Made by a program: the position numbers and the translations under genes. The notes beneath the pieces are model-generated. The model had not been told where the DNA came from and searched no databases. It saw only the letters and a program-made list of their open reading frames with translations. This document shows positions 1 to 64,000 of a stretch of 64,000 nucleotides of DNA, piece after piece. Position 1 is the first letter of the stretch, and every line of letters begins with the position of its first letter. The DNA is from Polytrichum commune (Eukaryota > Streptophyta > Polytrichopsida > Polytrichales > Polytrichaceae): positions 24,262,527 to 24,326,526 of the forward strand of contig OX485808.1 in the NCBI GenBank assembly GCA_950295325.1, given 5' to 3'.

Positions 1-3000
1 AACAACATAAATAAACACACATTAAATTTATTATATTGTACACCAAACCATTATGTCAACTTGGATTTCAATATAATTCATCACATGCCACTTATTGACA
101 TATTTGGTTTGCAATATACATTACATAACATTGCATTGTCAAAATTTGATGTTTACAGCATTAAAATGAACCCAATATGAATAACATGCTTAATCCCTTA
201 CAAATTTAGGTGTTTTCTGTATTACAAATCAATTATAAGCTTCATTTGAAGTCTAGCATGAGACAAACACCAACTTATTGTGCACACCCCATATGCTCGG
301 AGTACCATGAGGTGCGTATAACCTCTTCCTAAGTGGACATAATATAAAGTTCCTCACCCATCCAAATTATGACATCAAACCTTATGAGATCAAACGTTAC
401 AGGAAATTTGTTTAAGTCTACTTGTTATGTCTTGTAGACCTAAAACATATAAGAAAGCACATAAAGTTATGCGCGACATATAAATTAAAAGTATTGCTTT
501 GTTCACCACAATTATAAAAGATAAAAAATCCCAAGTTCAAATTAATGAAGTCTAATTATACGTTTGTGGTATTTGAATAATTTCAAAACTCTAAAACATC
601 CACATTAAATTGCTACGACCTCAATATGCTTATTGCTACTTGAAATGTTGTCAATTACAAGTTTGGAGGGACAAAGGATGAGAACAATTTAAGACAACAA
701 GTGGTGAAATTTGAGTGGATTTTCAACAAGGATGCACAATCCGTTACTTCCATAACACATTCTTATTCCTAACCCATGGAGAATTATAGAGCACAAGCAA
801 ATTTGGGCATCAATCTTGTTATTAACAATGTTATTGACAACTAGAAAGAGCATAAAGGTCATATTCTTCTATTTTACCATTCGGAACAACTCTAGAAGAA
901 CTAACATCGATTGCACTTTTAATAATCAGGGTGTTCAACGAAGCATGTGAGGTCATCAACAACACAGTGGGAAGTTTCAAAACTTGCAATTGCAAGACAC
1001 CACAACATTTTTTACGAATTTGTTGAGCATGTGAGACATGTGTATGGGGACGTGAATACCTGAGTCCAGGGGGCAGAACTTTCGGCTTCTTCTTGCATGG
1101 TGGTGTCTTTCAGACACCTCAGTGTGTTCTTCATTTCATTGTTAAATGCAGCGTCAGAGTTCCACAACTTGAAACATTCAGTTTTCCAAAGTGGTGTACT
1201 AATCCTTCATATCATCTCATCCACCTCCAACTGTAGTACATACAACCATCTTTTCCAATTTATTTTTAGTCCAACTTTCATTTTTGTCATTTCGGTGATC
1301 CGCACCAACCACATCTCGCTTTCTAGCATGCTTTAATATTGGCACATGCACTCTACTATACTTTGGCATAGTGGTCTTTTGTTCTCAGTTCAATTGAAAA
1401 TTAGAACTTATTTTTAAACACACCACCCTATTTCAAGTTTCGTCCACAATGAACCAAAGTGCCATTACAATCCCGATTCTTAACAAAACCAATCTCCATT
1501 GGACATGGTTATAAACAAGTTCATGGGTGTTTCATTCACAATGATGGCATCAACTCTCCAAAGCCAAAAAGATGAAATGGATAAACAAAACTCATAACAC
1601 AAACTCATACTCACCTCACCAAATTGTGTTGAACATTTTTTACTAGGAACAACAATCAAAATATATGATTTTTGAATAACCCAACTTTTGCACCGAATTT
1701 TTAGCTTCCCCCTGCAAGGCATCAACAACATGATCAATCATCCTTAATGTTGGAAGTCCGGGATGGAATACTCTCACAACTACTTTTATGGTTGAGATGC
1801 AATTCTCTTCCATCAATACTCCTTCAGTCCAATACAAAGATGAGTCTAACATTGGTTTACAAATATTATTCCCAACTTGATGTCAACCGATGCCCACGAT
1901 TTTATGTAAATGATCTTCCCCAATATGCAATACCTTACAAGGAACAAGAGTAATTGTGGATGTATTTTATAGCATTGTGTTTGAATTTCCTTCACAACTA
2001 CCTTGTCTATTTGAAACTTTGTCCATGTGAAAGACGTTGCAGAACAAAAAAGACCATCAGAATAGATTGCCATGGATGGCAATCAAATTCAACAGAAATA
2101 TAGTCGACCTTCTTCATGACATGCATCTATGCAATCTAATGAACCACCGCTTCTATGTAATATAAAGTGATCGAGTTTGTATACAAAGAGATCCTACATT
2201 TCGAGACATGTGAGAGCTCTTCAATATAATTTCAGGCGTCTTCAATTGAAGATCATTATGTGAAGGCTAGGGACTAAGTAGAGATCTTTGCTTCAGTCCT
2301 GTCAAAAATTTACAGAAGTATGATATTAACCCATTCTCCGAATCGCTTCTTTGCATAAGGTATGCAGCCTGCTGTGGGGAGTTCCAACTCCACATACCAT
2401 TTGAATTGTCGTCGGATCATATCCGAGATTGTCCCATCTTGCCAATATTGAAGATTTTCGTTTGAACAATTACCATATGCCAATCATGAAGATTGTCATT
2501 TCGAGTTTAGGATCGGAGTTGAGATGCAAAGAATAAGAGGAATTCAAGTCATGCTTCTGTTCTCTATAGCAAATGACAAAGGCTTTCTCAAATTCCGTTA
2601 ACAAATCAACCTAGAATGGTGTTTGGATTTTGAGCACATAGTCCAAAACTCAGCATAACACATGTCCTTTTGATAATTGTTTCAAAACTTTAGCCTGGTT
2701 ATGTACAACATAAACATAGATGTTTGATCTACATGAGCGACGACATAAGGCCACCATACTTGAGAGTCAGCCACCAACTCATGAAATTCACCCTTTTCTG
2801 AAATGGCGTGTTTGATTCACAAGGGACGGCACCCTGTGAGCTTTCCCTTGTTTTCGTTCACTAGAAAAGAAAGGAAGACTTGACAAAAGACTCCAATGGC
2901 ACCCTATGCTCGGGGGGTGCACTATACTAAACATGTACGAGTATACGTAGGTGCACATGAGGGGTATTGATTTGGACCTTGCCGTATTACGTATACATAT

Positions 3001-3113
3001 GATATACATGTTATAATTTATAGTTACCTACATATATGGAAGGCCTTTAAAAAGTATACAATAATTGTACTTGTATGGTATTGTTATTATACTACATATC
3101 ATAAGTTTTCATA
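1..3113. other. AT-rich region without recognisable gene
   Basis: Short frames occur on both strands but none shows a recognisable domain, splice pattern or sustained coding character. No tRNA, rRNA or clear terminal inverted repeats were seen by eye. It probably consists of decayed repeats. Confidence 0.5.
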
Positions 3114-3389
3114 TTGGATGAAATCGTTTGGAAATCGTTTGGTAATCGTTGGGTGGAGTATAGGGATCCAATCGACTTGATGGACCGTCCATCAAACGTG
3201 GAGATTGGTTTGTGTTGGTATCAAAAAGGGGCTAACAACAAGTGGACATATGATCTTACTGATCATTTGATGGTAGACTTAGACACAATAATTGCATTGG
3301 CTACAATGACATATATTGGTGAATCAAATGTTTATGAGTTACATCCGGGAGATGAAAAAGTTTTCATCGACTTTGCTGATGAAAGCTAG
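3114..3389 (+). CDS. Possible exon or gene remnant of unknown function
   Basis: An open stretch of about 91 codons ends in TAG at 3387-3389. Its composition looks protein-like, with Trp, Tyr and acidic residues spread evenly, unlike the surrounding AT-rich shadows. There is no ATG at the 5' end (the frame opens with TTG), so it would have to be a downstream exon or a truncated gene. I recognise no family. The flanking DNA is AT-rich and I see no partner exon. It may be chance. Confidence 0.25.
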   Translation: MDEIVWKSFGNRWVEYRDPIDLMDRPSNVEIGLCWYQKGANNKWTYDLTDHLMVDLDTIIALATMTYIGESNVYELHPGDEKVFIDFADES

Positions 3390-6300
3390 GATATTTTGTT
3401 ATACATATTGTAGGGGTTGATTATTGTTCAAAAGTATATTTGTATACTTATGTTAATGACTATATATGAATGGATGTTTTTTTGTGTATACATATTGTCA
3501 CTTGTATATTTATTGTTGCAATTGTATGTGTATTACTTCATTTCACAAAAAATAACTTGTATATAGGGGGTTTTTAGAGTATGCAGTGAACGCACGTGAT
3601 TCTAGGTTTTAATGAAAGGTGCACCCCCCGAGACCCTATGGACAGCATCTCCTAACCTATACAAAGAACTGGGAGGATTTAAGTTACACTCATTATTGTT
3701 AATGAAGAACGAGCATGTATTTCTACTACTTAAGGATGGTGTGATTGTGATCCAGCTCTGTATGGGTCCTTTACCAAAACTTGATTTGTTAGCACTCATA
3801 TTCTCTTCCATGTCAAAAAGACTTGGCAAAAGTTAAAAGCCACATAATCTACGTCATGACAAAAGTTAAGTACTCCCTAGGGACAAGGCTCAAGTGAAAC
3901 ATATGTCCTCTTGAAGAAGCTTGTCTCGTTGAAATAGGTGCACACACAACGACGACAAAAAACAACCTTCTTCAAGAGGACATGCAACAACGACATAAAT
4001 TCAATGTTTCCTCCTCTCCTTGTGCTCCCATTCAAAAATAAAAATAAGCCCCATCTCCCAACAACGAGCTCTATAATACTTCCAAAGCACTTTGGAGAAC
4101 GAAGATGATGCCAAGACTCGCTTACCAATTACTCTCCAGAGCTGCGAAGAACCGAGTTATCCAGTTCTTACCTTTGCCGTTGCTCGAGGCTACACAATCT
4201 CCTGATGTGAAACTTAATCAAGAGTTGTGAGCCACCGTCTACACCAACACTGAAATCCGCTTCATGCTCATAGCTAGAGGAGAAAAGAATGACCAGCCAC
4301 AAGCAAGCAAACAGAAGAGGCCGTAGCTATGGAGGAGAAGAAGGGTATGGATGGCTATGGTTGGGGACTCGTACTTACAAAAGTTGCCTGGAGATTGATT
4401 AACTTACTCTCATTTAATTGCAACTTGCCAAGTCTAAGTATCTATATCATGAGTATTTGGAGATAATGTATCTCACTCCACCATTCTCAACATGGAGGAG
4501 GAAGAACCCAAGCAATGATAGCAGACTGCCTCAAGCTACTCCGCACCCACTGTAATCGCGGCGATAGTAAATGGCATACGACCATCATTATCACTCGACT
4601 AAATTTCGTCCGTGGTTGACATAGTCCAACCTGGGCACAATGATTGCGTAACATCCATGGATATCATCATCGAATGTTAGCATGGATGCATCTCCTACCC
4701 CTGCAAACGAGCCTCCATTGAGGCCCTCACCGACGAAAAAATAGTCAATGTGTCTTAATACAAGGGAGACAATACCTAGATGGAGCACATGGCAAACTCT
4801 ACACCAATCGTCGACTTGGACTCCATGCCAAACTCGTTGCGCGTGAATCTAGATAGAATTCAATCGAACTTCCCAACTCCACAGGCTCCCATCAACACTC
4901 CCCTGTGCAGATCTTCGTGCTCATCACCCACTTGTGCGCCAATCTCTCTACGCACTCATCTTGCTTGCAAATGATCACTTCCCACACTCAAAAACCCACT
5001 GCAAACCACCCACCCACCCAGACACCTTCACCAAAACGCACAACCCACCCTCCCATGCACGAAAAGAAGTCGGCACCTATAACAGATGCACAAATGGTGG
5101 TGCATCTGTTAGAGGGTGGTGGCTATGGCCCAATTACCTCCAACTTGCCGAGTGCGTGGGCTCCCGGCCTCGGCTTTCTCGAGGATTCCGCCCGACTGAA
5201 CTTTAACTTTAACTTACAAGCCGACAGAAGCGTCAAATCGAGTCTCCCATAACTTTCGCAAAATGTTCTGTTTTTCCCACACTTCAAGCCACTGTCACAT
5301 CACCACACAGAATAGATTACTACACCATTTACGGTATTTAAATGTCACATACCCTATTTGCAAAGGGCTTAAAATAGATGTCTAGACACCGCTTAGAGGT
5401 CTCAAATTGTCATATCCACTAATTATTAATATGATTCCATTCGTCAACATAAATAACTTCTTTAAGTGAAAAAAGAATCTACATTATGACATCTCATAGG
5501 GTGGTGGCTATGGTGCAATTACCTCCAACTTGCCAAGTGCGTGGGCTCCAATATTCGAATACCCTAATGGTGGCCGGTGGAATTGTGGGCGGTGGTCCCT
5601 CCCATGCTTGAGTTCTTCAAGGGATTTGGCCCAACACAAGTTTCAACTTCGGCAAAATAATATTTTACATTTAACACAATTCAAGCTACCATGATTGTTG
5701 CATCGCAATCTATGGCGCTTGAATAGTCTATGAGTTTGGGATGGAACTTAAGTCATGTTGGAATAATGCACGTGGATTTGGCATAATACCCTACATGAGC
5801 TGGCTAGGGCTCGATGACTAATTGCAATTTGGCAAGTCCAAGTTCAAGGCCACGTGCACATCGATACACTCTAAACTCCATAATATCAACCTCCTTAATG
5901 TCACATCTTCTCTTATATCCTAAAACCCTAGGGAACAAATGTTCTCAATAGAAATTTCACTCTTGGTTATCACGTTTCCACTCCCACATAGATCATGGGT
6001 TTTGACATTAACATAAACCACCAAAGAATTCAAACCACATGCTCGCACGCAAGATATTTTTGAGCGTACTCTTGGCAAGTGTCATGTGTTTACATTTTAG
6101 TATACAAGAGGAAAATATTCTTGAGCATACTAATGGCAAGTGTCATTTGTGTACACTTTAGTCAAGATGTAGACCATTGAGTTTAGGCATCCACCTCATA
6201 ACACTATTGAACATGCTTATGCTAAGACATTAGTAAGCACATGTGAGCCCAAATTGGTGCCCACATGTGGTGATTAACTCTTCGAACCCAATTTTAGTTT

Positions 6301-7041
6301 GACTTTGATGTGTTATGATGATTCACAAAATATAAAAAGAGTGAAGTGTGGTGTGGATTTAACTTTAGGCATTAGGTGGTGTTGTGTGATTATTTTCAAG
6401 GTTGATTTCAATAAGAGGATGCCTTGATTATGTGAGTAGGGGGTAAGGTGAGGCAAGGTGAGCTCCGCGGGTTAAATGCCCACTTTTGGATCCACCTTGT
6501 TAGTTTAGGAAGAAGGAAGCTTGGTGGATGGGGATTAGTCCCTACTTTGGAGGAGAGGGTTAAAGGATGATGATTGGTGGTGCTAATCCTCTCACCCTAT
6601 CCTCACCTCTCTCTCCCTCTCTCCCTCTTTGCTACTTAAGGTGTTTTTTCTCTCATTTACCTCTCTCTCCATCAAGCGCTCTCAAGGGAGCAAGCTCTTA
6701 AGAGCTTGAGCCATGTGTGTAGGTTATTAGTTTTAGTGGAGTTAATTAGTTAAGCTCTTCCTCTTAAGTCCTCTCAAGAGAGGTGAGCTCTTAGAGCTTT
6801 GGGCCACGTGTGTGGATTAGTTGATGATGTTAGGTAATTAGTTAGCTTATTAGCCGAAGAATAAAAGAGTTAGCAATTGTCCGATTAAGCATCTTGAGGG
6901 GATTACGTTTAAGTGTGTAGCTAAAAGGTTCGCATGTGGGCCTTTGAGCAATTAGGTGATTAGGTGGATATGGTGAATTTAGTTCGGCTTGATTGAGCCT
7001 GAGTTGAGCCTAAGGAGGTCTAAGCTTCTGGACTGTGGTGG
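3390..7041. other. Gene-poor repetitive DNA
   Basis: No coding region can be supported. The stretch contains two blocks that recur, diverged, near 8.45-8.97 kb. It also holds a CT-rich low-complexity patch near 6.59-6.67 kb. Confidence 0.45.
5145..5490 (+). repeat. Dispersed repeat, copy A
   Basis: This block, which includes the string CTTTCTCGAGGATTCCGCCC, is repeated in the same orientation and order at about 8455-8790. Long stretches match with scattered substitutions and small gaps, so the duplication is old. A shorter related piece lies at about 5500-5650. Confidence 0.6.
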
Positions 7042-7430
7042 TTTCGGTTGAGGCTAAGCCCTGGAGCTGCGGACTGTGGGATTTCGGTTGAGGCTAAGCC
7101 CTGGTCTGCTGGACTGTGGTGGTTTCGGTTGAGGCTAAACCCTGGAGCTGCGGATTGTGGGATTTCGGTTGAGGCTAAGCCCTGGTCTGCTGGACTGTGG
7201 TGGTTTCGGTTGAGGCTAAACCCTAGAGCTGCGGACTGTGTAATTTCGGTTGAGGCTAAGCCCTGGAGCTGCGGACTGTGGGATTTCGGTTGAGGCTAAG
7301 CCGTGGTCTGCTGGACTGTGGTGGTTTCGGTTGAGGCTAAGCGCTGGAGCTGCTGGACTGGGGGATTTTGGTTGAGGCTAAACGCTGGAGCTACGAGACG
7401 GGGTGATTTCGGTTGAGGCTAAGCCCTGAG
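7042..7430 (+). repeat. Minisatellite of 40/41-bp units
   Basis: About ten tandem units begin with TTTCGGTTGAGGCTAAGCCC at roughly 7042, 7082, 7123, 7163, 7203, 7244, 7284, 7325, 7366 and 7407. Two unit types alternate in the first part, one with GAGCTGCGGACTG and one with TCTGCTGGACTG. This suggests that an 81-bp dimer was amplified. The open frame through it is a repeat artefact. Confidence 0.9.
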
Positions 7431-9318
7431 CTGCCCGAAAGGGGATTGATGTGAGAAGGCATTAAAGGCTGGTTATTTGGGGAGCCTAACCACATCGGAT
7501 TAACATGAGAAGCTAGTCAAGGCTGGTCCTAATTAACCATACATTAGTATTTCTAGAAACCATTACATTAGGTGTTTAGACTTTGTAGTGCAAGCCAAGT
7601 AGTTAAAGCATTAGTTTATCTAGAATCACGTGTGGCCTCAAAGGCAATTGTAATTGTGATTAACCATTGAGGGAGTGTTTTTCAACACTTACGTCCTTTT
7701 TGGTAAAACTCAATCACTTATAAAAAAAATGGATAAAGGGGAATGCTCTAGCAAGGGCAATGTGAAGGAAAGGGTGATCAAAAGCCAAAGGGGAATATCC
7801 TTGAGAACTTGTGTTGCCAAGGCCGCCGGTTGGACCCTAAAAAAGGCCAACGCGACCACGAGCCAAGAGGCTACTTCTAATAAACAAAGTGATTCACAAT
7901 GACATGAATGCTTAAGGATGTGAAGAAATCAATTTTCACGCTACATACACTACATGTGATTCTCAAGACCATCACCCGGACTAGGACGCTTAAGGGTGGT
8001 GGGTTTGGCCTCACAGCACACTTGAACGCCAAGTGTCATAAGACGACAATAATGATGACATTGTTAATCATCAATGTAACCTAGCATATGCTTCAAAATA
8101 GGGCAAGTGACACTATTACACATGTGACACTAAATACCCTAAATTGTGTGGAGCTCTAACGTGGGTTGAAACATAACTTCGTCGACATCAATTGTCAGTG
8201 CAAGAGTTTGTGTGGGTTCAACACTACTATGTACAATGAGGTTGCCCTGCACTAACTTATCGATATTCCACATTACTTTAGGCATTCACTATCATAGTTA
8301 CAAAAATACATAAATTGTTTTCTTGTAAACCGTGGTTACAACATGGATGAATAAACAAAGCTTACAGTAGGTTTTTGTGATCTGATTTTGACCCAATGTA
8401 TGCACTTTCAAGGGGATTGTTTAAGTTCCCAAGTCCAAGTGGGACACGCAATGTTGGGCATTGGTCCCTCCCGGCCTCGACTTTCTCGAGGATTCCGCCC
8501 AACTGAACTTTAACTTACATGCCGACAAAAGCGTCGACTGATTGAGTCTCCCATAACTTTTGCAACATGTTCTGTTTTCAAGCCATTGTCCATCACCACA
8601 CAGAATAGATTTTTTACATCGTTTATGGTATTTAAATGTCACATACACTATCTGCAAAGGATGTTAACTAGATGCCTAGAGGCCGTCTAGAGGTCTCAAA
8701 GTGTCACGTTCACTAATTGTCAATATGATTTCATTCGTCAACATAAGTAGCTTTTTTAAGTGAAAAAGGAATGTACATTATGATATTTAGAGCAACACAT
8801 TGGGATACATTAGATGATAGTCTTGCGTTTTAGTATGCAAGGGGAAGATGTTTTTGAACGTACTAATGGCAAGTGTCATGTCTTCACATTTTAGTATACA
8901 TGAGGAAGATATTCTTAAGCATATGAATGGCAAGTGTCATTTTGTGTACACTTTAGTCAAGTTAAAAACTATTGTGTAACACAGGCATGCGCCCCATAAC
9001 ATTATTGAATGTACTCATGCCAAGACATTAGTAAACCCACTTGTATGCCAAGTGTCATGAGTTAACACTTATGGTGAGGTTGTTAATCATCGGTGTAACC
9101 TATCATATGCCACAAATATAAGGTAAGTGACACTATCACACATGTGACACTAAATACCATAAATGATATTATATGGGTCAAAAAGTAGTGGGGAAGTCAT
9201 TCATGTGGACCACGCTAATCGTCTAGTCAAGGTAGAGATAATGAGAGTTGAAGACCCCGGGTCTTCTATGATGTCTTCTTGGAGACTTCCTACCAACTTC
9301 TCAAATCAATGAAGTAAA
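7431..9318. other. Non-coding region with repeat remnants
   Basis: Apart from the dispersed repeat copy, no gene is supported. A 57-codon frame from the ATG near 7729 has no recognisable feature. Confidence 0.4.
8455..8790 (+). repeat. Dispersed repeat, copy B
   Basis: Direct diverged copy of about 5145-5490. A second matching pair (about 6044-6170 and 8828-8963, sharing GGCAAGTGTCAT) follows in the same order. Together they suggest an old segmental duplication or a repeat family with internal structure. Confidence 0.6.
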
Positions 9319-9679
9319 CACACTGAATATGATATTTAGTGTCACCAATTCTAATTGTCATGCTCAATACCAATTATAAATTGCGGTACAGTGTCACCAA
9401 CACCATATGTTAACCCAACATTATTTGTCATTCCTTGTAAATTGTTTGGGGGATTATAGGTTTATAGTGTTGCAATTACTGTCACTTACCAAGTGGATTT
9501 TCATCCATGACAATATTTCATCACGCGTTGCTGACAAGAGAAGGTAGGGTTTTGGCCAATGGATGAATTCATCCATCATCCATGACAATATTTGTTCACT
9601 TATTCATAGGAAGTGTCATCCAAAAAGTTACCATGATGACATTAAATACCACATCACCCTAAATATCATATTAAGTGTG
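9319..9679. mobile_element. MITE, family with ATATGATATTTAGTGT termini
   Basis: The left end reads CACACTGAATATGATATTTA. The right end is its imperfect inverse, finishing with TAAGTGTG. The element is about 361 bp and has no coding capacity. It belongs to the same family as the elements at 17472-17774 and 27713-28062. No convincing target-site duplication was found. Confidence 0.55.
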
Positions 9680-12357
9680 CTAGCATGCGAGTCCTATGCA
9701 ATCGTCCCACATCAATGAAAAAACAATGCAAATCCACCTCTTTGATAGAATCCCTTTCTTTGCCCTTTATGCACAACGTCCTTGGCTTAACAACTTGACC
9801 AATCTCAAACGTCGCAATTCATTGAACAATTTTGGACGCAAAAATATATTGTCATCCACATGGGGCTCCATCACTCCAATGATTGTAGCCAATATAGTTA
9901 GCTTGAAAATGTGAAAAACAAACTACTACTATTGTCCACCTCATCGAGTTCACATACGGTAGTCTCCATTGATTTCCTTCCCCTTTTAAGACATTATTTG
10001 TTGTGCTTGTGAAGATCGAGTTTGTCCAACATGCCCTTGCAAATGCATGCATTTTATCCAATCATGTTGTTTTCACAAACCTTTGTGCACCTCATCTAGG
10101 TTTATTTGAACATTCAACAACTTCACACATGTTAGAGGCACATCCTTCAACTTGCAACATCAACTTATGACCAAAAATGCCAAAGAAGACAATGCGTTCA
10201 AGTCAAGAGCTCCGTTAACTCAAGTACCCTAAACTTCTTTGGTTGAATCAATCAACTTAAGGTGGAAATCCTAGAAAATAGAAGGCTATTGATTGCTTGT
10301 TCATTATGTTCATCACATTGGAGTTTGGCGTCACAAGAAATGGGCTTGATTTGTTGAAAAATAATGAATGCAAGTTCAAACACATCCACCTTGTTTGCAT
10401 ATGTTGTGTGCATGCAATGACATTGAATTAAATAAACAATATATTGGTATTTCTCTTGGACCTAAAATTAAGTGCCTTATCCATCAACAAAGGGTCCAAC
10501 GTTGGATAGTTGACAAAGTTCTCCAACGATGTGCAAAATCTCTATACAATGGAAGCTGCTAATTAATGATCATAATGTCCTACCCATGGCCTACTCAATG
10601 GCCATAATCTAATATATACTCGTGGATTGCATGTTGATTTTGGGGCTAGTGTTGTTAAAGCTTATTAAGTAATAATTAGAGAAGGGGTGGGTAACCAATG
10701 CATAGGACATACACTCCCCAAAAATTAAAAATTAGTAAGGACCACCGTATGAAGTATAGGCACCCATGACCGATCACTTAAGAATCCATGTGTTAGATTT
10801 GGAGTAGCATAAGGCCATGCAGACATCACTTGTGTAGGAAGATAGAAATAAGGAGGATGGAAAAATTTCCACTTATTTTATTCCTTGAATTGAAATTATT
10901 ATAGATTTTTGAAGCCAAAAGTTGGTCCAAACATATTGCCAATGTCTAGAGTCTACCTAACCGCTCATTTCAATCACTCATTCATCCTCACTTATTAGCA
11001 AAACCAGACATTTGTCATGACATTATTGGTTCCAACCTAATCGACATTGAGTCTCAACTTTATTGGAATTATTGAGTCCCAACCTTATTGAAATTATGGC
11101 ACCCTATAGGTTCCCGATGGGATCTTGATCGGGAATAGGTGCTTCGACTATAGTAGAGCTTGAGGGCCCTTGGCCTGTGATATATACATTTTTTCCTTCT
11201 TTTGAAAAACATGAATACAAAATGGCTAAATATCCCTTTCACATTCTCAAGCCTTGCTAAAAGAAAAAAAGGAAAAAGAAGTCATTTCTAGCATTTTCAA
11301 CATTCCTAGCATCAAAGTAACTTGGGGTCTTCAAATCTAAATCCAATATCAAAATTTATATAATGCAAGACAAATTGAAACTCAAGTCAAATTATTGATT
11401 GCAATCTTCAATTTGAATTACAAGCCTGTTATAATATTCAAACAAATGTCACTATGCTTCTCCTCAAGTTTTTGCTCTAGTTTGAGTGGATTGGCAATTT
11501 TTTTACCAAATGGTTTTTGAATTTATTGGATTAGATTTGATGGGGTCACAAAATTTGAGCACGGGTGACATGTCCATTACAATATATCATCTCATAGACA
11601 ACTTGACCTCAAGTATAGCCTTTGGTATTCTCAAACATGTAACTCTAGATGTAGACTCTTAGGAGAAGCACACGATCTCTCATATTTATGTGACCAAATT
11701 ATATCAAGTTTGAATTAGGTTTTCTTTCTAGAGCTTCAAATCATGTAGACTACAAGATTAGAAGCTTGATAGTTTGTGAAGGACTCTCGAGAAAGTTAAA
11801 AGTTCAAGTGAAGTGCATTTGTTTTGGTGCTCTCCAATTAGAAATGCATGTGAGGACTTCAACCTAGTACACTTGCCCCCTGGAAGGTCACTAAGATGCA
11901 TGTACAAAACTACATGAAATCAATGATAGCATGGGTTTAACTCATGAAAGCTTGATATTACGATATGCATAGAAAACGGGGAAAGATGGAAATGAAAAGA
12001 AAAAATCATTTCAATATTATAGGGTACCATGAAAAGTGGTCCATATCTTAATTATTAGTAAGTTCCCCACAGCTTTGACCACACCTTCCCAAAACAAGAA
12101 TTTAACAATATTTTTGTTTCACTCTTAAAACCAACAATTTAAAGAGTGTACACCATTGCTAGCCTAGAAGTAGAGCTTCAACGGAAAAACTACTTTGTTT
12201 GCCGAGGTAGTGGACCAAAATTTTCAGCTCCATAATGCAGGGAAAAAAAGGAAAAAATAAGGAAGGAAAAGAACAATGACACTTTTTGTTCCCCTTTACT
12301 TTGGTTAAAGCAAAAGTGTCCATTTACTTTTGTGGAACCAAAAGTCAAATACGTATG
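9680..12357. other. AT-rich region without recognisable gene
   Basis: Only short frames without domain signal were seen on either strand. No repeats or RNA genes could be supported by eye. Confidence 0.4.
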
Positions 12358-12365
12358 TATAAATA
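12358..12365 (+). promoter_or_regulatory. TATA box of the glycine-rich protein gene
   Basis: The string TATAAATA lies about 155 bp upstream of the start codon at 12520. That spacing suits a transcription start near 12390 and a leader of roughly 130 nt. Confidence 0.6.
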
Positions 12366-12519
12366 GGCCACACACATCCAATACTTGTCTATTTCTTTGT
12401 TTGTCTATTTCACAAGTTTGTTGAAATCCAAGTTTGTCCAAGTCCGATTCTTGTCTAAACCAAAAGTTTGTCTAAATCACAAGTTTGACAACCTTTTGGA
12501 GCATCAACGAATCTTCATC

Positions 12520-12858
12520 ATGGCAAACACCACACGATTATTGGTTAAGATGTATTGGTTCATAGTCGTAATGTTGGTTATTGCCAACCTCATATCAATC
12601 GTCGAAGGTAATAGGTTTGGCCCTTTCCCTTTTGGCAGCGGTCTTGGAGGCCGTCTCGGAGGACTTGAACCCTTTGGTGGCGGTGGTCTTGGAGGACTAG
12701 GACCTTTTGGAGGCAGCGGTTTTGGAGGAGCGAGACCTTTTGGAGGCGGTGGTTTGGGTTTCCCAGTTAATGGTACTTTCCCTAGCTTAAACATTACCTT
12801 GCCTGCAATCAATGGTTCCTTTCCTGGGTTCCCCTTCCCCGGGTTTCCCTTCCCTTAG
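12520..12858 (+). CDS. Small secreted glycine-rich protein
   Basis: A 112-residue protein starting at the ATG in TCATCATGGCA. Residues 1-30 form a signal peptide: a short basic start, a hydrophobic core (WFIVVMLVIANLIS) and an EG cleavage region. The mature part has Gly/Phe/Pro repeats of the type PFGGGGLGG, then a tail with three N-glycosylation sequons (NGT, NIT, NGS) and PGFPFP repeats. Family knowledge suggests a cell-wall or apoplastic glycine-rich protein. A TATA box upstream, an ATG that precedes the signal peptide exactly and the lack of breaks suggest a functional intron-less gene. The exact role cannot be told from sequence. Confidence 0.7.
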   Translation: MANTTRLLVKMYWFIVVMLVIANLISIVEGNRFGPFPFGSGLGGRLGGLEPFGGGGLGGLGPFGGSGFGGARPFGGGGLGFPVNGTFPSLNITLPAINGSFPGFPFPGFPFP

Positions 12859-15734
12859 TCAACAAACCAACCACGCCTACAACATATTGGCGTCAAGGCT
12901 CTCCACTGGCTATTTTCATTTTGTAAAGATTTTGCATAGCTTCATAGAGTTGGGCATCGGTTTTTAGTGCCAAGTGCCGACTGTTGGGTTTGAAGGATGT
13001 TTGGGCGTGCTTCTTTGGGGGCTTCTTTCCAAGAGCGATTCATGATAGATTCTTGGCAGAGCTGACCGAAATCGCATTCCCTTCCTTTCCTATATTATGA
13101 AGTGTGATTTGCTTGATTAATCATGTGTGCGAATTAGTTGGGGTGTCTTGAATGTTTGAGTGCTTGTGATTCTCCTCGAGGGGGGTGCACTCTTTGTTGG
13201 GTGTGACCTTGAATACACCCTTATGCACAAAGGATTTTGCAACAAAAAAACAACACACTCACATATGCAAAGGTCACACATAGCCTCAAGTATACATTTT
13301 GCATGTCCAATCTTCTTTTGGTGAAATCTATGCCTCGCATACATATACAACATAAATAGGGTGCACAATAATAAGGCATTCATACACAAGATAACCCCCA
13401 TTTTCCTTTCACAAAATCACTGAACACATCACCCTATGTATGCCCAACATAGCGTTGGTCTAAATTTACATTTTCTAGGCCTAACACAATGACCCTCCTA
13501 TACATACAACCCGTACTTTGACAAACATCCCTTCCCATGTGCACAATGAACGGGAGACATCTAAATAATACCCCTTTTATGCACCCACATGCGTAATTCC
13601 GGAATCGCAAAGTGCATTCCCCGGGTAATTCTCCAAATGTTGGAGCAGACTAATGTGTGAGTGTTTGTGTGAGAGCTTCGAGTGCTTGCGAGTGCATTGC
13701 TTGCATTCTGATTGGCAAAATATGTGGGAAATCAAGCGGATCGGGGTCTAAGGTCCAAGCATTTTTCACATCATGTAGAAGCGCCCATGACAAACACTTT
13801 GAGCACAAACATGTCCTTTACCTAATCTAGAAGCTTATCAAAATATGCTATTTGGATTAGCAATTATGTTACCGGCATTCAACATTGAATACAATGGGAG
13901 GACCTATGTACTCAGTTTTAGAATCAACGAACATGCACTTCCAATAACCGTTTATTAAATTAGCCCGAGGTTAGGATTTCAACCCGAGCTTTGTTGATGC
14001 TTCATTATAGATTTGCTAATGCAACACAATTTTCGTTGTGTAAATCTAATCGGTAGAAAATGGAGAACATGATAAAAGAATAACCAAATAATGCCCACAA
14101 ACCTTACATTGTGTTATGTGGTTCTTACAGATTTCTTGCATAATCGACATTATCGAAAACCAATTTGCTCTGCAAAACTACAGATCCTAATCTCGCAACA
14201 TTGATTTTCATGAACAATGTGAAAGACCAAGAAAACCTTCATAGCGTGTAGTACTTTGATGACATCTCGATGAAATGTCCAGTACTGGCACCCTTGAAGT
14301 GACTTACTTAGTGGTTGCGCATGCTTATTCCTGATTCCCTGAAGTCTACAGAAGTCAACAACATAACCTTACATACAGTTTGCATACCCTTTCACTTTGC
14401 AATGAGGAATTGATGAGTCTGGAGCAGTTTGGCCATTCAAGGGTGTGGAGTTCAAGATCGTGGGGCCACAATGTTTCATTAAATTCACAATCCTGGACAG
14501 GAGTCACAAATTACAATCTTCTCTTCCCATCATCCATCCTTCCTCGATGAGGAAGTCGAAACCATAGTTTTGACTATTGTGAAACACAGGACCTCTGAAC
14601 ATCACTTAGATAGAGTGCCGCAGAGGGAACCGATCTCTCTTTGTCCATAACCGATTGCTCATGCAATAGGAGAAGGGTTATCAGAACTCATCATTCAACC
14701 ACGGAGGTGCCATATCGTTCATAATTTCACTGCAAGAGTTGGGTTCCTTGGCACTGGTTCTCTTTCATTAGGGGGTTTCAAAATCTACGAATGTGGATTG
14801 GAAACCTTCTATTGGAGTAGATCGCAAAAGCATCTAGTGGAAGAGAAATAGTGGTAAGGAATCACGATCCCTGTAGTATTCTCATATTATATCCATTAGT
14901 TTATCGATTCTGATAATCACCTCAAGCAAGGTGGATGACTCGCCACTTCTACGGCTCGTCATCCACTCTCCTCATGTTCACTGTCTAATCCTTAGTTTCT
15001 TGGGATGGGTCGCTTGTGACTTACCGTGCATGCAAAACACTACGGAATGGTACGAGTAGGGTTTGTGAAGGTTGAACGTCCGGTCCCCATCACTCATCGT
15101 AATTCACATCTTGGTTCACCCTTGTAGATTCTTGTCTAAAGCGAACATGGAACCTTTGAACATGCTCACCAATAATTAATCAAGAATACAAACACTTGCA
15201 ATACCTTGGAGCCATGAGGGCGAATTCGTGGACAATCAAAGCTTTGGTTCTAGACCAACAAAGTGAATGCAATGTCGTGTCATCTCTGTCTGGTTTATAA
15301 GCAACACTTGTTTTCAAGTCACTTTCGAACTTGTGATGAAATCCTCACAATCTCTTTGGTTAGTCTTACGAATCGCTTTCATCCAAAAACAACTAGAAAA
15401 ACCGTCACTCCAGTGATGAACCAACCTCGCTCCTACCTACAATACTTCTCAATCGTCAAGACTCCGTATTATCGTAGGGTATTGTCTGATTCAACACATG
15501 ATAATAATAAACAAAATCAAAGAATCCTGCCATACGTTGTATCCACATTGGTCAAGATTATGCTCAAGCGAACTTGGATATTAGCTTTCGGCACTCAAAA
15601 GTGTTGAACTAGACAACACCCTACAGGATTCATGTCTCTGAAACTTTGAATTCTCTTGACATCAAAACTTGAGTTTAGAACCTAATATCTGCAAACTATC
15701 AAAACCAACTAACACGAACTCACCTCGAGAGGCA
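12859..15734. other. Region without recognisable gene
   Basis: The first few hundred bases are probably the 3' UTR and flank of the glycine-rich protein gene. The rest has only short frames without recognisable domains. Confidence 0.4.
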
Positions 15735-16670
15735 TGCACATGGGCCGGGTTTATAAATCAGCGTGAGGTCCGTGGTGTTAATGACGCCCGCCTCCACTGC
15801 CTGCTTGAAACCCCATCGCCAATCGCCCTTCCCGCCGATCTGATTCACCTTCTATGACCAGAACACCCAGGCCTGCTGCTTCTCGTACCTGTCCAACTGG
15901 GCTCTGAACCAACTACAGTACCAAGCCACCGCGTCGACCGGCCACGGGTGATGTCGAAATTCGCTCGACTCACTGCAATCGGGCATCGACCCCCACCACT
16001 CCCCGACCGACGATCGCGGGCGAGTTCGATCCCCCGACGTCCTCGTAGCACAAGCATTACAAGTAATCCCGCCGCGTGGGAGGCACATTGCAAGCAGGGT
16101 CACAATCGTTCCCGTCGGAAGCCCGGTTGTTGTGGTCGTCGTGAAGTGCGAAGCTCAAAATCGATCAAGGCCGGCCAAGCGCCTTGGGTCGGCCAGGTCC
16201 CGGCTTCCTTGTGACCACGTCATTTGTTCGTCATTTGGATGTGGGAGCCTCGTGCTTGACGACACCTGGTGCTAAAATGTGGAATGAAACCCTGATCAGT
16301 GGAATGAAACCTGAGTCAATCGGTTTTAGTCATAGAGTAAGATACACGGTGCTTAGCATCTGATGATCTGCACAACATATTCCTCTCACTTCTGAATTCA
16401 ATTGAAATATCATCTCTTGATCGCATGGTCACTCTTCTCACATGGAGGCCGTCCTCCACCCCGCGGATCCAGTTGCAAGTCGTCGGGTGGTAGTTGTTAA
16501 AGCAAGCTATGGACCTCGGAATCGTCCATTGGGCACGGGCTCATTCACGAGTTCAGTGGCGCCCATATTCCTTCGTGTGAACAACTTGGGTCATCCACTT
16601 CAACCACTGAAACGCCCTCTCGTAATTCGAAGTTTGGAAGAAGCTGCCGAACGGCGTGGAGGATGAGGAT
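15735..16670 (-). pseudogene. GH5 exo-1,3-beta-glucanase-like pseudogene
   Basis: Read on the minus strand, pieces of a glycoside hydrolase family 5 protein appear in order but in shifting frames. First comes a helix ending in WMTQVVHT (about 16.6 kb), then ELVNEPVPN, the NEP motif carrying the GH5 acid/base Glu (about 16.55 kb). NNYHPT and IRGVEDGL follow. After a gap of unrelated sequence come VGEWW, the region of the nucleophile Glu, and then RAQLDRYEKQQAWVFWS. The frame breaks at a TAG at 15852-15854 and continues as KVNQIGGKGDWRWGFKQ and a C-terminal piece. Frameshifts, nonsense codons and missing segments make it non-functional. Known enzymes of this type are secreted and release glucose from beta-1,3-glucan. 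The family assignment rests on motifs only. Confidence 0.6.
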
Positions 16671-16888
16671 TACCTATTAATCTGAGTCTCTGGCACAAAG
16701 CTCTGTGACACTAATTGGGACGTTCTTAATCATCAGTGTAATCTAGCATATCTCTCAAAATAGAGTTAATGACGCATTTATGCATGTGACATTAAATACT
16801 CTAAACAGTGTAGTATCTCAAGTAATGTTAGTAGCAACATTAGTATTACAACTCCGAGTATTGCACTTAACAATCACTGTGATGCTTA

Positions 16889-17413
16889 GGGCTGCTTTAC
16901 ACCTAGAGGCTGGGCCAATTCCCCTTGAGGGTGATTGCATGAAATTTCAGCCCCTTTTGGGTTGGAGGCCGGCCTCAACTACACATTATAATAAGATTAT
17001 AATGGGGGCCAATTTTCCCATATGTAAAGGCCTTAGGGCCAAGAAGCTAGGTTGATTCAATAAATCTAGCATAATCCAATGGATCTAGCATAATCTAGCA
17101 TAGAGCTATTCATATTTCCACATAATCCAATGGACATAGTTCGTTGAAAAAATCATTATTATTTTTTTTTTATTGAAATGTGACATTGGTCCCAAGGCCA
17201 AGAATTGACCCTCCATTTTGGGTGCACCCATTCAACAAGCTCGGGCCGTGTCATACCATGCATTTTTTGATTAAAAATTTTATACCACCAAATCGGCCCG
17301 GCCTCTAGGTGCAAAGAGGTTGGGACCGATTTCAACCTTTTGACCAATCACAAGTGAAGATTTCAAGCCTCTTACACAACGAATTGGCCCATGCTTTAGG
17401 TGTAAAGCAGCCC
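16889..17413. mobile_element. PIF/Harbinger-like MITE with TTA target duplication
   Basis: The termini are inverted repeats: GGGCTGCTTTACACCTA at the left and its inverse, TAGGTGTAAAGCAGCCC with small differences, at the right. The match continues through GGGCCAATTC. Flanks are TTA at 16886-16888 and TTA at 17414-17416. A 3-bp TTA duplication is characteristic of PIF/Harbinger. The 525-bp element has no coding capacity. Confidence 0.75.
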
Positions 17414-17471
17414 TTACTCTCCACTTGTGGAAGGTATAAATCGGTTGGCAAGAGTCCTCTCTCCTATACAA

Positions 17472-17774
17472 CTACACTAAATATGATATTTAGTGTTTGA
17501 TTAGATTTAGTATTTTACCACCCTACTATGCTCAACACTAATTTTCAATTCTTTGATAATTAGTGTTAGACATAAATGCGCCGCCGCCACCTTCCTTGTT
17601 GCCACCTCTTTCCTACTAAACACTAAATTCGTGCATGTAACTTTCACATATTACCATAGATGATATTTAGTGTTTGAGTTTACATTTAATGTTACTTACT
17701 TTCATAGGGTTAGTGATATTTAGTGTAGTGTTCGTATTTAGTGTATCTAACACTAAATATCATATTGAGTGTAG
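17472..17774. mobile_element. MITE with CTACACT termini
   Basis: The left terminus CTACACTAAATATGATATTT is mirrored at the right by an inverse ending AGTGTAG. Internal sequence around TTTCATAGGGTTAGTGATAT recurs, inverted, in the element at 27713-28062. Each terminus also has internal dyad symmetry (ACTAAATATGATATTTAGT). No TSD is clear. Confidence 0.65.
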
Positions 17775-18725
17775 TTTTAATGAGTACGTAAAGTTTGGGT
17801 TTTGTATATATGGTCTCAACATGTTATCAGAGTATATTTTACTAAAATAGAAACTTGATTAAGCTTAGTGTTCACCAACGTCCACAAAAGCTTGCATAGA
17901 GAGCATATTCACTTAGCGAAAGTCCCGTGTCAGAACGCTTACCAATATGCACTACGAGCATGAGACTTGGGCAACACATCATGTGTCAGTGAAAAGTATG
18001 CAAATCTATCGCATGCCAATAGCACCATGGTTAACAAACTAATTATCCCAAGTACTGTGTGTTACTCTTCGGAGTTACGCAATGGTGTAACTCATTTATG
18101 AGAATGTAATGTTTTATCAAGCAAAGTCATTTATGTTCATAATGTCTGAACAACATATTGAACTTTCATTAGTAAAAAAGTGAACAACCTATTGAACTTT
18201 CGTCATCGTAGGTTGATAGTAGGATGAGCGGAAAATGTTTTTAAATAATCAAGCTTAATGTTTTTGGACCTAATGAGTCAAATTGCCTAAATGGTTGGAA
18301 AAATAATCATAAGAATGTGTAATAACACTATATTCGGTATTTGGAGACTTTTTGTTGATTATGAGACTATATAAGGATGCACATTTCAAAAATGGACCAG
18401 TAATGACGACTAAAAATCCCATATGTATAATGGTATGCTACTATTATTATACATAAAGGCATGGAAGTGAACAAAAATGTGAGGCATACATGAAAATAGT
18501 TGCGTATGAAATGACAAATCGTTATGAATGGAAGGGAAGATGCGAAGAATGAATGGAAGTTGAATGAATTAATTGGGATAGAAATACAATTATAATGGAA
18601 ATACCATCAATGTCTTGAGTAACTTGGAATAGCATAGAAAGTAAGCACTTAAATATGTTCTACACCTAAGCCCATTTAGGGAGTCCGTCCCACTAGTACG
18701 CTTCTAGTCACACTAGTCCGACCCA
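17775..18725. other. Non-coding DNA downstream of the ParB/methyltransferase-like gene
   Basis: AT-rich with no supported gene. It lies 3' of the minus-strand gene that ends at 18726 and may include its terminator region. Confidence 0.4.
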
Positions 18726-19699
18726 CTATTTTTTTTTTGCGGCTAAGTCCTTTTTTTTGGCGGCCTCCATGGCTCTAAAAATCTCAGGCCCACGACTGAA
18801 TCCTTGTGTGTTGCCTGGATAGGAATATGTGTCGTTCTTGCATGTTTCAGGACGCGCTCCCGAATTGTACGAGGTGGTATTATAAGTAGAATACGAGGGC
18901 GTTTGCGAAAGGGAACGTCTTGCGCTTCTCCGGAGGGCCAGACAACGATCGGACTCAGAAGATGCGGCCTTGAGGGCGTGCCTATCCAAGGAGGACGTGG
19001 AGGAGGGCCGGGCACCAAGCGAGCGGGTAGCCACCTGCGAAACAACGTCATAGGAAGATAAGAATAGGAATGGAGTGGGGATGGTTTGGGATGGGCGCTC
19101 GTAAAGAGAACGGCACGCACACGGAAGACAAGGAAAGCAAAAGCGGGAAAGGGGTTTAGGGTTGAGGAGGGCACCTTGGCTTTGGGGACGTCCATGCGGG
19201 GAACGGTGGGAACGAGGAGGGCGTCGACGGGAGCATCCGGAGCAGATGGAACTATTGCAATGTTGGATGGCGGGGGGGAGTCGAGGCGCGGAGGGCCCAC
19301 GATCGCGGAGGACGTTGCGGGGGGAGGAACGGAGTTGGCGGGTGAGGTGTGGCAACGGGGGCCTTCCATGCGGAGACGGCGGCTCGGCCCGCGACGAGCG
19401 ACGGCGTCGTCCCTCGAGGGCGAGAGGTGTCCCAAACGAACGACCGTCCGTTTCTCCTTGGAGAGGGGGGAGGGCGACGGGGCGTACACGCGGGGGACAA
19501 GTGCTGGGGGCGGGCTGTTGACGACGCCGTCGTCGATGCCGACGTCGTGGGAGTAATCCACGGCCGAGGCCGCGTCGACTGCCGAGAAGTGGTAGAGGGA
19601 TGGCATTTGGAAGTCCGTGACGTCGCGGGAAGGGGATGCGGGGGGTGAGAGGGGACGGGAAGAGCCGTCGACCACAGGGGCGTCGCATATGGGGGCAGA
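18726..19699 (-). CDS. C-terminal exons of the ParB/methyltransferase-like/FCP1-like gene
   Basis: Two coding blocks are joined by a 140-bp intron (19035-19174) with GTG...CAG borders. The upstream block (19699-19175) begins after a TAG acceptor in phase 0. It encodes a Ser/Pro/Asp-rich, probably disordered segment. The downstream block (19034-18726) encodes a basic Ser/Arg-rich segment ending in a Lys-rich tail (MEAAKKKDLAAKKK) and a stop. Both introns are phase 0, like those upstream, so these are probably the last exons of the gene starting at 25536. A separate short gene is possible. No enzyme motif is seen. GC content is clearly higher than in the surrounding AT-rich DNA. Confidence 0.5.
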
Positions 19700-19810
19700 C
19701 TATGGGCAAGAACAAGAACAACAACAATCACAACAACAAAAGACATCCAAAAACGGAGCAAGCAATAGATATGTGAACCACATGATAACAAGCAAAGACA
19801 TGGAGGCATT

Positions 19811-20578
19811 TCAAATCAATTTATTGAGTTTGGCGAGCCTCATGATGCTCTTATATACATTATCGCGGGGGCTTAGCGCCACATTGCCGAAGGGGTTGGA
19901 CCTAACAAAGAATGGGATGCTACCGGCGTGGAGCACGAGCCTTCTAAGGTAGGGGGCTAGCTTATCGACCAAAAAGGTGTCTTGCCTATCGCCGGTCCAA
20001 GTGTCCGGGAAGATGACGTTGCCCAGGGGGTTCAACACGCTCTTGGTGGGACTGTCGTCGATGAGGACGGTGTTCTCAGGAGTCGGCCACCACCCGTGGG
20101 GCGTCCCCTGCAGACGGGGGACGCCTTGCCAGAGTCTTGAGCGGAGGACCTTGAGGAACTGTTGTCCTCCGCCTCGACCGCCAAACTTGGGCACCGGTTG
20201 GCCTTTCTCGTCGAGCAGCTCGTCGCATTCCTCTTGGCCGAGGACGAGGCAAGGGCGCGGGAGATCACGGAACAAGAAGTCGACGATGGGCTCCGTGTTC
20301 TCCATGACCATGGAGCTCCACACAACGACGTGGGCGAACTCGACCACCTCGCGAAGGAAGTCGCGCAGGCCGGGACGGGCGCGGACAGCCTTGCGGTTTA
20401 TGAGGGTGTCGAGCTCGCCGTCATAGTCCCTTTCGTCGGGGTGACGGAAGGGACGCGTGGGAACCCTGGGGATGTGTTGGGTGTGACACAAGACCCCGTT
20501 GAGGTCAAAAACTATAAAAGGCTTGTTCCTGGTTCGAGGTCCACTGGTCGAGGGGTTGCGACCTATCTCCGGGGGGTC
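19811..20578 (-). CDS. FCP1/SCP-like HAD phosphatase domain exon
   Basis: The exon starts after a CAG-type acceptor at 20579-20580. The protein begins with a basic Pro-rich stretch and then KPFIVFDLNGVL, the HAD motif I. RPGLRDFLREV and VVVWSS follow (motif II, Ser/Thr at its end), then TVLIDDSPTKS (motif IV, DD). This is the fold of FCP1/SCP (NIF) phosphatases, known to act on phosphoserine proteins such as the RNA polymerase II tail. Motif I normally reads DxDx(T/V), but here the second Asp, the acid/base, is Asn, so activity is doubtful. Either the frame ends at the TGA at 19811-19813, or a phase-0 donor (AAT|GTATAT, exon end 19859) splices to 19699. Its phase-0 join to the preceding exon argues for one long gene. 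Confidence 0.65.
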   Translation of the reverse strand, partial: DPPEIGRNPSTSGPRTRNKPFIVFDLNGVLCHTQHIPRVPTRPFRHPDERDYDGELDTLINRKAVRARPGLRDFLREVVEFAHVVVWSSMVMENTEPIVDFLFRDLPRPCLVLGQEECDELLDEKGQPVPKFGGRGGGQQFLKVLRSRLWQGVPRLQGTPHGWWPTPENTVLIDDSPTKSVLNPLGNVIFPDTWTGDRQDTFLVDKLAPYLRRLVLHAGSIPFFVRSNPFGNVALSPRDNVYKSIMRLAKLNKLI

Positions 20579-21174
20579 CTGTGATGAACAACGCGACTAG
20601 TTTAATTCTATGATCCAATAATGAAATTTTTGCGTTCAAAATAAAGACGATGTATTATGGGAAAAGAGGAGGAAGTAAGGAGGGTTCAAGGAAATATGCA
20701 CAAGGGCACAATTGCGAACGAGCGTTCGTGAATGAAGGCTGCGGGGGCGGTGCGCATCATTTACGAACGCTCGTTCGTGAGCGCGGATGCATACATATAC
20801 GAACGCTCGTTCACGAAGGAAGTCAAGAGGGGGTCGCACAATTTTACGAACGAGCATTCGTGAGTGAGGTGTGTATGCAAAGAATGCAAAGACGCGAGAA
20901 TATGCAATAAGTTGTGGTGATGCGAGCAGAGATCGTCTGCTCATATATTAATTCGGTGAATATGTACAATTGTCTCGCGTGATAATCTATCAAAATTTCC
21001 TAAGGAAAAAATTCAGTGTCCTACAAAATTGATCGGTCCAAGGGATCACGTAGAAAAGGCTCGCGCGGGCAACGTGATGTCGATGGAGTTGAAGCGCCAA
21101 GAACACAACGCGGGGGTTAGTGATGTTACGAACGCGCGTTCGTAAAACATTTGGCATTCTCAAAGATGAGTTAC

Positions 21175-22578
21175 CTCTTTGGTTAACGAATGCGCGTTCG
21201 TAATATCCATTGGGGCAGCAGCCTCTGGATCCATGACCTCCGCCGGACGCTCCGCCTGAGACGACTGGGTCTGTTGGATGAGATCCACGTCGTCGTCCCC
21301 GCCCAGGTCGAGTCTCTCCATGCGGACATCCTCCATGTGCGCGGATGGATGTCGTTCCTGTTCAGGGCTCTCCACGACCATCCCACGCGGACCTGCCGAG
21401 TCATTGGGGCTCCCCTGCGTTTCCTCCACAATGACCATGTCAGTGTGTTGCGCAGTGTCATCGCCCCTCCTATCTACAACCCTTGGGACAACGGTGAAAG
21501 AGGCCGTGTCCGTGTCTGTGGGCAGTCCTACCCTTGAAGGGGGAGGGGTCAGGACTGCCGGACCTGAAGATTCACGAACGCGCGTTCGTAAATCTTCGTC
21601 CTCCCTTAGTGCCGCCGTGATTGCATCGTGGGAGGTTGAGGCGGTCGCCGTCACCTCCGGGGGCAATGGACTTCCCGCCGGCGTTGGGTGTAGCGTTGTT
21701 TGGTGGGAAGGCCTTCCTTGGTACATGACTGGAGGTGGGGGCTGTGAGGGGTATCCTCCAGGGGGGAAGGGGTAAGGTTGCTGGACCGGCCCAGAGAAGC
21801 TCTGCATGTTTCTGAGCATCTCGAAGATGGCGTCGGTTTTGGCCGCTGATTCCCTCAGCTGCTCTTGCAGCCTGGCCAGATGCTTGGCGCTCTCCTCCTG
21901 GGCTGCAGCCATCTCCTCCTTCATCTTCGCCTCCAGCTTGGCGTTGAGCTCAGAGACGGTAAGTGCCTCCTCCTTCACCCGCTTGTTCTTGTCGTAGTCC
22001 ACCCCAAGCTCGGCCATGATGTCCATGTCCCCCTCGTCCTCGTCTAAGACCTCGATGATTGCTCCCGGCGGCAACTCCACGTAGGGAGTCTTCTTCATCC
22101 TCCTCCTCGTGTTGCAGAAGAGGTCCAAAGATGGACGCGAGCGTTGGTCGAGGATGTCCAGGGTTTCCATCTTCGGAACCACGGCGGGCCTTGGAGACTG
22201 TGACGTCGAGCATCCGCCTGGCGTTCCGAAAGGCTCCGCAAGAGACGTTCGCGCGGGGAGGAGGTCCAGGGTTGTCCCCGCGGACAACCCTGTATAACCA
22301 CCCGGAGTCCCTTAAGGGTCGGGAAGATCTGTCGTTGGCGGCAAGATCCGAAGCGGGGGTACGTCGAAGGACTGCAGAATGGCGTCCACGTTGGCAGAGG
22401 GGGCGGGCTCGTCGTCCTCTGAATCGTGGACTGGTATGCCCTCGTCGGCGGGCATACTGAAGTCCATCTTTGGGACAGAGATGTCCTTGAGGTCCATCGT
22501 CGACGCCTTCGCACGGTGGATCTTGAAGTCTTCTTCGTCGATAGCGTCAACGAAGGTGTTGACTACGAGACCCATCAT
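21175..22578 (-). CDS. Linker exon of the ParB/methyltransferase-like gene, with an in-frame stop
   Basis: The exon is bounded by an ACAG acceptor at its 5' end and a GTAACT donor after residues SLTKE, both phase 0. It completes the methyltransferase-like motif I region with GLVVNTFVDAIDEEDF. It then encodes an acidic linker, a helical coiled-coil-like segment (KEEALTVSELNAKLEAKMKE and on to about FEMLRNMQ) and a Gly/Pro-rich, then acidic tail. One TAA at 22312-22314 interrupts an otherwise continuous 468-codon frame. It could be a nonsense mutation or the true end of a shorter protein. Two copies of the ACGAACG palindrome (21183-21203 and 21573-21591) lie inside the frame and are translated. 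Confidence 0.5.
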
Positions 22579-22801
22579 CTGTGAGAAGAGAGCAATAAGG
22601 TCAGAAAATACGAACGCACGTTCGTAAACATCAAAGCGTGGCGTGCAACGAGTTTCAAGCATTACATTACGAAGGGGGTTATGTTTACGAACGAGTGTTC
22701 GTAAACATGAATGCGTCACGTGCAGCGACTTTGAAACAATGCGTTAAGAAGTTGGTTAACTTTACGAACGAGCGTTCGTAAATGGAGTCTGGACAATTTA
22801 C

Positions 22802-25536
22802 CATGGCCGCATACATGAATTTGGAGCCTCCACATACGTTGTATACCGTCTCTCCACTTATAACCAGACTCTGCAATATAGAGACGTAGAACTCCATCCT
22901 GAGTTCCATGGCGGGGAAGATGGTGTAGAGGGTCTCTTGCAGCAGATCCTTGGGAGGGGGATGCGGGATGCTGTAGATTTTCTTGAACGTGTTGTTCGCC
23001 TTGATAGGCGGTCGCCCATCCCTAAGCTCATTGTACGTCAAGAAAATCAGGTTGACCGCTCCCACCTGCTTGTTGCCCCTGGCCTCGTTGATGGCCACGA
23101 TCCCCTCCGTCTTCGCTGGCACGTACGTGCTGTGAAAGATGCTGTACTCGAATTTGATCTTCTGCTCGTACAGCTCTGTGACGACCGACAACTTCTCCTG
23201 TTCGACTATCCACAGCCAAACGTGTGGCTCCCTCATGGCCGGCGATTTGAACTCCATGAACTTGGCCATGAAGGGGTTGTAGAAGGGAATGTCCTTCCCC
23301 CCCTGCCTTGACGCACCCGGGATCCCCCTGAAATCGATCAGGGCAAAAGGGCAACCCCGTCGATCCTCCCTCACCTCGGCCCTGCTTATGGTGCCGTCCC
23401 ACTTGGAAAATGTGACCCTCTCCACGCCGGAGGTCATCACGCAAAACCTTGCCACCCCTTCGAATGTGGCGTTCCTCTTCCTCTCCAAAAATTGTATGTA
23501 CAGCATTACCTCGTGGGGATCCGTGTCGGTTTTCTTAGTCCTTTTGTTCCCCTTCAACTTCAAAACAGAGGCGTTCTCCTTGACCAGACTGCGCATGGAG
23601 GCTCCGTTGATGTTGTAGTCGACCTTTAACAATTGCCATTGCGGCCAGTTGATGTCGCCGTTGACTTCAAAGATTTTATACTCTGGTGCGAGTACGTTCA
23701 ATTCTCTCATAGCAGCAGTCTTCAGCTTCCGGTGGTCACACCACTCCTTGATAGAGTACGTGTCGGGCTTGTGCTTTGGCCTCTTCAAAAAGATCTTGGG
23801 ATAGGGAAGGTTTCTTCCCACGGTGTTCCCAAGAATATGAATCGCACACCTCTTCAGCTCTGACTCCGTCAATTCCTGGAGGTGTCTAAAGAACTTCCTC
23901 AGTAGTGGGGGCGCCTCACCGGTTTTTTCCGTGCTGTACTTCTCCTCGGTGTCGGGATTGACCAAATCGCCCGAGCTGTGTGCATCAAAAAACTGTGTCC
24001 ACAAGTCCCAGGTGTCCCTGTTGCAGCAGATCAGTCTGAGCTCACCCTTCAGCTCAAGCACTGACTTGGTGGTGGTGGACTTTATATCGATGGAAGAGAA
24101 CTTGTCTACCATCGCGTCGCAAAATGCCTGCACAAAACAAGATGTCAGTGTTGCAATTAATACGAACGCACGTTCGTAAATTGAGTATGTAATTGAAGTT
24201 TCCATGAATCTAACACTTTACGAACGTTCGTTCGTAAACTCACCTTCCATTGGGGAGACTGGTTCTTGGCGTTCTCCCTTTCCTTTGGTGGGCATCCGTG
24301 TGCCACCCAGACGTCTCTGGCAGCCACTATGTTAGCCGCCCACGAAGCCTCGAACGCCTTGATTTTGTTCCCCGAGTTCAGGAAGGTTGAAATCTTGCGC
24401 AGCTTGTCCCAATCGTCCGACCAGACCAAGAACGCCTTCCAGTACCGCAGGTCAGCCTTCAGCTCGTGCTGGAAGTTGTCGTCCTTGAGGATCTGTTGCG
24501 ACGCCTCCAAGCTGTGCTGACCATCTATAATCCAGAATTCTCCATTCTGGATTCGCGGCCAATCCACCTCTGTCGGTCGGGATGTCAGCCCCTTGGGCAT
24601 GACGCAGATTGTCTGTCTATCCCACTTGACGTTATTCATGAGGTTGTTGATTTGCCACTTCACCCCACCGCTCTCGCGAGACCTTACCACCCACTTGTTG
24701 GGTGACTTTTCGCACTTGAAGCAGTCCACGTTGAACGTGAAGTGGCGCCCCATGGGCCAGCAATCCTTCGAGTAATTATTGAAATCTCGTAGGATCTTCG
24801 TTGCCTTCACCGCATCTGGATTCTCACCCTTCTTTAAAGGGGTTGGCATCACGGGAGGAGAGCTCACCTCAGCGCCCTCTGTTACTCTAGACCTCTCCAT
24901 TTCGTCCCGGGACCTCTTCGATGGCGTGGAATGACGGTTGGGACCCTCCGTCACCCTGCTCGCGGAAGGCACCGGCTTGGGTGCACTTCTCGATCCTCCT
25001 GCTCCGGATGCGGATGGTTTCCGTGGGCTCTTCTTCTTCTTGTTGGCTTCCGCGACCGCGCTATTGTACTTGGAGATATTCAAGGAGAGCGCGGCCAACT
25101 TCCTTGCTGTCCAGTACAAGCTCAGGGCGTACTTCGTGAAGAGGTCCTTGAGGAAGTGTTTGGCATCAGCCACTACGTTATTTTCCGCGTATGTGTAGGA
25201 GAAACTATGTCTCCTGTACTCTAACAATAGGTTAATGTGATCCTTCTTGTTTTTCATGTCTAGAATCACATAATCTCCTTTTGCCTCAATTGATTCTAAT
25301 TCCCAAGTCTTCATCTGCACCCATTGCTCTGGCTGGTCCGGCGTCGTTTCCAGCTCGTATGTGAAGCGAAGACAGAAAAGACCGTCTGATGTCTTCTCTG
25401 GCAGTACCGTCCATTCCCCTATGAAGTCCTCCTTGGGGACATAATTATCGTTTCCGTTGGGGTCGGACACTGACTCTGGTAGTTGATCTATCTGCACTGC
25501 GAACATCTCAATGGCGCTTCTGCTCGGTCTGGCCAT
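22802..25536 (-). CDS. ParB-like (DGQHS) and methyltransferase-like protein, exons 1-2
   Basis: Exon 1 (25536-24244, 431 codons) and exon 2 (24127-22802, 442 codons) are joined by a 116-bp phase-0 intron. The ATG at 25536 directly follows a CTGCAG acceptor, so a 5' UTR intron is likely. Residues about 1-170 form an unrecognised N-domain. A Lys/Pro/Ser linker follows. Around residues 330-400 lies a ParB/DGQHR-type core: FWIIDGQHSLEAS, then WKAFLVWS, then a conserved-looking Asn (FLNSGNK). Exon 2 ends with VNLIFLTYNELRDG (motif IV position, lacking DPPY) and ETVYNVCGGSKFMYAAM, a motif I-like Gly-rich turn. The order IV then I fits the beta class of amino-methyltransferases. The missing catalytic tetrapeptide makes activity uncertain. 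No breaks are seen in these two exons. Confidence 0.5.
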
Positions 25537-26450
25537 CTGCAGAGCACATAAACATTTAGTATTGCGTTTACGAACGAGCGTTCGTAATTGACAAGCAAAT
25601 CATATACACTAATCATTGAACTATGGCTATGGATACCCGTGAGAAGTTGTAATGATGTCTTCGCTGATTTCATTTACGAACGATCGTTCGTAAAGAATGT
25701 GGTTGCTAAGGTGTATTTGACACAAGTTTACGAACGTGCGTTCGTATTGTTTCTAAACAAGTCCACGAGTTGTCCAGGGTTATCTAATTTCCACGAGGGT
25801 TGTTCGAATTTCCATGAGCATCTTCTAAATAGGTGAATTAATACTTTAGTTCTTATTTACGAACGTGCGTTCGTAAATTATGCTACTTGGGACTGCAGAC
25901 AATTACCATGAAGGGTTTGGTATATTGTTATAGTTTGTGATTACGAACGTTCGTTCGTATTTTTGTATGTGTAATTGAATTTGAGGATTTTCTGATGTAC
26001 AGGGTATACACGAATATACGAACGTGCGTTCGTAAAAATGGAGGGTGAGGTGTGTATTTACGAAAGCATGTTCGTATATGTTTGTGGGGTAAGGCATGTA
26101 TTCACGCCACATTTACGAACGAACGTTCGTAAATGTGGTCATCTGGGATTAGGAAATGGTATATTTATTTATATACATATATCCGTACATATACGTATAA
26201 ATATTGGTATGAATGTTGCAATCTGGCATTGTTCATGATCCTGCAACTCGTGATCAGATTGATGAAACACAAGTGAAAAATGGAATCAGAACAAAATTGC
26301 GAGTCAGTTAGTGATAGTTCAGAATGAAGAGGAAAGTGTTATTTCATACAAAACATGACATACCTCATAATGCAGAAAACAAATCACAAGGAATTCATCA
26401 AACAATAATTTCAGATTGTGAAGGAGTGATTTGTAAAGGAAACCTGTACT
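25537..26450 (-). promoter_or_regulatory. Palindrome-rich 5' region or UTR intron of the ParB/methyltransferase-like gene
   Basis: Eight palindromes occur in 570 bp (25567-26139), spaced about 40-130 bp. The segment ends at a CTGCAG acceptor directly before the ATG at 25536. The likely content is a 5' UTR intron plus promoter-proximal DNA. No coding frame is supported. Confidence 0.45.
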
Positions 26451-26589
26451 CACATTGAATTGTTGCACACAAATCCTCCTGCCTCCTACTGAGAAATCCA
26501 GAAATCCTCACAAATGCACACCAAATTGTCTTTCAAAAGCGATGAATTCGCTTTCAATTGCAATTTCACTTTGTCACACTCTCAAGCCT

Positions 26590-26930
26590 TCACAACTTAT
26601 ATGCAAATCCTACACAAACCCTGATGTACACAACTCACAAGCTTCAGAAAACTCAAGCTTTCTAAAACTCTCAAGCTTTCCTACTCTCAACCTCTCAAGC
26701 TTTCCAAAACTCTCAACCTCTCAACCACCCTGAAACTCTCAACCTCTCAACCTTTCTAAAACTCTCTACCTCTCAATCTTTCTAAAACTCAAGCTCTCAA
26801 GCTTTCTAAAACTCTAAACCTCTCAAGCTTTCTAAAACTCTCTACCTCTCAATCTTTCTAAAACTCTAAACCTCTCAAGCTTTCTATAACTCTCAACCTC
26901 TCAAGCTTTCCTACTCTCAAGGTTCTGACA
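26590..26930. repeat. CT-rich degenerate tandem repeat
   Basis: Short units of the type CTCTCAAGCTTTCTAAAACT alternate with CTCAACCTCTCAA variants. It may lie in the leader or promoter of the minus-strand gene. Confidence 0.75.
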
Positions 26931-27099
26931 ACACAACAAAACAACATTCACAATGAGGCTCTAAAATTGGCAAGGGCTTCGCCGCACCTAAGAGCTCCTC
27001 TCCTCCTCTGCTCCAAATGACAAATGAGGAGGAGAGAGAGGGGCGCGGGGAGGTAGCCGGCGCCGCTAGGGTTTCCAAGCGGCGGCCACGTGGCTAGTG

Positions 27100-27320
27100 G
27101 CCACTGGCGAGGGCTGGGATGGGGGAGGGGGATGGGGATGTGGGATGGGGATGGGGATGGGGATGGGGGGAGGGAATGGGGAGGGGATGAGGATGGGAGG
27201 GGATGGGGAGGGGATGGGATGGGGAGGGGATGGGGATGGGATGGGATGGGATGGGGAGGGGATGGGATGAGGATGGGATGGGAGAAGGGGAGGGGGAGGG
27301 GATGGGGATGAGGGGATACC
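27100..27320 (+). repeat. G-rich simple repeat (GGGGAT/GGGAT)n
   Basis: Over 200 bp of GGGGAT, GGGAT and GGGGAG units with many G-runs on the plus strand. The density of runs of three or more G makes G-quadruplex formation plausible. Frames through it are artefacts. Confidence 0.9.
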
Positions 27321-27712
27321 ATGGGGACATGGAGGGATGAGGGTTCAGGAAAAATGAAATAGGAGATGGGAGGAGCTTAGTTTAGGGACATAAATTTGAC
27401 TTTCCGTATCCCCTTAGTACCTTGACATATGGATTCCTTGTAAACATATTTTAGAAAAGTATGTTCAGATAATTTGTATTTAACAATTCATGTCATTTAG
27501 TAGGTTTTCGATGAAGAATCCACCCCCAAGATGCAAATGTCGTTTTCATGAACGAGACATCTTTAAAGTTCTTCAATGGTTCCTCAAATAAATATTACAT
27601 ATATAAATGACTCAATTTGAATTGTGGAGAGGGGCTATCTGATTCTCCACAAGAGGTGGATGAAAATTCAATTTTCAATACGATGTCATTAATTTAATGA
27701 GGTGTTAGCTTG

Positions 27713-28062
27713 AACCACCCTTAATATGATATTTAGTGTTAGATACTCTAAATACAAACGCATAGTACACTAAATATCACTAACCCTATGAAAGTAACTA
27801 CTATTCATTGCGAACTCAAACACTTAATTTCAACTATAATGGTAATATGTAGATGTCGCATGCACAAATTTTGTGTAAGGAAATTAATATGAAAAAAACA
27901 ATTAACAATGATAAAAACATAAAGGACATGGTAGTAGGAAATGTGGTGGCCCATTTAATATGTCCAACACTAATTATCAAAGAATTGAAATTTAGTGTTG
28001 ACCATGATAGTGTAACAACACTATATTATACAATCAAACACTAAATATCATATTTAGTGTAG
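27713..28062. mobile_element. MITE with CTACACT termini, second copy
   Basis: Inverted relative of the element at 17472-17774. The right end AGTGTAG and the internal ACACTAAATATCACTAACCC block match the inverse of that copy. The left end has drifted (about ACCACCCTTAATATGATATT). No coding capacity. Confidence 0.65.
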
Positions 28063-28250
28063 TGTATTTTAGCCATGTGGTCGCATGTTTTGCTAGTAGT
28101 ATCAATTGATAGTATGAGCTTCTCATAAATTAAGTTAGTGCGATATGGATTATTTAGCAGTCGATATTGTTCGTGTATATAATGCATTGAAGTAACGATC
28201 TAAACCCTAAGCCCGGAAACCACATAGACAACTCTTTCACAAACTCTATA

Positions 28251-28296
28251 CCCAAACCCCAAACCCCAAACCCCAAACCCTAAACCCTAAACCCTA
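28251..28296 (+). repeat. Interstitial telomere-like repeat
   Basis: About four CCCCAAA-type units are followed by three CCCTAAA units, the plant (Arabidopsis-type) telomere repeat. The short length suggests an interstitial tract, for example from break repair. Confidence 0.85.
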
Positions 28297-28299
28297 CAT

Positions 28300-29600
28300 C
28301 TTTTTATCTTACCAACCTTTCTTATATATGGCCATGTTGTGGTCTATGCGCATCATGTCAAAATGGTCTACCAATGTTGGTTCGATTGGAAATTGCTTTA
28401 TTTGGGTCATAGCAACTATAATAATCTAGACTCATGCCAATAATTGTCATTTTGATATAAAACATTGGTTTAGGGGGTGAAGAGTGAATTTTGAAATGTT
28501 AGCCCTTTCACCTTAATAGTTTTGAGTGCAATTTGATCACACAATACACACTTAGTCTTATTATAACATGAATGGTTTAAGACTTCAACTTAAATCAACA
28601 GTTAAGCTATGGTCATGCACATACTTCTTGTTGCAAATAATACAAATATATAATTGTAAGTGCATACTATTGTATGCACCATTCCAAATTAGTTATCCAT
28701 TTCCACACCATGGTTGACCTAAAGTGAATTTCCAATAGGACGTCAAGTCATTTAATTAGGTGTCAACTTGAACTAATAATCGAATACTAGTGCATCAAAC
28801 TTTAATTTTCACCAATGATGAATTGCAACAATGATTCATATTAATATGGGCCGATGTTTGGTGAGCCTCCAGTTCCAAATGTCCTCAATTTACCTAGCAC
28901 AAGCCATTATGGATTAAGCGACTTTTTATTGGTATTCATGCACTTGGTGACCATATTACAAGCATTTTTTTTATGTGAATCATATGACACCTACAATTTT
29001 AGGGGATTCCACAATATGTTCTTAGCCACTCTTACCTCATTGTGTGTGTGAATATATATATCACTTAGACCTTCATCAATTCACTTGGACTTTACACCTT
29101 AGTCGCAAATAATTTAATACTCAATGTTAACCCATCAACCCATATATATATAATATAATAACCCATATATAAAATAGTAAAATAGTAAAATATACATATA
29201 TATACATATAAATATAGACATATAGACATATAGACATATTTTCGTGCGACCTTGGTAACAACTAAGGTGTGCGACGGATTTATAGATTTACAATATGTTG
29301 CGTGCACGCAAGACATGTTCCATACATAATGCTATTTATATATTGCGCATGGATGGAATGGCATATTGTTAGGTCAAAGTAGGCGGCAGGAATCCGCTTT
29401 TTAAATAGCATCCAAGGGATTTTGAACCATCGGGGGGAAGGTACTTAAAGCTTTTCCCCTTCACAGAAGAGCTCTTTTCTGCGGCACATCCAAGTGTGCG
29501 CTCCACAGACTTGACTGGAACGCGCTCAAACCATTTTCTTGTGCGCCAACCCTACACCTCCCAGGTCCACTACAGACTGCACATACCCTTATATACCGCC
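28300..29600. other. AT-rich non-coding DNA
   Basis: No supported gene. It includes a TATA/CATA-rich low-complexity patch near 29.14-29.24 kb. It separates the G-rich tract and MITE from the palindrome-rich upstream region of the transposase. Confidence 0.4.
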
Positions 29601-30836
29601 GCAAATACCGGACGTTTACGAACGCACGTTCGTAAACGTGAGTTGGTAGCACATGTACAATAGGTACATCGATATGATGTGAGTTGTTTACGAACGTGCG
29701 TTCGTAAGTTGATCACAACCGTACTCGACATTGAGTTACTTATAGACAGAACTAGGCACGAAAATTGTGTCGATGATATACGAACGTACGTTCATATATC
29801 TACCTTCAAGACCCAGACGCGTATGAGTTCCCATGTAATCGTTTTCTCCAACGGAACATCTGATGATGGGATATTTACGAACGTGCGTTCGTAAATATCA
29901 TCTGGGATTATTTTTCAAGAATCCAAAAACATTCCTTAATTTATACACTTCCGTGCATTGGCCAGGTTAACAATATGCAAGTTAAATACGAACGAGCGTT
30001 CGTATTTCTCACTACCATTTGTGTCCGCGGAGAATTATGTTAGTTGAATTTTACGAACGCACGTTCGTAAATACCACCTGTCCACCGTCCACGCATCCAC
30101 CAACAGACCTGTTGACGCAAGCATGTGTAGAGGACTACACCGTGTTTATGATAGATACGAACGCTCGTTTGTATCTATGCAATCATGATTTTAGTGATAG
30201 ATGTCGACTGTCATTTTCCACTGGTTATTGGATTTCATGTATCCCTGTAACGTGGCTATAGATATCTCTATTCGGACGTGTCCAATCATTTTTTCCAAAC
30301 ACTGTCGCGGCTGTAACATACATATGATCGGTCGTTTGCATCCGCCCCTAAATTTCGGCTGGAACTTACGAACGATCGTTCGTAAACACTCGCCCATCAA
30401 ATATGATGCTTACTGCATGTGGATAAAGTGGCAAGTATATTTTAGGTGCTCTTATAATATGTCCCATTTAGATTTTATTGTATATTGGGTTGATGTTTTC
30501 GTCCGCGCGTTCGTGAATATATGTGCTTGTGTTGTCCCTTGGTGGTGGACAACCCTTCCAATGTTTTATTGGCGACTCGACCCAAAGCCCTTCACGGGTA
30601 ATATATATCGGAATGGGGTTTCGTTGTGCAGGGACGTCTGAGTCCCGTGTAGGATTTGCATGTCATGGGGCTGTTGTCGAACGCACGTTCGTCTTCATAT
30701 GTGAGGTCCCGCAACGGTGTGGCGAGAGTTGTTTGTGATTTTTGAGCCATATATGTAGGCATATCTCGTATCCGCTTTTGTATGCATTGCGGTGGTTGTT
30801 GTGTTGGTCATTTTACTGGTGGTTTGTTTAGGTTGG
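29601..30836 (+). promoter_or_regulatory. Palindrome-rich region upstream of the transposase
   Basis: Nine clear copies and one degenerate copy of the ACGAACG palindrome (29612 to 30693), at 65-215-bp spacing, precede the transposase frame. In DNA transposons such subterminal or upstream repeats commonly bind the transposase or an accessory protein. That role is inferred here. Confidence 0.45.
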
Positions 30837-33800
30837 ATGGCGATGCACGTTGGATATAGTTCATTGGAGTTGTCCACAAAAGCTTCCTCTTCCGATGATG
30901 ACTGTGAACTATCTTCGCCATCGGTGGGTAGTCATGGCATGGCAAATGCCATGGGTGGATTTGTGGATGCATCCTCCCACGAATCATTTGAAGCGCACGA
31001 ACAATCTATACGTTCCGGGGATGACAATGATGACATTCCGTTATATGCCGATTTCGGTAGGGAGCAATGGGTGGGCCTTGATGTTGTTCTTTTCAACGAT
31101 GTTGGTGTCCCGGTGGCAGATGGCATATGTAGAAACTCTGATCCCCGTGATTGTGTGGATGCCAACCCCCTTGGTCCCGATGATGTGGGTGTGTGCATAT
31201 TGAATTCTTTGCTTCCGCTTGACGTCCCGGTGACATGGAGATTTTCCTTGCGTCGATGGCCTCTTTGTCGGGTTCTCCATGACGGAGTAAGCTTGTTGGA
31301 CCATGAGCGCCGCCATAATCAAACGCAATTAGCTTTGTTGGCCAAAATACGTCCTCGCAAAGGCCTACGCAGATATGATTCTAACCGTGTGCCTCGTGGA
31401 GATAAATAACGTCGACGGGATCGCATATTGGGAGACGAATCTATCCGTTTTGTGTCCGCCAAGGACTGTTGCGAGAGGAAATGTTGCCAATTTTTCCTGC
31501 AGGAGAAAATTAAGTCCCTACGTCAAGAGATGTGGCTTGCGGATTTCCGTATGAGATCGGCAAAGAAACTCGAGGTCCACAGAAATGTCCACATTGACAC
31601 CCATGGGCGTAAAGTGGTCACACTTGAGAATGTGGAAGTGTGTTGTACTGCGTGATATACCATCCACGCCGTGTCAAAGTCTGACTTTTATAGGTTTCAA
31701 AAATATTCATTGTTGGATCGCCGCTCTCGATTTCATGGCAATTCGGGCACAAAGAAACCTAGGGAGGCTACACTCCAAGCCTCCGCGACACTCTCCACTA
31801 TCATAGTCCCATTGGCCGATGCAATGCCCCACAAGACGAGGACATTGTCGTCAGGGGAGAAAGTTGTACAAATGGTGTTGCCCACGGGTACAAAATGGAA
31901 GAACATATTAACGGACATCAATGAAGTGGGTCGCATAGCGGGATGTGGGCCCATTTCTTTGTCCAAGTTGAGTGTGATTAAAAACCAACAGTTTGCCGAA
32001 TACATTTTGAAGAGACCTGGGGACAAGTTCGCTAGGTGTACGACGTGTGAAAAATACAAAGGTCTTCGAGACGCCCACCCCATAGGCACCGAATCCCACA
32101 CTAGACACCAAGCAAAATATATTGAACATGTCAACAACCAAGAGGCTCACCGTCAAGATTACTACAAGAACCGTGCTCTATCCATAATGAGGCCTACAGA
32201 GGTTCTAACAATCATCCATGATAAAATGGACCACGCCAAGACCGCATGCCCTTGTTATGCACGCAAAATAAAGGCCACGGATGGACTCTTCAAGTTGCAC
32301 GTATCTGTCACAGGTTTGTATTGAATCACAAATATGTATTCAAATTCTCTCAAATTTTACTGGGTGTGTTTGCCAAATGTCCAATTTCATACCTCCGTTT
32401 GGAGTTGTCGTTGTTATTGTTATTGTTCAAGCATCGTTTGTTTTTTTTCGCAGGGATGATTGCCCATGGCCATGGAGACGTAAAGTATGCCCATTATGGG
32501 TTGGATTTTTACCCTGGCGATGCTAACCACACAGTGGGTTCATTTGCAAAACTCTTGCACGATCTGGAGAAGCCGCCGTTACATTCATCACGTGCATTTT
32601 TTGATGGTTGTGGAACGACACCCCTTTACGAAGCAGTGTTTGCGGGGAAGGAGGTTTGTATGTCGTCATTGCCAGAACCACCGGGAGAACCTATTTGTGT
32701 AAAACCATTGCCTCCAACTCTTCACGTTCAACTTGATAATTGCGCGAAAGACAACAAATGTCGATACGTATTTTGTTTTTGGTCATTGCTCGTGGCGAAA
32801 GGAATCTTCAAGGAGGTGTTTGTCGTTTTTGATGGTGGGACATACACACAACGACATTGATGCATCATTCGGACGGTGGAGTATGAAGTTGCATGAAGAA
32901 GATTTTCCAACCATACCTCTTCTTATGAACTCGTATATGGATTTGGACCATATGCCAGTAATTCCGCACATGATTGAGGAAGTACCAGATTTCAAGGCCT
33001 TCATCAAGTCATACATGTTGAAGGGAGGGGACCGTTTGGTGGGGCATACCAAAGCACAACAATTCCGATTCTATATAAGGGATGATGGTCTCCCAGCCAT
33101 GCAATTCAAGCTTTTGTGCACATCTCCTAATTGGGGACCGGATGATGGTATACTCGTATGGCGTCAAGACAATGATGGGAAATGTTTGCTCCCGGATGGG
33201 GATCCAAAGCCTTGCAAACCCGATCCCATGAGAAATGGGCCGGAAATCATCAAAGGCATATCCGGATTCATTGAATATTGGAAAGAGTTGTGTGAGGAGG
33301 ACATCACTAGACGTGTTAGAGATACTCATGAACCTTTGATTGCGTATTGGGATCGTATTCGCTCGGCCCTAATGACACTTGGTGGTGACACCCGTACAAC
33401 TTTAACACAAGGATTTTGGCCACAAAGTCGTTTGACGGTTGTTGAGTCCGACACCATGGTTTTTAGCAATGAAGACGTTCGTGAAGAGTTCGCAATGGAC
33501 GAGCATTACGTTGGCCCTGCCCGCAATCGACCGGCACCGTCGTTTCGTATAGGTGTTGATTGCCATGAAGGTTATTTGGTCCTTGTACGAGCAGGGGATG
33601 AGGAACATCCCAAGCCAATTTGGTTGGTGAAAGCATTGTCTTCACCCAATTTTGTTCGAATTAGCCCCAACTTTCGTCAGATTGAGGTGGAATATTGTCG
33701 TCCAAGTACTAAAGACCAGAACGTGCTACGCACTTATTTAGGTTGGGATACCAAAAAGAATTTTAAGTGGACAGTGGACTCAGCGTACACACCGGTTTGG

Positions 33801-33971
33801 ATAAACACTGATACTATACTTTGTGCTTGGAAGCCGCGCAAAGGTTCCAAAACAGAAACAATGACCATCCCCCAAAAACATATAGATTTTGCCAAAGACA
33901 ACTTGGCACGTATTGCAGCTGCGGAAAATGACGCCGATAATGGATATGAAGCGGAAGACGGAGATGTGTAA
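30837..33971 (+). pseudogene. DUF7869-type DDE transposase pseudogene
   Basis: A protein of about 995 codons in two exons, 30837-32313 and 32454-33971, around a 140-bp GT...CAG intron. From N to C there is an acidic N-domain; a Cys-rich segment (CCERKCCQFF); a helical domain with CTTCEKYKG; HGHGDVKYAHYG and FYPGDANHT; then LDNCAKDNKCRYVF and FLMVGHTHNDIDASFGRWS, which look like the core acidic residues of a DDE-type nuclease; and a C-domain ending in an acidic tail. I relate the LDN...GHTHxDID pattern to DUF7869, a domain of transposon-derived eukaryotic proteins. The frame has TAA at 31407-31409, TGA at 31653-31655 and a frameshift near 32825, so this copy cannot make the full protein. It shares palindromes with the divergent gene at 18.7-25.5 kb. 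Confidence 0.7.
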
Positions 33972-34825
33972 ACATAACATAGGTGGGAGTTCATGGCGAA
34001 AAACATGGACGCTTAGTAGACTTGGTTTTTAATAGACTTCATGGACTTGTCACACTCCATTGTGGTATACGTTTGGGATGTGCCATCCAAATTCATAAGA
34101 GCCTTACTTATGGGATGCGCACCCCAAATTCTATAATGACATAAACCATTTGTTTTTTTAGATTTAATTGTTATTTTCCACATGGAGCTCATGTTTGCAT
34201 TTTAATTGACATTCTCTATTTTTAGAAATGAGAATATTCTTTACGTGCAACTTTTTAAATCGTTATGTTCTTGATGTTCCCAATATTCCGTATGCCCACA
34301 ATATTGGCATCCCAAACTATGGGCATATTTTATTTTGAGACTTTCGAAAGTCTCCGATTAACGAATATAGTGTTTAATGTTAGGAAATTTGGTGTATTCT
34401 AGAATGAGGTCAAAGTCAGATACTCACATGCAATGACTACACTATTATACCTATCACACACATTCACTTTGACAATCACACGAAGTGAAGTTGACATTCA
34501 TGCGTGACAAATTGAAGAACTCAAAATCAAGAGTTCTAAAAGCTTGAGAGAAGCAAAGTTTGCTAGAAAAAATGTGGGGAAAGTCTAGATAAGATATGTC
34601 ATGTGCCTAAATATATACATATTTGCTCGTTTCCTTTCATGAACGTTTTTATAGACCGCCTGAACCTATTTTTCTGAATTAAATTAGTCGAGCCTTGTTC
34701 CTGATTCGGTTGAAGTTGGAGACTTCAGTAGAATTACTGATCGTTTTAGAAGAATCTATAAAAAAAATATACCTCCTCAAATGAGTGAAAGCAAAACCGG
34801 AAGATGTCAACATGTAACCGGTTGG
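33972..34825. other. Non-coding DNA downstream of the transposase
   Basis: AT-rich and without palindromes of the ACGAACG type. No gene is seen. A right-hand element terminus matching the left side was searched for by eye and not found. Confidence 0.4.
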
Positions 34826-34833
34826 ATTTAGAA

Positions 34834-35436
34834 CAGGGTTGTCTATTGTGTCGTGACGGAGGCTAATCTCGGCATAATGTCGTGCCGTCACGACACGTAT
34901 CCATCATGCCAGATGTTGTCTTTATCCTGACGGACTTGAATTTTATCGAATTTTGTGTGTAATTACATTACCCCATTTTGGACACGTAGGATGTAAGATG
35001 TCTACGTGTGATGACATGTCAGCAAAGTAGAGGTAAAGTGGGGAAAAAATTACTAGCCCCCGTCCGCCCCCGTTCCCACCCCTGGTCCGCCTCGTTCCCA
35101 ACCGCCCCGTTCCCGACCCCGTTCCCGTTCCCGTTCCCCCCCCCCCCCCGTCCGCCCCACACACTCCTTAGTCATATTTTACTACTTTGATTTTAACAGA
35201 ATGATAACAGAATGGCAAAATGGTTTACCTGGCGCTAGGCATATCCACGTCCACGTCGGCCTTTTCTGCCACATAGGACGCCACCTTGGCAAGAAGGTAA
35301 GTATTTTACCCACCCTACTAGCTGCCCCCTAGGTTGACCCTACGTGGACCCTATTGTGTCGTGACGGAGGGGTCCGTCACGACACGACACGTCATGACGG
35401 CACGACACTGTCATGACGTCGGGATAGACAACCCTG
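34834..35436. mobile_element. hAT-like non-autonomous element with 8-bp target duplication
   Basis: The left end starts CAGGGTTGTCTAT and the right end is the inverse, ATAGACAACCCTG. Both flanks carry ATTTAGAA (34826-34833 and 35437-35444), a perfect 8-bp duplication as made by hAT transposases. Subterminal DNA is dense in TGTCGTGACGG-type inverted repeats on both sides. The interior has a C-rich tract (about 35055-35160) and no gene. Length is 603 bp. Confidence 0.88.
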
Positions 35437-35444
35437 ATTTAGAA

Positions 35445-36071
35445 TCACTCGGATCTTGACTGACTATGCCCAAAAACTTCCCGGGCACTGCTCTGGAATT
35501 AAAAGGATCACCACATCAATGTATAGAAATATTTTTGTTTTGAGTTCCCAAGTAGCCGGGCCTCTGCCTTCCAGGAATGCTATCTTGTGAGCGGTGAGCG
35601 GTGAGCAGTGAGCCGTGAGCAGAAAATTTGAATTTTTATTCTTCAAATTTTTCAATGAAATGTATGATATAGACCCTATGACCGTGGAGAATTTATGGTT
35701 TCATTCTATAAAATCTGCATATTATTTAACAAAAATTAATCAAGGTCCTATTCCCGCGGAGGGATTTTTGCAGTTCACACAAATGAATTTTTTTGGAAAG
35801 ACCTTGTAAGCAAAAAAAACACCTTTGGTACATTAGAATCTCCCAACATGGCATATCAACATGGTTGAATTTTTTTCAAATGGCCCAATTTAAATAGTCA
35901 TCATCTAGACATTAAAGTGGTTAATAAAATACGCATCCATTTAAGTACGCATCATGGTTAAATGCGCAATTTTTTTTTAACAAAAATTAGGGTTCGTATT
36001 TTATTGTTTTAATATGTCATGCAGAGTCGTTTGTCGCGAATGCATGAATTTTTTATGCTTGACATTAAATG
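35445..36071. other. Non-coding DNA
   Basis: Contains a short direct repeat of GTGAGCG/GTGAGCA units near 35587-35621. Nothing else is recognised. Confidence 0.4.
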
Positions 36072-36079
36072 TCAGTTTG

Positions 36080-36800
36080 TTGACGTTTTGCTAAAACGTC
36101 TCAAACGATCATCACAGTTCATCATACATATGTCTAGCTTCCGTTTGAACATCGGAGCAAAGCAATTGGTCGTCGATGTCGAGGACAATGCTATGTAGAG
36201 CTTCAAAGCCTTTAAAGTCAGTAACACTTTCAGATTCAACAAATGTGATGGACTCCAGAGCACCTAAAGTACGTACCAAAATTATTCACTTTGGGCAATT
36301 AGTCACGACAGTTGTCTAAGAAAGTTGCACGAAAGTTAAGCCAAACATTTGACCTAATGCTCAGTGGGTATGCACCTACCTTGCACAAGTGGCAGATTTT
36401 CACATTCAAGCTCCATACACAAAGTTTGAGAATAATTAGCTCCGGCGTTCCCTCGAAAACAGCTTCAAGTCAAGAAAGAAATTAGAGATTATGGTGTGAA
36501 GACTCTGATCGATGTTACTCAAGCTCACAACTAACTGGATTGTACTGATATCTTGCTCCATCACAATGTTGTCTTTATATTCGACGCACATGTTACCAAT
36601 GTGGGAATGTTCAATTTGGAAACCCCCGGATCACCTTCCTTGATTTGTGAATAGGAGACAAAAATCCACCTTATTGGAAACTGCTCCAACGTATTGTGAA
36701 ATTAATATTCTCAAGTTGGTCAACCTATCACTCACTTTCCCACATCGATTTGAGATGAAGCCAGGCTTGCATCAAGAAGCTTGACAATCCCCACTGCAAC
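36080..36800 (-). pseudogene. Possible LRR-domain remnant
   Basis: Minus-strand pieces such as CENLPLVQ, TLGALESITFV, FKGFEALHSIVLDI and EVAVGIVKLLDASLASS are spaced and patterned like plant leucine-rich repeats of NLR type, but lie in different frames. A GTAGGT donor after the first piece suggests an original intron. No kinase or NB-ARC motif is present. The assignment is weak. Confidence 0.25.
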
Positions 36801-37087
36801 TTCATTCTGCATTAAAATAATCATGGTTTTGGCTCTTTGAATTGATGTTCAGGATGGCTAAGTTGGGCCGAGGGAAGGCTCACTGGGAGCTCACTCAGTT
36901 GTTATCCCTCATGCAAGGGAAGCTCTTTAAGCAGAAGCGTTGACTCAAGTCCACAAGGTAGTTGCCGGCAGTGTTCTAAAATTTGGGACAATCTCCATTC
37001 GTGAAAAAAATCCAAGGTTCATAAAAATAAAAATAGATCATATATTAGAAGGAAATACACGTATTTTTATGTGAAGTGCTTCAATGA

Positions 37088-40000
37088 TCACGAAGACATT
37101 TCAACATCATTAGAAGCCTCAATCCATCCTTCCTCGCTATCACTGTCACTAGATGATCCATCAACTTCTGCAGAAATATGGAAATATTTTTCTACAGGAC
37201 AGCAACTACTAGGTTTTTCTGGAGAAGGGTCTGGTGATGAAGTAGCTGCATACGCTTCTGCAACAATCTCAGCATGAAAAGAAAGCTGAAGAGGTCTAAT
37301 AGGGCTTCTAATCTTACTGATATAGTGTGAGAGAATGCTTCCATCATACTTCATCATAGAGGACTTCAACGCTTCCTTGCGCCATCTATAAACAAGTAAA
37401 AATCAACCATTTAAAAATGTTGGTAAGAAAAATTGAGGAAATGTTTAAAAATTTGAAGATAGATAGTGTAGACTTACTTACAAGCTCGCTTGGCAACAGT
37501 CTTCTTCTCTGGCTCATCTGTATTCTCCAAAGCGCGTTTCTTCTTTGGAGAAGACCTTGTAACTTTGACTGACTGAACTTCTTCAGCTTGGGGAAGAAGA
37601 GGAACCAATACCTCTTTGTATAAGATACTGTCATATTCAAATGCAATAATATGACGATGAAGACTCTTTGATGCCCGGACAGAAGCACCTGAAATAAACA
37701 ATACCATTTAGTACTTGGTATAAATTAATGACAAAACATATCAAAAGAAAAGTATAGGGAAAAAATAATACATGTGGAGGCTGTGAGGTCCATGACAATG
37801 TCATCTTCATCCGTGCAGAGATCAATAAGAGCCATGAGTAATTTGAAGACTTCTCCCGTGCACCTCTAAATGGCATTCTATTCTCCGATTGAACAGTTAG
37901 AGAATCAACATCAATGAGGTTTGTGAGATGTCCATCTGATGACAACTTGATGCCCTGTGCAAGAAGTTCAGGACGGTCACAAAACACAAAATTGGACATT
38001 GGAACCTCTTCATCCAGATTTTCCTTTCTAACAAAGCATTTCACCATGAAACACTTGTGCGTACGGGATGGATGATCCGGGACAGTCAAAGGAAGGCCGT
38101 TAATTGCAAACCACTTGGATTCCTCCTGAAAATTTGCCCAATCCGCCCAAGATAAAAGCTCATTGGATATAAACTTTGAATCAGGATAAAATACAATGAG
38201 GGCACCATCATCTTGAAAAAACTGCATGGCAAACTCAAAATGCCTCTTGATCCATATGGATTCCACTTTTATATCTATACCTTCTGGTTTAGTCTTTGGA
38301 TGACGATTCCAAGGTGGAATTTCACCAGCAATACCAAGTCCAGGAACATGTAAATCCTCCGGAACATCAAAGATAACAAGATCAATTACATTGTCAGCTT
38401 CACAACCCGCATAGCTTCGAATCTTTTTACCTTAATGATTATTAATCCATGCCTTCATACGCCTCCAAGTCTTTGGCTCATCACTCTCAGTAACATCATT
38501 AAACAAGTCCAAAATACCTGAAGGACTATCATTGATGATCTCTATCCCACTCTCTACATCATCCAACTGCGAGCATGGGATAGTATACACCGTTTGTGAA
38601 GGAAAAGGGGCAACGGAAAGAGGCACCTGAGAAACCAAAGGAATAATAGTAGCGGGCATGCTACTGCCTGAAGGAGAAATACCCACATAAGAAAGAAGTT
38701 TCTCTGGCCCTTCCTTTAACACAAGCTTCGCCAACTCTTTGTTCCGTGCCGCAACCTCCTTCTTCAACTTTATTTCCTCCTCCTTGCATTTCTTCTTTTC
38801 TTCTTTCTCCTTCAAACGAGTTTCAACCTTTGTTTTCTTGTCAGCCAATTTCTTCCTTTGTTTGTCAGATATAGAGTTGTCATCACCCACCTCCGATGCA
38901 TCTTCTTCAATATGCACCAAATTCTCAGCCTCTAATTGTTGCATCATATTGTCACAACTAGCCTTCAAGGCTCTCTCCTCTCCAGGACATCTTTCATTTT
39001 CTTTTAATTCAAGATACCAAGGACATTGAAGAAGATGAGGTCTTCCAAAATATTTTTTCTGATAGTCTGAAAAAATACATTCACTACTAGAAACATCCAC
39101 CCACTTGTTAAAACGTTGAGGAATGTTCTTCCTATCAATGGCCCCCTTAATCACCAACTCCCTCCAGAAATATCTTAAGATAGCTCTCTTCATAGCATTC
39201 TCAGTACCAGCTTGGACAAGAAATAACTCCTTCGTATAAGTGTCATCCTTTGAAAAAAATTCTTTGAAAGCCTTCCCCCAGAAAGTAATAGAATGAGACT
39301 CAATCCAAGTTCCAATATTGTCCACTGGGTTGGGCAAGTCCTCGGTCTTCAATATGATAGCATCTTCCTCCATAATTTTCTCAAATCGATTTACTGCCTC
39401 TTCCTCTAACTGCAACAATGTACAATTATTCAGCAAAACAAATACAATTCAATCCATCTAATTCTCAAATTTTAGATATAACTTAAACTTCATAAAAAAA
39501 TACAAATATACGGTTCAAAATAACATACCCCAGCCCAGAAGGCAGCTTGATCTATCCAAATCCGAAGAACTGAATCAGAAGCGGGTGAGGGAGGAAAGTT
39601 GTATTCTTTACGACTCTCCTTACACATATTCCACCACCTTAACCATCTCTCTTTGTGCTTCGAAGAAACCTTTGTTGTTGCAATAAGTTGTAGTTCCTCT
39701 GAAGTCATCTCAGGCTTCACTTGAAAGATATCAAAGTGACGAATAATCTACTTTCAAAAGTACAATTAAATTAGTAAAAATTTGCACTACAAAAAAAGAC
39801 ATAATATAGAAAAAAATTAATGACATATATACAAAATTAATGACATTAATTGTTTATTTTATCCCTCTCAAACCCGTAATCAAGCCAACCACACAAAATA
39901 ACATCACAAAAACCAGTGAAGGCCTCCTAATTTAACTAATCACTTACCTCAGCCACATAGAACTTCTTCAAAAACAAAGCATACAATAACCATGTAAAGG

Positions 40001-41030
40001 GCAGTAAGAGGATTATTATTTTATAAATATTTATTAAAAAAATTCCATCTAACTTCTCTCGGATCCGAGACCATGCAAACCAAGTTGAATAAAATTACAA
40101 AAAACAAAAAAATCTATGATAGATGGTGGAGCACATACCTCTCTTATGAAACCCTTTCCATTTGCTGGATTGGCAATTGCGAGGTACCGAGATAGGTCTG
40201 TGGAGAGGGAGGTCTTCTTTGCCTCAACAACCTTAGTTGCGGCGGCCTGTAGTTCAAACGGACTTCCAATTCTATCTTCGCCTGTACCGGTGACAAGACT
40301 GTCTTTGTACCACCTAATTGCCTCTTCTTGTGTTGCGGAGATTTCTCGTTACAAACAAAGATAAAAAATTTAGACAAGTTCTCATTTAAACTTGTAGGTG
40401 ACAAATTGAAAGTAGACAAGTAATTTACCTCGTATAAACAATTGATGAATGCATCGTGAGTAAGATGATATCACTTCCGTCTCTTCCCACCGTGACGATT
40501 CCACTCAAGAATACTAGCTTGAAGGTCTTCATCACTGACAAGTCCTTTAAGTTGATCAAAGTCTAGCAATTCCAATTGCTGGACACGCTTGACATTGTGC
40601 GTGAAGTGTTGGGCGACGTGATCAACCTGGTTTTTCCTAGATTGCATACACCTCAACTAAGAATACAAATGATACACGATGCATTTACTAACATGAGTAT
40701 TTAAATAATAAATAACAAGAAATTCAAAATTCAAATAACATATTTTAAAGAATTTACTTGTTCCAATCTGTCATCGCATGCAATAGCATGTTACAATTTT
40801 CTGAAGATACGTTGATGAAAACAGAACGTACGGGAACATGAAAAAATGCATCATCTTTATGGAGGGCACTAATGACATCCATCCATGCAATATGACGGTG
40901 ATTCCCGTCTGTGGTACTTTTGGGCCACCCCCTTTCGAGGGAGCCTAAAAGTATCACACAAGCCCTTCGGTGAAGGTGGCCTGCATTTGCAGGCGCCCAA
41001 GCCGAACCCGGATGATAGGTGTATAACGTG
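37088..41030 (-). pseudogene. Second ParB-like/methyltransferase-like gene, main part
   Basis: Exons on the minus strand, with checked splice phases: about 41030-40758 (STTDGNHRHIAWMDVIS, a DGxHR ParB-like core, then VPVRSVFIN and a conserved-looking Asn); 40651 to about 40475; about 40355-40139; 39719-39529; 39409-37772; 37688 to about 37477; 37385-37088. The long exon has a Lys/Glu coiled coil (about 38.71-38.9 kb), then VIDLVIFDVPEDL at the motif IV position and DDGALIVFYPDS. It ends in LIDLCTDEDDIVMDLTAS, which splices to a segment with SLHRHIIAFEYD. That is the motif I/II signature after motif IV, as in beta-class methyltransferases. Lesions are a TAA at 38432-38434 and a one-base frameshift near 37857. 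The N-terminal part lies at 43.7-43.9 and 58.6-58.9 kb. Confidence 0.55.
40056..40071. repeat. Palindrome CTCTCGGATCCGAGAC in an intron of the second gene
   Basis: Dyad around GGATCC within the intron between the exons ending at 40139 and starting at 39719. The same palindrome forms the array upstream of this gene at 58.9-59.5 kb. Confidence 0.7.
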
Positions 41031-43678
41031 AGTAGTTAGATTTTTAAGGGAGATTAAATATGCGTCGTAGTACCTCCGGAGGTTAGGCCTTAGTTTTTTA
41101 CTAGTGTGGCTTTAAACTCCACTAACCAATTTCATATCTAGTTCTAACCTTAACCTACAACCTATTCTACGCGCAGACGCACCAGCCTTGAAACCAAGGC
41201 AATCCTAATTTGTGAATTGGGATGGTTCTGATACACCCAACCGGGTATGACTCATACCACCCTAACTCAACGAACGGAATAACGACAATTTGATGGACCA
41301 TTCAATTCTTCCTATTTCTTTATTTAGTTCTATTTAGTTTTCTAAGCGGGGGAACTTGGCCTAAGTCCCACCCTTCACACAAATTCCTTCTTAATTACTT
41401 ACTTTTGTTTGCACGTCCTAACTTACTACATTAACATATTAGGCATCACCCCTTACCTCGGGTCTCTTGCCAACAAGGGTTTACGATTTATTTTGTATGT
41501 TTTGATTGTTAAATGTGTTTACACTGGATAGACCACGAAATGCAACTCAATGGGACCAGGGTGACGGGCGACCTGTAGGTTCAACCTGTTGCGCAATCTT
41601 CATAAATTGGGGCCATTACTCCCAATCTATTGGGCCAACAACATAATAGTGGATTCGCGGGTCATTAACCCCACCTTTCCACCAACAACATTCAGAGTGG
41701 TCGTGTCGGTGATTAATCCGACTTACCACACACGAAACTTGCTAATAAATGAAGCTACTACCACAAAACATACCAAGGGCCCCGAAAACAATGGAATTGG
41801 GTACTCCCTTGGCGGTCAAGTGGTCAAGTCACTTGACCTTACGAGATAGGTAAGTGGGTTTAGAGATGCGTACCTTAGCCGTGCTCCCTCCAATCCTAAA
41901 TGGAAGGCTTAAGGTTAGTTAATTTACCTCAATTTTCCTCGGTTGATTTGGGCTTGATGTAGGCCGAGCCGCTACCTCCTTCCTTGCTCCACTTTCCGAG
42001 CGTCGACCTTGCCTCCTTCTTTGTAACTAGTTTGGTAGTAAGCGTACCTTAGTTAACAATTAAAATATAAAGTGTTATTCTGCCCTGTAATTTAATCCTA
42101 AGCATAATATTTATACTTAGTGCACCAAATTATCTTTCCAATGATCTAAAAATCACTCTAATCGGATAAGAAATGCAAAAGTTATGAGGGTTGGAAGTGT
42201 GAGGTCGATTCAACCGACCCTTCCAACCCACCTATCTACCTTCTAACTTCAAGAATTCATAGCACATTCCTTACTACTTGGATCTAGGCTTTCCTTATAC
42301 CATTGGAAAGCTATGAACAAGCTCTAACTAGAAAAATTATGACATCAGCAGGTTAAGCTAATAGAAATTCAGCGGACTCCTTGTAACACAGCAGTCAATC
42401 AAGAAGGCTTAAACTATGTATCTCGCCTTCAACAATTCATATCTAATTCAAATCTGAGTCAAATCAAACGTTCTATATGACCCTGGAGAGATATTAAAAA
42501 GATGTATTTGATAAAAATATGTGATTAGAAAGGTAAGCCGAAGTGAACCCAGCAGGTCCTCTGTAATGCAGCAGTCAACCAAAAGTTCTCAAACTATGTG
42601 TCCCATCTTGCACAATTCATATCTAATTCAAATCATGCTCAAATCAAATGTTCTAAGCCATTTTGGAAAGCTACACAAAAGTTCTACTTGGGAAAAATAT
42701 AATTTCTTGGAATTAAAATTCCTATTGGGCTCGCAGGTCTAATCCAGCAGCCGCTACCCACAAGACCACCCAGTTTTTCTACTCCATCTTTGAAAATCCA
42801 TAACTAATTGTCATCTCAACCAAATCACAAATGGGAAACGGCTATGGATGGCTATATGAAATCTCTCTAAGAGAAAAATGATAAGTATCTTGTTCTAGCT
42901 TTTGAACTAAGCCTTCAGGGCATTGGCAGATGAGGTCTATAATGCCTCTACTCAAAACTCTACCATCCAACCTACCTCTACAAAAGAAGGAATAATTTTG
43001 TTGGTGTGTTAATAAACACACAACCTAACTAGGAGAGAGAGAGTAGAGGAGGTTCTCCAGCCTTTGTTTTAGACCATTGAGAATACATGCTAAAGGATTT
43101 TTTCCTAACTACATTGAAGCAGGGCTTCGCCCAAAAACTAGAGAAAGAGAGAGAGCTACAAGGTGGAAGGAGGGGTTTTTAAACCCTCTCACAAAAGGGT
43201 TGGACCCCTCCTCCACCGGATCCATTTTTCAAACCCTTTCCCGAAATTTTGGCTCGGGGGTTTTCCCGGTTGAGGTTGCCACCCTCTCGCCGAGGTGGCT
43301 CCGACAAAAAACCTTTAGAAATCTTTCTAATTTCTCCGCCATCGAGTTGGCAAGGGGGCAAGTGGGCAAGTATCCCCCTTGCTCTCTTTCTTTTTTGTCT
43401 TCAAAATTCTTCACGCCGATTTTATCTTCTTACGTAAAACACCTCCAATAGTCTTGTGTGCCTCACACTAACTAATAAACTAACACTTGCTTAGCTAGCA
43501 TCTACTAACATTTGCTTAATAACTAGCATCTACTAATATTTGCTTAGCTAGTTGTTTTTACTAGCTAGCACATTTTTTCTACTTTGCTATCTTCTAGCAC
43601 TACTTAGTTTCATTTTGACCTTCCTTCTTCTAGGCTAAATGCTAAATGAACTAATTTTTCCTAAATTCCCTATCAATT
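41031..43678. repeat. Non-coding insert or intron with about 180-bp imperfect repeats
   Basis: This 2.6-kb stretch separates two coding parts of the second ParB-like gene. It carries three to four diverged direct repeats of about 180 bp (42250-42960), marked by AATTCATATCTAATTCAAATC-like strings near 42434 and 42613. No coding frame is supported. It may be a large intron, a solo LTR or another insertion; no boundary repeats were identified. Confidence 0.4.
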
Positions 43679-43897
43679 CTAACTTTTAATGCTAACATTA
43701 TAACTAAAAGTGATCCCGCAGAGTGGTGGACCACTCAAAGGGTTCACACCGTCCCATACGTAGAAAAACTGATTAGAATACTTTCCTAATGCTGGATTTT
43801 TTGCCAATCGAGCTTCAAACTCCAAATCCTCCTTGTGCCACAAATCCGACCATGAAGCCTGATGAGTCTCCGTGACGGTTGCTTCTTCCATTCTGAA
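43679..43897 (-). pseudogene. Second ParB-like gene, N-terminal segment (right of insertion)
   Basis: The frame beginning MEEATVTETHQASW and running through FEARLAKNPALGKYSNQFF continues directly, without frameshift, the minus-strand frame at 58613-58683 once the intervening retrotransposon and one copy of CTGAA are disregarded. The ATG at 43891 is therefore probably internal. The function of this segment is unknown. Confidence 0.5.
43893..43897. repeat. Target-site duplication CTGAA, left copy
   Basis: Matches CTGAA at 58613-58617 exactly. A 5-bp duplication is typical of Ty3/gypsy integrases. Confidence 0.9.
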
Positions 43898-45884
43898 TGT
43901 GAGCCAAATTTTTGGTCTTTTAAAAGTTTCACTATAGGCTTATAGCTCTAGAACGGATGAAGTCATCCAACCGGATGACCATAGTTAAACAATAGGCCAA
44001 TAGGAAGTTACAACTATAGTCCCGGCCTTAGGAGGCCCTAGCAGGTAGTTAGGAAAACTATCGTCTCCCTCGCCCTGTAAGAGGGGAGGCGCAGAAGGAC
44101 AGAGCAGACATTTCTCAGATAGTTTTGAGCGAGTTGCATAAACAATAGTCTTGTCTCCCTCGACACTAATCGTGCGAGGTCAATAGTTGAACTATTTTCT
44201 AAGTTAACACTGCAGCGATTGCGGGTTGCTATTTTCTGTGAAAGAACATTGTGGATGTGAATGGAAATTGATTGAATGCCTGGAAGAGGGTCAAATTAGG
44301 CCACTGCTTCAAAAGTATATGTGAAATTGTGAAACTATAGTCGGGAATTGGAATGTGAGTTCTGTGTGAGTAAAAGTGAATGAGCTTATGAGGAAAGATC
44401 CTGGAATTACGAGAGAGTGATAAGGAATGTGAGTAAGTCTGATAAGCGAACAGTAAGCGAGTCTGTGAAACGAGAGCAAGTGCGAGAATGAATCACAATG
44501 AGTGAGTGAGAAATTGTACCTGAAAGAGAATTGCTAAAAAGAGCATGCAAACTATTGTCGTATGTGAGAACTGTAATTGAGTAAGAGGGAAAGCCAAAGT
44601 AAAACGAGTGAAGGTAATTACCGGGAGCAGAGAGAGCGAAAATGAGAGATACCTATTAGCGGTCACAAGTGAATGTTAAACAGTTGATGCCAGAGAGCGA
44701 ACCCTCGATCATAGTTGAATTGATTGGAGTTGTAACTTGTGAAAGAGGAAGTGATGGGATGAGAGATCACTGAGTGTTGAGAGAAAGAGAAAACTATTGA
44801 CTGAGATTACTGAGAGTAAGCAGAAGGAAACTATAGTCGAGTCATTCTGAGAGAGGGTCTGCGAGAGGAAAAGAAGAGGAAGAGCGAAGAGACTTGGCAG
44901 GAGGCCAAGTGTCAGCCAAGCGTTAACCCGCATATAGTGTAACTATTGGCTATAGTGTTAACTACTGTAGGCTGAGGGGCAGCCGAGAGGTCAATAGTCA
45001 GATCGTTGTGCGAGGTGATTGAGTGTTGTTAGCCTGTGAGAGGCATTGTGAGGAGAAATGATTATAGTTCAGCCGTAAAGAGATTATAGTTGAAATCTAA
45101 AATAGGCTGTTGGTTTTATAATTGAGAAGAATGAAATTTAAGATAGAAATCTCAATCAACCGAGGTGATGAGAAATCACTTCTGATCGGTTGATTAGAGA
45201 AATTGGTAAGGATTGTAAGAGGGAGCAAGTGTAAGAGGGATAGAATTAACTTTGGTTCATAAATATTACCTAGGCATAAGTTAATCTAATCTTAATTAAG
45301 TTTTAATTGATCATTAGTCAAGAGAAGAGATCTTGAGTATGGAATGCGATTTAATCCTTTCAACTATTGTCTTGTGTGTTACCCTGGTTGTTGTTGTTGC
45401 AGGTTGTGCAGGGCGACCAAGACTATAGCTTGACTGATTATGGTTAATTGCATAAGTTGTGAGTAGAGATTAAATCCGAAGATAAGGAATAAACAATTGC
45501 TTTATATTGGAATTAACATTGACCAAGTAATAAAGGAGTTGTTTTGATTTGAAGATGCATTGGCCAATGGTTACCAAAGACAATTGTGATACTCAAAGAC
45601 TATTGTTCTCTCTTGACTATTGTTCTACAAAATCTCATGACGAGATGGTTACTACTGAGACTGACACACATACCCCACTGAATGAGATACAGTGAGAGGA
45701 AACCAAGAGAGAAAAGGAGAGTAAAAGATATACCAGTCGTGTTTTAGAATGAACATAGCAAACCTTTGGTCTAATTAAGGAACTATGAAGTGACAAATGC
45801 CTGTAATAGACACCAGTTAAGTCTTCCTTGAGAGTCTGTACCCTGGTTTTTGGGTTATTTAAGTGAGAGCAAAAACTAACTACA
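43898..45884 (+). repeat. 5' LTR
   Basis: Starts TGTGAGCCAAATTTTTGG and ends AACTAACTACA. Same length as the 3' LTR with no difference noticed by eye. Contains many copies of ACTATAGTC-like motifs (for example near 44009, 44332, 44548, 44828, 44935, 45361, 45596). Confidence 0.95.
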
Positions 45885-45888
45885 TTTT

Positions 45889-45906
45889 TGACGCCGCTGC
45901 CGGGGA
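45889..45906 (+). promoter_or_regulatory. Primer binding site for tRNA-Asp
   Basis: TGACGCCGCTGCCGGGGA lies 4 bp after the 5' LTR. It matches the complement of the 3' end of plant tRNA-Asp(GUC), TGGCGCCGTTGCCGGGGA, at 16 of 18 positions (the tRNA sequence is recalled from knowledge). Athila elements typically use this primer. Confidence 0.8.
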
Positions 45907-45982
45907 AGGCAGAGGTCGTCTTAAGGCATAATCATTTTTCATAATTAAGACCTATTAATGTCTAAGAGAGAAACTTACCACA

Positions 45983-46483
45983 ATGGGTGGACAGGGAAAG
46001 TGGAAAGCTAGAGGAGAAAGGAATAGGGAGAAGGCTTGGAGTGGTAGAAGTCAAAATACTTCATACACACATCCATCTGTCCCTACACCTTCATCATACC
46101 CTAGACATTTCCAGTCACGCCCTGTACCTAGTGGGATAGGAGAAGGAGCCATTAGACATATTTTTGCTATTTTGAGGAATCTTGTGTCAAGAATAGATTA
46201 CCTCGACCGTTGTGTACACGGAGTCCCTGTAGTTGAGAGGTGTCGTCATAGACGTCTGGCTAGTGACCTAAATCGGACAGGAGTGAACACCGTACCTCAA
46301 ACCAAGAGATTACACGAGTGTGAGAGTTGTTGTAGGTCATCCCATTTTACCTCTTACTGTCCACGACAACAAGAAGTGAAGAAGAGTTTCATTACAATTG
46401 GAATTCAAACTGAATCACCGTATTTATCTCACGCCATAGATATAACACGGTGTCGGTATTGTTCCAATTGGGATGACAGTTGA
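45983..46483 (+). CDS. Extra ORF upstream of gag with a CCHC knuckle
   Basis: A 166-residue frame with ATG at 45983 in the retroelement leader. The N-terminus is basic and Gly/Arg-rich. Residues about 113-126 read CESCCRSSHFTSYC, a CX2CX4HX4C zinc knuckle as in Gag nucleocapsids. A second Cys pair (CRYC) is near the C-terminus. This position before gag is unusual for Athila elements. It may be a nucleic-acid-binding accessory protein or a split-off duplicate of a Gag segment. Function unknown. Confidence 0.5.
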   Translation: MGGQGKWKARGERNREKAWSGRSQNTSYTHPSVPTPSSYPRHFQSRPVPSGIGEGAIRHIFAILRNLVSRIDYLDRCVHGVPVVERCRHRRLASDLNRTGVNTVPQTKRLHECESCCRSSHFTSYCPRQQEVKKSFITIGIQTESPYLSHAIDITRCRYCSNWDDS

Positions 46484-46526
46484 GATTAGTAAGTGGTTAA
46501 GAAGTCGGAAGTGAGCCAGTTACCGA

Positions 46527-47042
46527 GTGGTTAAACTACTCCGTAACATGACTTGGTGTTGGCAAGTTCCAGAACCGGCCAGCTGTGAGTTATATACTGG
46601 AGGATACTTGTTTTCAGCCCTGTATAGGTTATATCGGTCAGGATACAGAGGGAATGGATTGTATATCACCCCTAATGAAGTGAGTATTCCAAGAGAGTTC
46701 AAAGAATTATTTTTAGCTTTACCCTTAGATGTGCAGCAAAACATTACCAATAGAATTTGGAACGGCGGAGAGGAATATAACGAAGTAATTGTGAGAAACA
46801 ATCACCCTGTTATACCCTTATCACTCCGATTCTTATTTGCAATCTATGGGAGACTAAAAAGTGCTACTTCTTTAGTGGTTCCAGCCGGCACAGGAGCGTG
46901 GAAAGGAGATAAAATATCTAGGACAGAGTATAGATTTGTTTTTGGAGCACCAGATCTCAGGGCAAGACCATTAATACCTGACTTCATGGACCAAAAACCT
47001 ATGTATACCAATCCCATAGACTTTCGAATGATATGTTTGTAG
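46527..47042 (+). CDS. Second ORF upstream of gag, in frame with gag
   Basis: A 171-codon frame without a good ATG at its start (the first ATG is seven codons in, near 46548). It has a mixed aliphatic/aromatic composition and no recognised domain. After its TAG (47040-47042) the same frame meets two more TAG codons within 20 bp and then runs open into gag at 47115. It may be the original Gag N-terminus, now cut off by nonsense mutations, or an independent protein. Confidence 0.4.
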   Translation: MVKLLRNMTWCWQVPEPASCELYTGGYLFSALYRLYRSGYRGNGLYITPNEVSIPREFKELFLALPLDVQQNITNRIWNGGEEYNEVIVRNNHPVIPLSLRFLFAIYGRLKSATSLVVPAGTGAWKGDKISRTEYRFVFGAPDLRARPLIPDFMDQKPMYTNPIDFRMICL

Positions 47043-47114
47043 GGATCCTAGAACTAGTTAGAGTTAGTCAAACTGGAACCCGCTCATGAAAAATCTCATT
47101 CTCAAACTGCATCC

Positions 47115-49004
47115 GTGAGGAATGCAGCTAACGCTAAAGCTAGAGAAGATAGAGCAGCAGCCAGAGAGTATAGGAAGCAATTACAGGAAAAGAGAAGAAG
47201 TTGGGTTCAACCATTTTTAGACGTAGCAAGGAGATTTTCAGGTAGTGGTTCAGGAGGGAATTTTCAGACACCAGTAAATAAACCTACAACAAGTGCTGAG
47301 AGGGAATTCTTATCCCCAAAAGTTTTATTTTCTGATACGACACCTCACACCAGTTCACCCACTCCACCATTGTGGGCTACCGCCTATGAACGCACACCAT
47401 CTCCTATACTTGACACAACGGTTTACGCCAATATACAAGGCAACCCATTGTTTACACCTTATACACCATTAATACCCGTAGCACAATTAATACCTCCTCC
47501 CCTACGACCTGTAGTACCGCTTCCCAATATGGCGGCAAATCCTCCTAGGATCAATAGTGTAGTGAATTTGCCTTATTTTCAGGGTAGACCCGGAACAAAT
47601 CCTGATGTCCATGTGAGGAAATTTGAGATTGCATGTGCTGCAAATAGTGTACCTCAGGACAAAATGATGGAAGTATTTGCAGCAACGTTGCAAGAGAATG
47701 CATTCTTATGGTACTCCCGCCAACCACCATTTGCTGACTGGGACGCCCTTAAAGATGCATTTCTTGTCTACTTCAGACCCCTGGGGTTTGAAAACAGTCT
47801 GATGGAGAGATTAAGGACAATTCGTATGGGTGTAAATGAGGTTGTTGACAGTTATTGGGGAAGAATGAGTGATATATTGTTGAGAATGGGTGCACACCAA
47901 ATTCCCAACAATTTCTTAAGAAATATATTCATAGGAGGATTGTATCCTTTTGAGTTAAAACTATATGTGAGAGAGCGAACCCCAGCTACCGCACAGAATG
48001 CATTTACCTTAGCAAAAGCTTGGGAGGAATCTCGGGTGGAGGATCAATATACTTTTGAGAATTATAATTATGACCTCTACGACCAAACCCCGAAGGATCA
48101 GACTTACTATCATGTTTTACTTGGTCAATCTCTAACATACCCAGGTGCTAAGCCAATGATAGATGCCACCCAATTTAAACACCCTAGCGCAGATTTGTTT
48201 AAACCACCCAAGATCCTATCAAAACCTCCACTGGTTGGTCAATCTACGTCTCAAGAGTTAGCCTTGATGGATATCACTAAGAAACTTGCAGATTTAGAGG
48301 TCAAGATCACGAGAGGGGCTAACAAAAGACCACCACCAACTGAGGAAAGGACTAATGTGTGGTGTAACAATTGCAAGGGTCATGGTCATTTATCCAATGA
48401 GTGTCCCACTCCAAAAGGTCTGAGAACTAAATGTACCTTTTGTGGAGGGAACCATTCAGTCAATGAATGTTGGAATCTACCGAGAGGTCGTCCAGTCCAT
48501 CAGATAGACACCACTCAGTCACGACCTTGGCAACAAGAGCGTATGGGTAATGGGCCTAATGCAAGTTACAACCCTAAAAGGAATTTTAATCGTCGGCAAG
48601 TGCCTCTTAGTTTTGGGAATCAACCAAGTTGGGGTGAGACCAATCAACCGCCAAATTGGAGGGGTCCACCATATAACCCCCGAACCCAAAACTATAAGAC
48701 ACCAATGCCAAACCAATTCGTAGTGTGTTTTCGTTGCGGAGAAATAGGCCATTATGCAGGGGATTGTCCCAACCCTAGGAAGGTTCAACAGTATATCCCA
48801 TTGTGTGGAAATTGTAAGGAGGCAGGACACCCTACAGCCGAGTGTGATCAACCCCGGAAGGAAGGTCCACCATCTGAGAGGGATTGGAAGAAGGGTAAGC
48901 ATGTGACTATCCAAGAGGAAGAGAGGCAAGATCGTAATGTCCATAGAGTTCAACACTCTAAGAGATTAGATGAGGAAGTGAGTGTAGTGACCACTAGATC
49001 TTGA
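47115..49004 (+). CDS. gag: Gag polyprotein of the retrotransposon
   Basis: A 629-codon frame. Residues about 150-300 form a retrotransposon Gag capsid domain (pattern FEIACAANSVPQDKMMEVFA, LWYSRQPP, LKDAFLVYF). Four zinc knuckle-like motifs follow: about residue 415 (CNNCKGHGHLSNEC), 440 (CTFCGGNHSVNEC), 537 (CFRCGEIGHYAGDC) and 563 (CGNCKEAGHPTAEC). Four is more than the one or two usual in plant gypsy Gag. No ATG lies at the open 5' end, so the true start is unclear. The TGA at 49002-49004 is followed by the same open frame to 49439, so it may be a premature stop. Confidence 0.85.
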   Translation: MRNAANAKAREDRAAAREYRKQLQEKRRSWVQPFLDVARRFSGSGSGGNFQTPVNKPTTSAEREFLSPKVLFSDTTPHTSSPTPPLWATAYERTPSPILDTTVYANIQGNPLFTPYTPLIPVAQLIPPPLRPVVPLPNMAANPPRINSVVNLPYFQGRPGTNPDVHVRKFEIACAANSVPQDKMMEVFAATLQENAFLWYSRQPPFADWDALKDAFLVYFRPLGFENSLMERLRTIRMGVNEVVDSYWGRMSDILLRMGAHQIPNNFLRNIFIGGLYPFELKLYVRERTPATAQNAFTLAKAWEESRVEDQYTFENYNYDLYDQTPKDQTYYHVLLGQSLTYPGAKPMIDATQFKHPSADLFKPPKILSKPPLVGQSTSQELALMDITKKLADLEVKITRGANKRPPPTEERTNVWCNNCKGHGHLSNECPTPKGLRTKCTFCGGNHSVNECWNLPRGRPVHQIDTTQSRPWQQERMGNGPNASYNPKRNFNRRQVPLSFGNQPSWGETNQPPNWRGPPYNPRTQNYKTPMPNQFVVCFRCGEIGHYAGDCPNPRKVQQYIPLCGNCKEAGHPTAECDQPRKEGPPSERDWKKGKHVTIQEEERQDRNVHRVQHSKRLDEEVSVVTTRS

Positions 49005-49103
49005 AAACCATCCTTAAAACAACAAAATGGGTCTAGTACTGAGAGGTTCAATGAACAACACAGTGATGCAGAGACGAGTCTCTCTGGATATTCTCAAGCA
49101 CCT

Positions 49104-49439
49104 TTGATCAGAACTCCAAAGGATAAAACAACTGTGGAAGCCAACGTTGTACCAACAACAATTCCTGAGAAGGCTTATACTCCATCACCATCTGTTGTCA
49201 TCAACCCTCCAGTTTTCAATCATGCACCTATCTTACCCACTAATATTCTTCAACCCCGTCTAAAGACCATTGCAAGGAGAGAAAGACCTAAGATTAAGCC
49301 AACATCATCACGATCATCTCGGACGATGATGTTATCTAAAGACCTTAAACCCTATGATATCATGGAGGATTTAGATAAAATACCACCAACAATAACAATG
49401 AAACAATTGTTGGCTGTTGCACCACAGTACGTGTCGTAG
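49104..49439 (+). CDS. Gag-pol linker region between Gag and protease
   Basis: This frame is the same as gag and open from the TGA at 49002 to a TAG at 49437-49439. It encodes a Pro/Thr-rich linker ending in a pre-protease segment (MKQLLAVAPQYV). The protease continues in the +1 frame, so a frameshift lies near 49463. Both lesions look like decay, since no canonical slippery site is apparent. Confidence 0.55.
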   Translation: MIRTPKDKTTVEANVVPTTIPEKAYTPSPSVVINPPVFNHAPILPTNILQPRLKTIARRERPKIKPTSSRSSRTMMLSKDLKPYDIMEDLDKIPPTITMKQLLAVAPQYVS

Positions 49440-50385
49440 TTCCTTGAGTTCATCCATGATACGTAGAAGGCCAAAACCGGCGACAGTACATGACATTACT
49501 TTAAGTAGAGACCCAGGAGCTCCAACAGTTGATGTTATCATAGGAGGTGCTCTTATACCAGGATTTCAAATTGACACGGGATCAAGTGTCAATTTGATGA
49601 ATGTTGAAACCATGAATGAGTTAGGGATATCTAATGTAGTCTCTACCACAATCATATTGAAAATGGCAGATAGCAGTCAAGTGAAACCCCTAGGAGTTTT
49701 GGAACAAATTCCAACTCTCGTAGCTAGTATTGAGTATAAGATTGATTATGTCGTTTTTAAGACAATGGACGGTGTGCAGTCTTATCCAGGTCTTCTTGGA
49801 CGCACATGGTTACTAGATGCACAAGCCAAAGAAGACTGGGGAAAGGGTACACTGACCATTGGAAGTGGGTTAAAGAAAATAATTCTACCTTTATTTCCTA
49901 CCCAATATCATGGTGAAACACAAGATGAGGAAACTGAGTTCACCAGTGATGATGGTTATGAAACGGAGAAAGAAACTACTATGAGTGAATCCATACATCG
50001 GGTAAACGATAGACCATTTCAATATGCTCCAGTAGGCATGGGAGAATATTTCTGTGCATTAGGTGATGGAGATTCTGATGATGCTATCTTAGCATGGCAG
50101 AATACCTTACCTATTAACAGAATTGGCGACACAAGGACACATGATTTAGACCGACTAAAACTAGTTCATAATGTGCAAGAAGAAACCCAACCCAAAAAAC
50201 TAGTTAAAGATGAGTTGGCTAAGAAATGGGAGTCTACCATGTTTGAGTCTGACCAACCCGTTAAAAATTATGTAGTCAAAGATGTGTGCAAGGATATGAA
50301 CTTGAGTGATGATGATGCGCCTCGCATTATCAAAGTTTATGAGAAGATCACTGAGGATGAGTGGAAATTTTGGAGAAAGTTTTAA
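49417..50385 (+). CDS. Retrotransposon aspartic protease region
   Basis: The DTGSSVNLMN active-site motif is at about residue 53 (nucleotides near 49575). The second protease feature, LLGRTWLLDA, is near 49795. A long acidic linker follows, leading into the reverse transcriptase. The frame ends at a TAA at 50383-50385, while the RT continues in another frame that overlaps it, indicating a frameshift near 50380. The first dozen codons belong to the other frame and are not genuine protease. Confidence 0.8.
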   Translation: MHHSTCRSSLSSSMIRRRPKPATVHDITLSRDPGAPTVDVIIGGALIPGFQIDTGSSVNLMNVETMNELGISNVVSTTIILKMADSSQVKPLGVLEQIPTLVASIEYKIDYVVFKTMDGVQSYPGLLGRTWLLDAQAKEDWGKGTLTIGSGLKKIILPLFPTQYHGETQDEETEFTSDDGYETEKETTMSESIHRVNDRPFQYAPVGMGEYFCALGDGDSDDAILAWQNTLPINRIGDTRTHDLDRLKLVHNVQEETQPKKLVKDELAKKWESTMFESDQPVKNYVVKDVCKDMNLSDDDAPRIIKVYEKITEDEWKFWRKF

Positions 50386-51232
50386 AAAGAACATTAAAGT
50401 CTTTGCATGGACGTACAAAGATTTTAGAGGAGTACCTCCAGAGATTTGTGAGCATAAGATTGTATTAGAGAAGGGAACAACTCCCGTTCGACAAAGACAA
50501 TACAGGATGAATCCGAAATATTCCCTACTAGTTAAGGAGGAAGTGGATAAGTTGTTGGAAGTTGGTATAATCTATCCTATCCCTTATAGTGAGTGGGTGT
50601 CACCCATAGTTGTGGTACCCAAGAAAAATGGTAAGCTAAGAATATGTGTGGATTATCGGAAGTTAAACAGTGTCACCAAGAATGATTACTTCCCCTTACC
50701 ATTCACAGATAGTATGTTGGATGGAGTAGCAGGATATGATTGTTATTCCTTTATGGATGGGTTTTCAGGATATAACCAAATTTCCATATACCTACCTCAT
50801 CGTCCCTTAACTGCATTCACCACACCATGGGGTGTCTTTGCACATGCCCGTATGCCCTTTGGAATGTGTAATTCCCCTGGGACCTTTTCCAGATTAGGAG
50901 TTAACACATTTCAAAAGTATCTCCATCGTACAATGGAAGTCTTCCTGGATGATTTTGCAGTTTATAGCACTAGAGAGAAACATGCACAACATCTTCAGGA
51001 ATGTTTCGATGAGTGTATGAAAGTTGGGATTTCTATTAACACAGCCAAGTCACTGTTCCTGGTGCCATTTGGTAAGTTGGTAGGTCACATAATATCAAAA
51101 CAAGGAGTTGCGACTGACCCTAAGAAGATTGCAATTATTGCCTCACTACCTTTACCAACCACCGTTTCAGAGGTCAAAGGATTTCTAGGACACACAGGCT
51201 ACTATCGTCGTTTCATCTTTCGTTATTATTTA

Positions 51233-51263
<31 letters not shown>

Positions 51264-52441
51264 GGTTAATATTTAAAACGGCTCCATATTCTATCATTGC
51301 CGATACCTTATACAAAAAGGGCAAAGATGGCGTATTGAGACGGTGCATTATGAGTTCGGAAATACCTTTGATTTTACAAGGATGTCATAGTGATCCAGCA
51401 GGAGGTCATTTCGCGGGTAATGTCACTGCTCGAAAAGTTTTACAAGCAGGATATTGGTGGCCCACCTTGTTCAATGATTGTGTCACTTATGCTAGACAGT
51501 GTGATGTTTGTCAAAGAGTGGGTAAACCTACAGACACATCAGCAATGCCATTACACCCTATCCTAGCACTAGCACCCTTTGAGAAATGGGGGATTGATTT
51601 TGTTGGACCAATTAACCCACCTAGTAAGAGTGGACGTCATCGTTACATTTTGGTTGCCACAGACTACGCCACTAAATGGGCGGAGGCTGAAGCCACTAAA
51701 CGTGACGATAAGGAGACAGTTGCTAAATTTCTCAAAGCTAATATATTTTCACGATTTGGTTGTCCACGAGAGCTAATAAGTGATAGGGGTACCCATTTTG
51801 TGAATGAGGTTATTGAAATGTTAACGGAGAAATATAAGATTAAACATCGACTTACCACCCTATACCACCCAAGAGCAAATGGACAAACTGAAAAAACTAA
51901 TGGAATTTTATGTAAAATCATTACTAAAACAGTCCAAGGCTCTATGGTGGATTGGGATGTGAAGTTGTTGGATGCTTTGTGGGCATATCATACAGCTTAT
52001 AAAGTTACCATGAAATTTACCCCTTTCCAATTGGTGTATGGTCAAGAAGCAATCCTACCCATTGAGTTGGAATTACCATCTTTACGCATAGCCTTGGAAG
52101 AACGATTAGATGATTCGGAATCACTACAAGAGCGTATCGCTATGCTAGAGAAGTTGGATGAAATTAGAGGCCAGGCTTATCTTAATACGGCCGCAATCCA
52201 AAAATGGCGTAAAACCTATTACAATAGTAAAATGAAACCCAAAGTCATTAAGGATGGCGACCTAGTCTTATTATATGATAGCCGGTTTCAGAAATTCCTT
52301 GGTAAATTTAAGATTCGTTGGCAAGGACCCTATAAAGTCGTTAAGGCATATGATAACGGTTCTTTTGATTTGGAAGATTTCCAAGGAAACCCGCTACTTA
52401 CCCGTATCAATGGCAACCGGTTAAAGGTTTATAATCATTAA
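50386..52441 (+). CDS. pol: Reverse transcriptase and integrase, RNase H missing
   Basis: RT motifs in order: IIYPIPYSEWVSPIVVVPKK, LRICVDYRKLN, FPLPFTDSMLDG, RMPFGMCNSPGTF and VFLDDFAVYS, the catalytic box with FLDD in place of YxDD. The RT thumb motif KGFLGHTGYYRRFI (near 51180-51215) is followed by (CAA)n coding for poly-Gln. The integrase starts directly after this: H...H in CHSDPAGGH and CXXC in CDVC (zinc domain), then core Asp in GIDFVG, Asp in ISDRGTHF and Glu in GQTEKTNG. A C-terminal GPYKV-type region closes it. The whole RNase H domain, normally over 100 residues, is absent. The frame opens at about 50306 by overlap, but real pol starts near 50386. Confidence 0.88.
51233..51262 (+). 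repeat. (CAA)n microsatellite at the RNase H deletion point
   Basis: About ten CAA triplets in the pol frame lie exactly between the reverse transcriptase thumb and the integrase zinc domain. They may have promoted or repaired the deletion. Confidence 0.9.
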
Positions 52442-53720
52442 CTGAGGCCAGTTAATGAAATTAAGTAAGGGGGGAGGGTAGTTAGGATAATACTAATGAG
52501 ATAAATTTAACACATTTTTATAAAATTCTTTAAGATTTAGATTAGACAACTTATACACGGTCCTATGGAAATTAATGTAGTCTAACACTTTGAAAATTCG
52601 CTAAATGCCATAATATTCTAATCTCGCAAACAATTATCACGGGAATCGATATTTGAGTTAAACAATAATCCGTTGCGAATGCTCAAATTTCTAATTCAAT
52701 TAACAATGGGCGTTAAAAGTTCCTTTGAGATTATTGTTTAAATGAGAGTACGTTAGGATGAAAGAGAATTAAAAAAAAATGATGAGCTAAGTAGGATTGA
52801 TTTAGATGTGATGAATGAGTTAATGAAGAATCAGAGGATCTAAACTAATGATCAACTATAGTCTCATCACTTAACCATGGACAAGAATGAAAAGATCCTA
52901 AACATAATCAACTATGATCTAAATTGATAACTATTGACGGTCATGATTAAAGGAAGATATGCACTTAAGAGAATGATTAAGGGTGAGGTGTGCCGCCATT
53001 AAGGGCCAAATCTAACCTTTTAATGATGAAACTGTCTCATTAATCATGAAGGGGCCATGATATGAAATCAGTAAAGCTATAGTCTTGGCCGCCGCGCAGC
53101 CGCCATCAACTATCGGCAAAGAGGTGATAAACCCAGACCATAGTGAGACTCAGTTAGGTTGTGAGATCATAGTTACACCATAGTCTGAGAGCTGAGAGAA
53201 CTATCGTCTGAGCAATTGCGCAGTCGGCGAAGTTCATTGAATGACGAAGAGTTGATTGAGTGAAACTATTGGCACTGTTGAGTAAGTTGCTTGAGAGAAA
53301 CGGGTGTGAGTTGCCGAACTGAGAGCCAAAGTTGTGTGAGCAATTCCCAATTCTGATTCTTGGTAGAGATTTCTTGCTTTTAAAACTATCTTCTTTGAAA
53401 CTATCTTCTCTGAATGTTTTTGTCCTCTATGTAAGACCATTGTTTAACAATTGATAGCATAGTTGAGGGTGATCACTATTGTCTCAGTTTTCGATTTCAA
53501 GATAGTGAGAGTTCTTGAAACATCAATTAGGGTTACACTGTAGAGGGAAACTATCTTCTTGAGTGAACAATAGTCTAGGAAGCAGTGAGAGATTGTGAAT
53601 TACAGTGTGTGAAGCAATTCTGGTCCTGAGAAGAGGCCTATTGTGTAGTCAGTGCAACAATTGTCTTGCTTCTTGAAACTATCTTCAGAGAGTAAACTAT
53701 ATTCTTTGAGGACAACCACC
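52442..53720 (+). other. Retrotransposon spacer between pol and the 3' ORF
   Basis: A non-coding 1.3-kb spacer, increasingly rich toward its 3' end in ACTATAGT/ACTATTGT-like motifs (near 52855, 53070, 53160, 53205, 53268 and others). An env-like ORF transcript in Athila elements is usually spliced across such a region; no acceptor was assigned here. Confidence 0.6.
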
Positions 53721-54890
53721 ATGGATAGACATAACCAGGGTAAGAGGAGGCGTCTTAGAGGCGTTGCTCAACCTGTGCCCTTCAAAGGGATGACTATTGT
53801 TATGCAAGAGAGAGTGAAAGAAAGAGAACAAGAGTTGAGGAGTGCAGGCTTGTGGCAATTCTTGAGTGAGTTAACAATTCCATGGCCTAGTCAGTGTGAG
53901 TTAGGAGAGTTAGTAGAAAACTATATGCTGCAAGACCATAGTCGAGTGCCAGTGGGCGGGAATATAGTTGAACTATCGTCTGAAGCTCTTAGCCGAGTGA
54001 CACTATTGCCAGGAGAGGGTGAGAAGGACATAGGTAGTTTAGACCTGCCGAGAGAGGCACCCCAGTGGGAGATAGTGTTTTCTGGTGGATTGTTGAGCTT
54101 TGATGACATCAAGCAAGGTTGGGACTTGAGAGACCTGAAGGAACCCTGGAAAGAGTGGTTCTTGCTGATCCAGGAGAGAATCGAGTTGTTGGAAGGAGGT
54201 TTTATGGAGCATTGTGTGGCCTGTGCTGCACTATTGGCGTGGGTGAAAGGAGAGCGATTCAATTGGGCGGAAGAGCTGCGACTTCGAATCCGAGATGAGG
54301 TTCACCGCAGAAAAACTCCCTTCCCATTTTCACTATTGTCTGCTGGTTACTTGGGAATGGTGTGTTCCCTGACTATAGTTCCCTCTGAGGTGGAGATGCT
54401 AACAGGAAACCCTAGAGAATTGTTGTTGGAGCCCCCTGTGATGTTAATGCCTATACCTAGCAGTCCTAAACCACCAACTATTGTCGAGGTTCCTGTTTTA
54501 CATGTGGAAGCAGAGTCTAGTCATCGGGTCTTGCCGAGAGAAGAGATGCCTGAAGAGGTAGAACAATTGTCTTCTCATGAGGAGTTGCTCTCTGAGATTG
54601 AGAGGCAAAAGACTATAGTTGAAGAAAAGTGTGTCCTTGTAGCTGAGAGTGTGAGGATGATTGAAGAGCTCAAGAAAGAAAACCAGAAGTTCAAGGAGCT
54701 CAAGGAAAAGTTAGAGAAAAAGTGCAAGGAGCTTGAGGAGAGGAATGTAGATAGGATGGATGAGATTCTTTGTGACAGAACCCTATATGAGAAACAAAAG
54801 AAAGAACTAGAGGGGTTAGCTAAACAATTGTCTGATCTCACCACCCAGCATGCGAGTAGTGAGGCTGCCTGGGAGAAAGAGAAAAAATAG
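53721..54890 (+). CDS. Retrotransposon 3' ORF, first part (coiled coil)
   Basis: The chosen start is the ATG at 53721 in ACCACCATGGAT; an upstream in-frame ATG at 53652 has a poorer context. A basic N-terminus (GKRRRLRG) may be a nuclear localisation signal. The middle is a globular region. From about residue 290 a strong coiled coil runs to the end (heptads rich in Glu, Lys, Leu). There is no signal peptide or membrane helix, so it is not an envelope protein. The TAG at 54888-54890 is followed by the same frame, so it is probably a nonsense mutation or a readthrough site. The DNA is dense in ACTATAGTC-like motifs, read in more than one codon phase. Confidence 0.65.
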   Translation: MDRHNQGKRRRLRGVAQPVPFKGMTIVMQERVKEREQELRSAGLWQFLSELTIPWPSQCELGELVENYMLQDHSRVPVGGNIVELSSEALSRVTLLPGEGEKDIGSLDLPREAPQWEIVFSGGLLSFDDIKQGWDLRDLKEPWKEWFLLIQERIELLEGGFMEHCVACAALLAWVKGERFNWAEELRLRIRDEVHRRKTPFPFSLLSAGYLGMVCSLTIVPSEVEMLTGNPRELLLEPPVMLMPIPSSPKPPTIVEVPVLHVEAESSHRVLPREEMPEEVEQLSSHEELLSEIERQKTIVEEKCVLVAESVRMIEELKKENQKFKELKEKLEKKCKELEERNVDRMDEILCDRTLYEKQKKELEGLAKQLSDLTTQHASSEAAWEKEKK

Positions 54891-56570
54891 TTGAAAGAGA
54901 GAGAGGTGAGAAGAGAAAAGACTATAGTTCAAAAGTCCCAGGAGTTACAATCTCTACAGAGTCAATTTTCTACCCTCAAGAGAGAAGGTGACACTATCAG
55001 AGTGATTTCTAAGCAGAGAGATAATCTGGTAGCAGTAAGAGAGCAACAAAGGCAAACTATTGGCAACTTGTGGGGTAGAATAGAACGACTCAAGAATGGC
55101 TTATGGACTCTAGAAAACTCTGCCCCACCTTTCCCTCAACTTCATCATAACTATGAGCGACAGAGAGACACAATGTTCATAGCTCACAACCTTCACATAG
55201 GTCAGAAGCTAGGAGCAGACCTTTTTCAGAGTCTGTGGGATGAAGTCTTGGAAGAAGGTTATGAGAACCTGTTAGTGGAAACTATAGTCAGAGGGGAGTT
55301 ACTGGTAGCCGACCCTTTGAAGACCTTGACTATAGTGGGAGACATTGGAGCAAGGGTGTTCCTGTACTATGGAAACCTGGAACTCCAGCTACAGAGGAAA
55401 AGGAACACTATAGTCGAGCATACCGCTCAGCTAGTTCCTAGGGTGATCAAGATGGAGGCATTCAATCAGGCTATAGTTACCGCCTTGCCTATAGTTCCCA
55501 AATCTGTCCTAGAGGTGTGGAAGGTCAATCTCGAGCAAAGATTAGGCAGTATGGGGACAGATGAGTATGTGAAAGCAGTAATGGATGCTAGTCTGGAAAG
55601 ACAAGCTTCGACCAAGGTGGAAGACTTGGGGCCTGGGCAGTATCTATTGAAGTATGAGCAAACTATAGACAGGTTAAAGAGGTACGCGGAGCAGTTCAAA
55701 GCACAGGTGCAGCCACCTCTTAACCTAATCGCTCAGTGTCACTTCTTTCTGCCAGCCCCTAATCAAGTGTTCAGACTATTGTGTTCGACTAAGAAGCCCG
55801 ATCTACAGCTAGTGGACCAGAAGTATGTGGGCAACTACGAGGCAATGTTTACCCACCCGAGTGAACAACCTGTACCTGCTTGGGAGGCAATCAACTGGTT
55901 GTTTAGGGACGTGGGACCCTCACGCATGATTCCAACTGAGAAGGGGGAGTCCCATGACCGGGTCTACGCGAGGATATCGAAAGGCTGGAGTCCGCTTCCG
56001 CCCTTGGCTGTAACAATGGATCCGAGGTTCTGTGCGTGCCGAAGGAGGTACAAGTGGTCCCCGAGTGCAACTATCGACAGCTTAAAATACAATTGGCCTA
56101 TAGTTCCCGGTCCCTTTCGAAATCCAGCTGAGTGTGCTAATAGTTATTGGAGGTTCTTTTCAGAGCATAAGGCGCATCAAGACCCTGTGTGTTTTATGGC
56201 CGCGGTTTTCTGTGCCATGCTGGCAGCCTGGTGCAAAGAATATAGTTTAACCTGGGACATCAACAGGTTTAGTGCCACGCGTCCCGAGGCCTTGCTGGCA
56301 ACGAAACACCTGTACCGGACGGCGAGATGGATGCGATGTGTGGAGGCGATGTGTGCAACCTATTTTGTGATTGGACCCCACCACACTATGGTCAATGATT
56401 TCGGCCACACACGAGCGAAGATGATGGCTAGGACCCTACAGGACCAGTCTGACAACAATATTCACCTACCGCAAGAAGAGACAATGGTTCCTGGGTTTAG
56501 AGAAGATTATGGGCCCCAAACCAGTAAGGGCAATTGGGGGACTTCTTCAAGTAGGCCTAGGAAATTTTAA
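54891..56570 (+). CDS. Retrotransposon 3' ORF, second part
   Basis: In-frame continuation of the 53721 ORF beyond the TAG: 559 codons ending in TAA at 56568-56570. The coiled coil continues for about 60 residues. A large, unrecognised globular domain follows, rich in Trp, Tyr and Cys (for example near FCACRRRYKW and FCAMLAAWCKE). The C-terminus is Gly/Ser/Arg-rich. Together the two parts make about 949 residues. Athila elements carry an additional ORF here, sometimes called env-like, but this protein has no transmembrane segment. At least ten ACTATAGT-like motifs lie within the frame. Confidence 0.6.
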   Translation: MKEREVRREKTIVQKSQELQSLQSQFSTLKREGDTIRVISKQRDNLVAVREQQRQTIGNLWGRIERLKNGLWTLENSAPPFPQLHHNYERQRDTMFIAHNLHIGQKLGADLFQSLWDEVLEEGYENLLVETIVRGELLVADPLKTLTIVGDIGARVFLYYGNLELQLQRKRNTIVEHTAQLVPRVIKMEAFNQAIVTALPIVPKSVLEVWKVNLEQRLGSMGTDEYVKAVMDASLERQASTKVEDLGPGQYLLKYEQTIDRLKRYAEQFKAQVQPPLNLIAQCHFFLPAPNQVFRLLCSTKKPDLQLVDQKYVGNYEAMFTHPSEQPVPAWEAINWLFRDVGPSRMIPTEKGESHDRVYARISKGWSPLPPLAVTMDPRFCACRRRYKWSPSATIDSLKYNWPIVPGPFRNPAECANSYWRFFSEHKAHQDPVCFMAAVFCAMLAAWCKEYSLTWDINRFSATRPEALLATKHLYRTARWMRCVEAMCATYFVIGPHHTMVNDFGHTRAKMMARTLQDQSDNNIHLPQEETMVPGFREDYGPQTSKGNWGTSSSRPRKF

Positions 56571-56605
56571 AGGACTATAGTTGAGGCTTTTGCAGGGATG
56601 CAAAA

Positions 56606-56625
56606 GAATTAAGTGAGGGGCTATA
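56606..56625 (+). promoter_or_regulatory. Polypurine tract region
   Basis: AATTAAGTGAGGGGCTATA lies directly before the TG of the 3' LTR. Its AAGTGAGGGG core is the likely plus-strand primer. Confidence 0.6.
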
Positions 56626-58612
56626 TGTGAGCCAAATTTTTGGTCTTTTAAAAGTTTCACTATAGGCTTATAGCTCTAGAACGGATGAAGTCATCCAACC
56701 GGATGACCATAGTTAAACAATAGGCCAATAGGAAGTTACAACTATAGTCCCGGCCTTAGGAGGCCCTAGCAGGTAGTTAGGAAAACTATCGTCTCCCTCG
56801 CCCTGTAAGAGGGGAGGCGCAGAAGGACAGAGCAGACATTTCTCAGATAGTTTTGAGCGAGTTGCATAAACAATAGTCTTGTCTCCCTCGACACTAATCG
56901 TGCGAGGTCAATAGTTGAACTATTTTCTAAGTTAACACTGCAGCGATTGCGGGTTGCTATTTTCTGTGAAAGAACATTGTGGATGTGAATGGAAATTGAT
57001 TGAATGCCTGGAAGAGGGTCAAATTAGGCCACTGCTTCAAAAGTATATGTGAAATTGTGAAACTATAGTCGGGAATTGGAATGTGAGTTCTGTGTGAGTA
57101 AAAGTGAATGAGCTTATGAGGAAAGATCCTGGAATTACGAGAGAGTGATAAGGAATGTGAGTAAGTCTGATAAGCGAACAGTAAGCGAGTCTGTGAAACG
57201 AGAGCAAGTGCGAGAATGAATCACAATGAGTGAGTGAGAAATTGTACCTGAAAGAGAATTGCTAAAAAGAGCATGCAAACTATTGTCGTATGTGAGAACT
57301 GTAATTGAGTAAGAGGGAAAGCCAAAGTAAAACGAGTGAAGGTAATTACCGGGAGCAGAGAGAGCGAAAATGAGAGATACCTATTAGCGGTCACAAGTGA
57401 ATGTTAAACAGTTGATGCCAGAGAGCGAACCCTCGATCATAGTTGAATTGATTGGAGTTGTAACTTGTGAAAGAGGAAGTGATGGGATGAGAGATCACTG
57501 AGTGTTGAGAGAAAGAGAAAACTATTGACTGAGATTACTGAGAGTAAGCAGAAGGAAACTATAGTCGAGTCATTCTGAGAGAGGGTCTGCGAGAGGAAAA
57601 GAAGAGGAAGAGCGAAGAGACTTGGCAGGAGGCCAAGTGTCAGCCAAGCGTTAACCCGCATATAGTGTAACTATTGGCTATAGTGTTAACTACTGTAGGC
57701 TGAGGGGCAGCCGAGAGGTCAATAGTCAGATCGTTGTGCGAGGTGATTGAGTGTTGTTAGCCTGTGAGAGGCATTGTGAGGAGAAATGATTATAGTTCAG
57801 CCGTAAAGAGATTATAGTTGAAATCTAAAATAGGCTGTTGGTTTTATAATTGAGAAGAATGAAATTTAAGATAGAAATCTCAATCAACCGAGGTGATGAG
57901 AAATCACTTCTGATCGGTTGATTAGAGAAATTGGTAAGGATTGTAAGAGGGAGCAAGTGTAAGAGGGATAGAATTAACTTTGGTTCATAAATATTACCTA
58001 GGCATAAGTTAATCTAATCTTAATTAAGTTTTAATTGATCATTAGTCAAGAGAAGAGATCTTGAGTATGGAATGCGATTTAATCCTTTCAACTATTGTCT
58101 TGTGTGTTACCCTGGTTGTTGTTGTTGCAGGTTGTGCAGGGCGACCAAGACTATAGCTTGACTGATTATGGTTAATTGCATAAGTTGTGAGTAGAGATTA
58201 AATCCGAAGATAAGGAATAAACAATTGCTTTATATTGGAATTAACATTGACCAAGTAATAAAGGAGTTGTTTTGATTTGAAGATGCATTGGCCAATGGTT
58301 ACCAAAGACAATTGTGATACTCAAAGACTATTGTTCTCTCTTGACTATTGTTCTACAAAATCTCATGACGAGATGGTTACTACTGAGACTGACACACATA
58401 CCCCACTGAATGAGATACAGTGAGAGGAAACCAAGAGAGAAAAGGAGAGTAAAAGATATACCAGTCGTGTTTTAGAATGAACATAGCAAACCTTTGGTCT
58501 AATTAAGGAACTATGAAGTGACAAATGCCTGTAATAGACACCAGTTAAGTCTTCCTTGAGAGTCTGTACCCTGGTTTTTGGGTTATTTAAGTGAGAGCAA
58601 AAACTAACTACA
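56626..58612 (+). repeat. 3' LTR
   Basis: Same length and, by eye, same sequence as the 5' LTR. The coding-like minus-strand frame at 57437-57661 exactly repeats that at 44709-44933, with identical translation. Confidence 0.95.
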
Positions 58613-58617
58613 CTGAA
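58613..58617. repeat. Target-site duplication CTGAA, right copy
   Basis: Directly follows the CA of the 3' LTR and equals the left copy at 43893-43897. Confidence 0.9.
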
Positions 58618-58914
58618 ACTCCTTAAGGATAGATAGAAGCAGGCTGATGCCCGCCTATACCCACGAGAGAACTTTGCCTTCAACTTCTAAATGTCAGTCT
58701 TCAAGGGCTCTCTAACATCCTTCATAGGAATCATCCTGCACAAGGGCACGTCAAGTTCACAGTTTGGAGATTCAAGTGCACTTTGAATTGCATCATGTGA
58801 ATTGCCTCTCACGGCTCTCCGTAATTTCTCCTCAATCTCTGCTAAACCACCATCTTCAACCTCTATGTTGACCTTTGGGCTCTCGCTTTCACCCTCTGCA
58901 AATTCGTGAGTCAT
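58613..58914 (-). pseudogene. Second ParB-like gene, first coding exon (left of insertion)
   Basis: On the minus strand an ATG at 58914 directly follows a GCGCAG acceptor, the same arrangement as the ATG at 25536 in the first ParB-like gene. The acidic N-terminus (MTHEFAEGESESPKV) leads to a frame with one TAG at 58687-58689, then KLKAKFSRGYRRAS up to the retrotransposon. The frame resumes at 43897. No domain is recognised in this part. Confidence 0.5.
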
Positions 58915-58924
58915 CTGCGCATAT

Positions 58925-59533
58925 GGAAAAGAGAATTGAGAAATAAGAGCATTTTCAAAAAAAGACTAAAACCAAACAATGAGAACAAGATCATTTTGAA
59001 AAAAAGAAAATGAAATAGTACCCGTCCACCCTTGTTTCGGATCCGAGACAACAAATTTAACGCACAAAATTGGAGTGAGTCCCTTAACGAATTGAGAAAT
59101 AAAGCATTTTCGAAAGAAAAAAACTACAACCAAGCAATGAGGACAAGAGCATTTTCAAAAAAAAAATGAAATAGTACCCGTCCACCCTTGTCTCGGATCC
59201 GAGACAACCCATTTAATGCACAATCCTAGAGGAAAACTGACGGGTTTCTCTGATGTACATGAAGCCCTGCCCGCTTAGAACCCAAGGCTATGAGAACAAG
59301 CGCATTTTCAAAATAAACAAAACAAATAGTACCCCTCCACCCTTGTCTCGGATCCGAGACAACAAATTTAACGCACAGTCAAAAACGCAAACTAACATAT
59401 TTCTCTTATGGATATACACAAGCTCTAACTACCTTAAAACCCACGGCAATGACACCAAGAGCATTTTCAAAAATAGCAAAACAAACAGCACCCCTCTACC
59501 CTTGTCTCGGATCCGAGACAACCATTCCTGACG
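58925..59533. repeat. Tandem array of about 157-bp units with GTCTCGGATCCGAGAC palindrome
   Basis: Four units, each with an A-rich part (GAGCATTTTCAAAA), a CCCGTCCACCC or CCCCTCTACCC box and the palindrome. Palindromes are at 59031-59051 (one T/C variant), 59188-59207, 59342-59362 and 59501-59521. The array lies immediately upstream of the first coding exon at 58914, where a 5' UTR intron or promoter is expected. Confidence 0.88.
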
Positions 59534-59534
59534 C

Positions 59535-60532
59535 ACATTCAGTCTACTACCGCGATGAGATTGGCAACATCTCAACTTCACACTTGAGGTCAGACTTCAG
59601 GAAAACAGAGCTTGAGCTGGAGCCTCGGTACCCTCTCTTTGGAGGTTGGAAAGTCGTCTTCACATTAGGTTACAGCGTTCCTCTTCAGGACTTAGTCTAC
59701 AGAGCTCCCGATGGTTCTCGATATCTGAATATCAGCTTCGGCAGCCCATTCAACAATGTGGTTGTGGACAAGCTAATCTTGAAGGTTGTGCTACCCGAGG
59801 GGTCTCGTGATGTATCAGTGTCTGTTCCTTTCAATGTGGAGCAATGGCAATAAAAGAAGTACTCTTATTTAGATACGGTGGGAAGGACCGTTGCCGTATT
59901 GAGTAAGCAGAACTACAGATTTACTACAGGTTTACTACAGATTTAACCCATTGGCAATGTTGGTGGAGCCTTTCATGCTTGTGTTTGGGTTCTTGGCATT
60001 CTTCGCCGCCTGCATTGCATACACCCATTTTGATTTCACCATATCGAAGTTAACTGCCTCATACCTAGCACAGGTTCAGCGTGAGGAGGTTATTGATGTG
60101 CTTCAGCGGTTGCAAAAGGTGCTGACAAAGTGCAGCACTGTTGAGGAGCGTCTGGATGCATCATTGAAGGATGTTGCTCGCTCAGGGGATATTACTGCAT
60201 GCAAAGTGGCACGCAAAAATGCTGATGATGTCTGGAAAAGGACTTCCAAGGACCTGAAAGTTCTCACAGACTCCCTTCAATCCTCTATCAAAACCATCCC
60301 AGGCAAAGCTTCCTCTGTTAAGCCCTCTGCACTTGTGACCAAGGTGGAAACTTTGCTAGCAAAGGAGAAGGAGATGGTGGAGAAGTTGCAGCAGAAGCAG
60401 ATGACTACTGTGGATGCATATGAACGCAAGTTGAGTAGTAAAGACATTGATGCCCGCATTGCACCCATTCAGGAGAAGCTGGACATCCTTAAACAGGAAG
60501 TGTCCTCTTTGCTTTCCTCTCTTGATGACTAG
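59535..60532 (+). pseudogene. OST1: Truncated ribophorin I (oligosaccharyltransferase subunit 1) pseudogene
   Basis: Starts abruptly at VYYRDEIGNISTSHL and continues through ELEPRYPLFGGWK and VDKLILKVVLPEGS, the luminal C-terminal part of ribophorin I. A TAA at 59851-59853 breaks the frame just before KYSYLDTVGRTV. Then an 11-bp unit (CTACAGATTTA) is repeated three times at about 59909-59943, with loss of about 15 residues and a frame change. The frame resumes at LAMLVEPFML (membrane segment near 59975-60030) and YTHFDFTISK, with a helical cytosolic C-terminus to the stop at 60530-60532. Ribophorin I is an ER membrane subunit of N-glycosylation. The N-terminal half is missing and no introns are seen, so it may be a processed or captured fragment. 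Confidence 0.75.
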
Positions 60533-63071
60533 TCTGATCTGTCGTAGTTAAGTTATATATCATTCACCTGAGCTCTGGACAGGGTTTCCAGATTCAAAGG
60601 CTGGTCTCTTAAAATATGACACGATATACATGGTGAGTGATGGCTTTTCTGTGCGAAGTTTTTGGCACAGACATCTAGACTTCAGATAGTATAGTTAGAA
60701 AAGAGACTCACACTTGGGATGTTAGGTATCAAGTCTCTTACAAAAAAACTCCAATTTTGTTTTGCTGACTTTGTGGCCCACTATTCTGTTTGTGTATGTG
60801 GGTGCTGACTGCTTCAGACTATGTTGCTGTTAATATGCTTGTTGCAGATATTGGTGAAGCACAAAGAAATAGAGTATTAGCCTTGCAAAGACAAATTCTA
60901 ATCAGGATATGTTGAAGTTGTTTGCAACTTTGGATGGACATCTGTGTTAAGATGATTATACCTTGTTGATGTTTTATCCTTGGGAACACATTTCTTGTAT
61001 AAATAAACTGAATCAGTTGGTTTGACTCTCAATAGCCATGTATATTGTGAAATTCCGGATCTGAATTACAGAATTAGCAGAAAGCAGGTAGAGAGCTGGA
61101 TCAGATATATAGTTGCATTGATGTGGTTTGTGTTTGTGAGTGCATTCCAACAATTACAAAGTCACACTTGAAGATTGCCATCCCACAAGTTGTGAATCCT
61201 GCATTTTGTCTGCAAGTATTGGGAATCTTATGAAGTGATCAAAGTGTTTTTAATTAGCATTGCCGTTTGTTGAACAATGTACAGTCGTCAAAACCTGGAT
61301 TCCAGTGATTCTTGTTGAATATCTTTACAAAATATTCAACCCAGTACATTTAGTCTCATAGGATTTACTGTGGCTGGACAGAGTAGTCACTTAAGCAGAC
61401 CCACTGATTGAATATGTCGACCATGGACCAGCTTCTATATGGCAGGAGTGAGAATTGTGAAGAGATATGTTAACATGTTATTTGCGAAATATAATTTAAA
61501 CTTATGACTATTTGGTCTAAGTACAAAAATAGAGGTGGTTTGATCAATTGAAGCCCACACATACCTGCATCCTCATTGAAGTCCGAGGAGAGAGGAAATT
61601 AGTGCATACAAGTGTACCCCTCATTCATCCAACATAAACGCCCTGAAATAGCGTGCAGTATGGAGGTTACAGTTATTACTTGATCTGACATCCGGGCTAG
61701 GGGGCAAGCTAAGAATGTGGTCCTGCTATGGACACCATTTCAGGTTGCATAGTGCACACAATGGGGAGGGCCTATGTGATCAATTTATGAGAATGAGAAT
61801 CTTCATCCTGACTCTAAAACTTTTACTTCTCCATGCCATTTATGAAACTTGAGATTACAATGACTGGGATGAGGCGGTTTTAGATCCAATCCAAAGGCCA
61901 AAATAGTTTGTGGAGTTGGAATTGCCACAGTAGGGCCACATGCCTTTAAAGAGCAACCGACTTCCCAAAAGCTCTCAGTAGGGGGGCTGTTAGTGTAACA
62001 AAATTGCTGGCCAAAAGTGGTAAGGGAGGCATGGGTTCTTAGCACCTTTGTGGCTAAGCTTACAAAGGGTCCAATCAACTTTCTTGGAACAAGGGAACAC
62101 ATGAGCACCACCAGTGAGGTGTTAGCGTATCTCAGGATCCTAGAAGGGGGCCACTAAATTCAATCTGTCGGACGCATGCACCTCAAGCTTGCCAAACATG
62201 GAAGGTTTTGTAAGAAACTCCCTACCAAACTCATTTGAATTAAAGGATAACTGTATTACCCTAGTAAAAATTTCCGCCCTATCCCTAATCCCTTCGGCTA
62301 CTTGCCTAAAATTTAAAAATTGGCTCGGTAAATATCCTAAAATATGATGCCTCAACCGGCTATATTGCCGATATTTTCTCATTTCAACCGGTCAATTTCC
62401 GACCTTTCTAATTTTAAGTCGGTACCTCGTCCGAATCATTGCAAACTCATTCGAAAATCTTCAAAAAATTTCGGCTAGCTCGTAACTAAAGTTCGGTACT
62501 CCCCCATTCATTGCTCCGGGGCATGTAAGTACTTCGAGATCCTCGTAGAAAGTGCGGCTCTGGCTTAGCTTGCTTCCATCGGCCACGTCGACTAGGTGCA
62601 AGCCTGCCAAGCCAGAAGACTGCAGAACTATGAACACTACATGCAGGAGGTGACTATAATGCGGGAATCTAGACAAAGAGCTGAAATTGAAGCACTGTAT
62701 GTCCATGGATACGAATTTCTTATCAAGTTCATAACCGAGAAAATCGTACAACGAGATTACATCTAGATCCATCTATAGGGAATATGGGAAATAATCGTCT
62801 TGACGGTGTCTTGATTCTCTTAGACATTGGAGTTATGCAGTGCTAACAACCCAAAGAAAATTTGATTCTAGGTAAGTAGATTTCTGTGATTCTGGTATGT
62901 ATACCTCATGCTTGAAAGGTATTTTGCTAAGTTCTAATTTGGAAGATTTTCAATACGGTTCTTAGGAGTCATGCATTACTGAAAGTGAAATATCTGGTCA
63001 ACTTCATTGTGTCACTTGGAGAACTGATTCATATGAGGTTCCTAAAGTTACGAGCTCAATGTTACAAACAA
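60533..63071. other. 3' flank of the ribophorin fragment and unassigned DNA
   Basis: The first 500 bp look like a 3' UTR, with AATAAA near 61003. Further on, two minus-strand frames (61803-62111 and 62461-62772) have some protein-like composition but no recognised domain; they may be gene remnants. Confidence 0.35.
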
Positions 63072-63116
63072 CACCCCTCTACCCTTGTCTCGGATCCGAG
63101 ACAACCATTCCTGACG
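63072..63116. repeat. Second copy of the 45-bp palindrome cassette
   Basis: Exactly repeats 59489-59533 (CACCCCTCTACCC, palindrome, ACAACCATTCCTGACG). Sequence after it (GGTTTCTCTGA) matches the array unit near 59240, so the array appears to resume here after a 3.5-kb insert. Confidence 0.85.
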
Positions 63117-63231
63117 GGTTTCTCTGAGGAGCACCTACCTCGTCAGCACGTTGAGAAGCCTCAATCCTCTGATGATCTCCGGGGCATGTGTCCTGCAACT
63201 GGAACGGGAGTAATATCAATTTCCTTACTAA

Positions 63232-64000
63232 TTCCAAGACAACCAGTTACAACGAAGTGCTACATCCCTGGCGGTTAACTCTTACCCTGGGGCTGCAGAT
63301 CTATTGACCAAGAAAGGAGGCCTTGAGGGCGCAGAGATTTTTGGGTCCACAAAACGAAAGTTAGATTTGCCACCAGGATCAAGTCATGATTCGCATCGGT
63401 CGGATACAGTGAATTACTCTATTCCACGTGATGGTACCAGGTCCACTAAAGCGCGCATTGAGGAGGCTCTATCTAAACCTGACTCGGGCGTCCAACACAC
63501 TACCTCCGTTTTGAAGACCAACTGCGATCCTTCGAAGTGGCACATTGCCCGTCTTTCAAACAAATCCGCACGGAAATGCCAGGCCATGTATGCTCATACT
63601 AATGAGAAATGCGATACCAGAGTAGGACGAGGTCCACATGGCACCCTTGCCCCTACGTATGTTGGCGATAAGAAAGGGTACAAAACTCATCGAACTATTT
63701 CTACAGAATTTTGGTTTTGTGCAGATGACATTAATCGATGTGTGAAGGGGACCAAGAAATCCTTTGTGGTAGGTTGGCCATCTGTTCCTATGACCTGGCC
63801 TGTGAAGAAGGGTACAAACTTAACTATGAAGGAAATCTTGGCTCTAGAAGAGGCAGGTTTCCAACTCCAACAACGTGGTGCCTTATCTCCGCGCCGTCAA
63901 TTCCAGAATGCAGCAAACATGCCACTTCCAAGATCACATTTCCCAACTCCTGTGAATCCAGACTCACATCCTACAACTCGAAACGGTTTTGCCATCAGAA
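63232..64000 (+). CDS. Open frame running off the window end, Cys-containing protein of unknown function
   Basis: After a TAA at 63229-63231 the frame stays open for at least 256 codons to the end. The first part is Ser/Lys-rich and looks disordered. The second part has a possible zinc-binding arrangement, ARKCQAMYAHTNEKC and then FWFCADDINRC, and a Trp/Pro segment (GWPSVPMTWPVKKG). The C-terminal part is Pro/Asn-rich. The true start is unknown; the first internal ATG is near 63589. It could be another gene of the element carrying the GGATCC palindrome. No family recognised. Confidence 0.5.

Follow-up and report, generated by a model that had tools for sequence, protein, structure and literature searches.

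Clade-specific 16-bp palindromes as candidate sites of a transposon-encoded ParB-like protein in the moss Polytrichum commune

We describe a transposon family of Polytrichum commune in which 16-bp palindromes are distributed through the non-coding DNA, diversify together with the element's own ParB-like gene and are conserved in introns of diverged copies, the encoded protein having a predicted ParB-type fold. The palindromes are probably cognate sites of this protein, as predicted from the sequences, through which it would mark the element and open or tune its transcription.

Results

The element and its palindromes

The window (the whole stretch of 64,000 nucleotides analysed) contains a decayed copy of the element (Table 1). 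Its inverted ends, CACTATATTCG-N6-GGAGACTTT, which begin with CACTA, are found at both limits (18326 and 34372), and genome-wide this pattern is matched exactly 436+445 times, against 0 for the control. Two other inverted repeats, 17467-17776 and 27713-28063, were ruled out as ends by comparison with other copies, and no clear 3-bp target-site duplication was seen by eye in the window copy or in 8/8 derivatives. The putative transposase gene is broken by stops and a frame change. CACTA (EnSpm) transposons contain a TNP2-type transposase domain; DUF7869 is the sole type of Pfam match in the transposase region of the window, and a literature search on DUF7869 returned no papers.

Table 1. Features of the transposon copy in the window
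Feature	Position	Strand	Basis or remark
CACTA-ended transposon copy, 16,047 bp, two divergent genes, decayed	18326..34372		Homology to other copies stops at limits
Terminal inverted repeat, ParB-gene side	18326..18351	+	End pattern
Exon 6, probable	18743..19699	-	ORF; ORF similar by eye after NIF in ParB2 and ParB3 elements
Palindrome, 1 mismatch, probable exon 6	19436..19451		B and E: site at equal distance, likewise 1 mismatch
Exon 5, NIF/FCP-SCP-like phosphatase domain	19811..20578	-	PF03031 E 1.9e-16; in phase 0 to exon 4 as judged by eye
5 palindromes (2 exact), intron 4	20714..21143		Pattern search and copy comparison
Exon 4, low-complexity linker	21175..22578	-	Splice model; one in-frame stop in window copy, 0 in B and E
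Exon 4 coding palindrome, 1 mismatch in window copy	21186..21201		Exact in B and E
Exon 4 coding palindrome, peptide LRTRVRES	21574..21589		Retained in copies B and E
3 palindromes (2 exact), intron 3	22610..22779		Spacing 77 bp; middle one missing from B and E
Exon 3, ParB-like gene, domain without assignment	22802..24127	-	ORF, splice model; exon-3-type homologues e.g. P0003-P0005
2 exact palindromes, intron 2	24162..24235		One sits 9 bp past donor site
Exon 2, ParB-like gene	24244..25536	-	ORF and splice model; ATG at 25536; IIDGQHS region
8 palindromes (7 exact), ParB-like gene 5' leader	25570..26130		Leader intron probable; acceptor seen
9 palindromes (6 exact) upstream of transposase gene	29618..30692		Pattern search; cluster at same place in copies B, C and E
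DUF7869 putative transposase gene	30759..33971	+	PF25273 E 7.2e-18 and 1.5e-15; ORFs
Terminal inverted repeat, transposase side	34347..34372	-	End pattern

Motif 1 (m1), ACGAACG-NN-CGTTCGT, has 20 exact matches in the window against 0.00 expected from shuffles, and 30 sites against 0.08 when up to 2 mismatches are allowed. An earlier note on this DNA had reported about 29 copies between 20714 and 30693 and none elsewhere in the window; in agreement, 29 of the 30 sites lie inside that range and the only one beyond it is at 19436. Their mostly non-coding placement was also confirmed, with 3.53 sites/kb in non-coding against 0.33/kb in coding DNA (28 sites with up to 1 mismatch). According to the gene model, 9 sites are upstream of the transposase gene, 8 in the ParB-like leader, and 2, 3 and 5 in introns 2, 3 and 4, as the note had located them apart from the intron numbers, while 3 sites proved to be coding. 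The central dinucleotide is free, as described before, the flanking TTT/AAA is strongly conserved, and each m1 site contains four CpGs. A genome-wide count, which the note had called for, gave 5,602 exact m1 matches in the moss's own genome against 4 for the reversed pattern, and the m1 clusters examined on contig C1 coincide with further copies of the element or with pieces of it. Neither of the outcomes named beforehand as contrary, a motif common in unrelated DNA or absent from other copies, was found. In viral contigs, 98 stretches have one site apiece and were treated as background.

The arms had also been said to vary together, which is only partly so. Past TTT/AAA, pairing exceeds that of shuffles at a few of the 16 flank positions (5, 6 and 14 for motif 1; 4 for motif 2; 4-6, 8 and 10 for motif 3), the core arms being fixed in this test through the site selection itself. 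Such flank pairing, and the perfect palindromes of 28-32 bp that a few m1 sites form, would be expected if the palindromes worked by folding into RNA or DNA hairpins, in splicing, in stability or as small-RNA precursors. However, the arms are one fixed sequence per clade across thousands of copies, with no compensating drift, and the large cluster upstream of the transposase gene is outside the modelled coding transcripts, so that a hairpin role is hardly credible.

Motifs and ParB clades change together

We found three ParB clades and three motifs (m1, m2 and m3) with a common architecture in a single genome. m1 occurs in 4/4 clade-1 elements, m2 in 9/9 examined clade-2 loci, which contain neither m1 nor m3, and m3 in 4/4 clade-3 loci, two of which also have single m1 sites. 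Among 54 homologues from short public contigs, motif peptides, counted without the form common to motifs 1 and 3, were m1 in 14/16 of clade 1, m2 in 6/14 of clade 2 and m3 in 9/24 of clade 3, with 0 crossed cases. On a ParB tree of 56 cores, 40 of them labelled, the motif requires 2 changes, which is the minimum, against a shuffled mean of 19.0 and with 0/200 shuffles as low; the genome rows stem from one genome, and near-copies inflate the clustering. The tree comprises 18 genome rows and 38 of the 54 homologues, the 14 of exon-3 type and two short sequences being excluded, and 16 of its 56 rows have no motif label; an alignment of all 54 was discarded, with exon-2 and exon-3 proteins misaligned. 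The switch of motif is seen only twice across the three clades. Distance is in keeping with this coupling: at 45-49% protein identity each arm differs by 1 base, and at 34-35% the arm is largely different. Genome searches scored 97 of 1086, 86 of 1306, 53 of 1860 and 87 of 1076 candidates, and for the subclade of P0013 and P0023-P0026, without readable motif peptides, the best 87 of 1076 included no close genome member (top 72%). On contig C1, exact terminal-repeat pairs bracket 6/13 clade-1, 4/8 clade-3 and 0/10 clade-2 ParB exon matches among those listed; the clade-2 figure may be explained by a deviating end, since the single one examined has 1 mismatch to the pattern.

Between the window element and a clade-3 element the terminal repeat is identical and three pieces of the transposase share 78, 85 and 84%, while ParB exon 2 shares 45%, exon 3 54% and NIF 40%. 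At the level of sequence, the motif tracks the ParB gene and not the transposase. As NIF, exon 3 and exon 4 diverged alongside exon 2, any of them may be the part that reads the site. CACTA-type elements have subterminal transposase motifs, and the palindromes might be binding sites of this kind, serving transposition. This is very improbable, since the motif changed with a transposase still 78-85% identical and an unchanged end, the sites lie internally, 4/4 MITEs with intact ends are free of sites at up to 2 mismatches, and the only match in a 6.8-kb derivative is a weak one to m2. A cis-regulatory role, rather than one in transposition, is likely. The four CpGs of m1 would also suit a host factor exploited by the element, for example a methyl-sensitive transcription factor, but the motif follows the element's ParB clade, with three motifs side by side within one genome, and we give a host factor very little credence.

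Conservation of the sites

Whether palindromes are kept while their surroundings drift was a check proposed in the earlier note, and this was borne out in introns. In intron 2, each of the 6 pairwise comparisons among 4 copies shows identity at 28/28 fixed motif bases, with the other aligned bases at 55-75%, and diverged copies have sites at matching positions. For the leader, identity is 61-91% across aligned motif columns and 42-91% across the rest, which suggests that leader sites come and go. Clade 1 (with m1) and clade 2 (with m2) both have two coding sites in exon 4, and the peptides are unrelated, which argues that the DNA itself is kept. Many clusters are regularly spaced arrays (e.g. 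32, 39, 40, 45, 57 and 135 bp), as the neutral spread of a minisatellite unit would produce; against this, the intron 2 and exon 4 sites are in unrelated flanks, and the intron 2 bases are kept as those flanks drift, so we discount neutral spread almost entirely.

In a first comparison in the window, with sites masked, CpG observed/expected was 1.23 in the upstream cluster, 1.40 in introns 2-4 and 0.70 in the leader, against 0.42-0.57 in the 3-kb gap and flanks. In a systematic run over 10 loci the difference shrank to a mixed footprint, with modest overall retention (0.79-0.87 within 150 bp of sites against 0.56-0.63 beyond) that is absent in the clade-2 element and weak in clade-3 (0.39, 0.53; 0.54, 0.72). 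CpG transitions make up 18/42 (m1), 7/32 (m2) and 3/15 (m3) of single mismatches, which is no clear excess because many core bases lie in CpGs.

The ParB-like protein

A ParB/Srx-type (ParB-CTPase) fold was predicted for exon 2 from homologue P0038, and a fold search with the predicted structure placed KorB among the top matches. The profile phrog_1033 matches P0038 (E 0.0075) and P0002 (E 0.096) and is unlisted for P0001, P0012 and P0014. The GxxR nucleotide motif is absent, and at a place equated by eye 29 aligned sequences have an invariant G-Q-H-S. In addition to NIF there is a weakly PH-like domain. No HTH was identified: exon-3-type proteins gave no convincing Pfam match, and the poor full-length model of P0002 (pLDDT 49.9) retrieved nothing from the PDB at E 1e-3. 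A degenerate methyltransferase in exon 3, suggested by a motif, was supported by none of the Pfam, NCBIfam and PDB profile searches, and no DNA methyltransferase was matched in 16 proteins from the exon-3 alignment (Pfam, E up to 5) or in 7 proteins (NCBIfam). Pfam detected no VANC-like domain in ParB homologues, the window's Pfam matches being DUF7869 and NIF.

Discussion

Reading of the site by a protein encoded in the element has strong, though indirect, support from the joint change of motif and ParB clade and by the retention of sites in introns, and the earlier interpretation stands in part. The ParB-like protein is very likely what binds the palindromes. The family appears to be a CACTA-ended transposon with a putative transposase gene and a divergent ParB-like/NIF-phosphatase gene, in which each ParB clade would recognise a 16-bp 7-NN-7 palindrome of its own, kept by the element in many copies in non-coding DNA, including transcribed introns. 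The bound protein, probably dimeric and possibly spreading like bacterial ParB, would mark the element and keep its transcription units open or tune them, the most likely route being to antagonise host silencing as VANC does.

Classical autoregulation, where the ParB-like protein would repress or co-ordinate the two divergent promoters and limit copy number, much as KorB does on plasmids, would account for site clusters flanking the 5' regions of both genes and for KorB among the fold matches. Nevertheless, sites within introns 2-4 and exon 4 and past exon 5, up to ~6 kb from the ParB start, are needless for a promoter switch, and arrays persist in derivatives without an intact ParB gene (23 and 33 sites are retained where neither the ParB nor the transposase gene is intact), which makes it rather unlikely. 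That anti-silencing, rather than plain autoregulation, is the function of ParB binding is a reading that we advance tentatively. More speculative, and less likely than not, is a parS-like self-recognition code: the ParB-type protein would load at clade-specific palindromes within the genes of its element, spread and block host silencing, new specificities arising by stepwise half-site changes would isolate lineages, and a Pol II CTD-phosphatase-like domain would perhaps be brought to introns.

The VANDAL/VANC class combines a MULE-type transposase with a VANC domain. The parallel drawn with it in the earlier note is apt as a way of working, although the moss elements are not VANDALs, having DUF7869, CACTA ends and, by Pfam, nothing VANC-like in the ParB homologues. 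Arabidopsis VANDALs encode VANC, and their non-coding DNA contains short motifs that are often repeated in tandem; the motifs differ between related VANDALs, and co-evolution was proposed (PMC5735166, PMC10398659). The moss element likewise has non-coding sites of its own motif that differ between related elements. VANC motifs are 8-9-nt strings (YAGTATTAY; AGTTGTCC/AC), and the main text of the VANC paper never mentions 'palindrom' (PMC5735166). Methylation loss is demonstrated for VANDAL. The moss element differs in its 16-bp 7-NN-7 palindromes, CACTA ends and DUF7869.

Proteins with ParB-like and methyltransferase parts in green and red algal transposons are reportedly treated in Iyer 2011 and Petroll 2025. 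The giant DNA transposon Sola1-1 of Ectocarpus encodes an accessory protein, ParB-like plus DNA methyltransferase, on the strand opposite the transposase, which the authors suggest binds and epigenetically marks its own element; the accessible text gives no target site for it (PMC12477816). The moss ParB-like gene is also opposite in strand to the transposase but has candidate sites, a NIF phosphatase domain and no Pfam-detected methyltransferase.

In abstracts on parS and NBS, these sites are called 16 bp, and the moss element resembles ParB-parS, Noc-NBS and KorB in its predicted ParB-CTPase fold and 16-bp palindromic sites. In ParABS systems the CTPase domain is followed by an HTH, and ParA serves as the partner protein. 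In contrast to ParB-parS, Noc-NBS and KorB, ours is a eukaryotic transposon, with GQHS for GxxR, no HTH found and extra NIF and weakly PH-like domains. The ParB-CTPase fold often occurs on mobile elements, fused to other domains including methyltransferases, and its commonest eukaryotic form is sulfiredoxin, the main text containing neither 'transpos' nor 'plant' (PMC12704722).

The printed suggestion that algal transposons encode ParB-like proteins which may bind the very element they come from now has named candidate target sites, and three protein clades with three motifs and thousands of genomic sites in one genome constitute a natural specificity series. In this sense, binding, spreading, nucleotide use and silencing removal are directly testable, and the family may offer ready-made orthogonal eukaryotic ParB/palindrome pairs. 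If true, VANC-like self-recognition would have originated here from unrelated parts, with one specificity shift amounting to one base per half-site.

Results

In the 64-kb window, ACGAACG-NN-CGTTCGT (motif 1) has 20 exact matches (0 expected) and, when up to two mismatches are allowed, 30 (0.08 expected), which bears out the recurrent 16-bp palindrome described in the earlier note; its two central bases are free and the core is flanked by TTT and AAA. All 30 sites lie within 19436-30692 and none elsewhere in the window, so the confinement claimed for 20714..30693 holds except that the range starts earlier. By the gene model, 27 of them fall outside coding sequence: nine upstream of the transposase, eight in the leader of the ParB-like gene on the minus strand, and two, three and five in that gene's introns 2, 3 and 4. 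The largely non-coding placement first described is thus upheld, with the introns renumbered as 2-4 and three sites found to be coding.

The genome-wide count proposed earlier gave 5,602 exact motif-1 sites in 408 Mb; reading the pattern backwards gave 4. Each of the five clusters fetched from contig C1 falls on a copy or part of the element: both genes are present in B, C and E, D retains just exon 4 and the NIF domain, and A is a derivative. Motif 1 is neither due to chance nor general in DNA, being neither equally common in unrelated sequence nor absent from other copies of the element. In viral contigs it did not cluster (all 98 stretches with a match had a single site).

Features of the window element and of related copies (window positions unless a fetched stretch, L, is named)
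Feature	Position	Description
Element limits	18326 and 34372	Set by comparing copies within the genome
Inverted ends	Both element limits	CACTATATTCG-N6-GGAGACTTT
ParB-like gene		Divergent from transposase; exon 2 ParB-like, exon 3 unknown part, exon 4 linker, exon 5 NIF-type phosphatase domain
Exon 3	22802-24127	C-terminal stretch GETVYNVFGGSKFMYAAM-like
NIF-type domain, three element types	19811-20578; L138:2746-3588; L136:858-1637	Catalytic motif DLNGVL
Stretch between divergent genes	26600-29600	3 kb, no palindromes; low CpG (0.42)
Pyrimidine-rich repeat array	about 26631-26947	Within palindrome-free stretch
GGGGATGGGGAGG-type array	about 27115-27335	Within palindrome-free stretch
Inverted-repeat pair of AACACTAAATATCAT units	17467-17776 (outside element) and 27713-28063 (inside)	Probably MITE-like insertions
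Plant-type telomere-like repeats, suggestive of a plant host	about 28255	
MITEs	L139-L142	225-252 bp; same terminal repeats as element
Derivative elements	L107-L109 (C1:639072-648558) and L146	About 9.5 kb; intact ends, without intact genes

The terminal-repeat pattern occurs in 436 + 445 exact copies genome-wide (control pattern, 0). Among the matches listed (100 ends), 26 plus/minus end pairs lie within 30 kb: 16 span 15.7-25.4 kb, six span 6.8-9.7 kb and are derivatives, and four span about 200 bp and are MITEs. Pfam identifies a DUF7869 putative transposase gene in the window element, and tblastn finds relatives of both genes in copies B and C, in elements of two further ParB-like clades (2 and 3, the window belonging to clade 1) and in copy E, where the transposase extends past the fetched stretch. 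Judging splice sites by inspection, window exons 2-5 join in one phase. The window copy is decayed, since its transposase frame is interrupted and its exon 4 carries one stop that is not present in B and E. A gap in sites about as long as the window's is also seen in B, C and E. Each of the three element types has the NIF domain (E 1.9e-16, 4.4e-13, 2.4e-15). The usual NIF catalytic motif has Asp at the second-Asp place where DLNGVL has Asn, and the domain may, from its sequence, be inactive or altered.

Copy E adjoins another element, with ParB-like exon pieces of just 23-41% identity. Motif 1 is absent there and TGGGTCG-NN-CGACCCA (motif 2) stands in its place, both ahead of the start codon and within the intron that follows the ParB exon. 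Motif 2 has 10,055 exact genome copies (control, 1) and occurs in all nine fetched clade-2 loci (73-94% identical to the homologue P0014; 3 to 13 copies each), none of which holds motif 1 or 3. The third clade, reached via homologue P0002, carries ACGGACG-NN-CGTCCGT (motif 3), which is motif 1 with one base altered per half-site, in 4/4 loci (4 to 8 copies each); one motif-1 site also occurs in two of the four. Motif 3 has 1,394 genome copies (control, 1), and 40 of 50 sites, among the matches listed, lie inside paired terminal repeats covering 0.6% of the stretch.

A set of 54 homologous proteins, open frames on short public contigs (ena, jgi, lgn, ncbi), often continues into the next intron, so that the motifs can be read as peptides. 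Motif-1, motif-2 and motif-3 peptides were found in 14/16 clade-1, 6/14 clade-2 and 9/24 clade-3 proteins respectively, with no crossed pairing among the 54. In one clade-2 subclade (P0013, P0023-P0026) no motif peptide can be read, and none of the genome matches scored is a close member; the subclade may use an unseen motif 2 or a fourth motif. In a tree of 56 ParB cores every motif corresponds to one clade with strong support and the motifs need two changes, the minimum possible (shuffled mean 19.0; 0/200 as low), although this evidence weighs as two motif switches and not as 40 labelled rows, because near-copies cluster any label.

Between the window and the clade-3 element, transposase identity is 78, 85 and 84% over three pieces, and one fetched end of the latter matches the terminal-repeat pattern exactly; ParB exon 2, exon 3, exon 4 and NIF are 45, 54, 32 and 40% identical. 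For the clade-2 element the transposase values are 57, 75 and 61%, ParB exon 2 is 34% identical, and one fetched end has one mismatch. As transposase and end are closer and the ParB-like gene is fast-changing, the motif has moved with the latter. The suggestion that a protein of this element binds the site thus gains a candidate, motif and ParB-like clade changing together. Exons 3, 4 and NIF also change, and on this comparison any of them may be the reading part.

Site places are shared by the window copy, B and E: intron 2 at 9 and 66-72 bp, intron 3 at 20-23 bp, a pair in exon 4, several more within intron 4 and a single site 351-362 bp beyond exon 5. The expectation that palindromes persist while their surroundings drift holds for intron 2, where among four copies 28/28 fixed bases are identical in 6/6 pairs (other aligned bases, 55-75%). 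B and E lack the middle window site of intron 3 (28-34/42 motif bases of this intron identical), and aligned motif columns of the leader are 61 to 91% identical vs 42 to 91% elsewhere, a wide range because sites were gained and lost. Exon 4 of two clade-2 elements also has two coding sites, of motif 2, with peptides unrelated to clade 1, and therefore it is the DNA that was kept, not the peptide. Site density is 0-0.34/kb in coding vs 1.5-4.0/kb in non-coding sequence of four elements (the window copy, B, and the portions fetched of a clade-3 and a clade-2 element).

No palindrome was found in any of four MITEs with intact ends, even with two mismatches allowed, and the one match in a 6.8-kb derivative is a weak one to motif 2; transposition therefore does not seem to need the motif. 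Two transposase-keeping derivatives hold 6 and 4 exact sites. In the L107-L109 and L146 derivatives, motif 1 occurs exactly 33 and 23 times, arranged in two arrays. ParB gives no match in them, and what is left of the genes is a 58-61% NIF fragment and a short piece of the transposase (47% over 49 residues); these derivatives would have kept the sites and lost the proposed reader.

Discussion

Most likely, judging from these comparisons, the palindromes of an element serve as binding sites for the ParB-like protein that it encodes; bound in the region that separates the divergent genes and within transcribed introns, the protein would keep the element's genes open or in check. In Arabidopsis, VANC acts from motifs that are, comparably, family-specific and non-coding (PMC5735166, PMC10398659). 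CpG retention serves as a rough indicator of earlier methylation and neither proves nor excludes anti-silencing: it is 0.79-0.87 within 150 bp of sites vs 0.56-0.63 farther off (ten loci pooled), with the contrast absent in a clade-2 element (0.39, 0.53) and scant in a clade-3 element (0.54, 0.72). Plain autoregulation is still a serious rival.

Our literature search, with subscription papers largely outside its coverage, found no target palindrome described for such elements. According to a survey of the ParB fold, sulfiredoxin is its most frequent form in eukaryotes; the survey's main text contains neither 'transpos' nor 'plant' (PMC12704722). In Ectocarpus, a ParB-like plus methyltransferase gene lies opposite a Sola1 transposase, and the authors suggested that proteins of this kind may attach to the element encoding them and alter it epigenetically (PMC12477816). 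The C-terminal stretch of exon 3 resembles a degenerate DNA-methyltransferase motif I, with no supporting profile match; if it is one, the moss protein would be tied to the algal ParB-methyltransferase fusions.
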